Source of the DNA: Chloroflexota bacterium | GTDB lineage: Bacteria > Chloroflexota > Dehalococcoidia > Lucifugimonadales > UBA3495 | Direction: 5' to 3' | DNA length: 64,000 nucleotides | Assembly: GCA_028875055.1 (NCBI GenBank) | Contig: JAPPGG010000007.1 | Location: 1 to 64,000, forward strand | Shown: positions 1-64,000 of the stretch, in pieces | Layout of the letters: the number at the start of each line of letters is the position of its first letter | Numbering within the stretch: position 1 is the stretch's first letter | Notes under the pieces: generated by a model | Databases searched by the model: none | Seen by the model: only the letters and a program-made list of their open reading frames with translations | What the model was told of the DNA's origin: nothing | Position numbers and translations under genes: made by a program

Positions 1-76
1 TGCCAAATACGGGCTATGTTCCTTTGGACCAAACTATTTTGACCACACCCCCTAGCATACCTGAACTTCTCCAACT

Positions 77-901
77 CTAGCGGGCCAGTATGTCGCGGCC
101 AAAATAGTCGCGGCTGACCTGGGCCAAAGCTCCGCTCCCATTGATCTCAACGATGGCCCGGTTAATTGCCGGCAGAAGTCCCGCGTTCTGCAGCGGGACG
201 ATTATGCCGATTTCCCCGGAGCCCAGCGCGTCGAACTCTGGTGTGCCGGGGAGCGGCACAACGGGCTCCCCCACCCGTTCGAACTTCCCAAGCTCCCCTG
301 CTCCGAAAAAAGGAGACTGGTTTATTGCCAGATCGGTAATCACGTCATCGGCAATTGTGAGGTCAGCCCGAGCATCCGCCACCGCCTGGAAGGCGTCGAC
401 CTGGTTTTCGAAGGATATGGTCGCAATGTGGGCCAGGCCTGGGGAGTTCAGGTACCTTTCGTAGATCGTCGCAGACTGAACGGCCACCAAGCTGCTTTCG
501 TCCAACTCGGCACCGCTTCCAGCCCGACGGATGAACTGCCCGTAGGACCTGTAGTAGGGGTCGGAAAAGCCGACCAACCGCTCCCGAAATTCAGTCCTGG
601 TGAAGGAGTTGATGGCCAGGTCGAACTCACCACGCCGGGTACGGTCGAATACCTGCTCAAAGGCATCGGTTTGCCATTCGCACTTGGCATCCAGGACTTG
701 GCATAGCAACGTACCGTATTCATAGTCGAACCCTGCCGGTTGGCCACGTTCATCCTCGTAGCTGAAGGGCGGGTAATCCACACTTGTGGCGATTATCAAG
801 GTCTTTCCACCCGACCGCTGGCCGGGAACCAGCAAGAAAACAATGATGACCACCGCCATAAGCAGCGCGACAGCAGTGGCAAACCTTCCCAATCCCTTCA
901 T
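77..901 (-). CDS. ABC-type amino-acid/solute periplasmic-binding protein (PBP type 2, SBP_bac_3-like)
   Basis: 274 aa; N-terminal hydrophobic signal, 'LIIATSVDYPPFSYEDERGQPAGFDYEYG' and 'GEFDLAINSFTRTEFRERLVGFSDPYY' typical of SBP_bac_3. Confidence 0.88.
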   Translation of the reverse strand: MKGLGRFATAVALLMAVVIIVFLLVPGQRSGGKTLIIATSVDYPPFSYEDERGQPAGFDYEYGTLLCQVLDAKCEWQTDAFEQVFDRTRRGEFDLAINSFTRTEFRERLVGFSDPYYRSYGQFIRRAGSGAELDESSLVAVQSATIYERYLNSPGLAHIATISFENQVDAFQAVADARADLTIADDVITDLAINQSPFFGAGELGKFERVGEPVVPLPGTPEFDALGSGEIGIIVPLQNAGLLPAINRAIVEINGSGALAQVSRDYFGRDILAR

Positions 902-1160
902 CTAGTCCCCCATTCAACGCCGAGGCGGTCATGTGGCTCTTGCCGGAAAAGTGCATCGGACCTCTGCCTGCTCATGGCGATTTAGTCAGCTCTGAGCGTT
1001 ATTCTCTTGGGCGCTGCCCTTAGCCATGGATGCTACTGCGTTCCTCTCGTCTTCTTTCCTTGCGGGTAGGCAAAACAGAAAGTGCCCTACGTCCGAGTTG
1101 GGACAGGTATTGCCGAGGGTTCCCAAAGGGAATTATATAGCAAATTACCCAAAGGGCCGT

Positions 1161-1802
1161 TTATCGCTTGCGTGCGAACCACTCGTTGAAGTCGGCAAGT
1201 TGGGTTTGCAGTGCTTGTTCCTCTTGGAGTTTTGCGGCCTGTATGCGTTCCTGAATTGCCCTTTGGTCCTCCTGTTCCCGCTCCCTGACTTGCTGCGGGG
1301 AAGGCTCCCAGACATATCCGCCAGGCCACTGATCTCGAACCCGAATCCCATACTTCAGAAGAACGTCCAGCACATAGCGGTCTAACTCACTCTTGGATGA
1401 GAAGAAAATCTCGTCGTTCTTGAAGGGAACCAAACCCGTGTCGCCCCAGGTTACGGCGTGGTAAGCCTCTTCGTCGAATAACTTCAGGACTTGTTCTACT
1501 CCCTCCCCTATCCCACGCACCCGAAGCCAGGTCTCACAGTCAATACCGCCGTAATTGCACTTTTCGCAATTGCGCCTCTCGTAGGGCCAGCCCACTAACC
1601 GAGGGTCGCAGTGAACAATGCGGATGTATCCTCGGCGGCGCAGACAGGCGTTGCAGGTGATATAACGGGCCGGCGCATTGGAGAATAGTTTGACGGGGTC
1701 CTGGCTGGGTGACCAGTCGCAGTCCAGCCAATGCGACTTTGGGGCAAAGTCCCAACGCTTGTCGGCGTACTGCCTGTAAAGTTCTTCTTCCCATTTGTTC
1801 AT
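1161..1802 (-). CDS. Hypothetical Cys-rich protein (CxxC pairs, coiled-coil C-terminus)
   Basis: ATG at 1802-1800 overlaps the TGA of the upstream ORF (ATGA); 'ITCNACLRRRGY...CEKCNYGGIDC' and charged helix at C-terminus. Confidence 0.6.
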   Translation of the reverse strand: MNKWEEELYRQYADKRWDFAPKSHWLDCDWSPSQDPVKLFSNAPARYITCNACLRRRGYIRIVHCDPRLVGWPYERRNCEKCNYGGIDCETWLRVRGIGEGVEQVLKLFDEEAYHAVTWGDTGLVPFKNDEIFFSSKSELDRYVLDVLLKYGIRVRDQWPGGYVWEPSPQQVREREQEDQRAIQERIQAAKLQEEQALQTQLADFNEWFARKR

Positions 1803-2041
1803 GCTACCGCTCCGTGGCAGGTCTCGCACAATCCGTCTTGGTAAAGTGTCTCGGGGAAGGACACAGCTCGCTTACAACGCTCGCACTGGTAGACCTTCCC
1901 CTCCCCCTTGTCGTTCTGATATTGATATTCGGTCGGCTTCTCCATCATCGCCCTTGCCAATTCTTCCATCGTGGCGTCAATCCTGGGCGGTAGAGATCGG
2001 CCAGGGCGCCCCCGCCCTGGCCAGTTCTTCTTACGTGGCAT
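1799..2041 (-). CDS. Small zinc-ribbon-like hypothetical protein
   Basis: 80 aa, 'CERCKRAVSFPETLYQDGLCETCHG'; ATGA overlap with downstream ORF. Confidence 0.55.
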   Translation of the reverse strand: MPRKKNWPGRGRPGRSLPPRIDATMEELARAMMEKPTEYQYQNDKGEGKVYQCERCKRAVSFPETLYQDGLCETCHGAVA

Positions 2042-2293
2042 ACCGACGCTCCCTGGTGGTAATATCCGGGTATGGACTTCTGGATGTTGACGGCAGCAGT
2101 AGCGACAGTTGGGCTGATCCTGGCCTCGGTATGCAACGAGGATCCGACCCGAATCTGGAAGGCGAATTGTACCGGAAACCTGGCCTCCCTCCCGAGCCGA
2201 TACCTGGGGCCGGCCTGCCTGACACCCGATTGTAGCCGGTATAGCCGTAACAATCGTAAGGCTTTTGTTGGGTTTGGGCCATATGTTTAACTC

Positions 2294-2311
2294 GGCAGGT
2301 CACCACCTGCC
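2294..2311. repeat. Short palindrome ggcaggt-cacc-acctgcc (intergenic)
   Basis: Perfect 7-bp inverted repeat read directly; related to the element at 41330-41356. Confidence 0.6.
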
Positions 2312-2336
2312 CTCTAGTAACGGACTCCATACCTCG

Positions 2337-4868
2337 TCATAGCATACTATCCACTTCGAGCACGAATTCCTCGAAGCCCTTCACCATTCGATATCCTATG
2401 CGTGGCTCGGTAAGAATATAGGTTGAGCTGTCGGCGTTTTCCCCCAGTTTGCGCCGGAGTCTTTTGACCACATCACGGAGCAACCGGTGGTCTCCTTTTC
2501 TTTCCGGCCCCCAAACTGCCTGGAGTAATTGGTCGTGGCTTAGCACTCTTCCGGCATTGACCGAGAGCTCATAGAGCAAACGATACTCGGTGGGTGTTAG
2601 TGGTACGTTTTCGCCAGCCAGGGTCACTCTTCGAAATGCGTAGTCAATAAGAAGATCTCCAGCCAGGAAAGGGTCGGGAGATAGACGTTCCTCAAGACTT
2701 GTACGTTTGCGCAGGGCTGCCCTGATTCTTGCGGCAAGTTCTGTTGGCGAGAAGGGCTTCACTACGTAGTCAGAGGCCCCGAGGTCGAAGGCTCTAGCCA
2801 CAACATCTTCCTGACCGTAAGCCGATATGAAGATCACCGGTATGTCCCGCCATTCCAGGATTTCCTTCATAAGCTCGATGCCGTCGACCCCGGGAAACAT
2901 CAGGTCGAGCAATATCAGGTCCGGTTTCCCTTCTTCCACGAGGCTCATGACATTTGCGGGGCTGCCGGTAAGGAAGGGCTCGTAGCCGGCGTTGACCAGA
3001 GTGTCGCGAATATACCTGAGGGCCTGTGGATCGTCGTCCACCGCCAGAACGCGCAGCTTATCCGCCGTCCGATGTTGGGGTTGGGCAGACGAGACCGAAG
3101 GCCGAGGACCCGCTGACCAGTCTTCTCGATCAAGAACTGGAAGAGTGAAGGTAAATCGCGCCCCAGTTCCCAATCCGTCGCTTTCAGCCCAGATGCGCCC
3201 CCCGTGGGCCTCGATGATCCCTCTGCAAATCGCCAGGCCAAGTCCTGATCCGTCAATCATTCCCCGACCTTCCGCGCTACCGAATCGAGGAAACCTCCGG
3301 AACAGGTGCGGAACCAGCTCTACCGGAATACCCCTGCCCTGATCAACGACGGAGACTGCAACGAAGATACCATCGCTTGAGGCCTCGATTGTAATGGGTG
3401 CTGCTTCCGGAGAGTACCTTGACGCATTTGACAGGAGGTTGCTCAACACCTGGATGACTCTTGCTCTGTCAGCCACAACGGGGGGGATGTTGGGGGGAAT
3501 CTCCATGGTGAGGTTGTAACGTGCTCCACTGTTAAGCAACCTGTTCTTGGCCTCATCGATCATGTCAGAAATGTTCGCTGGACCGGGTTCGATTGAAAGG
3601 GTTCCCGATTCGACGCGAGCTACATCCAGCAGGTCGCCAATCAGCCTCTGCAGGTGGTCGACCTGCTGGTCCATGATCCGGAGAAATTGAGCAACCACGG
3701 CGGGGTCCATCTCCGGTGGTGAATTCAGCAGCGTCGTAGTAGAGCCCTTTATGGTGGCGAGGGGAGTCCGAAGTTCGTGACTTACCATCCCCAGGAACTC
3801 TGCCCGCATCCGTTCCAGTTCCTGAAGGGATGTCAAGTCCTGTAGGGTCACGACGAGAGATACAACCTCGCCGTTGTCCGCCCGGATTGGCGTTGCATTG
3901 AGCAGAGTGGTAACGCTGCGTCCGTCAGGTACTTTAAAGACTATCTCTTCCGCTCGTATGGTCTCGCCAATGCTCAGCAGCTCCACCATGGAAAACTCTT
4001 TAAGGGATACCTGCCGGCCGTCCCCCCGTATAAAAGTCAGCACGTCCAATATCTGCTCTGCTGGCTGGTCTGGCTCCCGAAGGATCTCGACGATCCGCGC
4101 TGCCTCTCGGTTGATAGAGACTGGCATCCCCGTTTCCGCGTCGAAGACGACCACACCCACCGGGGAAGTGTCTATCAGGGATTCCAAGTCCTTCCTGGCC
4201 CGTTGCTCGTCCCGGTACCTGCGGGCATTGGAGATGATCATTCCTGCCTGCGAAGCAAACATTAGTAGGGTTTCTTCGTCAGAACTGGTGAACTCCTCGC
4301 CACCATCTTTGTCAGCCAGGTATAAATTACCGACGCGGTCCCCGAGGTTGAATACGGGGGAGGCCAGGAATGAAACCCTCTGCCCGACTGGTAAAGGTAC
4401 GCTAAACTCCGCCAGCCCTAGAGACCGTGCGTGCCCTAGCAGGTCAGGAATCCTCAGGGGCTCGAACAATTTGCTCAGGTATTCGAACAGTCCCCAGCGG
4501 TCTGGTAGCGACCAGACTCGGTCTGCTTCCTCGGAGGTCATTCCCGAAGAAAGAAAGTCCAGCACCTGACCTGTCTCATTCAGTAGGGTCATTACCCCGT
4601 AGCGCGCCCTGGTCAGCGACCTGGCGGAGTCGAGCACTCCCTGCAAGACCGTTTCGAAGTCCAGACTCTCACTAATCCGAAGGCTGGCCTCGCTCAGCCG
4701 GGACAACTTCTCCCGGAGTTCCATAATCTCTATGTCTCGCTCATTGCTCTGTCGCATTGCACTTCTCCAGTTGGTCGGACTGGGGCACCGGATGCCGGTA
4801 CTGTCCAGCCACTTTGTTACGAAACGCCCGTTTTGCCTCAGGGAGCCTGAAATGTTCCAGTAATTCAC
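2337..4868 (-). CDS. Hybrid sensor kinase-response regulator: GAF-PAS-HisKA-HATPase_c-REC-OmpR-type winged helix
   Basis: 843 aa; 'FLGMVSHELRTPLATIKGS' H-box, 'GSGLGLAICRGIIEAHGG' G-box, 'DLILLDLMFPGVDG' receiver Asp, C-terminal 'LTPTEYRLLYELSVNAGRVLSHDQLLQAVWG' Trans_reg_C; start may be the internal M (MRQSNERD). Confidence 0.93.
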   Translation of the reverse strand: MNYWNISGSLRQNGRFVTKWLDSTGIRCPSPTNWRSAMRQSNERDIEIMELREKLSRLSEASLRISESLDFETVLQGVLDSARSLTRARYGVMTLLNETGQVLDFLSSGMTSEEADRVWSLPDRWGLFEYLSKLFEPLRIPDLLGHARSLGLAEFSVPLPVGQRVSFLASPVFNLGDRVGNLYLADKDGGEEFTSSDEETLLMFASQAGMIISNARRYRDEQRARKDLESLIDTSPVGVVVFDAETGMPVSINREAARIVEILREPDQPAEQILDVLTFIRGDGRQVSLKEFSMVELLSIGETIRAEEIVFKVPDGRSVTTLLNATPIRADNGEVVSLVVTLQDLTSLQELERMRAEFLGMVSHELRTPLATIKGSTTTLLNSPPEMDPAVVAQFLRIMDQQVDHLQRLIGDLLDVARVESGTLSIEPGPANISDMIDEAKNRLLNSGARYNLTMEIPPNIPPVVADRARVIQVLSNLLSNASRYSPEAAPITIEASSDGIFVAVSVVDQGRGIPVELVPHLFRRFPRFGSAEGRGMIDGSGLGLAICRGIIEAHGGRIWAESDGLGTGARFTFTLPVLDREDWSAGPRPSVSSAQPQHRTADKLRVLAVDDDPQALRYIRDTLVNAGYEPFLTGSPANVMSLVEEGKPDLILLDLMFPGVDGIELMKEILEWRDIPVIFISAYGQEDVVARAFDLGASDYVVKPFSPTELAARIRAALRKRTSLEERLSPDPFLAGDLLIDYAFRRVTLAGENVPLTPTEYRLLYELSVNAGRVLSHDQLLQAVWGPERKGDHRLLRDVVKRLRRKLGENADSSTYILTEPRIGYRMVKGFEEFVLEVDSML

Positions 4869-5441
4869 TCAATATTGCCATACATATCGAAGGAAATAAT
4901 ACACATTTCACATATTGTTGCAAATAAACTAGAAACAGCCTTGACCTAACCAGGGCCAAGAACATGGCGGGACTTTCTCTTAATACGCTAACGGTCCCTG
5001 GCCGTTGGAAAAGACAGTTCCTTCCCTAGTTCTTCCCCTAAGGGGTTCCTTTCCCTACGGAATGTCGGCGGCATCTGCCGACGATATCGCTCCTTGATCC
5101 AACGTCTGCCGGGACCGTCGGCCCTAAGGTTCAGGGCAACTGGAACTGCCAAGTGTGACCCCACTAGGGGCGACTGCCTTTGGTAGTTGCCTTCAGTGTA
5201 TGCAAGACCAGAAACTGTTCGCTGCCCGCCGATCATTGGATGAGACCCCAAGTCTATGATTTTGCCAGCTAGCATGACCTTCGCGCTATTGGTCTAGTGC
5301 TGTCAGGCCAGGATATGGGGTTCCAGCAGAGATTTTGGCGTCGGGCGGAGCGAAGAAAAGCGTGATTTGCGGCTAGGGGGCATCCTCTTTGTGACCTTTG
5401 GCCTGCCTAGGTCGGCCCCTGAACCCGCACGGAGGTGATGT

Positions 5442-5636
5442 GTGGAGAAATGCGAACACTATTGGATAATTCCCAACAGTGCCGTCGGAAGGTGCCAAGG
5501 CATCTGCCGTAAGTGCCATACCCGTAAGGAATTCCTGAATGCAATGCCTGAAAACGACACCAGTGAGAGCCCGTTTCTTCAGACGGTGCGGATGGTAACC
5601 AAGGACTATCTCATTGCCGAAACCACCGATGAGTAG
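5442..5636 (+). CDS. Small Cys/His-containing hypothetical protein
   Basis: 64 aa, 'CEHYWIIPNSAVGRCQGICRKCHTRKEF'; non-ATG (GTG) start; coupled to next ORF. Confidence 0.45.
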   Translation: MEKCEHYWIIPNSAVGRCQGICRKCHTRKEFLNAMPENDTSESPFLQTVRMVTKDYLIAETTDE

Positions 5637-5820
5637 ACAGGTTGTCATTACCGGCGGCAACGGTTGGAGCCGCGACAGGGCGTACCATACAAATGTTGAC
5701 TGCAGGTACTTGGTTCGAGTCAAGAAGGCCGGCAGGTATTTCGCCAGGGTAACTCTGTGGGAAGCCAACCGCATGGGAAGGGACAGAGAGTGCCTTGAAT
5801 GCCAGGGTCGTGAAGAATAG
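5629..5820 (+). CDS. Small hypothetical protein with YH..x(n)C and CxxC residues
   Basis: 'MSRQVVITGGNGWSRDRAYHTNVDCRYLVRVKKAGRYFARVTLWEANRMGRDRECLECQGREE'; overlaps the preceding ORF by 8 nt. Confidence 0.45.
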   Translation: MSRQVVITGGNGWSRDRAYHTNVDCRYLVRVKKAGRYFARVTLWEANRMGRDRECLECQGREE

Positions 5821-6043
5821 GGGGCCGGGAATGTACGAGATAGCGTGGCTGCAGCTTCTCGCGTATGTCCTGATTATATGTGGATTCCTCCTGATGTTCA
5901 TATTCAGGCGGGATCTGCTTTTGAATGCTCACACGCCTACAACAGGAAAAACCCTGGGATACGTTGGCGCTCTTCTCTTGCTGGCGGGGCTTCTGACCGA
6001 GCTTGTCATTTACCTATACAACGTCTCAAACCTTGCTGGCTGA
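5795..6043 (+). CDS. Small two-TM membrane protein
   Basis: 82 aa; hydrophobic segments 'WLQLLAYVLIICGFLLMFIF' and 'LGYVGALLLLAGLLTELVIYLYN'. Confidence 0.5.
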   Translation: MNARVVKNRGPGMYEIAWLQLLAYVLIICGFLLMFIFRRDLLLNAHTPTTGKTLGYVGALLLLAGLLTELVIYLYNVSNLAG

Positions 6044-7194
6044 TATCTATACTCGAGCTAGCCATGCAGTACGAGGTTACAGTCATTGGGGGCTGCCTGA
6101 AGTTCCGGCATGACGTTGTGCCCGAGGTCTTGTTGATCTACGAAGTCAGGGCACTTGGCAATTAAAGTGAACATTACCGGAGGGTTGCGCCTTTTGGATT
6201 CCTGCGGGGCTGGCGGAGAGGAGAGTTGTCTTCCTGTCCGGTGTAGCCTTCCGAGGCTTCGTCAGCACTAACAGAAAAAACGGCGGTGGCAACGTCTTCA
6301 GCTAGCTGCCTGTGAATGGACTGGCCCTCATGCGTCAGTGGATGTCTTAGGTGTTGGCGACCTCGAGTTGGCAAGGAGTCGCCCGGGGCTATAGACGACT
6401 CTCACAGGTGCCTCCACAGGTTCTATACCGTCTGACAATCAAGAGACTCCCATCCAGCGGCCGCTGGATGATTGACAGTGGCATGAGCAAGGATAAATTC
6501 TTCGAGATGCTCAGGCCGGTCCGTTGCGAGGCCTACGCCGTTTCATTGGACCATACCATATTCCAGTGGCATGCCGCCGCAGAATTATTGCTGGTTTATT
6601 CGGTATCGCAGGCTGTGGAACGTCAATGTTGGGGCCTTTTGTCGCCCCGTAATTGGGGCGGTCCAGGCCCCCACCCTTCCCTGAATGTCCTTGTCCGCGC
6701 TATCTGAAGGCCGGATTGTTGCCTCCACATTCTGTACCCGCACCTGGCGGTGGTGACTTGGCGGTACTGCCAATTTCTCTCTACCGAACCCGGGTCCGCT
6801 CAGAAAAATGCACAGACCCAACTGCTCCGGCGACAGAGCAACCAGGGAATGGACCCGCATGGACGATAAAAGGTCCACAGACTGTCCATCATGTTTGGTC
6901 AGGGGGGCTTGGCTCCCGTTACCTTGGGCTACAGGCAGGATGATAGGGGTTGGTGGCCAGCGGTAGAGTAAGGAAGGTAGCTGGAAGCCTGTAGCGAGCT
7001 ACAGTGTATTCACTCCAGCGTAGGAGGACAAGAGGTCTACTAGATAGCTTTAACGAATACCATATTGCTGAAAACTTGCTCAAAGAGACAGGGTAAGGAT
7101 TAGACAAGTGTGTGCTATGTTTGTCTCACGGCTCTGCCGGCACTTGCCGTATCAAAAGGGTCATACCGTGTAGATGTGTGGAGGGGATGTGGGA

Positions 7195-8844
7195 ATGAAA
7201 CTTTTGGCCTGCGCCAGGGACACGATGGGCCTCAAAATGCTCCTGTTGCTGTTCTTGATTTGCGCGTTATCTGCTTTTCCCATTTCCACCCACGCCCAAT
7301 CAGGCGCTCCCCCATTATTTCCGTCTGCCACGGCAGTCCGGTTCCTCGAGGAAAACTTGGCTCCGTTCCATCCGGTGGGAACCCCAATAGTTGCCACGGA
7401 CCCGGACCCCCACGATACGCCTACCTATTCTCTGACCGGGAGGGACGTGGAATTCTTCAGGATCGCGAAGACGTCGGGCCAACTGGAGGCAGCCCGACCA
7501 ATGGACTACGAAACCCGGTCTAGCTACTCTGTGACAGTCCGGGCCACCGACTCAGGGGGGCTTTACGACACCATCCCCGTCAGCATAGAAGTAACAAACG
7601 TTGACGAGATAGGGGAAATAGTCATTTCCCAAGAGGCATTTGATGAGGGGACCGAGCTTAACGCAGTCCTGATGGATCCTGATGGCAGCATTGCCGATGT
7701 CTCATGGCATTGGTCCGTCTCCATCGACAGGACTGCCTGGAAGGATATTCCGGGAGCAGGAGCCTCCACCTACTCGCCTTTACCTGAAGATTTGCGACGG
7801 TTTCTTAGGGTGCAGGCCAGATACACGGACGGTCACGGTCCAGGCAAGGTTGCCTCGACGCTTTTCGCTACGGACTTGTGGTCTCCAGTGGCCAACCATT
7901 CGCCGGAGTTTCCATTTGCCGAGTCTGGCGTACGCAGCGTTGGCACAAATGCATCCGCAGGACAGCAAGTGGGCCAACCAGTCCTGGCCAGCGACTTGGA
8001 CAGGGACCTACTCACCTACTGGCTCACGGGGGATGCTTCCCAGTTCTTCGCGATCGGAGCCCACACTGGTCAATTGACAACTAAGAGCTCATTGAATCCC
8101 GAAATTGAAAGCAGATATTTCGGGGTCGTGCATGTCTTGGACGGCAGAGGAGGCAGCGCCTACAAATCAGTGCGTATCGACGTGGGAGAATTTCCGGTTC
8201 CAGCTGTTCTCCCCTCTGCTGCGGTTTCCCCTATATTGGTTCCAGGGGACACCGCTCCTACTCCGGCAGCCCAATCTGAAACGGATTCGAGCGCCAACCC
8301 GGCCGCAGCTTCCGCTCCCCCCCAAAGTGGCTCGCACCAGGTTCCGGCAGAAGCCTCGGGACCGGCGGGATTGGACCTACTCGCTGAGGCAGTCCCTTCG
8401 TCGGCTCAGTTCATGCGGGGCGATGCAGCTCCAACGCTGGCTTCCTCCACACGAGGGAAACTCCAGCCTGAGGTGGAAAAAGAAACGGCTGGAGAAGCTG
8501 ATCAAGAGCCAATGGCTGTTCTAGCGGCTATAGGGCCTTCTCCGCCCTTATCTCCAGGGGAAGGTGTGGACGTAAAGCCCGTTGGACCAGGAGACGAAAA
8601 TGGTACGGCGTCGAGCGCCGAAACGAATGGTTTTATGTCATTATTCGCCTGGCTTGCTTTGCTATTCGCGGGACTGGCGTTACTGGCGGGAATCGTGGCG
8701 CTCTGCTCGAGAAGGAAACGCGGCAAGAAAACTGATATCTCGCTGCCTCCCCCGTCTATGGGACCGGAACGCCGCATTGGTCCTTTGCCGGTTCTGGTGT
8801 CCCTGGCGGGCGAGAACGATACGGCCAACGTGGGGAGTGGCTAA
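7195..8844 (+). CDS. Secreted cadherin-like repeat protein with C-terminal TM anchor and basic tail
   Basis: Signal peptide 'MLLLLFLICALSAFPISTHAQ'; cadherin-type 'FLEENLAPFHPVGTPIVATDPD...YSLTGRDVEFFRIAKTSGQLEAARPMDYETRSSYSVTVRATDSGG'; Pro/Ala/Ser linker; TM 'LFAWLALLFAGLALLAGIVALCSRRKRGKK'. Confidence 0.75.
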   Translation: MKLLACARDTMGLKMLLLLFLICALSAFPISTHAQSGAPPLFPSATAVRFLEENLAPFHPVGTPIVATDPDPHDTPTYSLTGRDVEFFRIAKTSGQLEAARPMDYETRSSYSVTVRATDSGGLYDTIPVSIEVTNVDEIGEIVISQEAFDEGTELNAVLMDPDGSIADVSWHWSVSIDRTAWKDIPGAGASTYSPLPEDLRRFLRVQARYTDGHGPGKVASTLFATDLWSPVANHSPEFPFAESGVRSVGTNASAGQQVGQPVLASDLDRDLLTYWLTGDASQFFAIGAHTGQLTTKSSLNPEIESRYFGVVHVLDGRGGSAYKSVRIDVGEFPVPAVLPSAAVSPILVPGDTAPTPAAQSETDSSANPAAASAPPQSGSHQVPAEASGPAGLDLLAEAVPSSAQFMRGDAAPTLASSTRGKLQPEVEKETAGEADQEPMAVLAAIGPSPPLSPGEGVDVKPVGPGDENGTASSAETNGFMSLFAWLALLFAGLALLAGIVALCSRRKRGKKTDISLPPPSMGPERRIGPLPVLVSLAGENDTANVGSG

Positions 8845-8878
8845 GCCCGAATTCACCGAAGGTTCAAAACGGCACTGC

Positions 8879-9758
8879 TCAGACGAAGGACAAGGAGTCG
8901 GTGTGGGGGCCTGCGCGGTGGTGGTGCGGCTGCCAGTGGACCATGGAGAGTGTGGTGGCCGCGCTATTGTTGTAGTTGGCGAAGTGGGCCAGCTGGGAGC
9001 CGGGCGTCGGCTTCACCCGGCGAGCGATGAGACGGACCGGGGCCTCGCCGGGATCGCGCTTGAAGGGGGTATTGGTGACTTCAGCCACGTCGGCAGCTCC
9101 CTCCATCAAGTAGGGTATGGCCGTTCGGTGTTCCTCGGGTATGGCCTCGATGAGGTTGCGCGGGCTCCGGTGCGGGTGTACGGTGACGGAGAAGCGGACC
9201 TTCATCTTGCGGCAGACGGCGATGATGGAACGGGTGTAGAAGCCGCTGTCGGTCCCCACCGTGAGGGGCCCAGTGGCTCCGACATAGCGCGCCCGGCTCG
9301 GGGTCTCGCGCGGGAAGTGGGCGGCTCCCCGGGCGGTGTTGGACCGGCCCTCCTGCAGTCGCGCCATCAGTCAGCCACAGACGGGCCGATGCCGGCGGCC
9401 ACGGCCAGCAGTGGGTGATGGCTCCGCGCGCCGGTAGGCCGTGTCGCCGGGCGCCCTCCTTGGCCAAACCGTAGGTCTCGTAGATGGTCGAGTCCGGGTC
9501 GATGGTCAGGATCGATTCCCCGGGTCCAGCGCCGGCAACTCAGGCCCGGGCCAGCAACTCCCGGCTTACCCGGTCCTGCTGCTTGTCGTCAGTGTTGGAC
9601 TGGCCCTGCGCATCTCCCAGGTCAACATGGCGGTCCGCCAGTTCGCCCAGATATAGATTATGGGCCAGAGTGAACGGCAGGATCAGCCAAGCATTGGTCA
9701 CCGGACGGTGTTCGTCGAAGACGACCCGGATGCCGCCGGAGTGCTTGCGTGGTAGCAT
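8879..9758 (-). pseudogene. Decayed IS1380-family transposase
   Basis: Fragments in different frames: 'IRVVFDEHRPVTNAWLILPFTLAHNLYLGELADRHVDLG' (N-term) and 'LTVGTDSGFYTRSIIAVCRKMKVRFSVTVHPH...' (mid). Confidence 0.7.
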
Positions 9759-9948
9759 CCGAAAGGAGCTCCTTTACCGGGGTCGGCTCTCTCAGCAAAA
9801 ACCTATCTCAGATTCAGAGGAGCACCCTTTCACCCCTTCAGCAGACCCCCAACCTCCAGCTACTTGGGTGGATTCGGGCTTAACAAAGGGTTGAAAGCCT
9901 GCCTCAATTTGCCATTTTCCAGAGGTATTGAACCAGGGCGAACGCATT

Positions 9949-10260
9949 TTACCTTAAGATTGCGGAGGGAAGGTAGCCGTTGTCCCAAGCGGCCAGCCTT
10001 CGGTGGGCCTTGATGGGGCCTTTAGAGTGACAGTGCTGGCGCAGCGGGTTGAGAGCCGTGTGCCGGATGGTTGCCAGGTCTTCGGGAATGTTTTCTGTCA
10101 TTACCCGGCTATCTTCCTGTCGGAAGGACACATTCGGCACCCAATGGACCGAATTCTCAATGCCCCAATGACATCGCACCGCCCCAGGAACCTCCTGGCC
10201 TCCAGGGGCAGGCTGGAAAAGTAATATCGCGGTTCCCCTTCATCTCCGTCGGGCTTCGGG
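9949..10260 (-). pseudogene. ISAs1-family transposase C-terminal remnant
   Basis: 'MRCHWGIENSVHWVPNVSFRQEDSRVMTENIPEDLATIRHTALNPLRQH'; upstream 'EPRYYFSSLPLEARRFL' in another frame. Confidence 0.8.
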
Positions 10261-10362
10261 AATCCTGGGGGAGACCCCCACCGTTCTTGACGCAGGCGTT
10301 CGGAGCAGCTTCAAGAACCGGAACTGGCAGGGATTCGGGATTATTCGGCGGCGTCCGGGCGT

Positions 10363-10785
10363 ATGAGGGCCCGTGGACATTCAGTTACCGAGTTCACCGC
10401 GAATGGGACAAACAGTGTGAACGCCACCCGCGAACCCCTTCGTTCTCAGGCCAGTTTTTGCCCACGGTGCAATAGGACGGTAAATCCCATTCGACCACCA
10501 TTCCCTGTTAAAGGGTGGGCTGCGTGGACCGGCCTATCAGTGATAACCGTAGTCCTGTTGTTGGGCGGCATAGTCCTATGGGCTGTCGTGGGTCTCCTTC
10601 TCTGGAGGAACAGCAAGGCGATCTGCCCCGAATGCGGATACGACCCTATAAAGGGAAACGTCGGATGGACCAGAGAGTCCATCACATTGTGGCTTGTTCT
10701 GGCTACCTGCTTCGTTATCAGCTTGTGGTATTCATTCTGGATCATCAAGGCGGTGATATGGATTTTCGACCCGGTGCTTGACTGA
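10363..10785 (+). CDS. Zinc-ribbon membrane protein (two CxxC motifs, two TM segments)
   Basis: 'FCPRCNRTV', 'ICPECGYDP', TM 'AAWTGLSVITVVLLLGGIVLWAVVGLLLW' and 'LWLVLATCFVISLWYSFWIIKAVIWIF'. Confidence 0.6.
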   Translation: MRARGHSVTEFTANGTNSVNATREPLRSQASFCPRCNRTVNPIRPPFPVKGWAAWTGLSVITVVLLLGGIVLWAVVGLLLWRNSKAICPECGYDPIKGNVGWTRESITLWLVLATCFVISLWYSFWIIKAVIWIFDPVLD

Positions 10786-10815
10786 ATGTCCCCAGGTTCT
10801 AGCAGAACACGCCGC

Positions 10816-11778
10816 TTACAACAGTTCCAACGGTTGCTCTTCCATAAAGAAAACTCGCAAACGTTCGGCAGCTTCAATACCCGACCTGATGGCCTCTTCC
10901 TGACCTTCGGGTGGTCGGCCAAAATCTAGGGCGGGGACCTTTATGCGAATGCTGGCCGACTTGGCTGCCCGAGCTACGGTCATGTCAGGCGCCAGTATGT
11001 CCCTTGCCGCCTCCTGCAGCCTGGCGACCTCCATACTTGAGAATTGGAGGTCCACGTTCCCGTATTCAGGCTTATACACTATCTTGGCTCTTCGTCCGGT
11101 TTGGGCCGTGGAAACGCCTTCGGCATTTACGAAATGGATAAACCCCGCACCCACCGGCTTGCTCACGGGCCGGTCCATGCGCAAGTTCGGAGCATCGGCG
11201 TCTGCCCAATTCCAAATGGCAGACCATACCCTGGTTGTTGCCTCACTGTGCTGTGGGGTGTAACCGCGTCTGTGGGACTCAATGCCATTCTCCAGAGTTT
11301 GAGCCAAGAACTGGGTCCTGGGATCGTCCGACTCGGCCAGCGCCGCAATGACGGCTTCGTAGCTGATCTGAAGGTCAAATAGTTCGCTGCCCTCGTTTTC
11401 AAAATACTCTTCCGGCGCTAACAGAACCGTTTCCACCTCGGCGCCCGGCCCCAGAGAGTCTCTCCATCGATTCGCGCGCTCCCTGTACCGCTGAGGTTGT
11501 TCGGGCTGGAATTCGGCATCTATCTTGTTTTCTATGAGCAGGACCAAGGCATTGTCGCCCGCCCAAAATGAAGCGACTATATCTGTTTCTCCGTCAACGT
11601 CATGGTATGAAACCCAGGCTCCATAAAAGTGTGCGATGCGGGCATTCCAGCCACCAAGGAATACATCCCTTAATGGCCCCTGAGAGTTAAGCTCACTGCA
11701 AATCAGCAGGTCGATGTCCCTTTCCCGGAGCCACTGCATGGGGAGGCGTTCTTTGAGCATGACCAGAGGATTAACCAT
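10816..11778 (-). CDS. PD-(D/E)XK nuclease-like hypothetical protein
   Basis: 320 aa; 'GETDIVASFWAGDNALVLLIENKIDAEFQPEQPQRY' fits D...ExK nuclease core. Confidence 0.65.
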   Translation of the reverse strand: MVNPLVMLKERLPMQWLRERDIDLLICSELNSQGPLRDVFLGGWNARIAHFYGAWVSYHDVDGETDIVASFWAGDNALVLLIENKIDAEFQPEQPQRYRERANRWRDSLGPGAEVETVLLAPEEYFENEGSELFDLQISYEAVIAALAESDDPRTQFLAQTLENGIESHRRGYTPQHSEATTRVWSAIWNWADADAPNLRMDRPVSKPVGAGFIHFVNAEGVSTAQTGRRAKIVYKPEYGNVDLQFSSMEVARLQEAARDILAPDMTVARAAKSASIRIKVPALDFGRPPEGQEEAIRSGIEAAERLRVFFMEEQPLELL

Positions 11779-12344
11779 GGTCCATCTCCTCCTTCGCGAA
11801 TATGGGGCAGACCCCCGATGGCTGGCGCCTTCCAGGGTATCTCAATATCCCTGGAAAATGACAGGCGTGATCACTGGCCACCATCCAGGAGGTCGAGGGC
11901 CGTGAAGAGGTGCAGGCCTGGATCCGCGACACCCTGCAGCTGCAGGCTGGGAACCTGACCTGCCAGTTGCCAGCCTGACAGGGCGACTTCCTGACCCAGG
12001 TAGGGCAGGCCATGGTGCGCCACCTGGCCTACGAGATCGTGCTGGGGCAAATGACGGAGACCAGCTGACGGCCCTGCAGGCGCTGGCCGCCAAGAGCCTG
12101 TCGCTGGCTGATCCTATGGCCGGGGGCAGATGCTGTATGACGTGGCCCTTGGCCGGTAGCCGCCCACCGACGGTGGGGAACACAAGCAGGAGTAAGCCGC
12201 TGAAAAGTGACTGGAAAAGCGAGCGGGACTGGTGCCTGGACCACTTTTACCAGTGGGTTCCCGTCCAGCGACGCAGCTCGAAGGCCGCCACGTTGACCGG
12301 CTCCGACTGCGTGGCTATCCCGCCCTCCGACCAACGTGCCTACC

Positions 12345-12644
12345 CTACTCAGTGCCAGCCTCAGTTGGCAGGACGCGTATTCTTGCCCCAACCGACTCTT
12401 CCGCCAATGCCAGGTCGTACTGCGCCTGCAGGTTCAACCAAGACTGGGGGTCCATGCCGAACCAATGGCCAAACCTTAGTGCAGTGTATCCAGTAACCGA
12501 CCGCTTGCCGGCCAGTATCTGGCTGATGCGATTGGCAGGCACGTCAATCTGCCTGGCGAAACTGGCCGGGGACACGCCCCGCTCCTCCAGCTCTTCTTTC
12601 AGAATCTCCCCGGGGTGAACAACCCGTTTCAACATGGTCGTCAA
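12345..12644 (-). CDS. higA: HigA-family antitoxin (XRE HTH)
   Basis: 'RVVHPGEILKEELEERGVSPASFARQIDVPANRISQILAGKRSVTGYTALRFGHWFGMDPQSWLNLQAQYDL'. Confidence 0.93.
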   Translation of the reverse strand: MTTMLKRVVHPGEILKEELEERGVSPASFARQIDVPANRISQILAGKRSVTGYTALRFGHWFGMDPQSWLNLQAQYDLALAEESVGARIRVLPTEAGTE

Positions 12645-12653
12645 TTGCCCCCT

Positions 12654-12938
12654 TCAGTGATAGTCCACGATCTCAACGCCGGATGGCCCTGCTTGACCTT
12701 CTGACCAACTTAAGCAGATCCGCTGTTGTCTGATAATCCTTATGGAGTAATGCCCGGACCGGTTCCATCTCAATAGTTCCAACCGGTTGCCGCGTAGCGT
12801 TCCAAGTGTGTCCAGAGACCGGGCCGCGTTCAGTATTGAGAGCCGACGCGCCACCTGCTGTTCAAAGCTCTGGAAGTCTGGGAAGAACTCCCCAGCGGCA
12901 AACGCCTCGGTCCGTCGATCCCCGTATCCTTGGATCAT
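12654..12938 (-). CDS. higB: HigB/RelE-family toxin
   Basis: 'MIQGYGDRRTEAFAAGEF...RRLSILNAARSLDTLGTLRGNRLELL...GHYSIRIIRQQRICLSWSEG...GVEIVDYH' directly upstream of higA. Confidence 0.88.
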   Translation of the reverse strand: MIQGYGDRRTEAFAAGEFFPDFQSFEQQVARRLSILNAARSLDTLGTLRGNRLELLRWNRSGHYSIRIIRQQRICLSWSEGQAGPSGVEIVDYH

Positions 12939-13221
12939 GCCAAGCCCAGTGTGGATACGGCTGACGTCAGTCGTCAAGCAGCAGGTGCAGGTTACTGTGA
13001 CTGACGATCCCTTTGTTCAGCACCCGACAAATCGGCTATACCCTTGCCCCACCGGTCACTTTTTTTGCCGCCCCTGACACTCTCCCAACTGCCACCGCCG
13101 GATAATTTCCTGTATTTCCCCTCTGGCAACCGCCCGGTACGCCATCCCTCCACCTCCAAGCTTGAAGTGCAGCAAAGGTCGCCGATTGGCTCCCAAAGAG
13201 TGGGTCAATGTTGTCGGAAAT

Positions 13222-13500
13222 TCACAGGGTACGCCAGCCATCTTCCCAGACCCCTAGTTCCTGCCACTGGTTCAGTCGTCGCCAGCAAGTCACGGAACTG
13301 CCGGACTCTTCCGGAAGGTCCTGCCAGCGGCAGCCCTTGCGCAACACATACAAGACGCCGTTGCTGGTGCGCCGGCCGTCGGCTCGGGAGCGTCCCCTGC
13401 GCTTAGTCGCTGGCAACCAAGGGTGGATTAGTTTCCACTGGGCTTCGCTCAATTCCTGCTCCACCATTCCACCCCACACATGCCTCTTTGTCAGGAGCAT
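13222..13500 (-). pseudogene. Truncated IS5-type (DUF4096) transposase N-terminus
   Basis: 'LSEAQWKLIHPWLPATKRRGRSRADGRRTSNGVLYVLRKGCRWQDLPEESGSSVTCWRRLNQWQELGVWE'; no catalytic C-terminal part. Confidence 0.8.
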
Positions 13501-13622
13501 AAACCCTATTCGGTATTCTTGAAATGGCTTCTAGGGATTCCAGGACTGTCTTAGCTAGCCGTTCGTCCATTACGGAAGAGACACTATGCATGGTACCGAT
13601 AAAGGGAATGGCGAGTGGCGGT

Positions 13623-15647
13623 TTACTGCTGGACCCGCAGGGCCCGCCCGTATCTGCCTAACGCCCACAGGGGAAAATAATTGCGGTACAGGTGGTAATT
13701 TATCATGAAGGCCGCTCCCAGTTCGGGGCCTTGTCCTTTGCCGTCGTGGAGTGATCCAATGCTCTCCGGCCGGTCGCCGGGGCCATAGCCCGGGAATCCG
13801 CAGCCCGTGAATTGGGGCTCGTCCCATGTCCCGTCTTCCCGCTGACGTTCAAGTAGAAAGTCAACGCCCTTGCCGGCCGCATCGTGACCCGCCTCCCCGG
13901 CGGCGATCAGTGCGATCAGTGCCCAGGAAGTTTGGGACGGGGTGCTCTCGCCCTGCCCACGCAGGCTCGGGTTGACGTAGCTGGCACAGGTCTCGCCCCA
14001 CCCGCCATCGGGATTCTGGCGCGCCAGGAGCCACTGGACAGCCCGACGCACCCGTGGCTGGGTCATGTCGACGCCCAAAGCCTCCAGGGCCGGTAGTACG
14101 GCTGCAGTACCGTAAATGTAGTTGACACCCCATCGGCCGAACCAGGGACCATCATGCTCCTGCTGGTCCCATAGGTAGGCAAGGCCACGAATAACCGTAC
14201 GATGTTCCAGCGAATAACCCAGCCTGCCGTACATCTCCAGTACGTGCGCCGTTACGTCTGCGCTGGGTGGGTCGAGGAGTTCGCCGAAATCGGCAAAGGG
14301 TATATTCGCGAGTTGACGCGAGTCGTTATTCCAGTCAAAGGCAGCCCACCCGCCGTTGGAGCACTGCATGCCGGTCAGCCACGTTACGGCGCGGCTAATC
14401 GCCGAAGTCCGCTCCTGCTCTTTGGAGGCACAGACCATTCTTGTGGAGACTAGGTCTCCTACAATAATGGCAGAATCGTCTATATCCGGATAGTTTACGT
14501 TATCGAATTCGAAAGCCCACCCGCTGGGTTCCAGGTTTGGCCTGCACATGGCCCAATCGCCCTTCACCCGGATCTCCCGTCCCATAAGCCAGTCTGCGGC
14601 ACGCCGGATGGCGGGGTGTTTGGCTGGCACTCCTGAGTCCAGAAGGCCCCGCATGGCCAGGCAAGTATCCCAAACCGGTGAAAGGCACGCCTGAACCCTG
14701 AGGGATTCGCCGCCCTCCGAGGGAAGGCTCCACTTGCCCCTGAAGCCGTCTAGTCCCTTCTTGATTACGGGGTGATCAAGGGAGAAACCCATGGCGCTCA
14801 GTGCGATAAGGGAGTAGACCCAGGGAGGCTGTATCCCAGCCCACGAACCGTCGGCCTCCTGGTGGCTGACTATCCAGTCGATGGCAGCCTTTAGAGCCCT
14901 TTTCCTGCCGGGAATAAGCGGCAGGTTTCGGTATATTCGTATGGCCTGGTCCAGAACCAGGAATCCACCCCTCTGGGAAAAGGGCTTTGCCCGCCAGCGG
15001 GACAAGGTAGAGTTGGCCGGGCCGTCCGGGTAGAGTTCCATTACCCAGGCGCTTTCCGGGGGAGGTCGCGTGGGGTGGAGAGTGAGGATAATGGTCATTG
15101 GCACGATGGTGGCTCGTGCCCAGCTGGCGAAGCGGTAGATGTTGAACGGCGCCCACTTGGGCAATAGCAGCATATCCGGTGGCATGGCGGGAGTACCCTT
15201 CCAGTCCCATTGTCCAAAAAGGGCCAGCCAAATCTTGGTGAAGACGCGCGCCCTGGGGAGGCCCCCTTTGGCCAGGATGAACTCTCGCGCCCTTGCCATG
15301 TGGGGCGCTTCGGCTGAATCGCCGGCGAGTTTCAGCGCAAAGTAGCACTCGATGGAAGTGCTGAGATCGCCCGGCGCACCGTAATACATTCGCCAGGAGC
15401 CGTCGGGGGACTGCCTGCGGCGGATGTCCTCGGCAATTCGCGGAATCCTGCCGCCCTCAACCGATCCCATGAAATGCGTGAGCATGACGTACTCCGCTTC
15501 CATGGTCGGATTGGACTCCAGTTCCCCCAACCAGTATCCCTCCTCGTGTTGAGTCCGGAAGAAATAACGCTGGGTACGATCCAGCGCCTGGCGGATAAGT
15601 CTCTTCCTGTTGTGTTCAACCAACGTGGAAACCAGGCCTCCCATCAC
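13623..15647 (-). CDS. shc: Squalene-hopene cyclase
   Basis: 674 aa; DxDD-type motif 'DIDDSAI', repeated QW motifs ('GGWGETCASY', 'DGSWAGIQPPW'), C-terminal 'TGCGFPGYGPG...GAAFMINYHLYRNYFPLWALGRY'. Confidence 0.96.
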   Translation of the reverse strand: MMGGLVSTLVEHNRKRLIRQALDRTQRYFFRTQHEEGYWLGELESNPTMEAEYVMLTHFMGSVEGGRIPRIAEDIRRRQSPDGSWRMYYGAPGDLSTSIECYFALKLAGDSAEAPHMARAREFILAKGGLPRARVFTKIWLALFGQWDWKGTPAMPPDMLLLPKWAPFNIYRFASWARATIVPMTIILTLHPTRPPPESAWVMELYPDGPANSTLSRWRAKPFSQRGGFLVLDQAIRIYRNLPLIPGRKRALKAAIDWIVSHQEADGSWAGIQPPWVYSLIALSAMGFSLDHPVIKKGLDGFRGKWSLPSEGGESLRVQACLSPVWDTCLAMRGLLDSGVPAKHPAIRRAADWLMGREIRVKGDWAMCRPNLEPSGWAFEFDNVNYPDIDDSAIIVGDLVSTRMVCASKEQERTSAISRAVTWLTGMQCSNGGWAAFDWNNDSRQLANIPFADFGELLDPPSADVTAHVLEMYGRLGYSLEHRTVIRGLAYLWDQQEHDGPWFGRWGVNYIYGTAAVLPALEALGVDMTQPRVRRAVQWLLARQNPDGGWGETCASYVNPSLRGQGESTPSQTSWALIALIAAGEAGHDAAGKGVDFLLERQREDGTWDEPQFTGCGFPGYGPGDRPESIGSLHDGKGQGPELGAAFMINYHLYRNYFPLWALGRYGRALRVQQ

Positions 15648-15707
15648 TGGTCAGTCAATTTCTGAAGGTGACTGTCGTTCGCATCAGGCCCGGTTTGCAG
15701 AAGGAGG

Positions 15708-16046
15708 CTATTGTTTGAGGGTGTCTCTGCCTGACCGGAGCCAGCTATAAAACCACATACCCCCTACCGGGAGACAAGCGGCTAAGAGAACAGCAAGAGT
15801 GGAACCAACAAGGGCAGCCCCGAGGTCTTGCTCGAAAAGGTCTAAGCTGACGGCTATCCTAACCCCTGCCGCCCCTGACCACATATTAACAACCCCCATC
15901 AGTAGCCCCAGGCCAACACCCACTAGGGCATGCACCCCGGGCAAGAGCCAGCCCACGAAGAAGCATACCAGCACGGTGAGCAGTATCGGCCAAACCCCAA
16001 ACAAGAGCAAGTCCATCTCCTCTACCTCTTCACCCAACCGTATCAA
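15708..16046 (-). CDS. Small integral membrane protein in hopanoid cluster
   Basis: 112 aa, three hydrophobic segments; co-oriented just upstream of shc. Confidence 0.6.
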   Translation of the reverse strand: MIRLGEEVEEMDLLLFGVWPILLTVLVCFFVGWLLPGVHALVGVGLGLLMGVVNMWSGAAGVRIAVSLDLFEQDLGAALVGSTLAVLLAACLPVGGMWFYSWLRSGRDTLKQ

Positions 16047-16239
16047 GGCCCGCTAATTATTGCCGCCAATCTTAACCCTAATTTACTTAGACAAAACATA
16101 TCCCTGCCAGGACCATCGCCAACTGCGAAAACAGGAGCGGACCTCTCGGAAACCAATAGAGCGCAGTTTTCATAGTGGTGGGATTCGGTATAACACATCC
16201 CGCAATTCCACCCTGGTGGAAACATCCCGTTCTACTGCG

Positions 16240-17238
16240 TCAGTCGAGTCCGCAATTCTTTTCCTGAGCGGTAAACCACCGGACTGCGTCCTCAAATGCT
16301 TGCGTTACCGGAGTCTGGGGCATTCCCAGCTCGCGGACGGTCCAGGACGGATCAACCCACATGCGGGTGGCGGACATCCTTACTGCTTCCATGGGTATCG
16401 GCGCAGGCTTCCCCAGCAGCCCGGCCCCCGCCTTGCTCAACCACGCCGCCGACAAAACCGCTGGGCGCGGCAGGAGAACGCGGGGGGCCGGGACACCGGT
16501 CAAATGAGATAGAATACTGAAGGCCTGCCTGAGAGTCAGATTTCCTTCAGCATTGCCCAGCAGGTAACGTTTGCCAGGCTCACCCCGCTCCAAGGCGAGC
16601 AGGTGGCCTTCCGCCACGTCTTTAACGTGCACAAAATTCAGCCCGGTATCGACGTAGGCGGGCATCCGCCGCTCGATGAAGTCCAGAACTATCCTCCCCG
16701 TGGGAGTGGGCTTAGCATCGCCGGGGCCGATGGGGGCCGTGGGACAGACCGTCATGACGGGAGCGCCCTGTGCCGCCATCCGGAGCACTATGCGCTCCGC
16801 CTCGAACTTGGACCGTTTGTAGGGGCCCTTCATTGCGTCAGGTCCGGCAACATCCTTTTCCGTTGCAAGCCTGTCACTGAAGAAGGCCGTTCCGCCAACT
16901 GTGCCCGTATAGACGATCCGGTCGACGCCAGCTTCCAACGCTAGGCGGAGTACATTCCCGGTGCCGCCGACGTTTACGTCGTGCATCAACTTTGCCTGGG
17001 AAGAATCAAACGAATAGAGGGCGGCCACGTGGATGGCGGCGCGACATCCCTTCAGGGCAGATTGAACCGCTCCGGGGTCCCGCACGTCTCCCTCAATGGG
17101 AACGACCTGTCGGGTGGGTTCCCCGTAGGTGTCGCGGTTTCTGACCAGAGCCGCGACTTCGTAACCCCGTTCAACGGCGGCGTTGACCACGTGGCGCCCG
17201 ATAAAACCTGAGGCGCCGGTAACAAGAATCCTGGTCAT
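16240..17238 (-). CDS. hpnA: Hopanoid-associated NAD-dependent sugar epimerase (HpnA-like)
   Basis: 332 aa extended SDR: 'ILVTGASGFIGRHVVNAAVERGYEVAALVR', 'YKRSKFEAERI'; cluster context. Confidence 0.92.
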   Translation of the reverse strand: MTRILVTGASGFIGRHVVNAAVERGYEVAALVRNRDTYGEPTRQVVPIEGDVRDPGAVQSALKGCRAAIHVAALYSFDSSQAKLMHDVNVGGTGNVLRLALEAGVDRIVYTGTVGGTAFFSDRLATEKDVAGPDAMKGPYKRSKFEAERIVLRMAAQGAPVMTVCPTAPIGPGDAKPTPTGRIVLDFIERRMPAYVDTGLNFVHVKDVAEGHLLALERGEPGKRYLLGNAEGNLTLRQAFSILSHLTGVPAPRVLLPRPAVLSAAWLSKAGAGLLGKPAPIPMEAVRMSATRMWVDPSWTVRELGMPQTPVTQAFEDAVRWFTAQEKNCGLD

Positions 17239-17933
17239 GGTTGGTGAGGCAAGGCGGCAACCATACTTTGCGCGGCCACCTCCAGGGTGCGAGAAGCGCC
17301 ACGGGACTTCATTGCCAGGGGAAGGATGCTCCTAAAGGCCGACGGATTGGACATGGCTCGGATTGCGTGGGCCCACTCCCTGCGGCCTGAATCTGCGATG
17401 ATGGCTGCCACGAAAGCGGGCAGGGAAAACTGGGCTTCGTCCAGCACCGACCGGATCGCGATCAGGGGTACTCCCTTTCTCGCAGCAGCCTCCGCTATCC
17501 ACCGCCCCTCCATGTCGACCACCAGTGCCCCGCTCCCCTGGAGCGCCCGGCGCTTGGACCGTGGAGACAGTAGGGGTTCGTCCACCGTCAAGACTGGGCC
17601 CTCCTGCACCGACAACCCTGACTCGCGCAGCAGAACTGCCGCCCGGGTGGCCAGCGGTACGCCGGAGATCGGCGGTTCTGCCCCGTGAAGATAGGCATTC
17701 CCCACCACCAAGTCGCCGGTGCGAAGGTGTGGCTCCAACGCGCCGGCATACCCCAGGGAGACCAGCAACCGGCAGGGTGCTTCCTCCAGCAAGGCGGCTA
17801 CTCTGCCTCCTGCGGCACGCCCCATACCGACTACGCGGGCCCGCACACCCTCTTGGCCGGAACCCAGCCCCCCCAACTCTCGCTGGGTTGGAGCAATGGT
17901 GAGATGGTAGGCGACAGCAGTTTCGGTACCCAT
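17235..17933 (-). CDS. hpnG: Hopanoid-associated nucleosidase/phosphorylase (HpnG-like)
   Basis: 232 aa; 'RLLVSLGYAGALEPHLRTGDLVVGNA', 'VVDMEGRWIAEAAARKGVPLIAIRSVLDEA'; 4-bp overlap with hpnA. Confidence 0.88.
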   Translation of the reverse strand: MGTETAVAYHLTIAPTQRELGGLGSGQEGVRARVVGMGRAAGGRVAALLEEAPCRLLVSLGYAGALEPHLRTGDLVVGNAYLHGAEPPISGVPLATRAAVLLRESGLSVQEGPVLTVDEPLLSPRSKRRALQGSGALVVDMEGRWIAEAAARKGVPLIAIRSVLDEAQFSLPAFVAAIIADSGRREWAHAIRAMSNPSAFRSILPLAMKSRGASRTLEVAAQSMVAALPHQP

Positions 17934-17984
17934 GCCGCTCTGCTCCCTTGCCGTAGATATTTCAGCTCACCGGGCCGTTCCTGG

Positions 17985-18287
17985 CTATGGACGCTGGAAA
18001 TTCTCGTAGCGCCTGGCCGACGCCGCAGCCTCGTCCCGGCCGGTGAACCGGACCCGGGTTATGCATTGGTAAGGGACGGTGATTTCGCGTCCGGTGCCGG
18101 TCTCAAACAGCTGGATGAAGGGCGCATTGCAGTTTGTGTTGCGGTTGTACAGGTAACCGGTCACGGGTTCTCCGTTGCTGGTCTCCACGGTTACGTCGCC
18201 CCGGTATCTGAAGGCCCGCTCAACCAGGCCGGCGATGGTACCTCTGTCCGGACGAGACTCGGCGTCCATGGGAATCTTCCGTTCCAT
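17985..18287 (-). CDS. Uncharacterised 100-aa protein between hpnH and hpnG
   Basis: Tightly packed co-oriented ORF; beta-rich 'GDVTVETSNGEPVTGYLYNRNTNCNAPFIQLFETGTGREITVPYQCITRVRFTGRD'. Confidence 0.7.
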   Translation of the reverse strand: MERKIPMDAESRPDRGTIAGLVERAFRYRGDVTVETSNGEPVTGYLYNRNTNCNAPFIQLFETGTGREITVPYQCITRVRFTGRDEAAASARRYENFQRP

Positions 18288-18293
18288 CGTTGC

Positions 18294-19337
18294 TTACAGC
18301 TTGCCGGTTACAGTGGCAATGGCGGAGTCCCGAAGTCCCCGCCAAGTGTGGAATGTCGCATGAACCGCCGAGGGTTCGTAGCCGGAATGGACCATGCAGT
18401 CCTGGCACTGGGGATTGCCGCTGGCCCGACCATATTCTTCCCAGGACGTTTCTTCCATCAGTTCCCGAAAGGTGGCAGCATAACCGTCCTGCAGGAGGTA
18501 GCAGGGGCGCTGCCAACCGAAAATCGTATACAGTGGGTTGCCCCAAGGCGTACATTCAAACTCGCGCTTACCCATCAGAAACTGCAGAAACAGGGGCGAC
18601 TGGTTGAACCGCCAGTGCCTCTTCCGGTCAGTCAGCACCTGGGAAAATAGCTCCTTAGTTCGTTCCCGATTGAGGAAGAGGTCTTGGCCCGGGGCTTTTT
18701 CGTAGTTGAACCCGGGAGACAACATCATCCCTTCTACGTCCAGGTCCATCATCGAGTCGAAGAAATCACGGACTCGCTTGGGCTCGGCCGTGTCGAACAG
18801 GGTGGTGTTGGTGGTCACCCGAAAACCTCTCTGGACCGCGTCCCTGATTGCTTCCACGGCGATATCGTATACTCCGGTGCGGCAGACGGAGGTGTCGTGG
18901 TCCTCCCGCGGCCCGTCCAGGTGCACACTGAAGGTGAGTCTCTTGGACGGTGCAAAAACGCCCTGCTCCAGCTTTTCCTTGAGCAGCAGGGCGTTGGTGC
19001 AGAGGTAAACGTACTTCTTTCGGCGCGTAATTTCCTTGACCAACTCGCCGATGTGGGGATACAGCAGGGGTTCGCCTCCGGGTATGCTGACCACGGGCGC
19101 TCCGCACTCCTCCACGGCGTGCAGACACTGTTCTACCGTCAACGCCCGCTTGAGCACGTGAGGCGGATATTGAATTTTCCCGCAGCCGGCGCAGGCCAGG
19201 TTACAGCGAAGCAGAGGTTCCAGCATCAGCACCAGAGGATACCGCTCACGTCGCGCCAGTCGCTGCTTGAGGACATGGAGGGCGATGGTGACCACCTGCG
19301 AAATCGGCACTCTCAATTCCAGAATCCTTCGCTGCAA
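18294..19337 (-). CDS. hpnH: Adenosyl-hopene synthase HpnH (radical SAM)
   Basis: 347 aa; 'EPLLRCNLACAGCGKIQYPPHVLKRALTVEQCLHAVEECGAPVVSIPGGEPLLYPHI', C-terminal 'CQDCMVHSGYEPSAV'. Confidence 0.96.
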   Translation of the reverse strand: MQRRILELRVPISQVVTIALHVLKQRLARRERYPLVLMLEPLLRCNLACAGCGKIQYPPHVLKRALTVEQCLHAVEECGAPVVSIPGGEPLLYPHIGELVKEITRRKKYVYLCTNALLLKEKLEQGVFAPSKRLTFSVHLDGPREDHDTSVCRTGVYDIAVEAIRDAVQRGFRVTTNTTLFDTAEPKRVRDFFDSMMDLDVEGMMLSPGFNYEKAPGQDLFLNRERTKELFSQVLTDRKRHWRFNQSPLFLQFLMGKREFECTPWGNPLYTIFGWQRPCYLLQDGYAATFRELMEETSWEEYGRASGNPQCQDCMVHSGYEPSAVHATFHTWRGLRDSAIATVTGKL

Positions 19338-19709
19338 GTTCTCGTGGGCAGTATATCAGAAGGCAACTGTAAGACTGCAACCAAGAGCCGGGTGATCGTG
19401 CCCGTTTCAAGTCCAAACCTGGGTAGTTGGACCCTATGTGTCAGCAGTCATCTGAAATGGAGGACAAGAATCACCGAGACTCGCGATGCTCCTATCGAAA
19501 CCGGGCTAGGGCCGCCGTATTAGTCGTAGAACGCGGGGCCAACAGGAGGTTCAAGCCGAGTTTATCAGACCTAGGGTCGCCGGATGGTCGTAGCACCGAT
19601 TATTGATTCCCTTGGCGAAGTAACAACTCCGGCCAATATGATACACGTTGTCGGAGTCGTGAAGAGCGGGGTGATATGGTTCCTTGTCCTCCTTATTGGG
19701 ATCTTCCTC

Positions 19710-21155
19710 TTATTGCGGAGCCATTTCTTTATTGCTCCATCGCTGCGTCGCCCGGAGCCGGTAGGGATTGGGCGAAATGGACAATCCGAATGTTTCGTCT
19801 TCGGGCAGTGGGTTGCCTCCTGGAGTCTCAAAGCGAAGGCGGTGCAACATCCGCGTAACGTGCAGCCACACCGTCATCTCGGCGAAGCGGCGCCCGGGGC
19901 AGCGGCGGTGCCCAGTGCCAAAGGGGATGAAGGCGTTGCCGGTCAATGCCGGCGACGGAGAGCCGTCGGATTGGGGCAGGAAGCGCTCCGGGATGTACTC
20001 GTGGGGCGACTCCCAGAAGCGGGGGTCGTGGTGGACGGAATAGATGTTGCCCAGCACCTGTGCTCCCGCCGGAATCCGGTAGCCGCCGACCTCCGTCTCC
20101 TCCGAGGCCTTGTGCGGGACTGCCAGGGGACCGATAGTGCGATAGCGCATGGACTCGGCCAGGCAGGCGAAGGTGTAGGGCAGTCGTATCCGGTCGTCCA
20201 CCGTGGGCCGGGCGTCGGGACCAACGACCCGGTCCAGTTCTTCATGCACCCGGGCCTGTATTTCCGGGCGGTTGGCCAGCAGCAGCAGGGTCCAGTTGAC
20301 TGTCTGGGCTGAGGTGTCGGTGCCGGCGATCAACAGGTCCATGCACAGGTCCCTGGTCATGTCGGCGGTGATCTCCCCGGCCTCCTCTTTGGCCAGCATC
20401 ACCTCCACGAGGCAGGCCGGGGCAGACAGGTCCAGGCCGGGACGATTGCGGGAGCCCTCCACCAGCGCGGTGATGATGGCCGTGCCGATTTCCGACTGCG
20501 TCCTGGCCTCCTTGACCCCGCCGTTGGGCAGGAACCGTAGCCAGGGGATATAGTCGGCCAGGTTGGCAGCATTTGCATTGGCGAAAATCCAGTTGACGTG
20601 ATCCAGCAGTTCGTCCCGCAGTTCCAGGAAGTCTCCTCCGCTCTCCTCTTCCTGGCCGAAGATGCTGCGGAACATCAGAGTGGAGTTGCTGCGGGCAGTG
20701 AGTTCGATGGGTGACACCAGCGTCCCGGCGTCGCCCGCCCGTCCCATCTGCTCCACCAGGTCGTTGACCACCGTCTCGATGTAGCGTTCCCGTACGTTGT
20801 CCAGGTTGCGGGCGCTGAGCAGTTCCCGGTTGGCGAAGCGCTGCATCCGCCGCCAGTGCTCGCCGTAAGGCGCCATCACCAGGTCCTTTTGCTCGCTGAG
20901 AATATCCATGATTTCGCTGACCCAGCGGTCGGCCAGTTCCGTCTTTCCGAAGGCCTCCTGCAAAAGGTCCGGGTCGTTGATGATCACCGTAGGCACGCTG
21001 CCGAAGTGGAGCAGACAGATGTCCCCGTAGCGCCGGGCCAGCCGGTCGATGGCCAGGTGCGTGTCGTGACGTACGTCCAGCAGGGATCCGAACAGCGGAA
21101 GGCCGCGGGGACCAGGCGGCAAGCCCTTCGGTGATCTTGTGGTTGAATCGTTCAT
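19710..21155 (-). CDS. Cytochrome P450
   Basis: 481 aa; heme-binding 'FIPFGTGHRRCPGRRFAE', I-helix 'DLLIAGTDTSAQT', ExxR 'LAESMRY'. Confidence 0.95.
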   Translation of the reverse strand: MNDSTTRSPKGLPPGPRGLPLFGSLLDVRHDTHLAIDRLARRYGDICLLHFGSVPTVIINDPDLLQEAFGKTELADRWVSEIMDILSEQKDLVMAPYGEHWRRMQRFANRELLSARNLDNVRERYIETVVNDLVEQMGRAGDAGTLVSPIELTARSNSTLMFRSIFGQEEESGGDFLELRDELLDHVNWIFANANAANLADYIPWLRFLPNGGVKEARTQSEIGTAIITALVEGSRNRPGLDLSAPACLVEVMLAKEEAGEITADMTRDLCMDLLIAGTDTSAQTVNWTLLLLANRPEIQARVHEELDRVVGPDARPTVDDRIRLPYTFACLAESMRYRTIGPLAVPHKASEETEVGGYRIPAGAQVLGNIYSVHHDPRFWESPHEYIPERFLPQSDGSPSPALTGNAFIPFGTGHRRCPGRRFAEMTVWLHVTRMLHRLRFETPGGNPLPEDETFGLSISPNPYRLRATQRWSNKEMAPQ

Positions 21156-21938
21156 TTCGGCGGCTTCCGGTCCTGGCCCTCTGGTCTACGTTGCGGGTAT
21201 GACTGTAGCAGACCAGGAATGGAACGGAAAGAGCGACCGCCGGGTCCTGGAGACCGTACGGCCTTTCGCCGGGCAGGATGCCGAACCCTCCGCTGGCTAT
21301 AGGCCCGGATATAAGCTTAATGCCCCTGAGGCCTCGACGGTCCAGCATTGGAGTTTTTCTCCCCGAAGCTTGCGCAAGAGAATCGTAATCAGTGGTCAGA
21401 TGAAATTCCATAGGCCGCAATCGGCAAACTGAACACCCTTGCAAGGAGCGGCGGGCTGAGGCTGGTATCCTCAGGCAGGGCGGGATATCTGGAGTCTCCA
21501 AGGATTGCTCCCCAATCTGATTCGGCATATTTATCGGGCGGATTGCCCGGGGGTGGCAGGTGGGCCAAGCGGCCACTCGATCCCCCAATAAGCGAGCCGG
21601 AATTCCTATTAGTACTCAGTGGCGACTTTTCAGCTCTGGGCCTCCAGCGCGTCGGCCCATCGGCGCAACTGATCGGTGTATCTGATGTTGTACCGCACTT
21701 GCACGGAGCCGCTGTAGATTCTCGTCCAAGGCAGGCGATCGTGCTGCGCCATGCCTACAAGGGGTCTGGGCAGGTTGGAGTAGTCAAAGCAGGGGACCAT
21801 GTTTCGCAGGAAGGGCATGTGCGGCAAGCCCCTTCGTACCAGGTTCGGAGGGCAGGGAACGGCTGGTGGACGCGGTAATATACGCCGAGTTAAGCAGCAA
21901 TCCGACGCTGCGGCCGGCAATAGGGAATGCCGTCAAAA

Positions 21939-22620
21939 TTATGTGATCCCGGAAGCATGCGCGCGGACTTGGCAGATAACCAGGAAGGAGGCTTTGTTCT
22001 TGGCATATCGGGTAGCTGCTGCCTTACATCGTTTGAAGAAAAGGAATGCGTTGTCAAGCAAATGACGTAGTTTGTACAGGACCTGGTCGCAATGGATGGG
22101 TTCCTTGCGATGGCTTCTTGGCGGTATCGCCCGCTGAATTCCCCAAGCCTCGGCTTCAGCCGCGATGGAGTCGGTGTCGTAGCCTCGGTCGGCCAGCAGA
22201 TATTCGGCTAAGATTTCAGCAATCAATGCATGAGCTTGGGTGCAGTCCGCTACCGCTTCCTTGCCCAGCTCCTTACGCACTGGCATACCGAGAGAATCTA
22301 CCGCCCAGTGCAGTTTGCTGTTCAGACCCCTTTTGTACGCCCTATGGCCTGATAGCATCCCTGGGCTCCAGTCATATGGAGATGGACCTTGATGTAGCTG
22401 GCGTCTATCATCAGCCACTCAAAGTCGGGTTCGTCGAAGAGGGGTTTCACCAACCGCTCCCAAACGCCTTGATCGCGCCAGCGATAAAATCGACTATTGG
22501 TATTCTTCCAATCCTCATAGTCCGGCGGCAGATCCCGCCAAGGATCCTCAGTACGCAAGATCAAGACACCGCGTTGAGAAACAGGCGGTTGTCCCGGGCC
22601 GGCCGACCCCTCTTGGCATT
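21939..22620 (-). pseudogene. Frameshifted IS5-family transposase
   Basis: 'GRPARDNRLFLNAV' / 'LILRTEDPWRDLPPDYEDWKNTNSRFYRWRDQGVWE' / 'RGLNSKLHWAVDSLGMPV...LLADRGYDTDSIAAEA...LYKLRHLLDNAFLFFKRCKAAATRYAKNKASF' in three frames. Confidence 0.88.
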
Positions 22621-22856
22621 GTCCCCAGGCAAATTCAAGAACCCCGAATTCGAGCTGGCCTTTTACCTGTAGGAAGTATCCCGGCTTCAGTCCATGACAA
22701 GGCAGGCTTGGGACACAATCCCCAACTGCCTGGCCAATCCAGTGGGCCCAGCTAGGCCTTCGAGACTGTTTAATGCTCCACAGTTATCTGACACTCCTTC
22801 CCCTGCATCGAGAGCATTGAATTGCTATATTCATTGAATGTCAGATTGAATCTTAA

Positions 22857-23189
22857 CTATTGCGATGAATCAAAGACAGTCCCCGGGTCTTCAGCCATTA
22901 GCTTAGCAAGCAGTTGTCGCTTAACCTGGCGGGGCTTGGTCTTCCCCTCCTCCCAGGACTGCACCGTCTTTTCGTGAACTCCAACAGTCTCGGCAAGTCC
23001 CTTTCTTGTCAGCCCAGCCTGGATTCGCACCTGCTTGACCCATGAGCTTATTGGCGGTTCAGTGCTTGAGACCTCTTGGATTTTCACCAAGACCGGAATA
23101 ATAGGGTACTGCGGCTCAAGGCCTCCCCCGTCTCCACCAACGCCTCTTTTACCTTTCCCCTCGGACTCTTCCGCCTCAAGCTGTTTCAA
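22857..23189 (-). CDS. XRE-family HTH protein (small)
   Basis: 'VKQVRIQAGLTRKGLAETVGVHEKTVQSWEEGKTKPRQVKRQLLAKLM'. Confidence 0.6.
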   Translation of the reverse strand: MKQLEAEESEGKGKRGVGGDGGGLEPQYPIIPVLVKIQEVSSTEPPISSWVKQVRIQAGLTRKGLAETVGVHEKTVQSWEEGKTKPRQVKRQLLAKLMAEDPGTVFDSSQ

Positions 23190-23324
23190 ACTGCGGCTGC
23201 CTCTTTCCGGTCCCCTTCAGAGACGGCCCTGTTGACCAGTCCGCGTCCCTGGCGGCGCTTCTGCGTCGGAAGATGGCGGGACTGAGTCCTTCTAGCCCCT
23301 GAAACTTCAGGGCAGCCGGACCCT

Positions 23325-23825
23325 TCAACTGGGCGAACGGCGGAAACCCGGGGCGAGGCCGGCCGCTACCGAGTCCAGCAGCAGTTCCACGCACCTGGAT
23401 GCCCGGCGGTTGCGGGTGTCGGCCTTCCTGGCCTGGCCCACGTGGTTACAATAGGCTTTCTTGTGGGAATAGGACAGGTCATCGAAGATTTGCTGCGCTC
23501 CGGGTTGGGACTGCAGCGCTTCCGCCAATTCGGGCGGCACTGCCACGGTACGGACCCCCGATTCCCTTTCCAGGGTTACTTCGGCAACGTCTCCCGCGTC
23601 AACGCCGGCCCGGTCGCGAATCTCCTTTTTGACCACCAGGATGTGGACGCCTTCGCCCTGGGGCAGCAGGGAGTTTTCGTAGGGGACTCCGTTGATGGAG
23701 CCCTTAACCGGCACCTGCCCCTTCACTCCGAATTCTTCCGCCACGGTGAAGGGTATCCGTACAAAGGTCCATGCCCCCTGCTTGTCGGGTCTTTCCAGCG
23801 TGGCTTCAAACCTGTAAACGCTCAT
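23325..23825 (-). CDS. DUF1905 / YdeI-OmpD-associated-like protein
   Basis: From ATG at 23825: 'MSVYRFEATLERPDKQGAWTFVRIPFTVAEEFGVKGQVPVKGSINGVPYENSLLPQGEGVHILVVKKEIRDRAGVDAGDVAEVTLE'; the listed longer ORF start is spurious. Confidence 0.85.
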   Translation of the reverse strand: MSVYRFEATLERPDKQGAWTFVRIPFTVAEEFGVKGQVPVKGSINGVPYENSLLPQGEGVHILVVKKEIRDRAGVDAGDVAEVTLERESGVRTVAVPPELAEALQSQPGAQQIFDDLSYSHKKAYCNHVGQARKADTRNRRASRCVELLLDSVAAGLAPGFRRSPS

Positions 23826-23860
23826 AGATTTACGTTCCAACGCCCATTTGACCGCCGCCG

Positions 23861-24388
23861 CTACTGCTGCACGAAACGGCGGAACACCTCCTCCTCGGTC
23901 AAGGACTCCCGGCTGAACCACTGGTCCTCGATGGTTGCGTTGATTTGCGCCAGGTGGGAGGCGATGCCCTGGGTTACGGCAAGCACCTGTTCCGGGGTTT
24001 CCATAGAAGAAGCGTCGGTTTCCTGCAGGTCCAGAATAGCTGCGGCGATGGCCCGAATCAACTCCAGCGGCGCCACCTGGGTAGCGTTCATCCGGGCGTT
24101 GGCCAGGCAGTGAAGCGCCGAGGAGGTGGTATCGTGCAACAGAACATCGGTCGCCACTGTCTCTTCCCGTTCCACCTGCATGCCGACCATCTGGGCGACT
24201 GAGACCAGGGCGGTACGCAGACCCGCCGTGCCCGTGCCGTTGGCGGCGCTCTGTCGGGCCGCTGAACTGACGGCCCGGTTGATGGCCTCTGCCCGTTCCA
24301 GCCACCGCCCCAGCCAGATGAGACTATATACTCGCGAGTCGGTCAGCCATGTGGCATTCCCTGCCGCCAGTGACCTGGGGTCTGTCAT
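23861..24388 (-). CDS. Short alpha-E (DUF403-like) domain protein
   Basis: 'SRVYSLIWLGRWLERAEAINRAV' plus alpha-helical repeat; next to ATP-grasp and transglutaminase genes. Confidence 0.75.
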   Translation of the reverse strand: MTDPRSLAAGNATWLTDSRVYSLIWLGRWLERAEAINRAVSSAARQSAANGTGTAGLRTALVSVAQMVGMQVEREETVATDVLLHDTTSSALHCLANARMNATQVAPLELIRAIAAAILDLQETDASSMETPEQVLAVTQGIASHLAQINATIEDQWFSRESLTEEEVFRRFVQQ

Positions 24389-24409
24389 AAAAAAACCTGC
24401 CTCTGCCTG

Positions 24410-25312
24410 CTATTGTCCAGGATCAATCAATCTGAAGGCGTCATCAAAGGTAATGTTGTCGCGCCCAATGTGGACCTGGGCCACTGCCGAGTGGAGCCTG
24501 CCCGTTCCCCTGGAAACGAAGGAACCCTCTATTGGCGCCGCCTCCGAATAGTCCCGCCCAACGGAGAATTTCAGCAGTTCGCCGTGCCCGGCCACTGCCT
24601 CCCCCCTGGTCGGGTCCGAAGGTATCCAGCCCTGCTGCGGGTGCCAGAATTCCAGCCAGGCGTGAGTCTCGCCAACTTCGGCGGTCAACAGGCCGCAAAC
24701 ATAGCGGCAGGGAATTCCCAGGGCTTTGAGCAATCCCATGGCCAGGTGCGCCATGTCCTGGCAAACTCCCACGCCGGCGTCCAGAACCTCCTCCGCGGTG
24801 GTGCTGACGCTTGTGCTTTCCTTTACGTACTGGATATTCCGGTACACCCAGTCGGTAACCCTTTCCACCGTTTCCACCAAACCGGCCCCTCTTCCTGCGA
24901 TGCTGGTGGCGTGCTGTACCAGTAGTTCGGGGTGAACCAGGGACGTGGCGGTCAGGTATTGCTCCAGGGCCCAGTCGCCGGAAATTTCGCCGGGGTTAGC
25001 CTCCACGGGGTGAGCGAAGGGACTTTCAAAACGGACCACGCCAATGGAGAGGACGGTGAGTTCGTGGTGAGGTGTCGTTATCCGGGCGCGGTGGGTGACG
25101 TTTCCGTAAGGGTCGTGGAAGAGGACGCGACGGCTGACCGGTCGAGTAATGATTTCGGCGGAGACGGGGGTTTGATAGGAGTCTGCGGCCGCAGTCAACC
25201 GGATGAAGTTGTCGTTCTGGACGACCACGTCGCTGTAAACGTACCGGGCGGCGTACCCATAGGCTGCGACAATGGTCGTGTCGCTTAGCGAACCACCCAG
25301 GTCGGTTTGCAT
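24410..25312 (-). CDS. Transglutaminase-like cysteine peptidase family protein
   Basis: 'TTAEEVLDAGVGVCQDMAHLAMGLLKALGIPCRYVCGLL...ETHAWLEFWHPQQGWIPSDPTRG' (Cys-His-Asp core). Confidence 0.9.
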   Translation of the reverse strand: MQTDLGGSLSDTTIVAAYGYAARYVYSDVVVQNDNFIRLTAAADSYQTPVSAEIITRPVSRRVLFHDPYGNVTHRARITTPHHELTVLSIGVVRFESPFAHPVEANPGEISGDWALEQYLTATSLVHPELLVQHATSIAGRGAGLVETVERVTDWVYRNIQYVKESTSVSTTAEEVLDAGVGVCQDMAHLAMGLLKALGIPCRYVCGLLTAEVGETHAWLEFWHPQQGWIPSDPTRGEAVAGHGELLKFSVGRDYSEAAPIEGSFVSRGTGRLHSAVAQVHIGRDNITFDDAFRLIDPGQ

Positions 25313-26664
25313 AGGCCACCCGATGAGTTATTTGTTATGCGGCTGTTGGCCTGGGAAACCCGGGTCAGGCCACCAGGGAAGGCCGTGGTCTCGCCCCGGC
25401 CGTTCTGTACGGCGAATACCCGCAGGTCTATGTACCGGTCCTCGAATTCTCCCGTCCCATCATCGAATATCAGATGCCTCGAAAAGTCAAGGGTTTCCTG
25501 GGCGACAAACATTCGCGGCTGCTCAACGATTCTCCGCCCCAACTGAATGCGAGACTCTTCGTCCAGGTCTGGCATCACGTAAACTCCCAGCCCTCCGTAG
25601 CCCTGCCGCGTTTTGATCACCATCCTGTCCAGGTTTTGGATGACATAATGGCGACTCTCGGCGTACCGCAGGTCGTAGCTGACCGCCTGGTCCAGCACGG
25701 GTTCCTCGCCCAGATAGTGGCGTATCATCTCCGGCACCCACTGGAAGACCAGCTTGTCGTCGGCCGCGCTGGTGCCCATTCCGTTTACCAGCGCCACCTT
25801 GCCCTCCAGGTAGGCGTCGGTAAGCCCCGGGACGAAAATCTCCAGGTCTTCTACCCGGCGGTAAACCAGGTCCACCGCCACGCTGCCGCCAGGGCCCTTC
25901 AGCATCACCCGGCCTTCGGCGCCGATGTATAAGTCTGAACCCTCTACCAGGGGAATTCCCAGCAACTCTGCCAGGTAACGGTGCTCGAAGAAGGCGGCCC
26001 CCAGCTTGCTGTCCGTAAGCAGCACACATACCGGGTCTTCCCCGTCGCAAAGGGAATGAAACATATCGCGATACGTTTCCCTGATATCGAAGGGCACAAT
26101 GTCGTATGCCGAAACTAACTCCGGCATCAATTTCTCCAGCAGCTGGCAAGACTTGAGCTGGTAAGTGATTCCGGAAGGGATGCGCAGATTGTCCTCCAGC
26201 ACCACGTACCGGCCATCCTCCAGGCGCACCAGGTCGGAGCCGTAAATATGGACGAAAACATCCCTGGCGGGCCGAAAGTCCTGGTACTCCGGATAGAAGT
26301 ACTGGCAAGAGTAGATGACATCCTCCGGGACTACGGACTGCTGGCCGTTATACAGGTCCGTCAGGAACAGATTCAATGCCTTAAGGCGCTGCGAAACGCC
26401 GGCGCTGATCACCTCCCACTCCCGCCGGGGAACCACCCGGGGAATCCAGTCAATGGGGATGGAGCGATAAACCCTCGGGTCCAGGAGAAACGAGAAGGCA
26501 TCCAGCTGGGCCTCCCTCCTGCCCTGTCGCCACAGGTCGCCCAGCCGGTCCTTGCCAAGGCCTTCCAGCAACTGAAAGGCGGCCTGGTATTCGGGCCGGA
26601 TTCTCCCTTGGGAATCCAGGTACTCCCTGGGGTCGCCTGCGGGGTTTGCCAGCACGGGAATCAT
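25285..26664 (-). CDS. Circularly permuted ATP-grasp family protein
   Basis: 459 aa; 'YSCQYFYPEYQDFRPARDVFVHIYGSDLVRLEDGRYVVLEDNLRIPSGITYQL', 'MVIKTRQGYGGLGVYVMPD'. Confidence 0.93.
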   Translation of the reverse strand: MIPVLANPAGDPREYLDSQGRIRPEYQAAFQLLEGLGKDRLGDLWRQGRREAQLDAFSFLLDPRVYRSIPIDWIPRVVPRREWEVISAGVSQRLKALNLFLTDLYNGQQSVVPEDVIYSCQYFYPEYQDFRPARDVFVHIYGSDLVRLEDGRYVVLEDNLRIPSGITYQLKSCQLLEKLMPELVSAYDIVPFDIRETYRDMFHSLCDGEDPVCVLLTDSKLGAAFFEHRYLAELLGIPLVEGSDLYIGAEGRVMLKGPGGSVAVDLVYRRVEDLEIFVPGLTDAYLEGKVALVNGMGTSAADDKLVFQWVPEMIRHYLGEEPVLDQAVSYDLRYAESRHYVIQNLDRMVIKTRQGYGGLGVYVMPDLDEESRIQLGRRIVEQPRMFVAQETLDFSRHLIFDDGTGEFEDRYIDLRVFAVQNGRGETTAFPGGLTRVSQANSRITNNSSGGLCKPTWVVR

Positions 26665-27040
26665 ATGCAGTTATCTCAAAGTGATGAGTTATTCGACACT
26701 GGTAAACAGGATAGCGGAATGTCGTTAACGGAGCATTACCGGTCAACAGGATTCAACAGGATATTGTTTACGAATTCAACACATCCTGAGGGAAGCGACG
26801 GGTGACAGGGCCAGGTCACTGCCGGCTCCCGGGTTCCAATACTCATCACCCGTGCCGCCCCTAGTAATTCGGTGACACTGGAAAGGGTTGGGCTGTACGC
26901 ACTTGGAACGAGGGGTGGCGGAAAGGGCCCGCGGAACCGCTCCAGGTCTCTGTCGGGCCCATCCCCGCCGTTTGCAATGCCCGGGACCGCATTGTTATGG
27001 TCCTGCTGCACATTGCCCGGGGGTGTTCCTGGCGAAAGGC

Positions 27041-27388
27041 CTAGCCCCGGTATGCTGTCGCCTTGTCCAGCATCAGGCAGGGCTCTCCCCACTGGCTCGG
27101 GTCGTTCAGGTCCCATTCGGCATCATCATCCCCGGGTTTGAGCCGGATGCCTTCGCTGCCTCCGAAGACCAGCAGTATCACCCCGTCTCCCGAGTCTTCG
27201 GCCAGGGCGGCCATGGCCTGGCAGGGGCCGTCCTCCTCCCATCCCACCACCTGGCACCAGGCGTCCTGGCCGGAGAGGTCCGCGGTCACCACCCGGGTGA
27301 GGGGCTTGGGGTCTTCCAGCAGGTCAAAAACCCGGTCCAGGGCCAGGGGACTGTTTCCCCCGTCGTTTACTTCCACTTCGTAGAGCAT
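27041..27388 (-). CDS. Hypothetical protein (115 aa)
   Basis: Compact ORF starting 'MLYEVEVNDGGNSPLALDRVFDLLEDP'; plausible codon usage. Confidence 0.5.
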   Translation of the reverse strand: MLYEVEVNDGGNSPLALDRVFDLLEDPKPLTRVVTADLSGQDAWCQVVGWEEDGPCQAMAALAEDSGDGVILLVFGGSEGIRLKPGDDDAEWDLNDPSQWGEPCLMLDKATAYRG

Positions 27389-27572
27389 GGCTCGATTCCT
27401 GATTTCAGAGATTCACTGACCGAAACTTATTCCAGGTGAAGGGCGGGCGGTCCCGCCATGCGCGCCGGCGGGTTCAAGCCCCGGCCCGGCGCTCTTGATT
27501 TTCCGCCTTTCTTTCTCCCCTGACAATCCTCTATACTTACGCCAAATCCCCAAGCAGCCCAAGGAGGCGGTT

Positions 27573-28655
27573 ATGCGATTAGGTTACTTTACAATGCCTC
27601 TCCATCCGCCGGGATCCGACCTGGCCGCAACGCTGGAGTCCGACCTGGTCCAGATGGAGACCCTGGACCGCCTGGGCTACTGCGAAGCCTGGATCGGCGA
27701 GCACTTCACCACCGTCTGGGAGAACATTCCCGCCCCAGACCAGTTTATCGCCGCCGCCCTGCCCCGCACGAAGAACATAATCTTCGGTACGGGTGTTACC
27801 TGTATGCCCAACCACGATCCCTTCATGATCGCCCACCGGGTGGCCCAGTTGGACAACCTGGCCCGCGGGCGCTTTTACTGGGGCGTGGGCTCCGGCGGCT
27901 TCCCCGGCGACTTTGAAGTCTTCGGCATGGACGCATCCGAGGGGGCGCACCGGGGCATGTCCCGGGAGATGATCGAGCTGATCCTGGATATGTGGCAAAA
28001 CCCCCGGCCAGGTTCCTACCAGCACCCTTACTGGAAGTTCGCCATTCCGGAACCGGTACCCGAAATTGGGCTGCAGTTCCACGTCACTCCCTACCAGAAA
28101 CCCCATCCGCCGATTGGCGTGGCCGGTGTTTCACCCAAGTCCGACACCCTGCTGCTGGCCGGGGAGAAGGGCTGGCTGCCCCTCAGCATCAACCTGGTGC
28201 CGCCCGTAACCCTGAAGGGACACTGGGAGGCCGTGGAGGCAGGCGCCAAGGTGACCGGGCGCACTCCCGACCGTTCCGATTGGCGCATAGCCCGGGAAAT
28301 ATACGTCGCCGAGACCACTGAGCAGGCCCGTGACGAAGTGCTCAACGGGACAATCGGCCGGGATTTCCGCCAGTATTTCATCCCCCTGATGAGCTACATG
28401 GAGGCGTTGAGCCTGTTCAAGACCGATTCCGACATTCCCGACGAAGAAATAACCCCGGAGTACCTGGTGGACAACGTCTGGATTGTGGGCAGCCCGGATG
28501 ACGTGACGGAGAAGATCCGGCAGATGTACAAGGACGTGGGCGGCTTTGGCGTTCTGCTGGCCATGGGCCACGAGTGGGCCCCCGAGAAGGGCTGGGTAAA
28601 CTCGGTTACTTCCCTGGCCAACGACATAATGCCCCGCATGGCCGACCTCAATTAG
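27573..28655 (+). CDS. LLM-class flavin-dependent oxidoreductase
   Basis: RBS AAGGAGG at 27561; 'MRLGYFTMPLHPPG...RLGYCEAWIGEHFTTVWENIPAPDQFIAAALPRTKNIIFGTGVTCMPNHDPFMIAHRVAQLDNLARGRFYWGVGSG'. Confidence 0.93.
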   Translation: MRLGYFTMPLHPPGSDLAATLESDLVQMETLDRLGYCEAWIGEHFTTVWENIPAPDQFIAAALPRTKNIIFGTGVTCMPNHDPFMIAHRVAQLDNLARGRFYWGVGSGGFPGDFEVFGMDASEGAHRGMSREMIELILDMWQNPRPGSYQHPYWKFAIPEPVPEIGLQFHVTPYQKPHPPIGVAGVSPKSDTLLLAGEKGWLPLSINLVPPVTLKGHWEAVEAGAKVTGRTPDRSDWRIAREIYVAETTEQARDEVLNGTIGRDFRQYFIPLMSYMEALSLFKTDSDIPDEEITPEYLVDNVWIVGSPDDVTEKIRQMYKDVGGFGVLLAMGHEWAPEKGWVNSVTSLANDIMPRMADLN

Positions 28656-28802
28656 TGGACCGCCATTAATGCGCCTGGGAAGGTCAAGGGACGATTCAGC
28701 CCGTGGGACCGGTGCCATTATTGACTAGGTTAGCTGTCCAACTCCCGGGCCCCGGGAAATAGACGGCGCCACGGTAACGGAAGTATAGAGGAACGGCTGC
28801 CC

Positions 28803-29525
28803 ATGCTTGAAACCGAATCCCTTCGCCGTGCCTCCCTTTTCCTGGTGGCTGCTACCCTGGCCTGGAATGTGCTGGAGATCGTCATTTCCCTGTGGTCGGG
28901 GCTGCAAGCCGGCAGCGTGTCCCTGCTGGCATTCGGGTTGGACAGCATTATTGAACTCTTCGCTGGCGGCGTCCTGGTATGGCGGCTGCTGGCAACGGAG
29001 GATGGGGAGAGAGAGGAGGCAGCGGAGCGCAGAGCCCGTAAGCTGGTGGCGCTGAGTTTCTTCTTTCTCGCGGCATACATTGTCCTTCATTCGGGCGTCA
29101 GCCTGGCAGGTTGGCTACCCGAACCCCGGCCCAGCCTGGTGGGGTTAGCGCTGGTGGTGGCCAGCGCCCTGGTGATGAGCGGACTCTACGTGGCCAAGAT
29201 GCGCATCGCCGTCCGAATCCAGTCCCGCGCGCTGCGGGCGGAATCCCTGGAAAGCCTGTTCTGCGACCTGCAGGACGTGGCCATCCTGGTAGGGCTGGGA
29301 CTTAATGGCCTGTTAGCCTGGTGGTGGGCCGACCCGTTGGCGGCCCTGGTCATCGTTCCGCTTCTGATCAAAGAGGGGCTGGAGAACCTGTCCGGTGAGG
29401 AACACGGTCAAGAGGAAGATGAAGAGCATGGACACGAGGGGAGACCCCTGGCGCCTCGTATTTGCTTCTGCCTTGAGTGCTTCTTTGGCTTGCGCGGCTG
29501 TCGCTGCCTGACCTGTTCCGCCTGA
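28803..29525 (+). CDS. Cation-transporter/CDF-like membrane protein
   Basis: 'ATLAWNVLEIVISLWSGLQAGSVSLLAFGLDSIIELFAGGVLVWR', several TM helices, His-rich acidic C-terminus; overlong C-terminus possible. Confidence 0.7.
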   Translation: MLETESLRRASLFLVAATLAWNVLEIVISLWSGLQAGSVSLLAFGLDSIIELFAGGVLVWRLLATEDGEREEAAERRARKLVALSFFFLAAYIVLHSGVSLAGWLPEPRPSLVGLALVVASALVMSGLYVAKMRIAVRIQSRALRAESLESLFCDLQDVAILVGLGLNGLLAWWWADPLAALVIVPLLIKEGLENLSGEEHGQEEDEEHGHEGRPLAPRICFCLECFFGLRGCRCLTCSA

Positions 29526-29635
29526 TGCACGAGATTGATGGACAGTCTGCCAATTCGTGGCTCAGCCGCGTTCATCCCGAACCCGTCGAAGGATGTGTTC
29601 CTTCCAGGATAAATCACCCGTAGGAGGTAAGAGCT

Positions 29636-31393
29636 ATGGCGCTGGGACTTCGAACCTACCGGCCCCTGATATCGGGGCGCACCCACATGGCGGCAGCCGG
29701 TCATTACCTGGCCACCGCCGCGGCCTACCGCATCCTGGAGCAGGGCGGCAACGCCACCGATGCCGGCGTGGCAGCGGGCATAGCCCTGAACGTAACGCTG
29801 CCCCAGTACACCAGCTTTGGCGGCGTTGCCCCCATCATGATCCACGATGCCGCCCGGGGAGAGACCGCCACCATCGCCGGCCTGGGTCGCTGGCCCAAAG
29901 CTGCCAGTGTGGAGTACTTCGAGGCCAATCACGGCGGCCAATTGCCCGGTGGGGTGCTGCGTACGGTAACGCCGTCGGCTGCCGATGCCTGGCTTTCTGC
30001 CCTGCAGCTGTTCGGCACCATGAGCTTCCGCCAGGTGGTTACCCCTGCCCTGGAACTGGCTGAAAGCGGTTTCCCCATTCCCCACTCCCTGCATCGCGCG
30101 CTGGTCCGCGAAGAGGAAAAGTTCGCCAGCGGCAGCCGCGACCCCAGATTCTGGTCCACCACCATGAACGTCTTCTTCCCCGGCGGCAGGGCCCTGGGCG
30201 CGGGGGAGGTGGCAGTCCAGAAGGAGCTGGCCAATACCTTCCGGCGGTTGATATCGGCGGAGCGTTCAGCCTCGGGCAAGGGACGTTTGGCGGGCCTGCA
30301 GGCGGCCCGCGACCTGTTCTACCGGGGAGATATGGCCCACAAAATGGTGGAATTCAACCGGGCCCAGGGCGGGCTGATGTCCATGGAGGATATGGAGTCT
30401 TTCGAGGCCAGGCTGGAGCCGCCCGTTTCCATAGACTACAAGGGAATAGAAGTTGTCACCTGCGGACCCTGGTGCCAGGGTCCCACCACCATCCAGGCCC
30501 TGAGCATCCTGTCGGGGTTCGACCTGCAGGCTATGGGCCACAACAGCCCCGACTATATTCACACCCTGATCGAGTCGCTGAAGCTGGCCTTTTCCGACCG
30601 CCACTCCTACTACGGCGACCCTGACTTTGTCGATGTGCCGATGAAGGGCCTGCTGGACCCGGACTACGCCGCCCGGCGAAGGCAGGAAATTGACCCGGCC
30701 CGGGCCTGTCCCGACATGCCGTTGGCCGGCGACCCCTGGGCCTACCAGGGCTATGAAAGCAACGGGGCCAGGCCGGCCCATCCGGAGCCCGTGGCGGGAG
30801 CGGTGGAGCCGGACACCAGCTATATCTGCGTGGTTGACCGGTGGGGCAATGGCTTCTCAGCCACGCCCAGCGATGGCTTCTCCGGCGCCGCCGCCGTACC
30901 GGGGCTGGGCTTTGCCATGTCCACCCGGGGCTACCAGACCTGGCTGGACCGAGACCATCCGGCCTGCCTGATGCCGGGCAAGCGGCCCCGGCTGACACCC
31001 AATCCGGCCATGGCTTTCCGCGACGGCAAGCTGTGGATGCCCTTTGGCACGCCCGGCGGTGATGTCCAGTGCCAGTCCATGACCCAGCTTTTCCTGAATG
31101 TAGCCGAGTTCGGGATGGACGTGCAGGAGGCCATAGAACAGCCCCGGGTGGCCAGCTGGAGCTTTCCCGAGTCAGGATTCCCCCACGGTTATACCCCGGC
31201 GGCCATGTCGGCGGAGGGGCGCATCGATCCGGATACCATCAGGGAGCTGGAGCGTCGCGGCCACGTGGTGGACGTCTGGAATGACTGGACGCCCAGCATG
31301 GGCGCCCTCTGCGCCATCACCATCGACCGGGAAAGGGAAACCCTGGAGGTAGGCGCCGACCTGCGCCGCGACAACTACGCCATGGGCCGCTGA
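29636..31393 (+). CDS. Gamma-glutamyltransferase family protein
   Basis: 585 aa; 'GHYLATAAAYRILEQGGNATDAGVAAGIALNVTLPQYTSFGG', small-subunit start 'DTSYICVVDRWGNGFSATPSDG'. Confidence 0.93.
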   Translation: MALGLRTYRPLISGRTHMAAAGHYLATAAAYRILEQGGNATDAGVAAGIALNVTLPQYTSFGGVAPIMIHDAARGETATIAGLGRWPKAASVEYFEANHGGQLPGGVLRTVTPSAADAWLSALQLFGTMSFRQVVTPALELAESGFPIPHSLHRALVREEEKFASGSRDPRFWSTTMNVFFPGGRALGAGEVAVQKELANTFRRLISAERSASGKGRLAGLQAARDLFYRGDMAHKMVEFNRAQGGLMSMEDMESFEARLEPPVSIDYKGIEVVTCGPWCQGPTTIQALSILSGFDLQAMGHNSPDYIHTLIESLKLAFSDRHSYYGDPDFVDVPMKGLLDPDYAARRRQEIDPARACPDMPLAGDPWAYQGYESNGARPAHPEPVAGAVEPDTSYICVVDRWGNGFSATPSDGFSGAAAVPGLGFAMSTRGYQTWLDRDHPACLMPGKRPRLTPNPAMAFRDGKLWMPFGTPGGDVQCQSMTQLFLNVAEFGMDVQEAIEQPRVASWSFPESGFPHGYTPAAMSAEGRIDPDTIRELERRGHVVDVWNDWTPSMGALCAITIDRERETLEVGADLRRDNYAMGR

Positions 31394-31428
31394 GCTGCCC
31401 CTCCCAATATACGGACGTTCCGGAAGCG

Positions 31429-31451
31429 GGGGCGGGTTTCAAACCCGCCCC
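31429..31451. repeat. Perfect palindrome ggggcgggttt-c-aaacccgcccc
   Basis: 11-bp arms, 1-nt centre, between convergent genes; may act as terminator or be an interspersed repeat. Confidence 0.75.
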
Positions 31452-31491
31452 TGTGGCTACCCTGTGGTTGCGTTCGCCCACGGAAATTTCT

Positions 31492-32241
31492 TTACATGGC
31501 AGTGCGGCCGCCGTCAATTACCAGCTCGCTGCCGGTGACGAAGGAGGACTCGTCGGAGGCCAGGTAAAGGGCGCCAAAGGCCACGTCCTCAGGCTTGCCG
31601 ATGCGGCCCAGGGGCGTCCGGCCCAGCCGGTACTGGTACTGTTCCGGATCGGCCAGCATTGACTCGGTCATCGGCGTTTCGATGATACCCGGGTGAATGG
31701 AATTGGCCCGAATCTTGTCGCCGGCGTACTGGATGGCCGTGGCCTTGGTGAATATGCGCACCGCCCCCTTTGACGATCCGTAGGCCGCCGACATTTCGCT
31801 GCCCACCAGTCCGGCCACCGAGGAAATGTTGATGATGGAGCCGCCGCCGGCCTTGCGCATTTCCGGAATGGCGGCCTTGGTGCCCAGGAACACCCCCTTG
31901 CCGTTGATGTCCATCACCTGGTCCCACAGCTCTTCGGATGTCTCCTCCACCGTCTCGGTCCGGTAGATGCCGGCGTTGTTCACCAGGATGTCCAGCTTGC
32001 CGAACCGCTCTACGGTGGCGGCCACCACATCCTGCCAGTTGGCCTCGCTGGTGACGTCCAGGCGCAGAAACAGGCACTCGCCGCCCCGCTCGTTGATTTC
32101 CGCCTCCACCTGGCGACCCTCGTCCTCAAGTACGTCGCAGATAACCACCCGGGCGCCCTCGGTGGCGAACAGGCGGGCTTCCACGGCGCCCTGGCCCCTG
32201 GCGCCGCCGCTGATCAACGCTACCTTTCCCTCAAGTCGCAT
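31492..32241 (-). CDS. SDR-family oxidoreductase
   Basis: 'MRLEGKVALISGGARGQGAVEARLFATEGARVVICDV', 'LDILVNNAG', 'YGSSKGAVRIFTKATAIQYA'. Confidence 0.95.
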   Translation of the reverse strand: MRLEGKVALISGGARGQGAVEARLFATEGARVVICDVLEDEGRQVEAEINERGGECLFLRLDVTSEANWQDVVAATVERFGKLDILVNNAGIYRTETVEETSEELWDQVMDINGKGVFLGTKAAIPEMRKAGGGSIINISSVAGLVGSEMSAAYGSSKGAVRIFTKATAIQYAGDKIRANSIHPGIIETPMTESMLADPEQYQYRLGRTPLGRIGKPEDVAFGALYLASDESSFVTGSELVIDGGRTAM

Positions 32242-32422
32242 GGCCTTTCCTCCTTCAGCGATAGTTGCTGCGCCGTCCTGACCTTGTTGCTGGGATTGTA
32301 ACTGGGGCGGGAGCAGAGTCAAGGGCGCTCCGTTGTCCGTTTGACCCCGTTCTCCCCCGGCCATAGAATGTTCCGGCCCCGCCTTGGTCAACCAGGAATC
32401 GTGCGGAGACTAGAGCCCGCCC

Positions 32423-32905
32423 ATGAACGTTCTGGACTGGATATTGTTAGCCATTCGCTGGGCCCACGCCCTGGGCGCTGTGGCCTGGGTCGGAGGGGGA
32501 ATTTTCTACCTGATGGTGCTGCGACCCGCGTTTCAGCGCCGCGACCCAGGCCAGGAGACTCACCGGGCCATTGGTGAGGAGTTTCGGGGCCTGGTGAACA
32601 CGGCCATCGTAGTTCTGATAGTAACCGGCGCCATCCTCACGGCCAGCCGCCTGACCCTGGACACGGTAACGCTGCCCTACGTGGCGGTGCTGGTCATCAA
32701 GGTAACCCTGGCGCTGTACATGATGGCGGTAATGCGATTTCGCCGACACCGACGAGCCGGAGCGGGTGTTCCGCACGACGTTGGGCGCCTGGCGAGGGTG
32801 CGGGAGGTGTTGACCGGTCCGACGGCCCTGCTGGTTATCGGGGTTATAATATTTGGACTGGCCGACGTGCTTGGCTATCTGTTTGAAAACAGCCTTGCCG
32901 GCTAG
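32423..32905 (+). CDS. CopD-like integral membrane protein
   Basis: 160 aa; 'AIRWAHALGAVAWVGGGIFYLMVLRPAF' and TM helices. Confidence 0.75.
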   Translation: MNVLDWILLAIRWAHALGAVAWVGGGIFYLMVLRPAFQRRDPGQETHRAIGEEFRGLVNTAIVVLIVTGAILTASRLTLDTVTLPYVAVLVIKVTLALYMMAVMRFRRHRRAGAGVPHDVGRLARVREVLTGPTALLVIGVIIFGLADVLGYLFENSLAG

Positions 32906-32937
32906 CTGATCAGCGGCAGCAAGGAATTGGAGGAGAC

Positions 32938-33120
32938 TTGAAGAGAGATCTGATGGAAATCCTGGCCTGTCCGGTCTGCAAGGGCGAACTTACCCTGACC
33001 GTGGACACGGAGCAGGGAGACGAGGTCATGGAAGGCTCGCTCCACTGCGCGGCCTGCGACGAGACCTACCCCATCACCGACGCCATACCCAACCTGTTGC
33101 CGCCCAACATGCGGGTATAG
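32938..33120 (+). CDS. Trm112-family protein
   Basis: TTG start; 'MKRDLMEILACPVCKGELTL...EGSLHCAACDETYPITDAIPNLLP'. Confidence 0.92.
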   Translation: MKRDLMEILACPVCKGELTLTVDTEQGDEVMEGSLHCAACDETYPITDAIPNLLPPNMRV

Positions 33121-33262
33121 GCCCGGCAGTCATTTCCACGAAAGACGCGAAGCTATTCGAAGACCGGTTTGTCCGCGAACTGGCACGAACATTCGCCAAT
33201 TGGGGGAGTCCCGGGGATCTCTGGCAAATATTCGTACCTGTTCGTGAACGAAATACCAGCCC

Positions 33263-33793
33263 CTAGCTGCCCGTAAGTATCGTCACCACCTCGGTAGCCA
33301 GGCCTTCCGCCCGCTCCCTCAGCTGACTCCGGTCCAGGTTTTCAATGGGGTGCTCGGTAAAGATAGTTGGGTAGTCTTCGGCGCCCCACATTTTCGCCAT
33401 GCCCCTGGCGGTGGGGATGAACCGGTCGGTGCAGATGGTGGCCGAGGGCAGACCGGCCTTTTCCACGTGAATCCCGTCGTGCACACTGCACGCGCTGCAG
33501 GACCCTCAATCGCCGATGGCAATTACCACCGCGTCGCAGTCCGTAGCCAGGGCCGCGATGGCCGCCGGGTCGGCGGGGCGGGAGGCGCTGGGCTTGCGGT
33601 GCCACTGGACGTCCCCAATTTCGTAGCGGGTCCGCAGGACTTCCGCCAGCTCCTCCAGAAGCACGTCGGCGTTGCGCTTGCTGTCGTCAATAATGCCCAC
33701 TTTGGCGCCGGCCATGGTGGGCAGGCGGGGCGCGCCGTCAAAGGGCGGCGTTACCGGTTCAGTGGTGGGATTTACCAGGGTGTATTCGCTCAT
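33263..33793 (-). CDS. UGSC-motif selenoprotein (176 aa, Sec at residue 96 via in-frame UGA 33506-33508)
   Basis: Track ORFs 33506-33793 and 33263-33484 are in the same frame; read-through gives '...CDAVVIAIGD-U-GSCSACSVHDGIHVEKAGLPSATICTDRF...LTGS'. Confidence 0.85.
33478..33492 (-). promoter_or_regulatory. Candidate bacterial SECIS hairpin CGUGCA-GUG-UGCACG
   Basis: Perfect 6-bp stem, 3-nt G-first loop, loop about 20 nt 3' of the in-frame UGA. Confidence 0.65.
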
Positions 33794-33864
33794 ATTCCTT
33801 CCTCCCGTTGGCTATCCACTAATAGACGCGAACGCTCACAAATTGAGAATCGCTGGACGGGTCG

Positions 33865-34926
33865 CTACCGGCGCACTTCCCTTGTAACCGAGGTGGACCC
33901 GACCTTGGGGCCCCAGCTCGGTATCACCGAGGACATGTTGGACTCCTCGCCTCCGGCAAATACTACCAGAATATCTTCCGGGGAAGCGGTCAGCGGGACC
34001 ATCCGTTCCTCATCCCCGGGTTCAACGTCTCCGGGGAATACCTGCGCCCGCTTGAAATCGGCCACGGAACGCCGGATGCGGGAGTGCAGGAACTCCTTGA
34101 CCCCGGCCTTGGTCCAGTCCCTCCACAGGCCGCTGTTCCCGGCGATGGTAACCACGGTTTCCCCCTGCCTGATGCCTGCCGCCGGGTCGCCCACGGAACC
34201 CGAGGTGGACAGCGAGGTCCCCAGCGATGAGGCCACGTCGGCGATGGCGTACAGAATCGCCTCCGGGCGCCCCACGGACCTGACCTGTCGCGGCGCTTCC
34301 GAGGCGAAGACCGTTACCGCGCTCTGGCCGGCGGAGAAGCCCCGTTCCATGTGCAAAGGAGTCCAGTGGGTCTCGGTCTCCGCCTCGGCAATGCAGTAGC
34401 TGAACTTGCCTGGGTGACCGATAACGCTCCGGTCGTAAAGCCCCGGGATGGCGGCGCAGGCGTTCATCAGGATGAGCCGGATCGCCCTGCCGATGGTCGA
34501 GTTGGCCCGGTTGCCTGGGCCGAACAGGTTGTTGCGGGAGTTTATGCCCAGTTCCTGGACCACCGGCCCGTTGACGATTACCAGCACGGCGGCTCCGCCC
34601 ATGCTGGACGAAGGGCCCACCAGGTTAAAGGGGGGCGCCAGCATGGCCTCGGCCGCCGCCAGCACCACCGGCATATACTCGGGCTTGCAGCCAGCCATAA
34701 CCGCATTGGCTGCCACCTTCTCGGCAGTAATCTCCCGGCGCCGCTCCGGCAGTTCGCCGACAATCTCCGCCCCGTCCCGGCCACCGGCGGCCAGGAACTC
34801 GGCTACCTTGTCAGTGGTGGGTGGCAATATTGGCAGGCCATCAGTCCAGCCCAGGTCGTAGAGGGCCTCGACGGCGCTGAAAACGTCGTCCCAGGCTGCG
34901 GCGGTGGTTTCATTGGATGAAGTCAT
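33865..34926 (-). CDS. Uncharacterised 353-aa protein upstream of and co-oriented with the selenoprotein gene
   Basis: Long ORF with good coding character; 'LGWTDGLPILPPTTDKVAEFL', 'ANAVMAGCKPEYMPVVLAAAEAM', 'GNRANSTIGRAIRLILMN'. Confidence 0.85.
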   Translation of the reverse strand: MTSSNETTAAAWDDVFSAVEALYDLGWTDGLPILPPTTDKVAEFLAAGGRDGAEIVGELPERRREITAEKVAANAVMAGCKPEYMPVVLAAAEAMLAPPFNLVGPSSSMGGAAVLVIVNGPVVQELGINSRNNLFGPGNRANSTIGRAIRLILMNACAAIPGLYDRSVIGHPGKFSYCIAEAETETHWTPLHMERGFSAGQSAVTVFASEAPRQVRSVGRPEAILYAIADVASSLGTSLSTSGSVGDPAAGIRQGETVVTIAGNSGLWRDWTKAGVKEFLHSRIRRSVADFKRAQVFPGDVEPGDEERMVPLTASPEDILVVFAGGEESNMSSVIPSWGPKVGSTSVTREVRR

Positions 34927-35898
34927 TCAGTATTCCTGTCTTGAGAGTTCAGCTAAGCGGGGCGTAAAGACATCCTTGAATCTGAGCAGGTTATCTACCA
35001 TCCAAACCTGAATTTCTGCAAGGGTGTCGTCATCATCGTCAATGCTGCCGGGGCGAGTGAGTGCTATTCGACAAGCTTTCTTGCCTTCCAGAGGTTGCCA
35101 ATCAAGGACGCCCAATTGGGATTGGATTTCTTCTCTTTGCAGTCTAAGACCGTCCAGAAACCGGAAGTTTCTTTCTCCGTCCCTGTCGTTCAAATATATC
35201 TCAACCCTGGCCTCCTTCTGCCCAGTGAAGTTGGCACCGATAGTTACAGCTCGTATCCCTAATGAGAAATTCACCCAGTTTCTGGTTGGAGCCTTGCGGT
35301 CATTTGTGAAATTGTGCTTCTCACGTAAAACGTCCAAGAGGTCTTGAAAAAAGTCTCCGTAACGCTGTGCTCGTTCAGAAGCTCCTGAGAAAATATTGCC
35401 GCTGAGCCTACCTGCACTTTCCTTACGCCATCCGTTTGGCGTTGCGACGACGTTAAAGTGGGGCGCTGGCAGTGAGTCGCCGATTCGCCACAATTCCACC
35501 GCTATTCCAAAGAATTGCGTATCCTCTCCCGTGCGTTGATTTAGCCAATCCAGTGCCTGGCGGTGTTCGTCCCTGAATTCCCTCGTCACCCACACTACGG
35601 CTTCCGCGTCAAATCCTGCTGCGTAGGTCAGGAGTTGTCCCAAATGGCTGTGATCCGTGGCCTCCAGCTGATTCTCGATGATCACTGGTCGGCTACTGCC
35701 CAGGTCCGTGGCCAGGATATCCAGGCTGTAGCCCCCTACCGGCGCCTCAATCTGCTGCATCTCGAGGTCCATGCCCAGCGCTGCCCCTAATTCGGCGATG
35801 TTGTCTGCTAGCCAGGGCGTGAAGTGCTGGGCCTCGTTGGGCCAGGTCCCCCTCAAGTCGGGAACTCGTTCTATTTTCGCCAGCTTCGGGGTGGTCAT
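34927..35898 (-). CDS. DUF4268/PD-(D/E)XK-like domain protein
   Basis: From 'MTTPKLAKIERVPDLRGTWPNEAQHFTPWLADNIAELGAALGMDL...SRPVIIENQLEATDHSHLGQLLTYAAGFDAEAVVWVTREFRDEHRQALDWLN'. Confidence 0.88.
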   Translation of the reverse strand: MTTPKLAKIERVPDLRGTWPNEAQHFTPWLADNIAELGAALGMDLEMQQIEAPVGGYSLDILATDLGSSRPVIIENQLEATDHSHLGQLLTYAAGFDAEAVVWVTREFRDEHRQALDWLNQRTGEDTQFFGIAVELWRIGDSLPAPHFNVVATPNGWRKESAGRLSGNIFSGASERAQRYGDFFQDLLDVLREKHNFTNDRKAPTRNWVNFSLGIRAVTIGANFTGQKEARVEIYLNDRDGERNFRFLDGLRLQREEIQSQLGVLDWQPLEGKKACRIALTRPGSIDDDDDTLAEIQVWMVDNLLRFKDVFTPRLAELSRQEY

Positions 35899-35908
35899 AG
35901 CACACCCT

Positions 35909-36214
35909 TCACTCTGCAGGCGTGGGTGGCGGTGTGGGCGGATAGAAGACCGCCGCCCCTTCCCCATCGTGGCGGTGGAAGTACAGGGCTTCCATCATGC
36001 GTTGCGTACTCGTCCTAATTTCCTGGCGCATCTCGTCCCGCAGGGCGTTGTTGTCTGCGCGCATTTCCTCGCGCAACTGCTGCATGGCCTGATTCATATC
36101 CCGCCGGAGCGTGCGGATTTCAGACATAACCCAGTAGAAAGCTCCGGCGCCCAATAGCAGCATTGTACCCACTGCGCCGATGAATACTTCGAAAGTTAGC
36201 ATTAGGCTCTCCAC
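35909..36214 (-). CDS. Small single-TM coiled-coil protein
   Basis: 101 aa; N-terminal TM 'VFIGAVGTMLLLGAGAFYWVM' then heptad-like helix. Confidence 0.55.
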   Translation of the reverse strand: MESLMLTFEVFIGAVGTMLLLGAGAFYWVMSEIRTLRRDMNQAMQQLREEMRADNNALRDEMRQEIRTSTQRMMEALYFHRHDGEGAAVFYPPTPPPTPAE

Positions 36215-36274
36215 TAATGGGTTGTGTTGGCAGGCGCTCCGTCCCAGATTGCAGCGGCGCCTGCCAACCCTGGC

Positions 36275-37219
36275 CTACCGTACCCTTTCGTACTTGGAGA
36301 AGCTGCGCAGTTCCCGGGGCGGGTCCATGTGGGAGCCTCGGATGGTGTAGGACACTTCCGCCACGTAAACCGCGCCGGTAGAGTCCACCGCCACGCCGTG
36401 AGGCGCAATGAACTGGCCCGCGCCTTCACCCTCTTCCTTGGCTCCGAACATGCCTACCCGGTTGCCTTCCAGGTCATATATGGTCACCCGGTGGCCCAGG
36501 CCCGGCGCGTCGTCCACGCCGCCCATGCCGTTAAGCTCGCCAATGTAGATGTGGTTGTCCCACAGCACCATGGCGTCGGGGCGGTGGATGTTGCTCCACA
36601 TGGTGATGAAACCGCCTTCCGGATCGAATATCTGGACCCGGTGGCACTCGCGGTCAACGACCAGTATCCGGTCATCGCCGTCCACGGCGATGTTGTGGGG
36701 GCGAATGAACTGGCCGGCGTCAATGCCGGGCTCACCCCAGCTGAACTTGTACTCGCCGTCGCCGGTGTAGCAGTGGATGCGGGAGTTGCCGTAGCCGTCG
36801 GAGATGTAGATGTCGCCGTTGGCCGGGCGGATGGCGGCGGAAGTAGGCCGGTTGAAGGGCTGGCCGCTCCAGCGGGGAGCGGGATGGTTGCGCTCGCCAA
36901 TCTCCATTACCTTTTCGCCGTCGGGGGTGAACTTCTGGATGGTGTGGATGCCGTCATCGGCGGCCAGGATGGAATCATCGTGGGCGATGTAGAGGCCGTG
37001 GGTCCGGTTGCTGAACAACCCCTGGCCGAAGGAGCGCAGGAAGTTGCCGTCCTTGTCAAAGACCATGATGGGGTCTTCCCCGCGGGTCAGGATGAACACC
37101 CGGTCTTCCGAGTCGCAGACCACACCGGGGCACTCCAGCAACCGCTTGCCCTCGGGGAGTTTCGCCCAGTCTTCCGCAAAGGTATATTGAAAGTCGCCGT
37201 ACCCGAAAACTTCTGCCAT
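36275..37219 (-). CDS. NHL-repeat / six-bladed beta-propeller protein
   Basis: 'GYGNSRIHCYTGDGEYKFSWGEPGIDAGQFIRPHNIAVDGDDRILVVDRECHRVQIFDPEGGF'. Confidence 0.9.
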   Translation of the reverse strand: MAEVFGYGDFQYTFAEDWAKLPEGKRLLECPGVVCDSEDRVFILTRGEDPIMVFDKDGNFLRSFGQGLFSNRTHGLYIAHDDSILAADDGIHTIQKFTPDGEKVMEIGERNHPAPRWSGQPFNRPTSAAIRPANGDIYISDGYGNSRIHCYTGDGEYKFSWGEPGIDAGQFIRPHNIAVDGDDRILVVDRECHRVQIFDPEGGFITMWSNIHRPDAMVLWDNHIYIGELNGMGGVDDAPGLGHRVTIYDLEGNRVGMFGAKEEGEGAGQFIAPHGVAVDSTGAVYVAEVSYTIRGSHMDPPRELRSFSKYERVR

Positions 37220-37344
37220 AGTTTTCTCCTCCTGTTCTGTTGTGACCGCGGGGAAGTTTACCTTGCAGTTCCCCTTGGAATAAGCAGCCCCGGCGGTTTG
37301 GCTCATACTACCGCTACCAATAGCCACCGTCAATTGGGAATCGG

Positions 37345-37719
37345 TCAGGCCGCTGCTTCGTCTTCCTGGAATATGCCGAAGGGGTTGCCTTCCGTGTCGG
37401 TGAAATAGGCCGCGTACCCCACCCCCGGGACTGCGAACTTGGGGACGGTCACGGTACCGCCACCAGCAGTGATCTTTTCCACGTACTCATCCACCGTGGG
37501 CACATCCAGCATCACGGTGGTCACCGCCCCTGGGGCTTGTCGGGGCACCATTCCCCCGTTGATTCCCTGGGCCGGCTCTTCCCCGGTATCCACCAGCCAA
37601 TATACCGCGCCTCCATCGCCCTCCCACTTGTTGACCGTCCAGCCGAAAACGTCGCCGTAAAACTTGCTGGCCCGGTCCATGTCGTCCGCGTAAACCTCGA
37701 AATGTACTACCCTGGGCAT
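37345..37719 (-). CDS. VOC-family (glyoxalase-like) protein
   Basis: 'MPRVVHFEVYADDMDRASKFYGDVFGWTVNKWEG...AYFTDTEGNPFGIFQ'. Confidence 0.94.
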   Translation of the reverse strand: MPRVVHFEVYADDMDRASKFYGDVFGWTVNKWEGDGGAVYWLVDTGEEPAQGINGGMVPRQAPGAVTTVMLDVPTVDEYVEKITAGGGTVTVPKFAVPGVGYAAYFTDTEGNPFGIFQEDEAAA

Positions 37720-37849
37720 AACTCACCTTCCAATGTATTCAGTTGGCTTCAAAAGCCGGGGTAGGCTAGCAGACAGGGATTGGATAAGCAACGGGTAAAT
37801 GTCAGCGAGTGAAGCGAAGAGACCGCTCTCCGATCATCATTCCAGGAGA

Positions 37850-37878
37850 GGAGGCTCCCGAGAAAGTTGGGAGCCTCC
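37850..37878 (-). terminator. Hairpin ggaggctccc...gggagcctcc downstream of molybdoenzyme gene
   Basis: Perfect 10-bp arms, 9-nt loop; no strong U-tract seen. Confidence 0.5.
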
Positions 37879-37923
37879 GTCTGATTGCCCGCAGTTGATG
37901 CGCTGTGCCTTTGAGACTTTCGC

Positions 37924-39603
37924 CTACAGGCTGGCCTTCCTGCTGTGAATGCCCGTGGCGCCGCTGGGACGGTTGCCCTGCTCCTCCTCAATCTGGGGAG
38001 TCCCGTCCCCTTCCGCGCACCGGACCTCGAAGGTATGGTCGCCGGCCGCGAAGGGCCAGTCGTAGCGCCAGATAACCCAGGTTGTTTCGGAAAGAGGCGA
38101 TCGCAACTGGGCGTCCTGCCAGGGGCCCCCGTCCACCCGCACCTGTACGCCGGAAATACCCCGTGCCCCGGCAAAGGCTATGCCGCCCACCGGCACCAGG
38201 CGCTGCCCGTTTGCCTCAATCACGTCCCGTACTGCCACGGTGTCAATGACAGATGTAGCTTTCACCCGGGCCACTTCGTCCCAGCCCCGTTCCACCCAGT
38301 AGCCTTCCCGGTACTCATCGGTCACTTCGATGTCAACGATCCACTTGGGCTGCTTCATTCCGTAGCGGTCCGGCAGCCAGATACGCAGCGGGAAGCCGTG
38401 GTCGAAGGGCAGTGGCTCTCCGTCCCAGGCGTAGCACAGCATTATCCGTTCGTCCGAGGCTATCAGGTCCAGGGCCACCGTTTCGTAGAAGCCGTCGCCG
38501 GACTTGATGACCAGGTACTTGGCCTGGGGCATCGGCTGTACGTCGGCCAGAATCGACTGGAGCACGGCCCCTGTCCACCAGGTGGTGCTGATCAGGGTCG
38601 TGCCAATCCTGCCCGAGATGCAGGACAGGGTCACATACTGGTCCCGCGAGGGATAGTCGTTGCGGATCTGGTCAATGGTCAGGTCCTTGGGGTTGGCGAC
38701 CCACCCGTGGATGGGCAGTACCCAGTTGGAAATGTCAATGAAGGTGGGCTCGGTACGCAGGAAAACCTGGTAGTGGTCCTCCACCGGCGTGTACTCCGGG
38801 CGGGTGCCCGGAGCCGGGGTAACCGGGTCGCCATCGTTTGGCAAGGGTCGCCGGGGCGGCATCGCGTCCGGAGGCATGGAATCGGCCACCGACTCGGCGA
38901 TGCGGGTCCGCTCTCCCTGCCCCAGGGCGGCGCCCAAACCCGCGCTGGCCACGGTGATGGTGGCGGTGGTAGCGCCCAGCCGGATGAGAAACTGCCGCCG
39001 GTCAATAACGTTCACCGAGCGTTCTTCGTCCTCGGCGCCCTCTACGGAACCCCCGGAGGCCAGGGAAAGCCGCTGCCTCAGATAGCCCAGCCCCAGTCCC
39101 CAGACCAGGAACAGGATGACCAGGACTACGAAAGTTACCACGGGATTCATGGTGGACTGGCCCATTGGCAGGCTGACGATGGTCAGCGGCAGCCCCACGG
39201 CGGCGGCGGTAATGAGCCCCGGCGCTGGCCGGGAGAATACGCTGCCCAGCCAGCCGCCCTGGAAAGCTGCTCCGCCGGCTGCGCGGCCCCTCAATGCCGC
39301 GAACAGGACCGCGCCTGCCGCCACGCCGATGAAGAACACCATCAGCACCGCCGCCACCTGTTCGCTGGTCTTGGCCGCGTCGGCCACGCTCAGGTTGAAC
39401 AGCAGCAGGGTCTCGATCATCATGTCGATGCCGAAGGTAATCAGCGGGCCAGGGGTAACCGTGGCAATCCAGTCAAACAGGGCAAAGGGTACAAAGGGCA
39501 AGTCCAGCAGTTTGTCCGCCAGGTACATCAGTCCCAGCAGGGGCGCCGTGAGCAGGGCGCCGGCCAGTGCTCCCAATCCGACGCTGGGCCAGAATTTCCG
39601 CAT
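37924..39603 (-). CDS. Membrane-anchored sulfite-oxidase-type molybdopterin oxidoreductase
   Basis: N-terminal TM domain, then 'IDISNWVLPIHGWVANPKDLTIDQIRNDYPSRDQYVTLSCISGRIG' (Moco Cys) and 'GYWVERGWDEVARVKATSVID'. Confidence 0.9.
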   Translation of the reverse strand: MRKFWPSVGLGALAGALLTAPLLGLMYLADKLLDLPFVPFALFDWIATVTPGPLITFGIDMMIETLLLFNLSVADAAKTSEQVAAVLMVFFIGVAAGAVLFAALRGRAAGGAAFQGGWLGSVFSRPAPGLITAAAVGLPLTIVSLPMGQSTMNPVVTFVVLVILFLVWGLGLGYLRQRLSLASGGSVEGAEDEERSVNVIDRRQFLIRLGATTATITVASAGLGAALGQGERTRIAESVADSMPPDAMPPRRPLPNDGDPVTPAPGTRPEYTPVEDHYQVFLRTEPTFIDISNWVLPIHGWVANPKDLTIDQIRNDYPSRDQYVTLSCISGRIGTTLISTTWWTGAVLQSILADVQPMPQAKYLVIKSGDGFYETVALDLIASDERIMLCYAWDGEPLPFDHGFPLRIWLPDRYGMKQPKWIVDIEVTDEYREGYWVERGWDEVARVKATSVIDTVAVRDVIEANGQRLVPVGGIAFAGARGISGVQVRVDGGPWQDAQLRSPLSETTWVIWRYDWPFAAGDHTFEVRCAEGDGTPQIEEEQGNRPSGATGIHSRKASL

Positions 39604-39827
39604 TGATAACACCTCTCGCAACGCCCCGCTCCTTCGCCTGAAGGGAGCCGTCTCCAGCCCCGTCAGCCGAGGGGCGTTCTCTCTTGGTAACCCGTTCCAA
39701 AGCCGAGGGTCGAAACAACAGCCTCTTACGATTGCCCAATTCCCGTAACCATTGTATTTGCCGGGGGCTTCGGCATTTATAGTAAAATCGGCTTCTACCT
39801 GCTATTTTATCCCAAAGAGTGCAGTTG

Positions 39828-41030
39828 ATGAACAAGAGAGTCTTCTTGCCGCTCCTGGCCTTCCTGCTCGTTTTCCTCGTGTCCTGCAGCAACGCGGCCG
39901 ATGAGGACAGCGGCCGGAATCTCGCCCTCACGAACTACGCGTCGGGCAATGCGGCTCTCCCATCCCCTGCCGGCGCAGCCGCAACCGCCGGGCAGCCTGC
40001 CCAATACTACGCCTACCCCGCCTCGGCGGTTCCATCGCCCTTCGCCGACTACGGTGGCGGAGGAACCGGTCTGCCGGCCAGCTTCCTGGGCCAGGACCTC
40101 CTGGGGCCAGGACAGGAACCCGCAACCCAGGCGCGGCTGATCCTCGAGGTGGACTCGGTGGAGGGTGCGGCTCTACAGGTCCGGTCCATTGCGGCCAGCC
40201 TGGATGGCTACGTGGAGCGAATGGCCAGCTCCGGAGGTTCCTTCTCGCCCCGGTCCGACATCATTCTCAAGGTGCCCCAGGGCCAGTTCGATTCTTTCAT
40301 GAAGCGCGTCGAGTTGCTGGGAGTGGTCCAGTACCGCAGCCTGGGCGGCGAAGACGTGACCGACCAGCACGTTGACCTGGCGGCCCGTCTGTCCACCCTC
40401 AGGAAGGAGGAACAGGGGCTCATTGCCCTCCTCGACCGCGGCAGTTCCGTTGCCGAGCTGCTGGGCGTGGAACGGGAACTGTCCCGCGCGAGGACCGATA
40501 TCGAGCTGACGCAGTGGCAACTGGAACTGCTGGAGCGGCAGGTGGACCTGGCTGCCATCCACGTCTCCCTGTTCCCCCGTGGCACGGCAATGGTCGTTGG
40601 CCCGACGGCCAGCTTTACCGTGGAAGCCGCCGGCGTGGATGCCCGTCTCGCTGAAGTGCAGCAGTTCGCCGCCGACCGCCTGGGGCAGATAGACGAAATC
40701 TACCTGTCTTCCTCCGGCGAGTCGCAAATGGCCCGGGTAACCTTCCGCGTATATTCCGACGACTTTTCCCGAGCGACCCAGTTCGTTGAACGCCAGGGCC
40801 GGGTTACAGACCGCGAACTGCTTGACCGGCGTGATCCCCGGGTCGGGACCAGGTCCCAGCAGCGAACGCCCAACGCCACCTTCCAGGTAACCTACGTGGA
40901 CAGTTCCTCCGGCGTCAGTCCCTGGGTCCTCATCCTGGCAATTGTCGGAATTCTGTTTCTGGCCGGCGTCATCGCCTACCTGATGAGGGCGGCCTACACG
41001 CGGGGCCGGAGGCGGGGCAGCTTCATTTAG
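39828..41030 (+). CDS. DUF4349 lipoprotein
   Basis: Lipobox 'FLVSC'; 'SVEGAALQVRSIAASLDGYVERMASSGG...ILKVPQGQFDSFMKRVELLGVVQYRSLGGEDVTDQHVDLAARL'; C-terminal TM. Confidence 0.9.
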   Translation: MNKRVFLPLLAFLLVFLVSCSNAADEDSGRNLALTNYASGNAALPSPAGAAATAGQPAQYYAYPASAVPSPFADYGGGGTGLPASFLGQDLLGPGQEPATQARLILEVDSVEGAALQVRSIAASLDGYVERMASSGGSFSPRSDIILKVPQGQFDSFMKRVELLGVVQYRSLGGEDVTDQHVDLAARLSTLRKEEQGLIALLDRGSSVAELLGVERELSRARTDIELTQWQLELLERQVDLAAIHVSLFPRGTAMVVGPTASFTVEAAGVDARLAEVQQFAADRLGQIDEIYLSSSGESQMARVTFRVYSDDFSRATQFVERQGRVTDRELLDRRDPRVGTRSQQRTPNATFQVTYVDSSSGVSPWVLILAIVGILFLAGVIAYLMRAAYTRGRRRGSFI

Positions 41031-41063
41031 GTGGAGTTGCTTTTGGGCTGACCTGTTAAATTG

Positions 41064-41089
41064 CAGGGGCAGTTCGCGAGCTGCCCTTG
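41064..41089. repeat. Hairpin around gggcagttcgcgagctgccc
   Basis: Nearly continuous pairing through tcgcga centre, intergenic. Confidence 0.55.
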
Positions 41090-41329
41090 TCCCCGTTGCG
41101 GTATCCCGTTGCCCTGGCGGACCGCCGAAATTCCAGGCCTGCACCCGGGCTGTAAGAGTTCAGAGTTGGTTGGATTTCCGCGCCAGCCAGCCCCGTCATA
41201 CGGACGAAAGCCGGTATCCAGGGATCCTTGCTGTGCTTGATCTGTATTCACTGCCAGCCTTGCTGGATTCCGAATTGCGCCGAAATGGCGTGTTCCAGAC
41301 CTCCGTGAATATCAACCCTGAACAGTGAT

Positions 41330-41356
41330 GGGCAGGTCACCACCCTGTACCTGCCC
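41330..41356. repeat. Palindrome gggcaggt-N11-acctgccc
   Basis: 8-bp perfect arms; shares 'ggcaggtcaccacc' with 2294-2311 element. Confidence 0.6.
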
Positions 41357-41447
41357 CTGCTTCCCCGCTATAATCCCGTCAGAAACCTCTTGGTTCAGCC
41401 CAAGACAGAAACAGCAGCACAGAAACAGCAGCAAGGGACGGTAAACT

Positions 41448-41900
41448 ATGGCAGACGGCACGTATGTAGAGTGGGTCCACGGTTCCACCATGCAGGTCGA
41501 GTATCTGAGTCGCATAACTTCGGTTCGCCACACCGGCCCCTTCGTCCGCATAGAGGGCGCCGGCGGGCAGAATACCTGGGTCCACTTCCCCATACCCACC
41601 CTGGCGGTTTCCAACGGCAAGGCTACCCGGGCCCAGGCTGCCCTGGTAAGCTTCCGCACCCGCTCCCACGCCACCGTCCACGAGGTCATCGTGTACGACG
41701 GCGAGAAGCGGATTGCCGAGCACATGGCGGTGGATATGCAGGGCGATAACCTGGACGCCCGCTTCGAGATTCCCGACTCCCCCGAGGTTCAGAAGGGCCT
41801 CAACGTGACGGTGGGGGTTACCTTCGCCGACGGAGCCCCGGATACCCGCTCCATGCAGATAGAGATTGTAGGCGTGGGAATCGAGTTCTCCGGCCAGTAG
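41448..41900 (+). CDS. Hypothetical beta-rich protein
   Basis: 150 aa ORF with start 'MADGTYVEWVHGSTMQVEY'; strong coding character. Confidence 0.7.
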   Translation: MADGTYVEWVHGSTMQVEYLSRITSVRHTGPFVRIEGAGGQNTWVHFPIPTLAVSNGKATRAQAALVSFRTRSHATVHEVIVYDGEKRIAEHMAVDMQGDNLDARFEIPDSPEVQKGLNVTVGVTFADGAPDTRSMQIEIVGVGIEFSGQ

Positions 41901-42255
41901 GCTCCAATCCGCGAACGGGCACGAGTATCAATAGGCAGTTGCTGTCTTGGGATAAATTCCCCCTCATTAAGCGGAGCAGGTCGTCTTTCCGCCGGTAGTA
42001 GTTTCTGATTCATCAGTCAGGCTTCTGTGCCAGCAATTGCCTAGCTTCAATGCAAGGCATGACAACTATTGTGGTCAAGTCAACAAGTCGCATTTGATTC
42101 GTCCCTATTATCACGAAGCGACTGTGGACTTAGGCACACTCTTTGGATAGCATTTGCTATAGGCATAATGGTTTCTATGACAGACTAGCCAGCACTCTCC
42201 GCATATTTGTTGAGAGTCAACTGGCTGGCCAGACCTGCCAAAGGAGTGAACGGGC

Positions 42256-42534
42256 ATGGCATCTCAAGTGATACCGGTCAATGTTCGTAATAGCGCTACG
42301 GGAAAAGTATGGTTCGCTAGCGAGGTCATGTACGGACAATTGGGTAGGGGGGATAATCCCGAAGAAGCGCTGACCAACCTGATGGAGTCCATCAAGGTAA
42401 TTCTCCCTGCAGAAACACCAGTGTTCGTCATACGTTCCGTGGATATGAACTTCCCCACGGCCAAAAGTGTAACTGAGTTTTCTGAATGGATGAAGAACAT
42501 CCACGAGTGGGAGGCAAGCAGTGCCGTCCGATGA
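42256..42534 (+). CDS. HicB-like fold hypothetical protein
   Basis: 'GKVWFASEVMYGQLGRGDNPEEALTNLMESIKVIL' resembles HicB 'GDTPEEALxN'. Confidence 0.55.
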   Translation: MASQVIPVNVRNSATGKVWFASEVMYGQLGRGDNPEEALTNLMESIKVILPAETPVFVIRSVDMNFPTAKSVTEFSEWMKNIHEWEASSAVR

Positions 42535-42739
42535 GGAGCGGTTCGCTGAACTAGAAGCGGAACTGGGGAGACTGCAAGAGAGATTGCAGGGACTGGAAAT
42601 CAGAGGAGAGTATCTCGCTACAAGGGAGGATGTAGAAAAGGCAAAATCCGACATAACGAAGACTATAGTTGCTTTAAGTGCGGGCTTTGCTTCTCTACTG
42701 TTCGCTGGTCTTGGTCTAACGGTTGCAATCATACAATAG
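42521..42739 (+). CDS. Small coiled-coil/TM protein
   Basis: 72 aa; overlaps previous ORF by 14 nt; C-terminal TM; followed by a terminator-like hairpin. Confidence 0.5.
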   Translation: MPSDEERFAELEAELGRLQERLQGLEIRGEYLATREDVEKAKSDITKTIVALSAGFASLLFAGLGLTVAIIQ

Positions 42740-42749
42740 GTACAATCAA

Positions 42750-42782
42750 ACATCCTGCCAGCATCGGCAGGATGTTCCTTTT
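42750..42782 (+). terminator. Rho-independent terminator-like hairpin acatcctgcc-agcatc-ggcaggatgt-tccttttgg
   Basis: 10-bp perfect stem with T-rich tail. Confidence 0.75.
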
Positions 42783-42861
42783 GGTGGGAGTGGTCGATAC
42801 TTCCCAGCTCGCCACTAAGGAAGGGTTCAAGGCACGTGCTTAGAGCAAGATGTGATGAATC

Positions 42862-44103
42862 TCACAGCAGCCCCGCCAGGCTGAACAGCCACCCCAGCGC
42901 TCCCGCCCCCACTATCACCAGGGGCGCGGGAACCCGGAAGAACATAACCGCCCCGAAGGAGAGCAGGGCGATTACTGCGCCTGCCGTGCCGGGGTCGGCC
43001 CGCTGCCACAGCAGGAACACCACGCCCACCACCAGCCCTATGGCGGTGGCGTTGACGCCCACCAGGGCGATGCGCACCCACGGATACCGTCGCAGCTGCT
43101 CCCAGAAGGGCAGCACTCCGTAGATTATCAACACGCCCGGCAGGAACAGTCCCACGAAGGCCAGCAACAGCCCCGGCACGCCACCGGCCACCGCTCCCAG
43201 GTATGCGCTGAAGCTGAACAACGGCCCGGGCAGCGCCAGCATCAGCGCCAGTCCGTCCAGGAACTGCTGCTCCGTAACCCAGCCCGGTTCCACCACCTCG
43301 GCGCTGAGCATGGGCAGGACCACCTGTCCCCCGCCGAAAATCAGCGACCCCGTCCGGTAGAAGGACTCCAGCAGTTGCAGCCAGGACTGGTCCAGCGCCA
43401 GCCGCGCCACAATCAGGCCGCCCAGCAGGCCGAAAAACAGCGCCAGCAGCAGGACGCCGGCCGCCCGGCTGATGCCCAGGTTGTCCAGGGGTACGCTGGA
43501 TGCGTTTTCCGAGTCGTGGCGTTGAGCGCGCAGGGCCACAGCGGTTATCGCCCCGCCCAGGGCCAGCGTGGCGGGAAAGGCCCACGGCTGCTGCAACAGG
43601 ATTGTTACCACCGCCCCCAGCAGCATCAGCCCCATGGTCAGCCGGGTCCTGATTACCGCCGTACCCAGCCTCCATGCCGCCACCGCCACCAGCGCCACCG
43701 TGGCCGACTGAACGCCGTCCAGCCAGTCGGGTCGCGCTCCCCCGTCCAGGAAGGTAGCCACGCCCAGGCCGGCCAGGGCCATGATGGTGGCTGCCGGATA
43801 GAGAAAAAGCAGGAAGGCCAGCAGCCCGCCCAGGGGGCCGGCCCGGGCGGTGCCTACCGCCACTACCATCTGGGTGGAAGTAGGACCGGGCAGCCCCTGG
43901 CCCAGTCCCAGCAACTCCACAAACTGCTGCTCGTCCAGCCAGCCCCGGCGGGCCACGAACCGCTCCTGCAGCAGGGCGATGTGGGCCTGGGGTCCCCCGA
44001 AGGCTATCCAGCCCAGGGGCAGGAAGGCCCACCCAACCTCGGCAAGGCGACGGGCCAGGGTTGGATTGGGTCGTGTTTCACTTTCAGTGGGATCGTAGGC
44101 CAT
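42862..44103 (-). CDS. chrA: Chromate transporter, long-chain (ChrA-like)
   Basis: 413 aa; 'WIAFGGPQAHIALLQERFV', 'LGLGQGLPGPTSTQM', second-half repeat 'LIFGGGQVVLPMLSAEVVEPGWVTEQQFLDGLALMLALPGPLFSFSAYLG'. Confidence 0.94.
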   Translation of the reverse strand: MAYDPTESETRPNPTLARRLAEVGWAFLPLGWIAFGGPQAHIALLQERFVARRGWLDEQQFVELLGLGQGLPGPTSTQMVVAVGTARAGPLGGLLAFLLFLYPAATIMALAGLGVATFLDGGARPDWLDGVQSATVALVAVAAWRLGTAVIRTRLTMGLMLLGAVVTILLQQPWAFPATLALGGAITAVALRAQRHDSENASSVPLDNLGISRAAGVLLLALFFGLLGGLIVARLALDQSWLQLLESFYRTGSLIFGGGQVVLPMLSAEVVEPGWVTEQQFLDGLALMLALPGPLFSFSAYLGAVAGGVPGLLLAFVGLFLPGVLIIYGVLPFWEQLRRYPWVRIALVGVNATAIGLVVGVVFLLWQRADPGTAGAVIALLSFGAVMFFRVPAPLVIVGAGALGWLFSLAGLL

Positions 44104-44452
44104 CGACAGCTACCTCTCTCCCCGTAAACCTCTCCGTCCTATGAAACTGTCTCAAAGGTACCGCCCCCCCTTGACCGGCAAAAGCCAGGATGGGGGTGCC
44201 CGGCAGCCTTGCGCCATCTTTGCTCAATAGGGGCCGGAATTCTCAACCTGTTTTGAGACAGTTCCCTGGAGCCTGGTTCCGGGGAATTGTACCCGCTGCG
44301 TCCGCTCCAGGCCATTGCTCTCCCCCACCTGGACTGCCTCAGGCGGCGGACTCAGCCATTTTGGCCTGGCAATACCCGGGGCAACCAATCTCCCAGGCCC
44401 TGCGGACTACCTCGGAAGGCGACAGTTAAGCCTTGACAAGCCGCCAAACGTT

Positions 44453-44470
44453 ATAGAACAATTGTTCTAT
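44453..44470. promoter_or_regulatory. 18-bp perfect palindrome ATAGAACAATTGTTCTAT (LexA/SOS-box-like, GAAC-N4-GTTC)
   Basis: Direct reading; TTGACA at 44433-44438; 24 bp upstream of ORF start at 44494. Confidence 0.7.
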
Positions 44471-44493
44471 CTTGGACATATCGGGGGTTACCA

Positions 44494-44808
44494 TTGAATA
44501 AACTCTTGCTCAAGGCCTGTCGCAGGTGTAGCGGCGACCTGACCCTGGACGGCGACGACTGGATTTGCCTTCAGTGTGGCGCGTATCACTACGTTGGACT
44601 GTATCCACCTGGAGAAACTGCCTCATTGGCCAGCTTCAGCCACATATTGCAGTCGGGATCTGGCCCCGATGCCGGCCCGCGCAGCATCCCGGACATCAAC
44701 AGGAGCGCCGCGACAGGAATCCGGACGGTCAATACCGGTCAGGGAGTTTCTGAAGCTGGCGGCCAGGCGTCCGTCGTCAGACCGTGGATGTCGGCGGTCC
44801 TCCGATGA
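44494..44808 (+). CDS. Small zinc-ribbon protein (N-terminal CxxC...CxxC)
   Basis: TTG start; 'LKACRRCSGDLTLDGDDWICLQCGAYHYVG'; the C-terminal extent is uncertain. Confidence 0.55.
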   Translation: MNKLLLKACRRCSGDLTLDGDDWICLQCGAYHYVGLYPPGETASLASFSHILQSGSGPDAGPRSIPDINRSAATGIRTVNTGQGVSEAGGQASVVRPWMSAVLR

Positions 44809-44920
44809 TGGCTCCGGTGGGTCTCCTCTGGTACTGGGCTAGGCCTGTATCCTGCCCAGCCTCCATCGCGAGCCCGGTGGTGGACGTGTACGCAGGGAGC
44901 GTCATCAGTTGGAGAATGCC

Positions 44921-45409
44921 ATGACGGTGCTGGCCCTTGATGCGGGGGTTCGCGAAACAGGCTGGGCCATCTTCCTTCCCGGCGGAACCATTGAAACAGG
45001 CATAATCCGGCTTTCCCGCAGCCGCACCCTGGACTCCGCCAGCAGGGTGAGCCAGCTGGTGGAAAGGCTGGACAGTCTGGCAGCCTCGTGGCGTCCTCAA
45101 GTGGTTGCCTACGGTCAGCCCTCGGGCATACGCTGGCCGGAGCCATCCCTGGAACTGCTGGATTCCTCCCTGGTGAAGTGGGCGTCAAAACGCCAGCTGG
45201 TCCTCCACACCTATCCTGCCCAGGAGGTGCGGACCGCAATCGCGCGTCATTCCCGGGTCCCGCCCGACCAGCTGGCCTACGCGATAATGCGGAGGTTAAG
45301 GTTGATTGGAGTCCGAAAGTCCACTCCCGAATGGGAAGCGCTGGCCATCGGCTACTACCACCTTCAAAGCATTGCTGCCCATGATCCGGACGGCGAGCCC
45401 CGCGGGTAG
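44921..45409 (+). CDS. RuvC-like (RNase H fold) resolvase-type protein
   Basis: 'MTVLALDAGVRETGWAIFLPGGTIETGIIRL...PQVVAYGQPSGIRWPEPSLELLDSSLVKWASKRQLVLHTYPAQEVRTAI'. Confidence 0.7.
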   Translation: MTVLALDAGVRETGWAIFLPGGTIETGIIRLSRSRTLDSASRVSQLVERLDSLAASWRPQVVAYGQPSGIRWPEPSLELLDSSLVKWASKRQLVLHTYPAQEVRTAIARHSRVPPDQLAYAIMRRLRLIGVRKSTPEWEALAIGYYHLQSIAAHDPDGEPRG

Positions 45410-45629
45410 GGTACGCACATACCAGGAGCCGGGCAGTGAAATGACCCGGCTCAGTGGCTAACTCCCCAACCAACGGCTCAATACAAAATGAGGTCAAATG
45501 AGATCAGATTAAGTCAAAAATGGTTTTTTCCCTGGTACTGCGGGAACGGTCCGGGGATGATGGTCAAATCCGGTACCGCCACTGTGTATAATGGGAACCG
45601 CCGCAATAGAATCGGGGAGGTCAGAGCCC

Positions 45630-45983
45630 ATGCCTATAATCCAGCGTCCCTACGTGCCCCCGGAAGACCAGCCGCCCCAGGAAGAAAGCTACGTCAACCC
45701 GGGCGATACCCAGGTTACAGAGGCTTCCGGAGAACCCATAACTTTTTACTGCGATTCCTTCCACATTTACAGCAGCCTCTACTCGGCAGTGCTCTTCTTC
45801 GGGGAGCAGATGGAGGAGCGGGAACCCATTCTGCGGGCCCGCATCAAGGTAAGCCCCCAGATGCTCAAAGCCTTCGCCCTGCTTGCCAACAAGCACGTCC
45901 GTGACTATGAAGAGGCCGTGGGCCCCATAACCCTGCCCGAACAGGTTTACAACGCCTGGGATATTGAGGTAGAGCAGAAGTAG
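45630..45983 (+). CDS. DUF3467-like protein
   Basis: 'FYCDSFHIYSSLYSAVLFFGEQ...ARIKVSPQMLKAFALLANKHVRDYEEAVGPITLPEQVYN'. Confidence 0.7.
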   Translation: MPIIQRPYVPPEDQPPQEESYVNPGDTQVTEASGEPITFYCDSFHIYSSLYSAVLFFGEQMEEREPILRARIKVSPQMLKAFALLANKHVRDYEEAVGPITLPEQVYNAWDIEVEQK

Positions 45984-46003
45984 GGAGCAACGGAGTTGCT
46001 TAT

Positions 46004-46447
46004 ATGAGCGCTGAGAACTTGCCCGGATTTCCGGCAATAAACAGGCCTCCGGGTGAAAAATTGACATTGCCCGGTTCCACAATCGGAGGGGAAGTGGGGA
46101 CTTTCTACGTAGATTTTACGGTGTGGAACAGGGAAGGAACCCGTTCCCAGACATTGAATGGGCTGGTGGACACCGGCGCCTTATACCCGCAGGTACCGGC
46201 CAACATTCTCGAAGATCTGGGGGTGGAACGGGAGTTCTCGGAAATATTCCGATTGGCCGACGGAACCTGGCGTGAACTCGCCGTCGGCCTGGCAACCATG
46301 GAATTGGAAGGGCAGAGTCGTAGTGTTTACACCATATTCGGCCCCGAAGGTAGCAGCGTATTGCTCGGAGCCCTGGCGTTGGAGACTTTTGCCTTGGCTG
46401 CCGACGCCCGGAACCAGTGTTTGATTCCGGCAGACTTGACGCTATGA
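46004..46447 (+). CDS. Retropepsin-like aspartic protease (clan AA)
   Basis: 'SQTLNGLVDTGALYPQVPANILEDLGVE' (D-T-G active site), '...VLLGALALETFALAADA'. Confidence 0.85.
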   Translation: MSAENLPGFPAINRPPGEKLTLPGSTIGGEVGTFYVDFTVWNREGTRSQTLNGLVDTGALYPQVPANILEDLGVEREFSEIFRLADGTWRELAVGLATMELEGQSRSVYTIFGPEGSSVLLGALALETFALAADARNQCLIPADLTL

Positions 46448-46493
46448 GATGCTTGGTGTATCTCAGGGACCAAAATTAATCGCTGAGGTTTCC

Positions 46494-47015
46494 ATGTCCT
46501 CAACAAAGATGGAGCCCACACGGGAACCCGAAGACAACCGCAGGCTGACGGAGCATGACTCCATACCGGTCCACATCGAGTCTGAAATGGACGTGGCGAC
46601 GCCCGCCGACTGGGACTGGCGTATTATCGGGGCCAGCCAGCCCAACGCCGCCGTCTTCCACATCAACCACAGCGACGTTACCCAGGTCAAGGTGGATGCC
46701 CTGGGCCCGCAGGACTCGCCCCCGGATGCCCCCTTCGTGGTCAAGAAAGACATTCCGGTACTGATAATCGACACCCTGGACCAGTACTGGGCCGGGGAGT
46801 CGCGCACCAGGCTGCCCCTCCAGGGCTTGCGGGTGCCGGTCGCCGGGGATACGGAAGCCGAGGCCAAGCAAAAGCTGGCGGCCGACCTGGCTGCCCAGTT
46901 GCGCCTGCTGTTGTTGCTCTCCTCCTCCCGCTCGGGAAACATCGCCCCGGAGTTAAAGGCCAATCTAATCTACCTGGACTCAGTACTCGGATTGCGGGAC
47001 AGGACATCCGATTAG
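46494..47015 (+). CDS. Hypothetical protein
   Basis: 173 aa from 'MSSTKMEPTREPED'; coding character, followed by terminator. Confidence 0.6.
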   Translation: MSSTKMEPTREPEDNRRLTEHDSIPVHIESEMDVATPADWDWRIIGASQPNAAVFHINHSDVTQVKVDALGPQDSPPDAPFVVKKDIPVLIIDTLDQYWAGESRTRLPLQGLRVPVAGDTEAEAKQKLAADLAAQLRLLLLLSSSRSGNIAPELKANLIYLDSVLGLRDRTSD

Positions 47016-47078
47016 GCCAACGGCCAAGCCGCCTCAAGCCCGACCTGCCCGCTTTCCCACCATCTGAGCCAACGAAAA

Positions 47079-47106
47079 CGCCGGAGGGTTTCATGACCCT
47101 CCGGCG
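47079..47106. terminator. Bidirectional terminator-like hairpin cgccggaggg...ccctccggcg
   Basis: 10-bp perfect stem between convergent genes, AAAA on the 5' side. Confidence 0.75.
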
Positions 47107-47138
47107 CTTCGTATCTTTGCGTCCCAGGGTCATGGCCA

Positions 47139-48842
47139 TCAGGCCGACTGCAAGAAACTCCTTACCTCCCCCGCAACATCCTCCAGCGAGACCATAGTCG
47201 CTTCCTCCTCGGTCCGGCCCTTCATTTCCGCGGCGTTATTGCGCAGGTTGCGGGGACTCACCACCAGGCGCAGGGGCAGCCCCATCAGGTCGGCGTCATT
47301 CAGCTTCACTCCCGCCGCCTGGTCTGGCCGGTCGTCGTAAAGTGTCTCAATACCGCTGTCCCACAACTCCCGGTACAGCTTGTCAGCGGCGATGGCTACC
47401 GCTTCGTCGGTCAGGTTCAGGCCCACCAGGTGTACCTGGTAGGGGGCAATGGGCGCGGGGAAAACGATGCCCCGCTCATCGTGGTTCTGCTCAACGGCGG
47501 CGGCCAGCAGCCGCCCAACGCCGATGCCGTAGCAGCCCATGGTAATGGGATGTTGCTGGCCTTCCTGGTCCAGGTACATGGCGCCCAGGGCTTCGCTGTA
47601 GGAGGTGCCCAGCTTGAAGATGTGGCCCACCTCCACTCCCCGGGTGGCCTCCAGCGGTGTACCGCAGCGGGGGCACAGGTGGCCCGGCTGGGCCAGGGCG
47701 ATATCGGTCAGGATGTCCACTTCGAAGTCCCGGGGGTAGTTGGCGTTGCGGTAGTGAGTGTCGGGCTGGTTGGCCCCCACCACGAAGTTGCTGCCCTGGG
47801 TGATGGAGGGGTCGGCCACCCGGCGAACCTGGGTAATGCCGATGGGCGACGCCGAACCGGCCACCAGTCCCGCCTCCTTGACCTCCTCATCGGTTGCCAG
47901 GCGCAAATCGTTGCAGTGGAGGGAATTCTTCAGCTTGACCTCGTTGACTTCCAAATCGCCCCGCACCGTCACGAAGACCACCTCCTCATCTGCGGCGTAG
48001 AAGACCGCCTTAAGGGTCTGGCTGGTGGCAACGCCAAGAAAGTCGGCCAGGGCCGCGATGGTCTTTACTCCGGGAGTATCCACCGTTTCCAGCGGCAGTT
48101 CGGAAGCCGCTTCCTGCTCGGGATACACACCCTCCGCCTTTTCGGCATTGGCGGTATAACCACAACCGCGACAGGTAATGACCGTGTCCTCGCCCGTGGG
48201 CGTGGCCAGCAGGAACTCGTGGGAGTCTTTGCCGCCGATGGCTCCGCTGTCGGCCTCGGCCATCAGCACGGGCAGACTGCAGCGGCGGTAGATGCTGCGG
48301 TAAGCCTGGGCCATGGCCTGGTAGCTGTCGTCCAGGCTGTCGTCGTCGGCGTTGAAACTGTAGGCGTCCTTCATATCGAATTCCCGCACCCGCACCAGTC
48401 CGGCACGGGGACGGGGTTCATCGCGGAACTTGGTCTGAATCTGGTAGAGAATCACCGGCAGGTCGCGGTAGCTCTGCACGTTGGCCCGCACGATGCTGGT
48501 AACAACTTCCTCATGGGTGGGGGCCAGCACCATGGGTCGGCCCCGGCGGTCCTCCATGGAGAAGAGAACCTCGCCCATGGAGTCGGCGCGGCCCGTCTGC
48601 TCCCACAGTTCCCGGGGCTGCAGGGCGGGCATCATCAACTCCTGGCCGCCGGCCGCGTCCATCTCCTCCCTAATGATGTTCTCAATCTTGCGCAGGGAGC
48701 GCCAGGCCAGCGGCAGGTAGGCATAAACCCCCGCAGCCACCTGGTAGATGAGGCCGGAGCGCAGCATCAGGCGGTGGCTGGCGGTTTCAGCTTCGGGCGG
48801 GTCTTCCCGCAGGGTCTTGGTTACCAGTTGGGTCAAACGCAT
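47139..48842 (-). CDS. proS: Prolyl-tRNA synthetase
   Basis: 567 aa; 'RSGLIYQVAAGVYAYLPLAWRSLRKIENIIREEMDAAGGQELMMPALQPRELWEQTGR', 'LAPTHEEVVT', YbaK-like insertion. Confidence 0.98.
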   Translation of the reverse strand: MRLTQLVTKTLREDPPEAETASHRLMLRSGLIYQVAAGVYAYLPLAWRSLRKIENIIREEMDAAGGQELMMPALQPRELWEQTGRADSMGEVLFSMEDRRGRPMVLAPTHEEVVTSIVRANVQSYRDLPVILYQIQTKFRDEPRPRAGLVRVREFDMKDAYSFNADDDSLDDSYQAMAQAYRSIYRRCSLPVLMAEADSGAIGGKDSHEFLLATPTGEDTVITCRGCGYTANAEKAEGVYPEQEAASELPLETVDTPGVKTIAALADFLGVATSQTLKAVFYAADEEVVFVTVRGDLEVNEVKLKNSLHCNDLRLATDEEVKEAGLVAGSASPIGITQVRRVADPSITQGSNFVVGANQPDTHYRNANYPRDFEVDILTDIALAQPGHLCPRCGTPLEATRGVEVGHIFKLGTSYSEALGAMYLDQEGQQHPITMGCYGIGVGRLLAAAVEQNHDERGIVFPAPIAPYQVHLVGLNLTDEAVAIAADKLYRELWDSGIETLYDDRPDQAAGVKLNDADLMGLPLRLVVSPRNLRNNAAEMKGRTEEEATMVSLEDVAGEVRSFLQSA

Positions 48843-48856
48843 GCTAAGGATTCCCT

Positions 48857-49288
48857 TTACCGGATGGACTCAGATTCCCACGGGTTGATGACGGGAACGC
48901 CGCAGTCGGTAAAATCTGGTACGTTGCGAGTAGCAACGGTGGCGCCGTTCGAATAAGCGATGGCTGCGATCATGCCGTCCTGCATGGGAAGTGAGCGACC
49001 TACCGACCTTCTATGCGCCAACATTCTTGCATACTCTCTAGCTGCCGGAACATCCAAAGTAAGCACACGTCCATCGAAGAAGTCCGTCAGCATATGCTCA
49101 ATCCTGACTAAGAGTTCCCGCTTTCGGAAACCCGCCGGCAGAATAGCAGCTCCGTACCGCAACTCCGCTTCCGTGATAACCGTGACAAAGAGATCGCCTG
49201 GAATCTGTGAATTCCACCAGCTGAATACATCCTGTTGAGGCGCCGACCGCAAGAGTTCAGAAACGACGTTTGTATCAACTACGATCAT
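48857..49288 (-). CDS. vapC: VapC-type PIN-domain toxin
   Basis: 'MIVVDTNVVSELLRSAPQQDVFSWWN...ELRYGAAILPAG...MQDGMIAAIAYSNGATVATRNVPDF'. Confidence 0.95.
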   Translation of the reverse strand: MIVVDTNVVSELLRSAPQQDVFSWWNSQIPGDLFVTVITEAELRYGAAILPAGFRKRELLVRIEHMLTDFFDGRVLTLDVPAAREYARMLAHRRSVGRSLPMQDGMIAAIAYSNGATVATRNVPDFTDCGVPVINPWESESIR

Positions 49289-49553
49289 CTTCCTCGTCTG
49301 CTTCCCAATATCCCAAGGGCCAGACGGGTGGATGATTTCCTTCGGCCAAACTTTCCAAGACTACACCGCCCAGGGGTTTGAACAGTTCATGGATCGCCGT
49401 GCCCATAGCCTCCGGTGGCGCTTTGCGATAGGGTAAAGCATCCGCCAATATCCGGCGCACTTCTTCTTCCATGGAGCAACCGTGTTTAGCGGCCTGTTCT
49501 TTCAGGCGCTGTTTAAGGTCTTCATCCAGGTTCCTTACCGTCAAACTGGCCAC
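49275..49553 (-). CDS. vapB: FitA/VapB-like antitoxin (RHH)
   Basis: GTG start: 'VASLTVRNLDEDLKQRLKEQAAKHGCSMEEEVRRILADAL', overlaps vapC start; the listed longer ORF start is spurious. Confidence 0.9.
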   Translation of the reverse strand: MASLTVRNLDEDLKQRLKEQAAKHGCSMEEEVRRILADALPYRKAPPEAMGTAIHELFKPLGGVVLESLAEGNHPPVWPLGYWEADEEDDRS

Positions 49554-49567
49554 ATTGTCACCTCCGG

Positions 49568-50713
49568 CTAACCCCCTGCCTCCACCGGCGCGGGCGTGTT
49601 CTCCACCTCTTCCATCAGCGCGGTGAACATCTCCTCTTCGGGAACCACCCTTACCTTCTGGCCCTTGCGGAAAATGACCGCCCGACCGGCGCCGGCGGCG
49701 ATGCCCACGTCGGCATCCTTGGCCTCGCCGGGGCCGTTGACCTCGCAGCCCATGACTGCCACCTTGATGTTCTTGTCCGTCTTCTTCAGCAGCGCGTCCA
49801 CGTCGTTGGCCAGCTTGCGCACGTCCACGTCGGCCCGCCCGCAACTGGGGCAGGCCACCAGGGTGGTGCCCTTGACGCGCAGGTTCAGGGACTTGAGGAT
49901 CTCGTAACCGACGACCACTTCTTCCTTCGAGTCGTCGCTGAGGGAGACGCGGATGGTGTCGCCTATGCCCTCGTAGAGCAGGTAGCCCAGGCCCACGGCG
50001 GTGCGGATGGAACCGGCCTGCGCCGTCCCCGCCTCCGTAATGCCCAGGTGGAAGGGATATGGGACCATATCGGCCAGTTGCCGGTAGGCTTCCACGGTTG
50101 TTGGCACGTCAAAGGCTTTCAGGGAAATCTTGATCTGGTCGAAGTCCTGCTGCTCCAGCAGGCTGATCTCCCACAGGGCGGTGGCCACCATGTGGTCCAC
50201 AATGCTGTATTCCCCTTCCTGGGCATCTCCGGCCTTGGGCAGCCGGTTCACCAGGTCCATATGGCGGGAGAAGCCCCGGGTGCGGCCTATGCCTCCCACC
50301 GGGGGCAGGCTGCCGAAGTTGGCCCCGATGCGGATGGGTATATCCCGCTCCTTGGCTACCTTGACCACCTCCTTGACCTGGTCTTCGTTGCGGAGGTTGC
50401 CCGGGTTGAGGCGCAGGCAGTCCACGCCGCCCTTGGCGCACTCTATGGCCAGCTGGTAGTGGAAGTGTATGTCGGCGATGAGGGGGATGTTAATCTGCTT
50501 CCGAATTTCCGCCATTGCCTGGGCGGCTTCCATGTCCGGAACCGCTGAGCGGATGATGTCGCAACCCACTTCTTCCAGTTCGTGAATCTGGCGGACGGTG
50601 GCCTTGACGTCCCTGGTATCGGTCTTGGTCATGGACTGGACGGTGATTTCCGCTCCACCGCCGACCTTGACGTCGCCTACGTAAACCGGCTTGGTAACGC
50701 GTCGCTTCTTCAT
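49568..50713 (-). CDS. ispG: 4-hydroxy-3-methylbut-2-enyl diphosphate synthase
   Basis: 'VGGGAEITVQSMTKTDTRDVKATVRQIHELEEVGCDIIRSAVP...SCGRADVDV...GCEVNGPGEA'. Confidence 0.98.
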   Translation of the reverse strand: MKKRRVTKPVYVGDVKVGGGAEITVQSMTKTDTRDVKATVRQIHELEEVGCDIIRSAVPDMEAAQAMAEIRKQINIPLIADIHFHYQLAIECAKGGVDCLRLNPGNLRNEDQVKEVVKVAKERDIPIRIGANFGSLPPVGGIGRTRGFSRHMDLVNRLPKAGDAQEGEYSIVDHMVATALWEISLLEQQDFDQIKISLKAFDVPTTVEAYRQLADMVPYPFHLGITEAGTAQAGSIRTAVGLGYLLYEGIGDTIRVSLSDDSKEEVVVGYEILKSLNLRVKGTTLVACPSCGRADVDVRKLANDVDALLKKTDKNIKVAVMGCEVNGPGEAKDADVGIAAGAGRAVIFRKGQKVRVVPEEEMFTALMEEVENTPAPVEAGG

Positions 50714-50901
50714 AGGAATGGCTCCCCCTGCTGCCCGGGTAGTTTGTGACCGGACGCAGGTTGGACGGACTTGTCCGTTCATGTTACACGAAACGCTAAA
50801 GCTGTGCCAGAACGCAATGGGAGGGGCAAGGCGCTCCTTTGCTTCATTGGACTTACCTCCTTGCAGGTGTTAAGGTAGGCCCACTAGCCCAGGAGGCGTT
50901 T

Positions 50902-51330
50902 ATGACTGAAGTACAGGAAGGCAATACGGTTAAGGTGCACTACACCGGCACACTGGACGACGGATCGGTGTTTGATTCCTCTGTCGGTGGGGAGCCGCTG
51001 CAGTTTACCATCGGGCAGGGCCAGATGATCCCCGGTTTTGAGCGGGGCGTCGTCGGCATGGAACTGGGAGAGACCCGTACCGTAGTTATCGCCGCCGACC
51101 AGGCCTACGGGGTCCACCGTCCCGACGGAGTTTTCGAGGTCGAGCGGTCGGAGATTCCCACCACCATACCCCTTCAGCAGGGTATGCAGTTGCAGGCTAA
51201 CGGCCCCGGGGGCAGACCAGTCACCATGACGGTGCTGGAGGTATCCGACGAGAAGGTAAAGCTGGACGCCAACCATCCCCTGGCCGGCAAGGACCTGACC
51301 TTCGAGATTGAGGTGGTGGAGATCAGTTAG
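50902..51330 (+). CDS. FKBP-type peptidyl-prolyl cis-trans isomerase (SlyD-like)
   Basis: RBS AGGAGG; 'NTVKVHYTGTLDDGSVFDSSVGGEPLQFTIGQGQMIPGFERGVVGMELGE'. Confidence 0.97.
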   Translation: MTEVQEGNTVKVHYTGTLDDGSVFDSSVGGEPLQFTIGQGQMIPGFERGVVGMELGETRTVVIAADQAYGVHRPDGVFEVERSEIPTTIPLQQGMQLQANGPGGRPVTMTVLEVSDEKVKLDANHPLAGKDLTFEIEVVEIS

Positions 51331-51364
51331 GCTTTCCACACATCCAGACCAACTATTGGCGCAT

Positions 51365-51478
51365 CAGGAGTCAAACCTATGCCCGAACGTAGCGGCAGGC
51401 TTGAAGGAAAAGTAGCAATCGTAACCGGCGCCGGTTCCAGCGGCCCCGGGGTGGGCAACGGCAAGGCCGCCGCAGTCC
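51365..51478 (+). repeat. 114-bp direct repeat copy 1 (duplicated 5' end of downstream SDR gene)
   Basis: Matches 51986-52099 with one mismatch (51441 c / 52062 t). Confidence 0.97.
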
Positions 51479-51485
51479 CCAGGAT

Positions 51486-51629
51486 ATGAACCTTCCAGGA
51501 TTCAGGCTTCACCCGTTGACGGGACGCCTTTCAGGTCACTGGGCCGTTACCGTTTCTGCCAGCGTGCGGGTTACATTCCGTTTCGAGGACGGTCACGTTT
51601 TTGACGTGGACTATACCGATTACCATTAG
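51486..51629 (+). pseudogene. N-terminally truncated HigB toxin
   Basis: 'MNLPGFRLHPLTGRLSGHWAVTVSASVRVTFRFEDGHVFDVDYTDYH*' = C-terminal third of HigB, immediately 5' of higA; not in ORF track. Confidence 0.85.
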
Positions 51630-51635
51630 GGAGCA

Positions 51636-51938
51636 ATGGCAATGCCCATGCACGACCCCTGCCACCCCGGCGAGATAGTCAAGTATGAGTGCCTTGAACC
51701 TCTGGGGCTGACCATAACTAGAGCGGCCAGGGGCCTGGGCGTTAGCCGACAAAAACTTTCCGAATTGGTGAATTGCAAGACCGGCGTTTCCGCAGACATG
51801 GCCATCCGGCTATCCATTGCCTTCGGCTCATCGCCAGAGGCTTGGTTGGGAATGCAATCGGCATACGACCTCTGGAAAGTCCGTCACAAAACCGAGTCCA
51901 TGGAAGTTGAGCATTTTGCCGCCGCGAGCAGGTCCTGA
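51636..51938 (+). CDS. higA: HigA-family antitoxin
   Basis: 'DPCHPGEIVKYECLEPLGLTITRAARGLGVSRQKLSELVNCKTGVSADMAIRLSIAFGSSPEAWLGMQSAYDLW'. Confidence 0.95.
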   Translation: MAMPMHDPCHPGEIVKYECLEPLGLTITRAARGLGVSRQKLSELVNCKTGVSADMAIRLSIAFGSSPEAWLGMQSAYDLWKVRHKTESMEVEHFAAASRS

Positions 51939-51985
51939 GGCCTTATCCACCTTAATGGCGGCGTCATCCAATCCCAGTCATTAGC

Positions 51986-52099
51986 CAGGAGTCAAACCTA
52001 TGCCCGAACGTAGCGGCAGGCTTGAAGGAAAAGTAGCAATCGTAACCGGCGCCGGTTCCAGTGGCCCCGGGGTGGGCAACGGCAAGGCCGCCGCAGTCC
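51986..52099 (+). repeat. 114-bp direct repeat copy 2 (intact SDR 5' end)
   Basis: See 51365-51478; offset 621 bp. Confidence 0.97.
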
Positions 52100-52848
52100 T
52101 TTTCGCCCGGGAAGGGGCCAGGGTACTCCTGGTGGACGCCGTCCAGGAGCGGGCCGAGGAAACATTAGCCATCATTCGTGGAGAGGGTGGCGAGGCCGAC
52201 GTGTTTGAGGCCAACGTCATCAATGCCGATGACTGCCGCCGCATGGTGGACGCCGCCGTGGACCGCTGGGGCAGGCTGGACGTACTGGATAACAACGTGG
52301 GAATCTCTCGCCGGGGTTCTGTCCTTGAGGTCACCGAGGAGGACTGGGACTTTGTCATGGCGGTGAACGTCAAGAGCATAGTCTTGTGCAGCAAATACGC
52401 CATCCCCAAAATGATTGAAAGCGGCGGTGGCTCCATCATCAACATATCCTCAATTGCCGGACTGCGGGCCCACAGCAGCACTCCCTATACAACCTCCAAG
52501 GCGGCGGTGCAGGGACTGACCATGTCCATGGCTGCCGACCACGGCCCCGACGGCATTCGCGTCAACTGCATTGCCCCTGGCTTGGTCTATTCCCCCATGG
52601 TGGCGCCCCGCATGGACGACGACCTGCGGGAGATTCGCCGCAGCGCCGCTCCCCTGCGCACCGAAGGCGATTCCTGGGACATTGGCTACGCGGCCCTCTA
52701 CCTGGCCAGCGACGAGGCCCGCTGGGTCAACGGTGTCGTCCTGCCGGTGGATGCCGGTCTGGTCCAGGTTACCCCCGTCACCTATCAGACGCTGGCCCAG
52801 CAGCAGTACGCCCAGCCGAGTCAGCGATTTTGGTATCATTACAGGTGA
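52000..52848 (+). CDS. SDR-family oxidoreductase
   Basis: 'GKVAIVTGAGSSGPGVGNGKAAAVLFAREGARVLLVD', 'NNVGI', 'YTTSKAAVQGLTMSMAAD'. Confidence 0.95.
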   Translation: MPERSGRLEGKVAIVTGAGSSGPGVGNGKAAAVLFAREGARVLLVDAVQERAEETLAIIRGEGGEADVFEANVINADDCRRMVDAAVDRWGRLDVLDNNVGISRRGSVLEVTEEDWDFVMAVNVKSIVLCSKYAIPKMIESGGGSIINISSIAGLRAHSSTPYTTSKAAVQGLTMSMAADHGPDGIRVNCIAPGLVYSPMVAPRMDDDLREIRRSAAPLRTEGDSWDIGYAALYLASDEARWVNGVVLPVDAGLVQVTPVTYQTLAQQQYAQPSQRFWYHYR

Positions 52849-52883
52849 CCACCAAGCCCGACCAGTAAAGAGGTAGTGCCGAA

Positions 52884-53546
52884 ATGACTACTCCCCGGGC
52901 AAAACCCCGCCAGGAAACCCCGGCTGCACCGGATCCTGTTTCTCCGGAACCCTATGGGCCCATCGTGCTCCGGTTGCTCCCCGGATGGAAGTTGACTGAA
53001 GACCAGTTCCTGGAGTTGTGCGTCCTGAACGACGAGCTCCGTATTGAAATCAACGCCCGGGGTGAGCTGGAGCTTATGGCCCCTACTTTCAACAATACGT
53101 CAAACAAAAACATCAGAATTTCTGCACGCCTGCAAATTTGGGCCGAGACCGACGATTCAGGACTAGCCTTTGAGTCAAATGCCGGATTCACCCTGCCCAA
53201 CGGCGCCCTCCGCTCCCCCGATGCGTCCTGGGTTCTGAAAGGACGCCTAGCAGAAATACCGGAAACGGAACGTCTCAAGTTTTCCCCCATTTGCCCCGAC
53301 TTCGTAGTCGAACTGCGTTCCGAATCCGACCGGCTACGCGATATACAGGCCAAAATGGAGGAATACCTGGCCAACGGCGCCCGCCTGGGCTGGCTGATAG
53401 ACCCCCTGGATCCCCGCCATCGCGTCTACATTTACCGACCCGGCGTTGATGTGGAAGTCCTGGAAGCCCCGGAAACCCTGTCCGGCGACCCGGAACTCCC
53501 CGGCTTCGTCCTGGAAATGCAGCGCATCTGGGAACCGCCCTTCTGA
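52884..53546 (+). CDS. Uma2-family endonuclease-like protein (DUF820)
   Basis: 'LTEDQFLELCVLNDELRIEINARGELELMAPT...PDASWVLKGRLAEIPETERLKFSPICPDFVVELRSESDRLRDIQAKMEEYLANGARLGWLIDP'. Confidence 0.95.
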   Translation: MTTPRAKPRQETPAAPDPVSPEPYGPIVLRLLPGWKLTEDQFLELCVLNDELRIEINARGELELMAPTFNNTSNKNIRISARLQIWAETDDSGLAFESNAGFTLPNGALRSPDASWVLKGRLAEIPETERLKFSPICPDFVVELRSESDRLRDIQAKMEEYLANGARLGWLIDPLDPRHRVYIYRPGVDVEVLEAPETLSGDPELPGFVLEMQRIWEPPF

Positions 53547-53657
53547 ATCTCCCGCTCATACTGAGCTTGTCGAAGGACGCCGACTTGGTAGCCAACCCCC
53601 GGGGTTGGTGCTAACATTACTTGGCGAAAATTTCAGCACTAACTCAAGGAGCAACTG

Positions 53658-54428
53658 ATGAGAATAGCCCGGTACGAAGCCCACGGTAGCATTCATTTCG
53701 GCGTAATCGACGGCGACAATGTGGCCGCAATTGAGGGCGATATTTTTGGCAGCTACACGGTCACCGACCACGTTCACAAGCTCAGCGATGTCAAGCTACT
53801 GGCCCCAGTGGTGCCCGGCAAGATTCTGGCCATGGGTCTGAACTATACCAGCCACATCGGCGACCGGCCCGCCCCCCAGTACCCCATGGTTTTCCACAAG
53901 ACCCCCACCAGCGTCATCGGACCCGAGGACACCATCGTCCGCCCCAGTGAGGTGGAACGCCTGGACGCCGAGGGTGAACTGGTGGCCATCATCAAGGACA
54001 CCTGCAAGAACGTGTCCAAGGAAGACGCGCTTAACCACGTCTTCGGCTACACCTGCGGCAACGATGTAAGCGCCCGCGACTGGCAGCGCCGCGACCGTAA
54101 CGACAACAACTCCGACTGGTGGCGGGCCAAGTCGGCCGACACCTTCTCTCCCATGGGCCCCTGGATCGAGACGGACCTGGACCCCCACGCCCAGCACCTG
54201 CGCACCCGCGTTAACGGCAACGAGGAACAGAACGAGTCCACCGCCCACCTGATTTTCGACGTCCCCACCATGATCGAGTTCATCTCCCGCTACGTGACCC
54301 TGGAAGCCGGGGACTGCATCTACACCGGCACCCCGGGGACCACCAGCAACATGGACGATGGCGCCGTCTGCGAAATTGACATTGACGGCATTGGCATTCT
54401 CCGCAACCCGGTCAAGCTGGAAAGCTAG
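53658..54428 (+). CDS. Fumarylacetoacetate hydrolase family protein
   Basis: 'LAMGLNYTSHIGDRPAPQYPMVFHKTPTSVIGPEDTIV...VFGYTCGNDVSARDWQ...GDCIYTGTPGT'. Confidence 0.95.
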   Translation: MRIARYEAHGSIHFGVIDGDNVAAIEGDIFGSYTVTDHVHKLSDVKLLAPVVPGKILAMGLNYTSHIGDRPAPQYPMVFHKTPTSVIGPEDTIVRPSEVERLDAEGELVAIIKDTCKNVSKEDALNHVFGYTCGNDVSARDWQRRDRNDNNSDWWRAKSADTFSPMGPWIETDLDPHAQHLRTRVNGNEEQNESTAHLIFDVPTMIEFISRYVTLEAGDCIYTGTPGTTSNMDDGAVCEIDIDGIGILRNPVKLES

Positions 54429-54473
54429 TTTTTTATTCCACGAAGGACACGAAGGTTCACGAAGAAAGAAGAG

Positions 54474-54503
54474 GCCGGGCCAAACAGCCCGGCTCTTTTC
54501 ATT
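54474..54503 (+). terminator. Terminator-like hairpin gccgggc-caaaca-gcccggc-tcttttcatttt
   Basis: 7-bp stem plus T-rich tail after FAH gene. Confidence 0.75.
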
Positions 54504-54581
54504 TTGCGGGCAGGATTACCGCCGCCCGCTGCTCACTGGAACTTCCCTGATGTAACTTCGCGCCCCTTCGTGGATAACCGG

Positions 54582-56165
54582 TCACTCCGTTATTGGCCGC
54601 GAAATTATCCACAGGCTTACCACCGTGTACAGCACCATCAAGGCCAGCATGGGGACCTGGCTCTTCAGGGCCAGATTACGGTCACCGTAGATGCTCACGG
54701 CCTTAATGTGGGCCAGGTACACGGCGATGATGTGTCCCGCCACAATGGACATGACGGCGAAGAACCAGACAGACCTGGCGTTGGTAATGGAGATGTTCAC
54801 CACGTAGCTCGCCGTGCCAAAGTAATCGGCGCCGCTCCCGAAGGGATCGGATGCCAGGGGAATTATCAGTTGTCCCTGGATGAGCAGGAAACCCAGGTAG
54901 TGGGCGAAATGGTAGGCCAGGGCAATGGGAACCAGGGAAAAGACGAAGGCGGTCATCAGCTGCGCCGGTGTGGGGTCGGGGCCGCTTCGGCGGGCAGTCG
55001 CCCCCTGCATCATTGCACAGAACACCCAGTAAACGGCGGCAAAGGCCAGGGGAAACAGGACCAGGCCCAGGGTGTTGGCAATCACCAGTCCATTGAAATA
55101 GGGCGATGTCAGCTGCGGAGTCTGGATCAGGGCCCAGCCCAGCGCCGAGGCCCACTCCGGCGTGTCGCTGAATCCATCGAAAGTAACTGTGGACAGCACA
55201 AGCAACACCATAGCGGTCAATCCCGCGGGAAGGGGCCCTTGCCAGTGCAGCCCGATGGCGGGAGGACGGAGGTTCAACTGCCGATGGCGGGCGTATTCGA
55301 AGCATTCGTAGCAGTCCACGCAGCCGGCCCTGTAGTTGAGGGTCCCTGCGCTGCACTGCGGGTCCGAACACTCGTGGCAGACCATGGGGTCGCTCGTACG
55401 CGCCTCGGTAATGGAGAAGCGGGTCAGGAAGCCGTAGATGACCGTGAAAACCTCGCCGTACCTCAGCCACTGGTGCTTGCCAAACAGGAACATGCCGCCA
55501 AGGGTAAGAACGCTGTAGGCGATAATCAGCCAGGACAGTAGCTCCGGAGAAGCGCTGTCGGGCAGAGCGTTCTCCACCCATACAAAGGCGAAAAACAGGA
55601 CTACGGAAGGCCACACCCCCACTCTTTGGGCGTAGTCCATCCCCAGCGTAAGCTCCCAATCCGGGGTAATGCGGTGGTACAGAAACTCGACCAGCCCGAA
55701 GACGATCTTCCAGGGATTTACCACCGCCCAGAGGTTGCCCAGCAGGGAGACCACGAAGCCCATTCCTACCCACCAGATTATCCATACGAAGGTGGGCGTC
55801 AGGTTGTTGACGGGACGCTCGGAGCCGTACAATCCCGTGGCAATGACCAGCAGAAAAAGGAACAGTGAAGCCGTCTTGAGCAGCCACGTTACAGGCCCTG
55901 ACAAGACCAGCCTGAGCGGCTCCAGGGCAATCAGATTCAGCCGCGGGTAACTGTCGCCGCTGTGTTCCCCACGTACAAAAATGCCTACCACCACGAAGGA
56001 CAGGGCTACTGCCGCTGCCCCCCCGACAACGAAGTAGGTAAGAGGCAGGGGAAGGTCGTACCGCTCTCCGAAGCCATGGGCATAGGCTGGGGCAGCGGAA
56101 AGTCCCATGGCTAGCAGACCGATGGCCGTGAAGAGGAGTAGCAGGGGCGTATTCAGCCGCAACAT
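54582..56165 (-). CDS. Polytopic membrane protein with internal Cys-rich cluster
   Basis: 527 aa, many TM helices; 'MVCHECSDPQCSAGTLNYRAGCVDCYECFEYARH' around 55299-55386. Confidence 0.8.
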   Translation of the reverse strand: MLRLNTPLLLLFTAIGLLAMGLSAAPAYAHGFGERYDLPLPLTYFVVGGAAAVALSFVVVGIFVRGEHSGDSYPRLNLIALEPLRLVLSGPVTWLLKTASLFLFLLVIATGLYGSERPVNNLTPTFVWIIWWVGMGFVVSLLGNLWAVVNPWKIVFGLVEFLYHRITPDWELTLGMDYAQRVGVWPSVVLFFAFVWVENALPDSASPELLSWLIIAYSVLTLGGMFLFGKHQWLRYGEVFTVIYGFLTRFSITEARTSDPMVCHECSDPQCSAGTLNYRAGCVDCYECFEYARHRQLNLRPPAIGLHWQGPLPAGLTAMVLLVLSTVTFDGFSDTPEWASALGWALIQTPQLTSPYFNGLVIANTLGLVLFPLAFAAVYWVFCAMMQGATARRSGPDPTPAQLMTAFVFSLVPIALAYHFAHYLGFLLIQGQLIIPLASDPFGSGADYFGTASYVVNISITNARSVWFFAVMSIVAGHIIAVYLAHIKAVSIYGDRNLALKSQVPMLALMVLYTVVSLWIISRPITE

Positions 56166-56566
56166 TCAGTCACCAGGCCAGTGTTTTGCGCCCTTTTAGT
56201 TTAGCACTTTCCCCGGTCAGGCCATATTGGGGAGGATGCCCGGCGCGGGGCGCCGGGGGTATTTGAGGCGTCCCCCTTCGCTTCCCGGAAAAGTTCGTAA
56301 ATGCCGCCTTTTCCGCCCTTCTATTGTCTGGGATTTTCTCCGTGTGGGGCGGCCGGGACATAACGCGTTTTGCCAAGTCGCCAGCTATATGCTTATTGCA
56401 TGCAGGGGTTTCGCGGACCTGCAAGCGGGGTATGTCAGGCTAACCATGCCAGGCGGAGGGGTGGGTAAAGTCATTGAAGAGGGGGGATTGTACAGGGGCC
56501 GCGCCCCAGGGCCAGGGATGCCGGTGGCGTGGCCAGCCCCCTTGGCAAACGGAAGACCAACAGCAG

Positions 56567-57622
56567 TTATTCCAGGTTAGGGGCGACCTCTTTCCCCAGC
56601 AATCTCATGGATTGAAGGACCTGGTCGGGTGGTACGCGGCCGCCGGCGTTGACGTCGGCAACCACCATAGATATGCCCAGTTCCTTCTGGAGATGCCGGA
56701 ACCGGTCAATGACCTGGTCAGGCGTCCCGAAGACCACACGGGACTCCAGCACCTCGTCGTAATCAAGCTGGGCAAGGGCTTCGGCTCTTCGCCGCATGCC
56801 CTCAGGGTCGGTCACACCCTCGTCGCCCAGTCGCGAAATCATCAGGTTGGACTGCCGCTGGTAGAAGGCCAGCATGCTGTCCCTGGGCTCAGAGCGGGCC
56901 AACTTCGGATCGGATGCGGTGTACACGGGCACGCGGATGCCCACGTCCGGTTCGCCGGCGATGCCCGCCTCCCGCCAGGCCTCGGAGAAGTGGTCAATCC
57001 TCGCCTTCAGATCCGCGAAGGTGCCAAAGCCAACGTTGACAAAGATGGGAATGCCCATGCTGCCAGCACGGGCAAAGCTCTCCAGACTGGCGCAGGCCAT
57101 GCGAATGGGAGGGTGGGGCTGCTGGACCGGCTTGGGCATAAGGCGCACATTGTGGAAGTTGTAGAACTCCCCTTCGTAGCTGAATTCGTCGGTGGTCCAG
57201 GCTTTCAGAATAACCTCCAGGGATTCCCAGAAGCGGCCCCTGCTTTCCGAGTAGGGAATGTTGTACCCGCTGTATGAAATGGTGAGGCCGCTGCGGCCGA
57301 TGCCGAAGTTGAACCGGCCCTGGCTGATCTGGTCCACGGTGGCTGCCTCTTCCGCGATGCGGATGGGGTGGTTCAGGGGCAGCACCTGCACCGCGATGCC
57401 GACTCGTACCCGTTCGGTGCGGTTGGCAATGGCGGCGGCCACCACAATGGGGGAAGACAACACCGAGCGCTGGGGCTGGAAGTGGCGTTCGGCCAGCCAG
57501 ATGCTGTGAAACCCCGATTCCTCCGCGACGTCCACCTGCTGGAAGCTGTCGCGAAAGGCCGCGGGCTGGTCGTTGACGTCGCGGATGTCAAATTCAATAG
57601 CGGCGGTTAATTCCAAGACCAT
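56567..57622 (-). CDS. LLM-class flavin-dependent oxidoreductase
   Basis: 'SGFHSIWLAERHFQPQRSVLSSPIVVAAAIANRTERVRVGIAVQVLPLNHPIRIAEEAATVDQISQGRFNFGIGRSG'. Confidence 0.95.
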   Translation of the reverse strand: MVLELTAAIEFDIRDVNDQPAAFRDSFQQVDVAEESGFHSIWLAERHFQPQRSVLSSPIVVAAAIANRTERVRVGIAVQVLPLNHPIRIAEEAATVDQISQGRFNFGIGRSGLTISYSGYNIPYSESRGRFWESLEVILKAWTTDEFSYEGEFYNFHNVRLMPKPVQQPHPPIRMACASLESFARAGSMGIPIFVNVGFGTFADLKARIDHFSEAWREAGIAGEPDVGIRVPVYTASDPKLARSEPRDSMLAFYQRQSNLMISRLGDEGVTDPEGMRRRAEALAQLDYDEVLESRVVFGTPDQVIDRFRHLQKELGISMVVADVNAGGRVPPDQVLQSMRLLGKEVAPNLE

Positions 57623-58001
57623 CTCCTTCGGTCACCGGCGCCGGTCCTGCGGGCGCCGCACGAAAACGTTTTGCATACCGGTGAAGCAGCCCAGTGTCGG
57701 ATTCTGATTCAGACCTGCCATATTTCTGCAGAAGCTGGAATAGTATCTGGCCGCAGGTAACCAAAGTCAAGGCGGGAGAAGCGCCTGGCTAGGGTCTTTC
57801 GGTCATCCCCTCCTCCTCGACGGGGGAGGGTTAGGGTGGGGGTGAAATTCTAGCGGGAAGCCCCGAGGCCCAATACAGGATTCGTCCCACTGACGGAAGC
57901 GGGCCAACGCCTCCCCAATAATCGAAAGGCCCTGTTACAAAGGCCAGGTTCAAATTGCCGATGGTGTCGGGAAGGGGTTATAATTCATAGCCGTTCCCCG
58001 T

Positions 58002-58091
58002 GGAGAGGTGGCCGAGTGGTTGAAGGCGCCGGTCTCGAAAACCGGTATATCCGCAAGGGTATCGCGGGTTCGAATCCCGCTCTCTCCGCCA
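58002..58091 (+). tRNA. tRNA-Ser (anticodon CGA), CCA encoded
   Basis: GGAGAGG...TCTCTCC acceptor stem, class II variable arm, anticodon loop CTCGAAA, T-arm GCGGGTTCGAATCCCGC, 3' GCCA. Confidence 0.98.
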
Positions 58092-58603
58092 CTATTTCCC
58101 TCCTTCAACTAACCCAGCTCCCCGCTTCTACCGGTTGGCCTTCATTGACGCGGCGTCAGTCTGGGCTTGGGGCCCCGGTTGTGGGCGAGGATGATGGTGA
58201 AGGCGCCGGATTCTACGGTGATGGCGCCGCCGGACCTCCGTGCCACGTCAACGACTATGGGCAGACCCAGCCCCGTCCACCATTGCTCCGGATGCGCGCG
58301 AGCCTCTCCTCCAATTCGGCTTTGATGTCTTCAACGGTGTCACGGTCCCCCTCGCTCATTCCAGACAGGTACGGGGCCAGGACTTGCAGGGGACACCGTG
58401 CCCGGTTGACCGCGCCGCCCAGGTGGGGGTTGTACAGCTGGGGAATGGCGATGGGCCATCATGGAGTTCTCGGAAGTCTTACTCTCGTCCCTCAGTCTGC
58501 TTGAACCCTACGTATTCCACAGGCATTGTTGTCGTAACTGATTGAGAACATCCCTTTTCGCTTGTAACGCAGGGCCCGAGGGAGTCCTGTCTTCATTTGT
58601 CGC

Positions 58604-61600
58604 CTACCCCGTCACGTAGCCGTTCTTCATGTCCCACTCTGCCGATTTCCTGTTCCTCTCTTCAGGACTGCCGTAACCGCCGCCGCCCGATGAGAGGCAG
58701 ACTATGTGGTCGCCGGGATTTACCGTTACCCCCACTTCCTTGGACCCAAGTACCCGGTCGCTGTCGGTGGAGACTATATGGTAGTGGTGGGGCAGGCCGT
58801 CGGCGCCGCCAAACAGTCTGAAGGGCGGCACCACAATGCCGTCGCCGGCGGTGTTGAGGAGGGCCGGCCCGTCGCCTTCGTAAACCAGGTCGCACACCGC
58901 TCCCAGGCCGCCCCGCCACCGGCCCACGCCTCCGGAATCGGGCCGCAGTTCGTGCCGCTGGATGAAGAAGGGGAACCGTTCCTCGGTAACTTCAATGCTG
59001 GGAGACCGTATGCCGCCAGCCACATTGATTTCTCCGACGTTGGGCCACCCTTCGTAGCCTTCCGACGCGCCGCCGCCGCCCCGGGCCAGGAAGAAGTGCC
59101 AGATGAACCGGCGCCCGGACCTGGGGTCGGCGCCGGTGATGGCGTAGCGCAGCCGGCGGGAAAAACCGGCGGACACCGCCTCAGGTATGGCGGGAGCCAG
59201 CGCCTTGAACACCGCCTCCACCACCTCCTCGGCGCAGTGATTGGTGCTCATGCACACCGGCGCGGGAGGGTTGGCGTTGACTACCAGGCCCTTTGGGGCG
59301 ATTATCCGGACGGGCCGCATGGAACCCTCGTTGCGGGCCACGTCCAGTGGGGCCAGGTACATTATGGCGGCGTGGGCCAGGGAGCGGGTATTGGCGTAGG
59401 CGCTGTTGATGAACCCCTCCACCTGGGGACTGGACTCGCCCAGGTCGATGGTCATGCCATCGCCGGCGATGGTCACCTTGGCGCGGATGGGCACCAGCTT
59501 GCTGCTGAAGCCGTCATCGTCCACCAGCGACTCCCCGTAATAGACCCCGTCGGGCCAGCCAGCGATGAACTGCCGTACCTGCCGCTCGGTGGCGGCCAGG
59601 ATATTGGCAACCACGGCCATCAGGCGGTCGGCTCCGTAGTCGTCCAGCAGGGCCTGAATTCGCTGGGCGGCCAGCATTACCGAGCCGATCTGGGCATTGA
59701 GGTCGCCCAGGAAGTTCTCCGACTGGCGCACGTTGGCCGACAGCATTTGCAGCAGGTCGGCGCGGGGGACTCCCCTGTCGTAGAGTTTCAGCGGCGGGAT
59801 GCGCAGCCCCTCCTGGAAGATTTCGTTGGCGCCGGGGTTGTAGCCGCCGTGGGTGCCGCCTCCCACGTCGCTGTGGTGCGCCCGGTTCACACCATAAAAG
59901 AGCAGCCGGCCTTCGTGGAAAATGGGCCGGATGATGGTGATGTCCGGCAGGTGGCTGCCTCCGAAATAAGGGTCGTTGAGGATAAACAGGTCGCCCTCCG
60001 CAATATCCTCGCCAAAGTAGTCGCGGACGGCGGCCCCGGCCACGGGCAGCGCGCTGATATGCACCGGAATGCCCTCGCCCTGGGCCACCAGCTGGCACTC
60101 GCCGTCCAGAATGGCCGTGGAAAAGTCGCGACTGGAGTTGAGGATCTGGGACATGGCAGTGCGCAGCATGGCTTCGGTCATTTCCTGCGCAATGGACTCC
60201 AGCCGGTGCTCCACCACCGCCAGAGTTATTGGGTCGTCATGGGCGGGTCCCTCGCCATCAACGGGGTCCGAGCTGGCTCCCACATCCCCCGGAGGCGACG
60301 TGGACTCCAGGCTGATCCGCAGCTCAATGCCGCCCATGGAGTCTGCCGTGGCGGTGTCGCCGGGCCACACCAGGATGGTGGTGAACTCCGACTCCAGGAT
60401 CGCGGGCCCCGTTATTTCGGTCCCCGCGGGGATAGCGTCGGCAGGATAAGTTGACGCCTCCAGCCACTCTCCCATATACACCCGGCGGGAGCCGGTGGGC
60501 TGGGCTGCTTTAACGTGACCGCCGCGTTCCTGCTGGGCTATTCGTGGCAGCTTGCCCACCGCCGATACGCGCAGGGTGACCAGCCGCACCTCCTGTTCCT
60601 GCTGGTTGTAGGAATAGAGCTCCTGGTATCGCCGGTGAAAGTTGCCGGTCAGCTGGGCCAGGAAATCGGCGTCGGCCAGGGTGGCATCGGGCAGCGGCAC
60701 GGTAACTTCGTAAATCTGGTCCAGGTACCGCATATCAGCGGAGCAGGTGATTTCCACCGCCTCCGGGGCCACCCCCTGGGTCAGAAGCTTGTCCCGCCCC
60801 TGGGCCGCCAGGTCGTCCAGCAGGGCCCGCAATTCCTTCTGGTCCAGCCGGTCCAGGCTGACCGGGTAAGAACGGGAGAAGTCATACTTGATGTCGGTGT
60901 TCAGCATTCCGTAGGCCGACAGCACCGGCGCCGACGCGGGAATATAAACCCGCCCCACCTGCAGCTGCCGCGCCACCTCCGCGGCGTGGAGGCCCGAAGC
61001 GCCGCCGAATCCCATCATGGTGAATTCCCGGGGGTCCACGCCCCGCTGCACGGACATCAGCCGGATGCCCTCGGCGATGGTCGTGCAGACCACCTTGAAC
61101 ACCCCGAAGGCCGCCTCTGGCCCGGAAAGGTTTAGCGGGCCGCCCACGTCCCGCGCCAGGGCCCGGTGGGTCGCCTCGGCGTCCAGTGCAGCCCGTCCAC
61201 CCAGGAAGTTGGATGCGTCCAGGTAGCCCAGCGCCAGGCTGGCGTCGGTGACCGTGGGCCGCTCACCGCCGCGGCCGTAGCAGGCCGGACCGGGGTCGGC
61301 GCCCGCGCTGTCCGGTCCCACGTGGAGAATGCCGCCGTCGTCCACCCGGGCGATGCTGCCTCCACCGGCGCCCAGGGTGTGAATGTCAATCATGGGGGCG
61401 GCAATCTTCCAGCCGGCCTCGAACTTTTCGTTGGTGACGTGGGGCGCGCCGTTCTCGATGAGGGAGATGTCGGTGCTGGTGCCTCCCATATCAAAGGCGA
61501 TAATCTTTGGCTCGGCCAGCAGCGACCCCAGCCACGCGGCTGCGCTGACCCCTCCAGCGGGACCGGACAGGATGGCCCGCACCGCCATGCGGCTGGAGTC

Positions 61601-62398
61601 CTCAATGGGAGCCACCCCGCCGTTGGACTGCATAATCAGCACGTCCCGCAGCCGTGGGTAGGCGGCAAATCGTTCTGCCAAGTGGGACAGATAGCGGCTG
61701 AAGACGGGACCCACGTAGGAGTTTATGACTGTGGTGCTGAGGCGGTCGAACTCCTTGATCTGGGGGATTACCTCGTGAGACAGCGAGGTGTAGGTGTTCG
61801 GGAAGCGGCCCCGGATGATTTCCCCGACCCGCCGCTCGTGGTCGGGGTTGAGGTAGGAAAACAGGAAGCAGACGGCCAGGGCCTCGGCCCCCTCCCGGGC
61901 CAGGTGGTCCAGGCATTCCGCCAGGGCAGTCTCGTCCAGGGGCCGCTCCACCCGCCCGTCGGCGCGCACCCGTTCCGGCACGCCCACCCGCAGGTAGCGG
62001 GCCGCCAGGGGTTCCACCGGCGTCATTCGCAGGTTGTACCGGTCTTCCTTCAACCCCTCCCGCATCTCCAGCAGGTCGCGGAAACCCTCGGTGGTGACGA
62101 GCCCAACCTGCGCCCCCTTTCGTTCCACCAGGGTGTTGGTGGCCACGGTGGACCCGTGAATCACCAGGTCCGTCTCCCCCAGGAATTGCTCCAGGGACAG
62201 CCCGTAGCCCTCGGCCGCCTCCGCCAACCCGGCCATCACGCCCAGGGAAGGGTCGTCGGGGGTGGACTGGGTTTTGAAGAACCTGGGTTGCCCCCCGTCG
62301 CTCACCACCACAAAGTCGGTAAAAGTGCCGCCCACGTCAATGCCAATCCTGAACAAGCTGGGGCCTCCTGGGGAAGTGATGGGGTAAGTATGGACCAT
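58604..62398 (-). CDS. Fused hydantoinase A / hydantoinase B (5-oxoprolinase-like) protein
   Basis: 1264 aa; 'FRIGIDVGGTFTDFVVVSDGG' (HyuA) and C-terminal HyuB 'DPITLAVVEHRLESIAQEMTEAMLRTAMSQILNSSRDFSTAILDGECQLVAQ...GSHLPDITI'. Confidence 0.96.
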   Translation of the reverse strand: MVHTYPITSPGGPSLFRIGIDVGGTFTDFVVVSDGGQPRFFKTQSTPDDPSLGVMAGLAEAAEGYGLSLEQFLGETDLVIHGSTVATNTLVERKGAQVGLVTTEGFRDLLEMREGLKEDRYNLRMTPVEPLAARYLRVGVPERVRADGRVERPLDETALAECLDHLAREGAEALAVCFLFSYLNPDHERRVGEIIRGRFPNTYTSLSHEVIPQIKEFDRLSTTVINSYVGPVFSRYLSHLAERFAAYPRLRDVLIMQSNGGVAPIEDSSRMAVRAILSGPAGGVSAAAWLGSLLAEPKIIAFDMGGTSTDISLIENGAPHVTNEKFEAGWKIAAPMIDIHTLGAGGGSIARVDDGGILHVGPDSAGADPGPACYGRGGERPTVTDASLALGYLDASNFLGGRAALDAEATHRALARDVGGPLNLSGPEAAFGVFKVVCTTIAEGIRLMSVQRGVDPREFTMMGFGGASGLHAAEVARQLQVGRVYIPASAPVLSAYGMLNTDIKYDFSRSYPVSLDRLDQKELRALLDDLAAQGRDKLLTQGVAPEAVEITCSADMRYLDQIYEVTVPLPDATLADADFLAQLTGNFHRRYQELYSYNQQEQEVRLVTLRVSAVGKLPRIAQQERGGHVKAAQPTGSRRVYMGEWLEASTYPADAIPAGTEITGPAILESEFTTILVWPGDTATADSMGGIELRISLESTSPPGDVGASSDPVDGEGPAHDDPITLAVVEHRLESIAQEMTEAMLRTAMSQILNSSRDFSTAILDGECQLVAQGEGIPVHISALPVAGAAVRDYFGEDIAEGDLFILNDPYFGGSHLPDITIIRPIFHEGRLLFYGVNRAHHSDVGGGTHGGYNPGANEIFQEGLRIPPLKLYDRGVPRADLLQMLSANVRQSENFLGDLNAQIGSVMLAAQRIQALLDDYGADRLMAVVANILAATERQVRQFIAGWPDGVYYGESLVDDDGFSSKLVPIRAKVTIAGDGMTIDLGESSPQVEGFINSAYANTRSLAHAAIMYLAPLDVARNEGSMRPVRIIAPKGLVVNANPPAPVCMSTNHCAEEVVEAVFKALAPAIPEAVSAGFSRRLRYAITGADPRSGRRFIWHFFLARGGGGASEGYEGWPNVGEINVAGGIRSPSIEVTEERFPFFIQRHELRPDSGGVGRWRGGLGAVCDLVYEGDGPALLNTAGDGIVVPPFRLFGGADGLPHHYHIVSTDSDRVLGSKEVGVTVNPGDHIVCLSSGGGGYGSPEERNRKSAEWDMKNGYVTG

Positions 62399-62758
62399 TG
62401 GGTGCGATTTGGGGTAGGGGTCAGGTCAGATGTCGGGCCGGTCCGTCCGGTGGGGCAACGGGCCGCTTCAAGGCGGCGTCAGCACATCGCCGGCCGGCGC
62501 CTGTCCTCCTTTTCTGTCCGTTGTTAATGATACTGAATCGCTTGTACTTTCGCTAAACCACCGAAAACCAAATATAATACCTTCAGCCGGGGAGAGGCTT
62601 AAACAGCAAATATGGAGTATCATTCCTAGGTGGTATCATTTGGCCCTGGGCATTAGCCTTCTCTTGAACGAGGGAGCTTGGAAGAGTCTCAATTCCCTGG
62701 AGGGGAAGCGAGGACATTGCGCTTGTCCGGTCAGCCTTAGTCCAGGAGGTGACCCAGT

Positions 62759-63349
62759 TTGTCCGATAGACTGAATCTGGTTACTTTCGTGGTGCCTGCC
62801 GCAATCATAATCTTGATGGCGGTTGCCATCGTGCCGCTGTTGTTCAGCCGGTCCGGGGAAGCAACCCAGCCGGTAGTGGGCCTGACGGCGGAGGCCACCC
62901 TGGAATCCCCCTCCGGCGACTTCATGGGCACCGTGAAGTTCCGGCAGGCGTCCGCCGGGGTGTTGATCATGGCCGAAGTGGGGGACCTGCCACCCGGCGG
63001 CCACGCCCTCATTATCCACGAATTCGGCGCCTGCACGCCCGACTTTGGCGCCGCCGGCGACCACTTCAATCCCGCCGAAACCGAGCACGGTTTTGTCCAC
63101 CCTGCCTGGAAGCGCGGCGAACCGGGTGGGGGGCACAGTGGCGACCTTCCAAACATCTACGCCGCTTCCGACGGTTACGCCCGCGCCGACTTCTTCACCC
63201 AGGGCATCACCCTGGACCGGGACCTGCTCCATTCCATACTTGACGCCGACGGCTCGGCCATCATCGTCCACGAATTCCCGGACGCCTACGGCGAGGAAGA
63301 ATCGGACACCGGCCGCCGCCTGGCCTGCGGGGTCATCGGGCAGACTTAG
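62759..63349 (+). CDS. Cu/Zn superoxide dismutase-like protein, membrane-anchored
   Basis: TTG start, N-terminal TM, 'GGHALIIHEFGACTPDFGAAGDHFNPAETEHGF...GGGHSGDLPNIYAASDG...AIIVHEFPDAYGEEESDTGRRLACGVIG'. Confidence 0.9.
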   Translation: MSDRLNLVTFVVPAAIIILMAVAIVPLLFSRSGEATQPVVGLTAEATLESPSGDFMGTVKFRQASAGVLIMAEVGDLPPGGHALIIHEFGACTPDFGAAGDHFNPAETEHGFVHPAWKRGEPGGGHSGDLPNIYAASDGYARADFFTQGITLDRDLLHSILDADGSAIIVHEFPDAYGEEESDTGRRLACGVIGQT

Positions 63350-63634
63350 GGAATCTTCGGGAACCTCCCGCGCCAGTTAGTCAATGGTCCAGCCTCCGGC
63401 GCAAAGTCGGCGAAGGCGTCGCGCCCCCCGTTAATGCCTGTTTTGAACGGAGTGGGGGGGTGATGGGGGTAAGTAGGGACTTTGGGAATGGGTGGTGTGA
63501 AGATTGAATTAAGCCTAGGCCTTGGTTCAAGTAAGACGTTAGGAAAATTAAAAGCCAAGGACTTCGCCAAGTGATTTTTGCAGGAGCCAAAGCTGAGCCG
63601 CAGCAAAATAATTACCAATGTACGGTTGGTATTT

Positions 63635-64000
63635 CTAATCTCTTATGGAACAGCCTATACCCTTGAACCAGTTTCCGACCGCGAGGTCTGTGTACCTGCA
63701 GTACATTCTGACATACTTACACATCTCTTGTAGATCACTCGGAGTTCTATAGGCAAGAAAATCCCCATGAGCTATCTTGTTTCGTTGGTCTACAACTTGC
63801 TCCACCATGTTCGAGCAAATTGGGAAATTTGCTTTTAGACGTGCGGCAAGGTCATCACCAAAAGTTACGTACCCAAAACGCCTGAAAAACCTTCTTATGT
63901 TTTCGTGTGTGGGTGTGGAGAATCTGCCAACAAACTTCTCTACTTGAAGTGGATGGGTAAAGCTCGTCGTAGAATCCCATATGTGACCGTCGCGCTGAAA
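63635..64000 (-). CDS. Partial C-terminus of HEPN-like protein (runs off the window)
   Basis: Minus-strand open frame to the edge, ending '...MVEQVVDQRNKIAHGDFLAYRTPSDLQEMCKYVRMYCRYTDLAVGNWFKGIGCSIRD*'; Rx4H motif RNKIAH; absent from ORF track (no Met start). Confidence 0.7.
   Translation of the reverse strand, partial: FQRDGHIWDSTTSFTHPLQVEKFVGRFSTPTHENIRRFFRRFGYVTFGDDLAARLKANFPICSNMVEQVVDQRNKIAHGDFLAYRTPSDLQEMCKYVRMYCRYTDLAVGNWFKGIGCSIRD

Follow-up and report, generated by a model that had tools for sequence, protein, structure and literature searches.

The locus and its two genes

The window (the whole 64-kb stretch of DNA analysed here) holds, at positions 44453-44470, a perfect 18-bp palindrome, ATAGAACAATTGTTCTAT, which is a feature without strand and lies between a TTGACA hexamer (44433-44438, + strand) and the start of a short open reading frame. 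The position and symmetry given for it in an initial annotation have been confirmed exactly, as has the half-site spacing of the LexA (DinR) type, since GAAC and GTTC flank a 4-bp spacer perfectly at 44456-44467 (core GAAC-AATT-GTTC). Its placement downstream of TTGACA and before a zinc-ribbon reading frame that precedes a RuvC-like gene also holds, although the gap between the palindrome and the TTG start codon (44494) measures 23 bp and not 24 bp as stated there.

The reading frame that begins at this codon (44494-44808, + strand) is the first gene of the operon and codes for a zinc-ribbon protein of 104 aa, in which four cysteines and a GDL...DWxCLQCG core are invariant among 10 homologues and the tail is unconserved. 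No significant Pfam or NCBIfam match was found for this family, and every locus tested has the gene next to that for the RuvC-like protein. The second gene (44921-45409, + strand) encodes a protein of 162 aa with a weak match to the RuvC family, below the curated cut-offs, and with a profile match to E. coli RuvC (E 4e-8). In a Foldseek search with its AF2 model (pLDDT 89.5), the top matches were RuvC resolvases, including the Thermus thermophilus enzyme bound to a Holliday junction, with TM-scores of about 0.77-0.79 to solved RuvCs (T. thermophilus, D. radiodurans, and E. coli). Judged from the model, this protein has the RuvC (RNase H-like) fold.

The catalytic set of RuvC consists, by residue numbering, of Asp7, Glu66/70, Asp138 or His143, and Asp141/146. 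This set is incomplete in the RuvC-like protein. In a comparison of 20 homologues with the intact RuvC encoded in the same genome (G000:C68) and with solved RuvCs, the first Asp (Asp7) was retained in 17, the catalytic Glu was absent from all 20, the third position was His in most homologues and Pro in this genome, and the fourth, the last Asp, was Glu in every one of the 20; six residues are also deleted after the position of the catalytic Glu. The genome encodes a separate canonical RuvC, and the alignments identify the RuvC-like protein as a paralogue whose active site has degenerated and not as the resolvase of the genome. Because of the lost Glu, the change of the last Asp to Glu, and the deletion, its ability to cleave Holliday junctions is doubtful.

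The two genes form a lineage-specific operon of SAR202. In the named genome collection, the relatives of the RuvC-like protein come from Chloroflexota MAGs, with one weak exception, and several of these are titled SAR202 cluster or Dehalococcoidia, which makes it very likely that the window stems from this lineage too. A longer operon was rejected, as an oppositely oriented reading frame follows the RuvC-like gene in the six relatives checked. A phage or mobile origin was also discarded, as no relatives were found in viral contigs and the chromosomal neighbours are kept in relatives; the operon stays upstream of a DUF3467 gene, an uncharacterised gene (46449-47015 in the window), and proS in most relatives with long enough contigs. 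Between the DUF3467 gene and the next gene, the window carries a clan AA aspartic protease-like gene (46004-46447), which is present there in some close relatives (in two copies in L093) and was not detected in most others.

Conservation of the operator and layout of the promoter

Conservation was followed in the 28 loci with enough upstream DNA, namely the window and L093-L119 (SAR202/Dehalococcoidia). The sequence AGAACN4GTTCT was found with zero or one mismatch in 25 of the 28, some 300-560 bp before the start of the RuvC-like gene, and with two mismatches in the other three (L112, L115, and L117); by a simple count, chance alone would supply an equally good match in about 2% of 750-bp stretches of this kind. 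In all 28 loci the zinc-ribbon reading frame lies between the operator and the RuvC-like gene. At this operon, both half-sites are kept across many genera, with variation at most flanking positions. As the four letters of the spacer also change from lineage to lineage, the conserved part is the pair of half-sites. The operator consensus, TAGAACATATGTTCTA, is of the GAAC-N4-GTTC type with A/T-rich flanks.

Counts of the bare motif are much less informative. The 12-bp core GAACN4GTTC occurs twice in the window against 0.97 expected, which is not above chance, and 63 times in the 3.75-Mb genome against 46 for a reversed control, a mild excess; such counts are weak evidence and were dropped as a test. 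On the other hand, the extended form ATAGAACN4GTTCTAT has a single zero-mismatch occurrence in the 3.75-Mb genome, and no second copy of the 18-mer was found elsewhere in the 64-kb window at up to three mismatches, nor any in 100 shuffles.

The alignment of 27 loci gives the pattern TGACA-N7-ATTG-N3-T-AGAACN4GTTCT-(G)ATAnnnT, and in 19 of them the 17-bp spacer between TTGnnn and TAnnnT contains the whole operator. This layout recurs at imuB of the same genome, whose promoter reads TTGACT-TTTAGAACATAAGTTCG-TAAACT. Since the operator fills the promoter spacer in most relatives, LexA bound there would be expected to exclude RNA polymerase. The TTGnnn/TAnnnT promoter is degraded in the window and in some near relatives, where the upstream TTGACA is perfect; this combination suggests that promoter elements turn over while the operator stays in place. 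The exact promoter at this site is therefore uncertain; TTGACA (44433-44438) is the likely -35 hexamer in this genus, and a consensus scan pairs it, over a spacer of 18, with AACAAT (44457-44462, + strand), which matches at four of six positions and would be a weak -10 within the operator.

A TGAC box stands at a fixed upstream position in 20 of the 27 loci and is one base off in the window's own row of the alignment. In relatives, the same box also stands 12 bp upstream of ATTG/TTG in the promoters of four imuB genes and one recA gene. It may serve as an alternative -35 or as an activator site, or it may reflect the preference of a sigma factor. The arrangement was seen at about 44433-44438 of the window, upstream of the operator in L093-L119, and in L181, L185, L193, L194, and L148. 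The TGAC-N8-ATTG-operator composite was also tried as a finder of further regulon members and was abandoned, as it matched almost only this operon.

Attribution to LexA and predicted regulon

In Bacillus and Mycobacterium, the motif of LexA is GAAC-N4-GTTC (PMC3323433), and the operator described here shares its half-sites, its spacing, and its occurrence at lexA and error-prone polymerase promoters. It differs from that box in its A/T-rich flanks (TAGAAC...GTTCTA) and in that recA is no target in this genome. The attribution was examined with a weight matrix trained on 24 operon sites of other genomes, from which every lexA site and the window's own site were excluded. Within the 64-kb window, the sole site of at least 8 bits is 44453-44470, at 27.6 bits. 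Upstream of lexA genes across the order, the matrix gave p≤0.05 in 43 of 50 cases against shuffles that, for the lexA, recA, imuB-like, and dinB promoters alike, preserved base composition only and not dinucleotides; sites of at least 10 bits were present in 56% of the 50 lexA upstream regions and in 0.9% of 344 control windows. Sites were also recovered in 12 of 20 imuB-like promoters and in 6 of 26 dinB promoters. Conservation at the operon and this recovery of lexA promoters together support the initial reading of the palindrome as a LexA box.

The genome possesses one lexA gene, at 1495-2148 of L005, whose product scores above the family cut-off and has the canonical LexA_DNA_bind and Peptidase_S24 domains. 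A different operator at this lexA had been named beforehand as evidence against the proposal; what stands there is a related operator, AGAACATTAGTTTT, 11 bp before the start codon, with one mismatch to the core and 16.1 bits. The own-genome sites were located by pattern searches. Another of them precedes an imuB-like gene for a Y-family polymerase; a PHP/DNA_pol3_alpha gene comes next, and the pair forms the imuB-dnaE2 arrangement. A further operator lies ahead of a radical-SAM/HHH gene whose match to TIGR03916, a family assigned to the UDG-COG4277 system, falls just short of the cut-off. This system has been reported as SOS-regulated in Bacteroidetes (PMC8565304).

Not all of the expected targets were recovered by the genome search that the initial annotation had proposed, with sites of this type being found at lexA and the imuB-like gene but not at recA, and with the bare motif only mildly enriched. 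In the upstream region of the recA gene of this genome (L006), the matrix detected no LexA-type site, and recA was rejected as a member of the regulon here; most relatives lack the site as well, but it is present in some (8 of 30 recA promoters), a patchiness that suggests that control of recA was gained or lost within the order. As to the concern that such palindromes might fall randomly within coding regions, the bare 12-mer does fall inside genes, but the best-scoring own-genome sites examined are in promoters of SOS-type genes.

Taken as a whole, the palindrome is very probably a LexA operator of the GAAC-N4-GTTC type, predicted from sequence comparison to repress a two-gene SOS operon in SAR202-cluster Chloroflexota. 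It is improbable that the site belongs to another dimeric repressor, specific to this operon and merely similar to a LexA box. The operon sites are indeed more perfectly palindromic than most lexA sites, and the TGAC-N8-ATTG-operator composite is almost confined to this operon, both of which would suit a dedicated regulator; nevertheless, a matrix built from the operon alone recovers lexA and imuB promoters, lexA is the very gene expected to be autoregulated by LexA, and the neighbours that were inspected included no regulator gene next to the operon.

The possibility that the palindrome arose by chance or has no regulatory function, which the unremarkable frequency of the 12-bp core in the window would allow, can be given almost no weight. 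The 18-mer is absent from shuffles, and in many genera the half-sites persist before this operon, with spacer and most flanks varying, which rules out chance. Equally negligible is the probability that the inverted repeat acts in RNA, as a hairpin instead of as protein-binding DNA. Any transcript containing a perfect palindrome can fold in this way, but the folding energy is ordinary (z -0.25), Rfam gave no match, and the repeat is placed, in most relatives, between -35 and -10, upstream of the expected transcript; an RNA hairpin or Rfam element was consequently dropped for want of support.

Predicted role of the operon

Under the LexA assignment, a LexA dimer would occupy the promoter in the undamaged cell and block RNA polymerase. 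After DNA damage, RecA filaments would trigger the self-cleavage of LexA, and the operon would then be expressed together with lexA, imuB-dnaE2, and the radical-SAM/UDG-linked repair gene. Binding, cleavage, and induction in this organism are inferred from the established biology of LexA. This type of switch is already known; the operon predicted to be under its control is undescribed in the literature searched, where no description of an SOS response in SAR202 was found either. The proposal provides a predicted LexA operator and part of an SOS regulon for the marine lineage SAR202, which is represented here by MAGs only, and it points to a lineage-specific operon that is probably damage-inducible.

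With regard to the products, binding of junctions or forks by the RuvC-like protein is a reasonable guess, and one may speculate that it associates with branched DNA alongside the zinc-ribbon protein, in a role that is mainly structural. A more detailed scheme, which we consider rather unlikely, is that on damage the cleavage-deficient paralogue and its zinc-ribbon partner bind but do not cut Holliday junctions or stalled forks and either shield these structures or act as competitors of true RuvC, and that the promoter has an additional activator or sigma-specific box, TGAC-N8-ATTG. A related case is that of ruvCAB, which is SOS-regulated in some Vibrionaceae and alphaproteobacteria (PMC3323433). 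Common to both is a RuvC-fold gene under LexA control (here predicted), whereas in SAR202 the gene concerned is not canonical ruvC but a paralogue with a zinc-ribbon gene as its partner. The RuvC-fold protein of this operon seems to have lost cleavage, which offers a lead on a new role for the fold.

Finally, operator-like sites were noticed at two other places. In the same genome, L011 (G000:C11) has two adjacent ones at 1502-1550, before the gene for a 121-aa protein that weakly matches HTH_23, and the first of them is flanked by TTGACA and TATACT. The other place is L239 (G014:C124), where a full TGAC-N8-ATTG with a perfect operator (569-599, minus strand) precedes not the RuvC-like operon but an alpha/beta-hydrolase-like reading frame.
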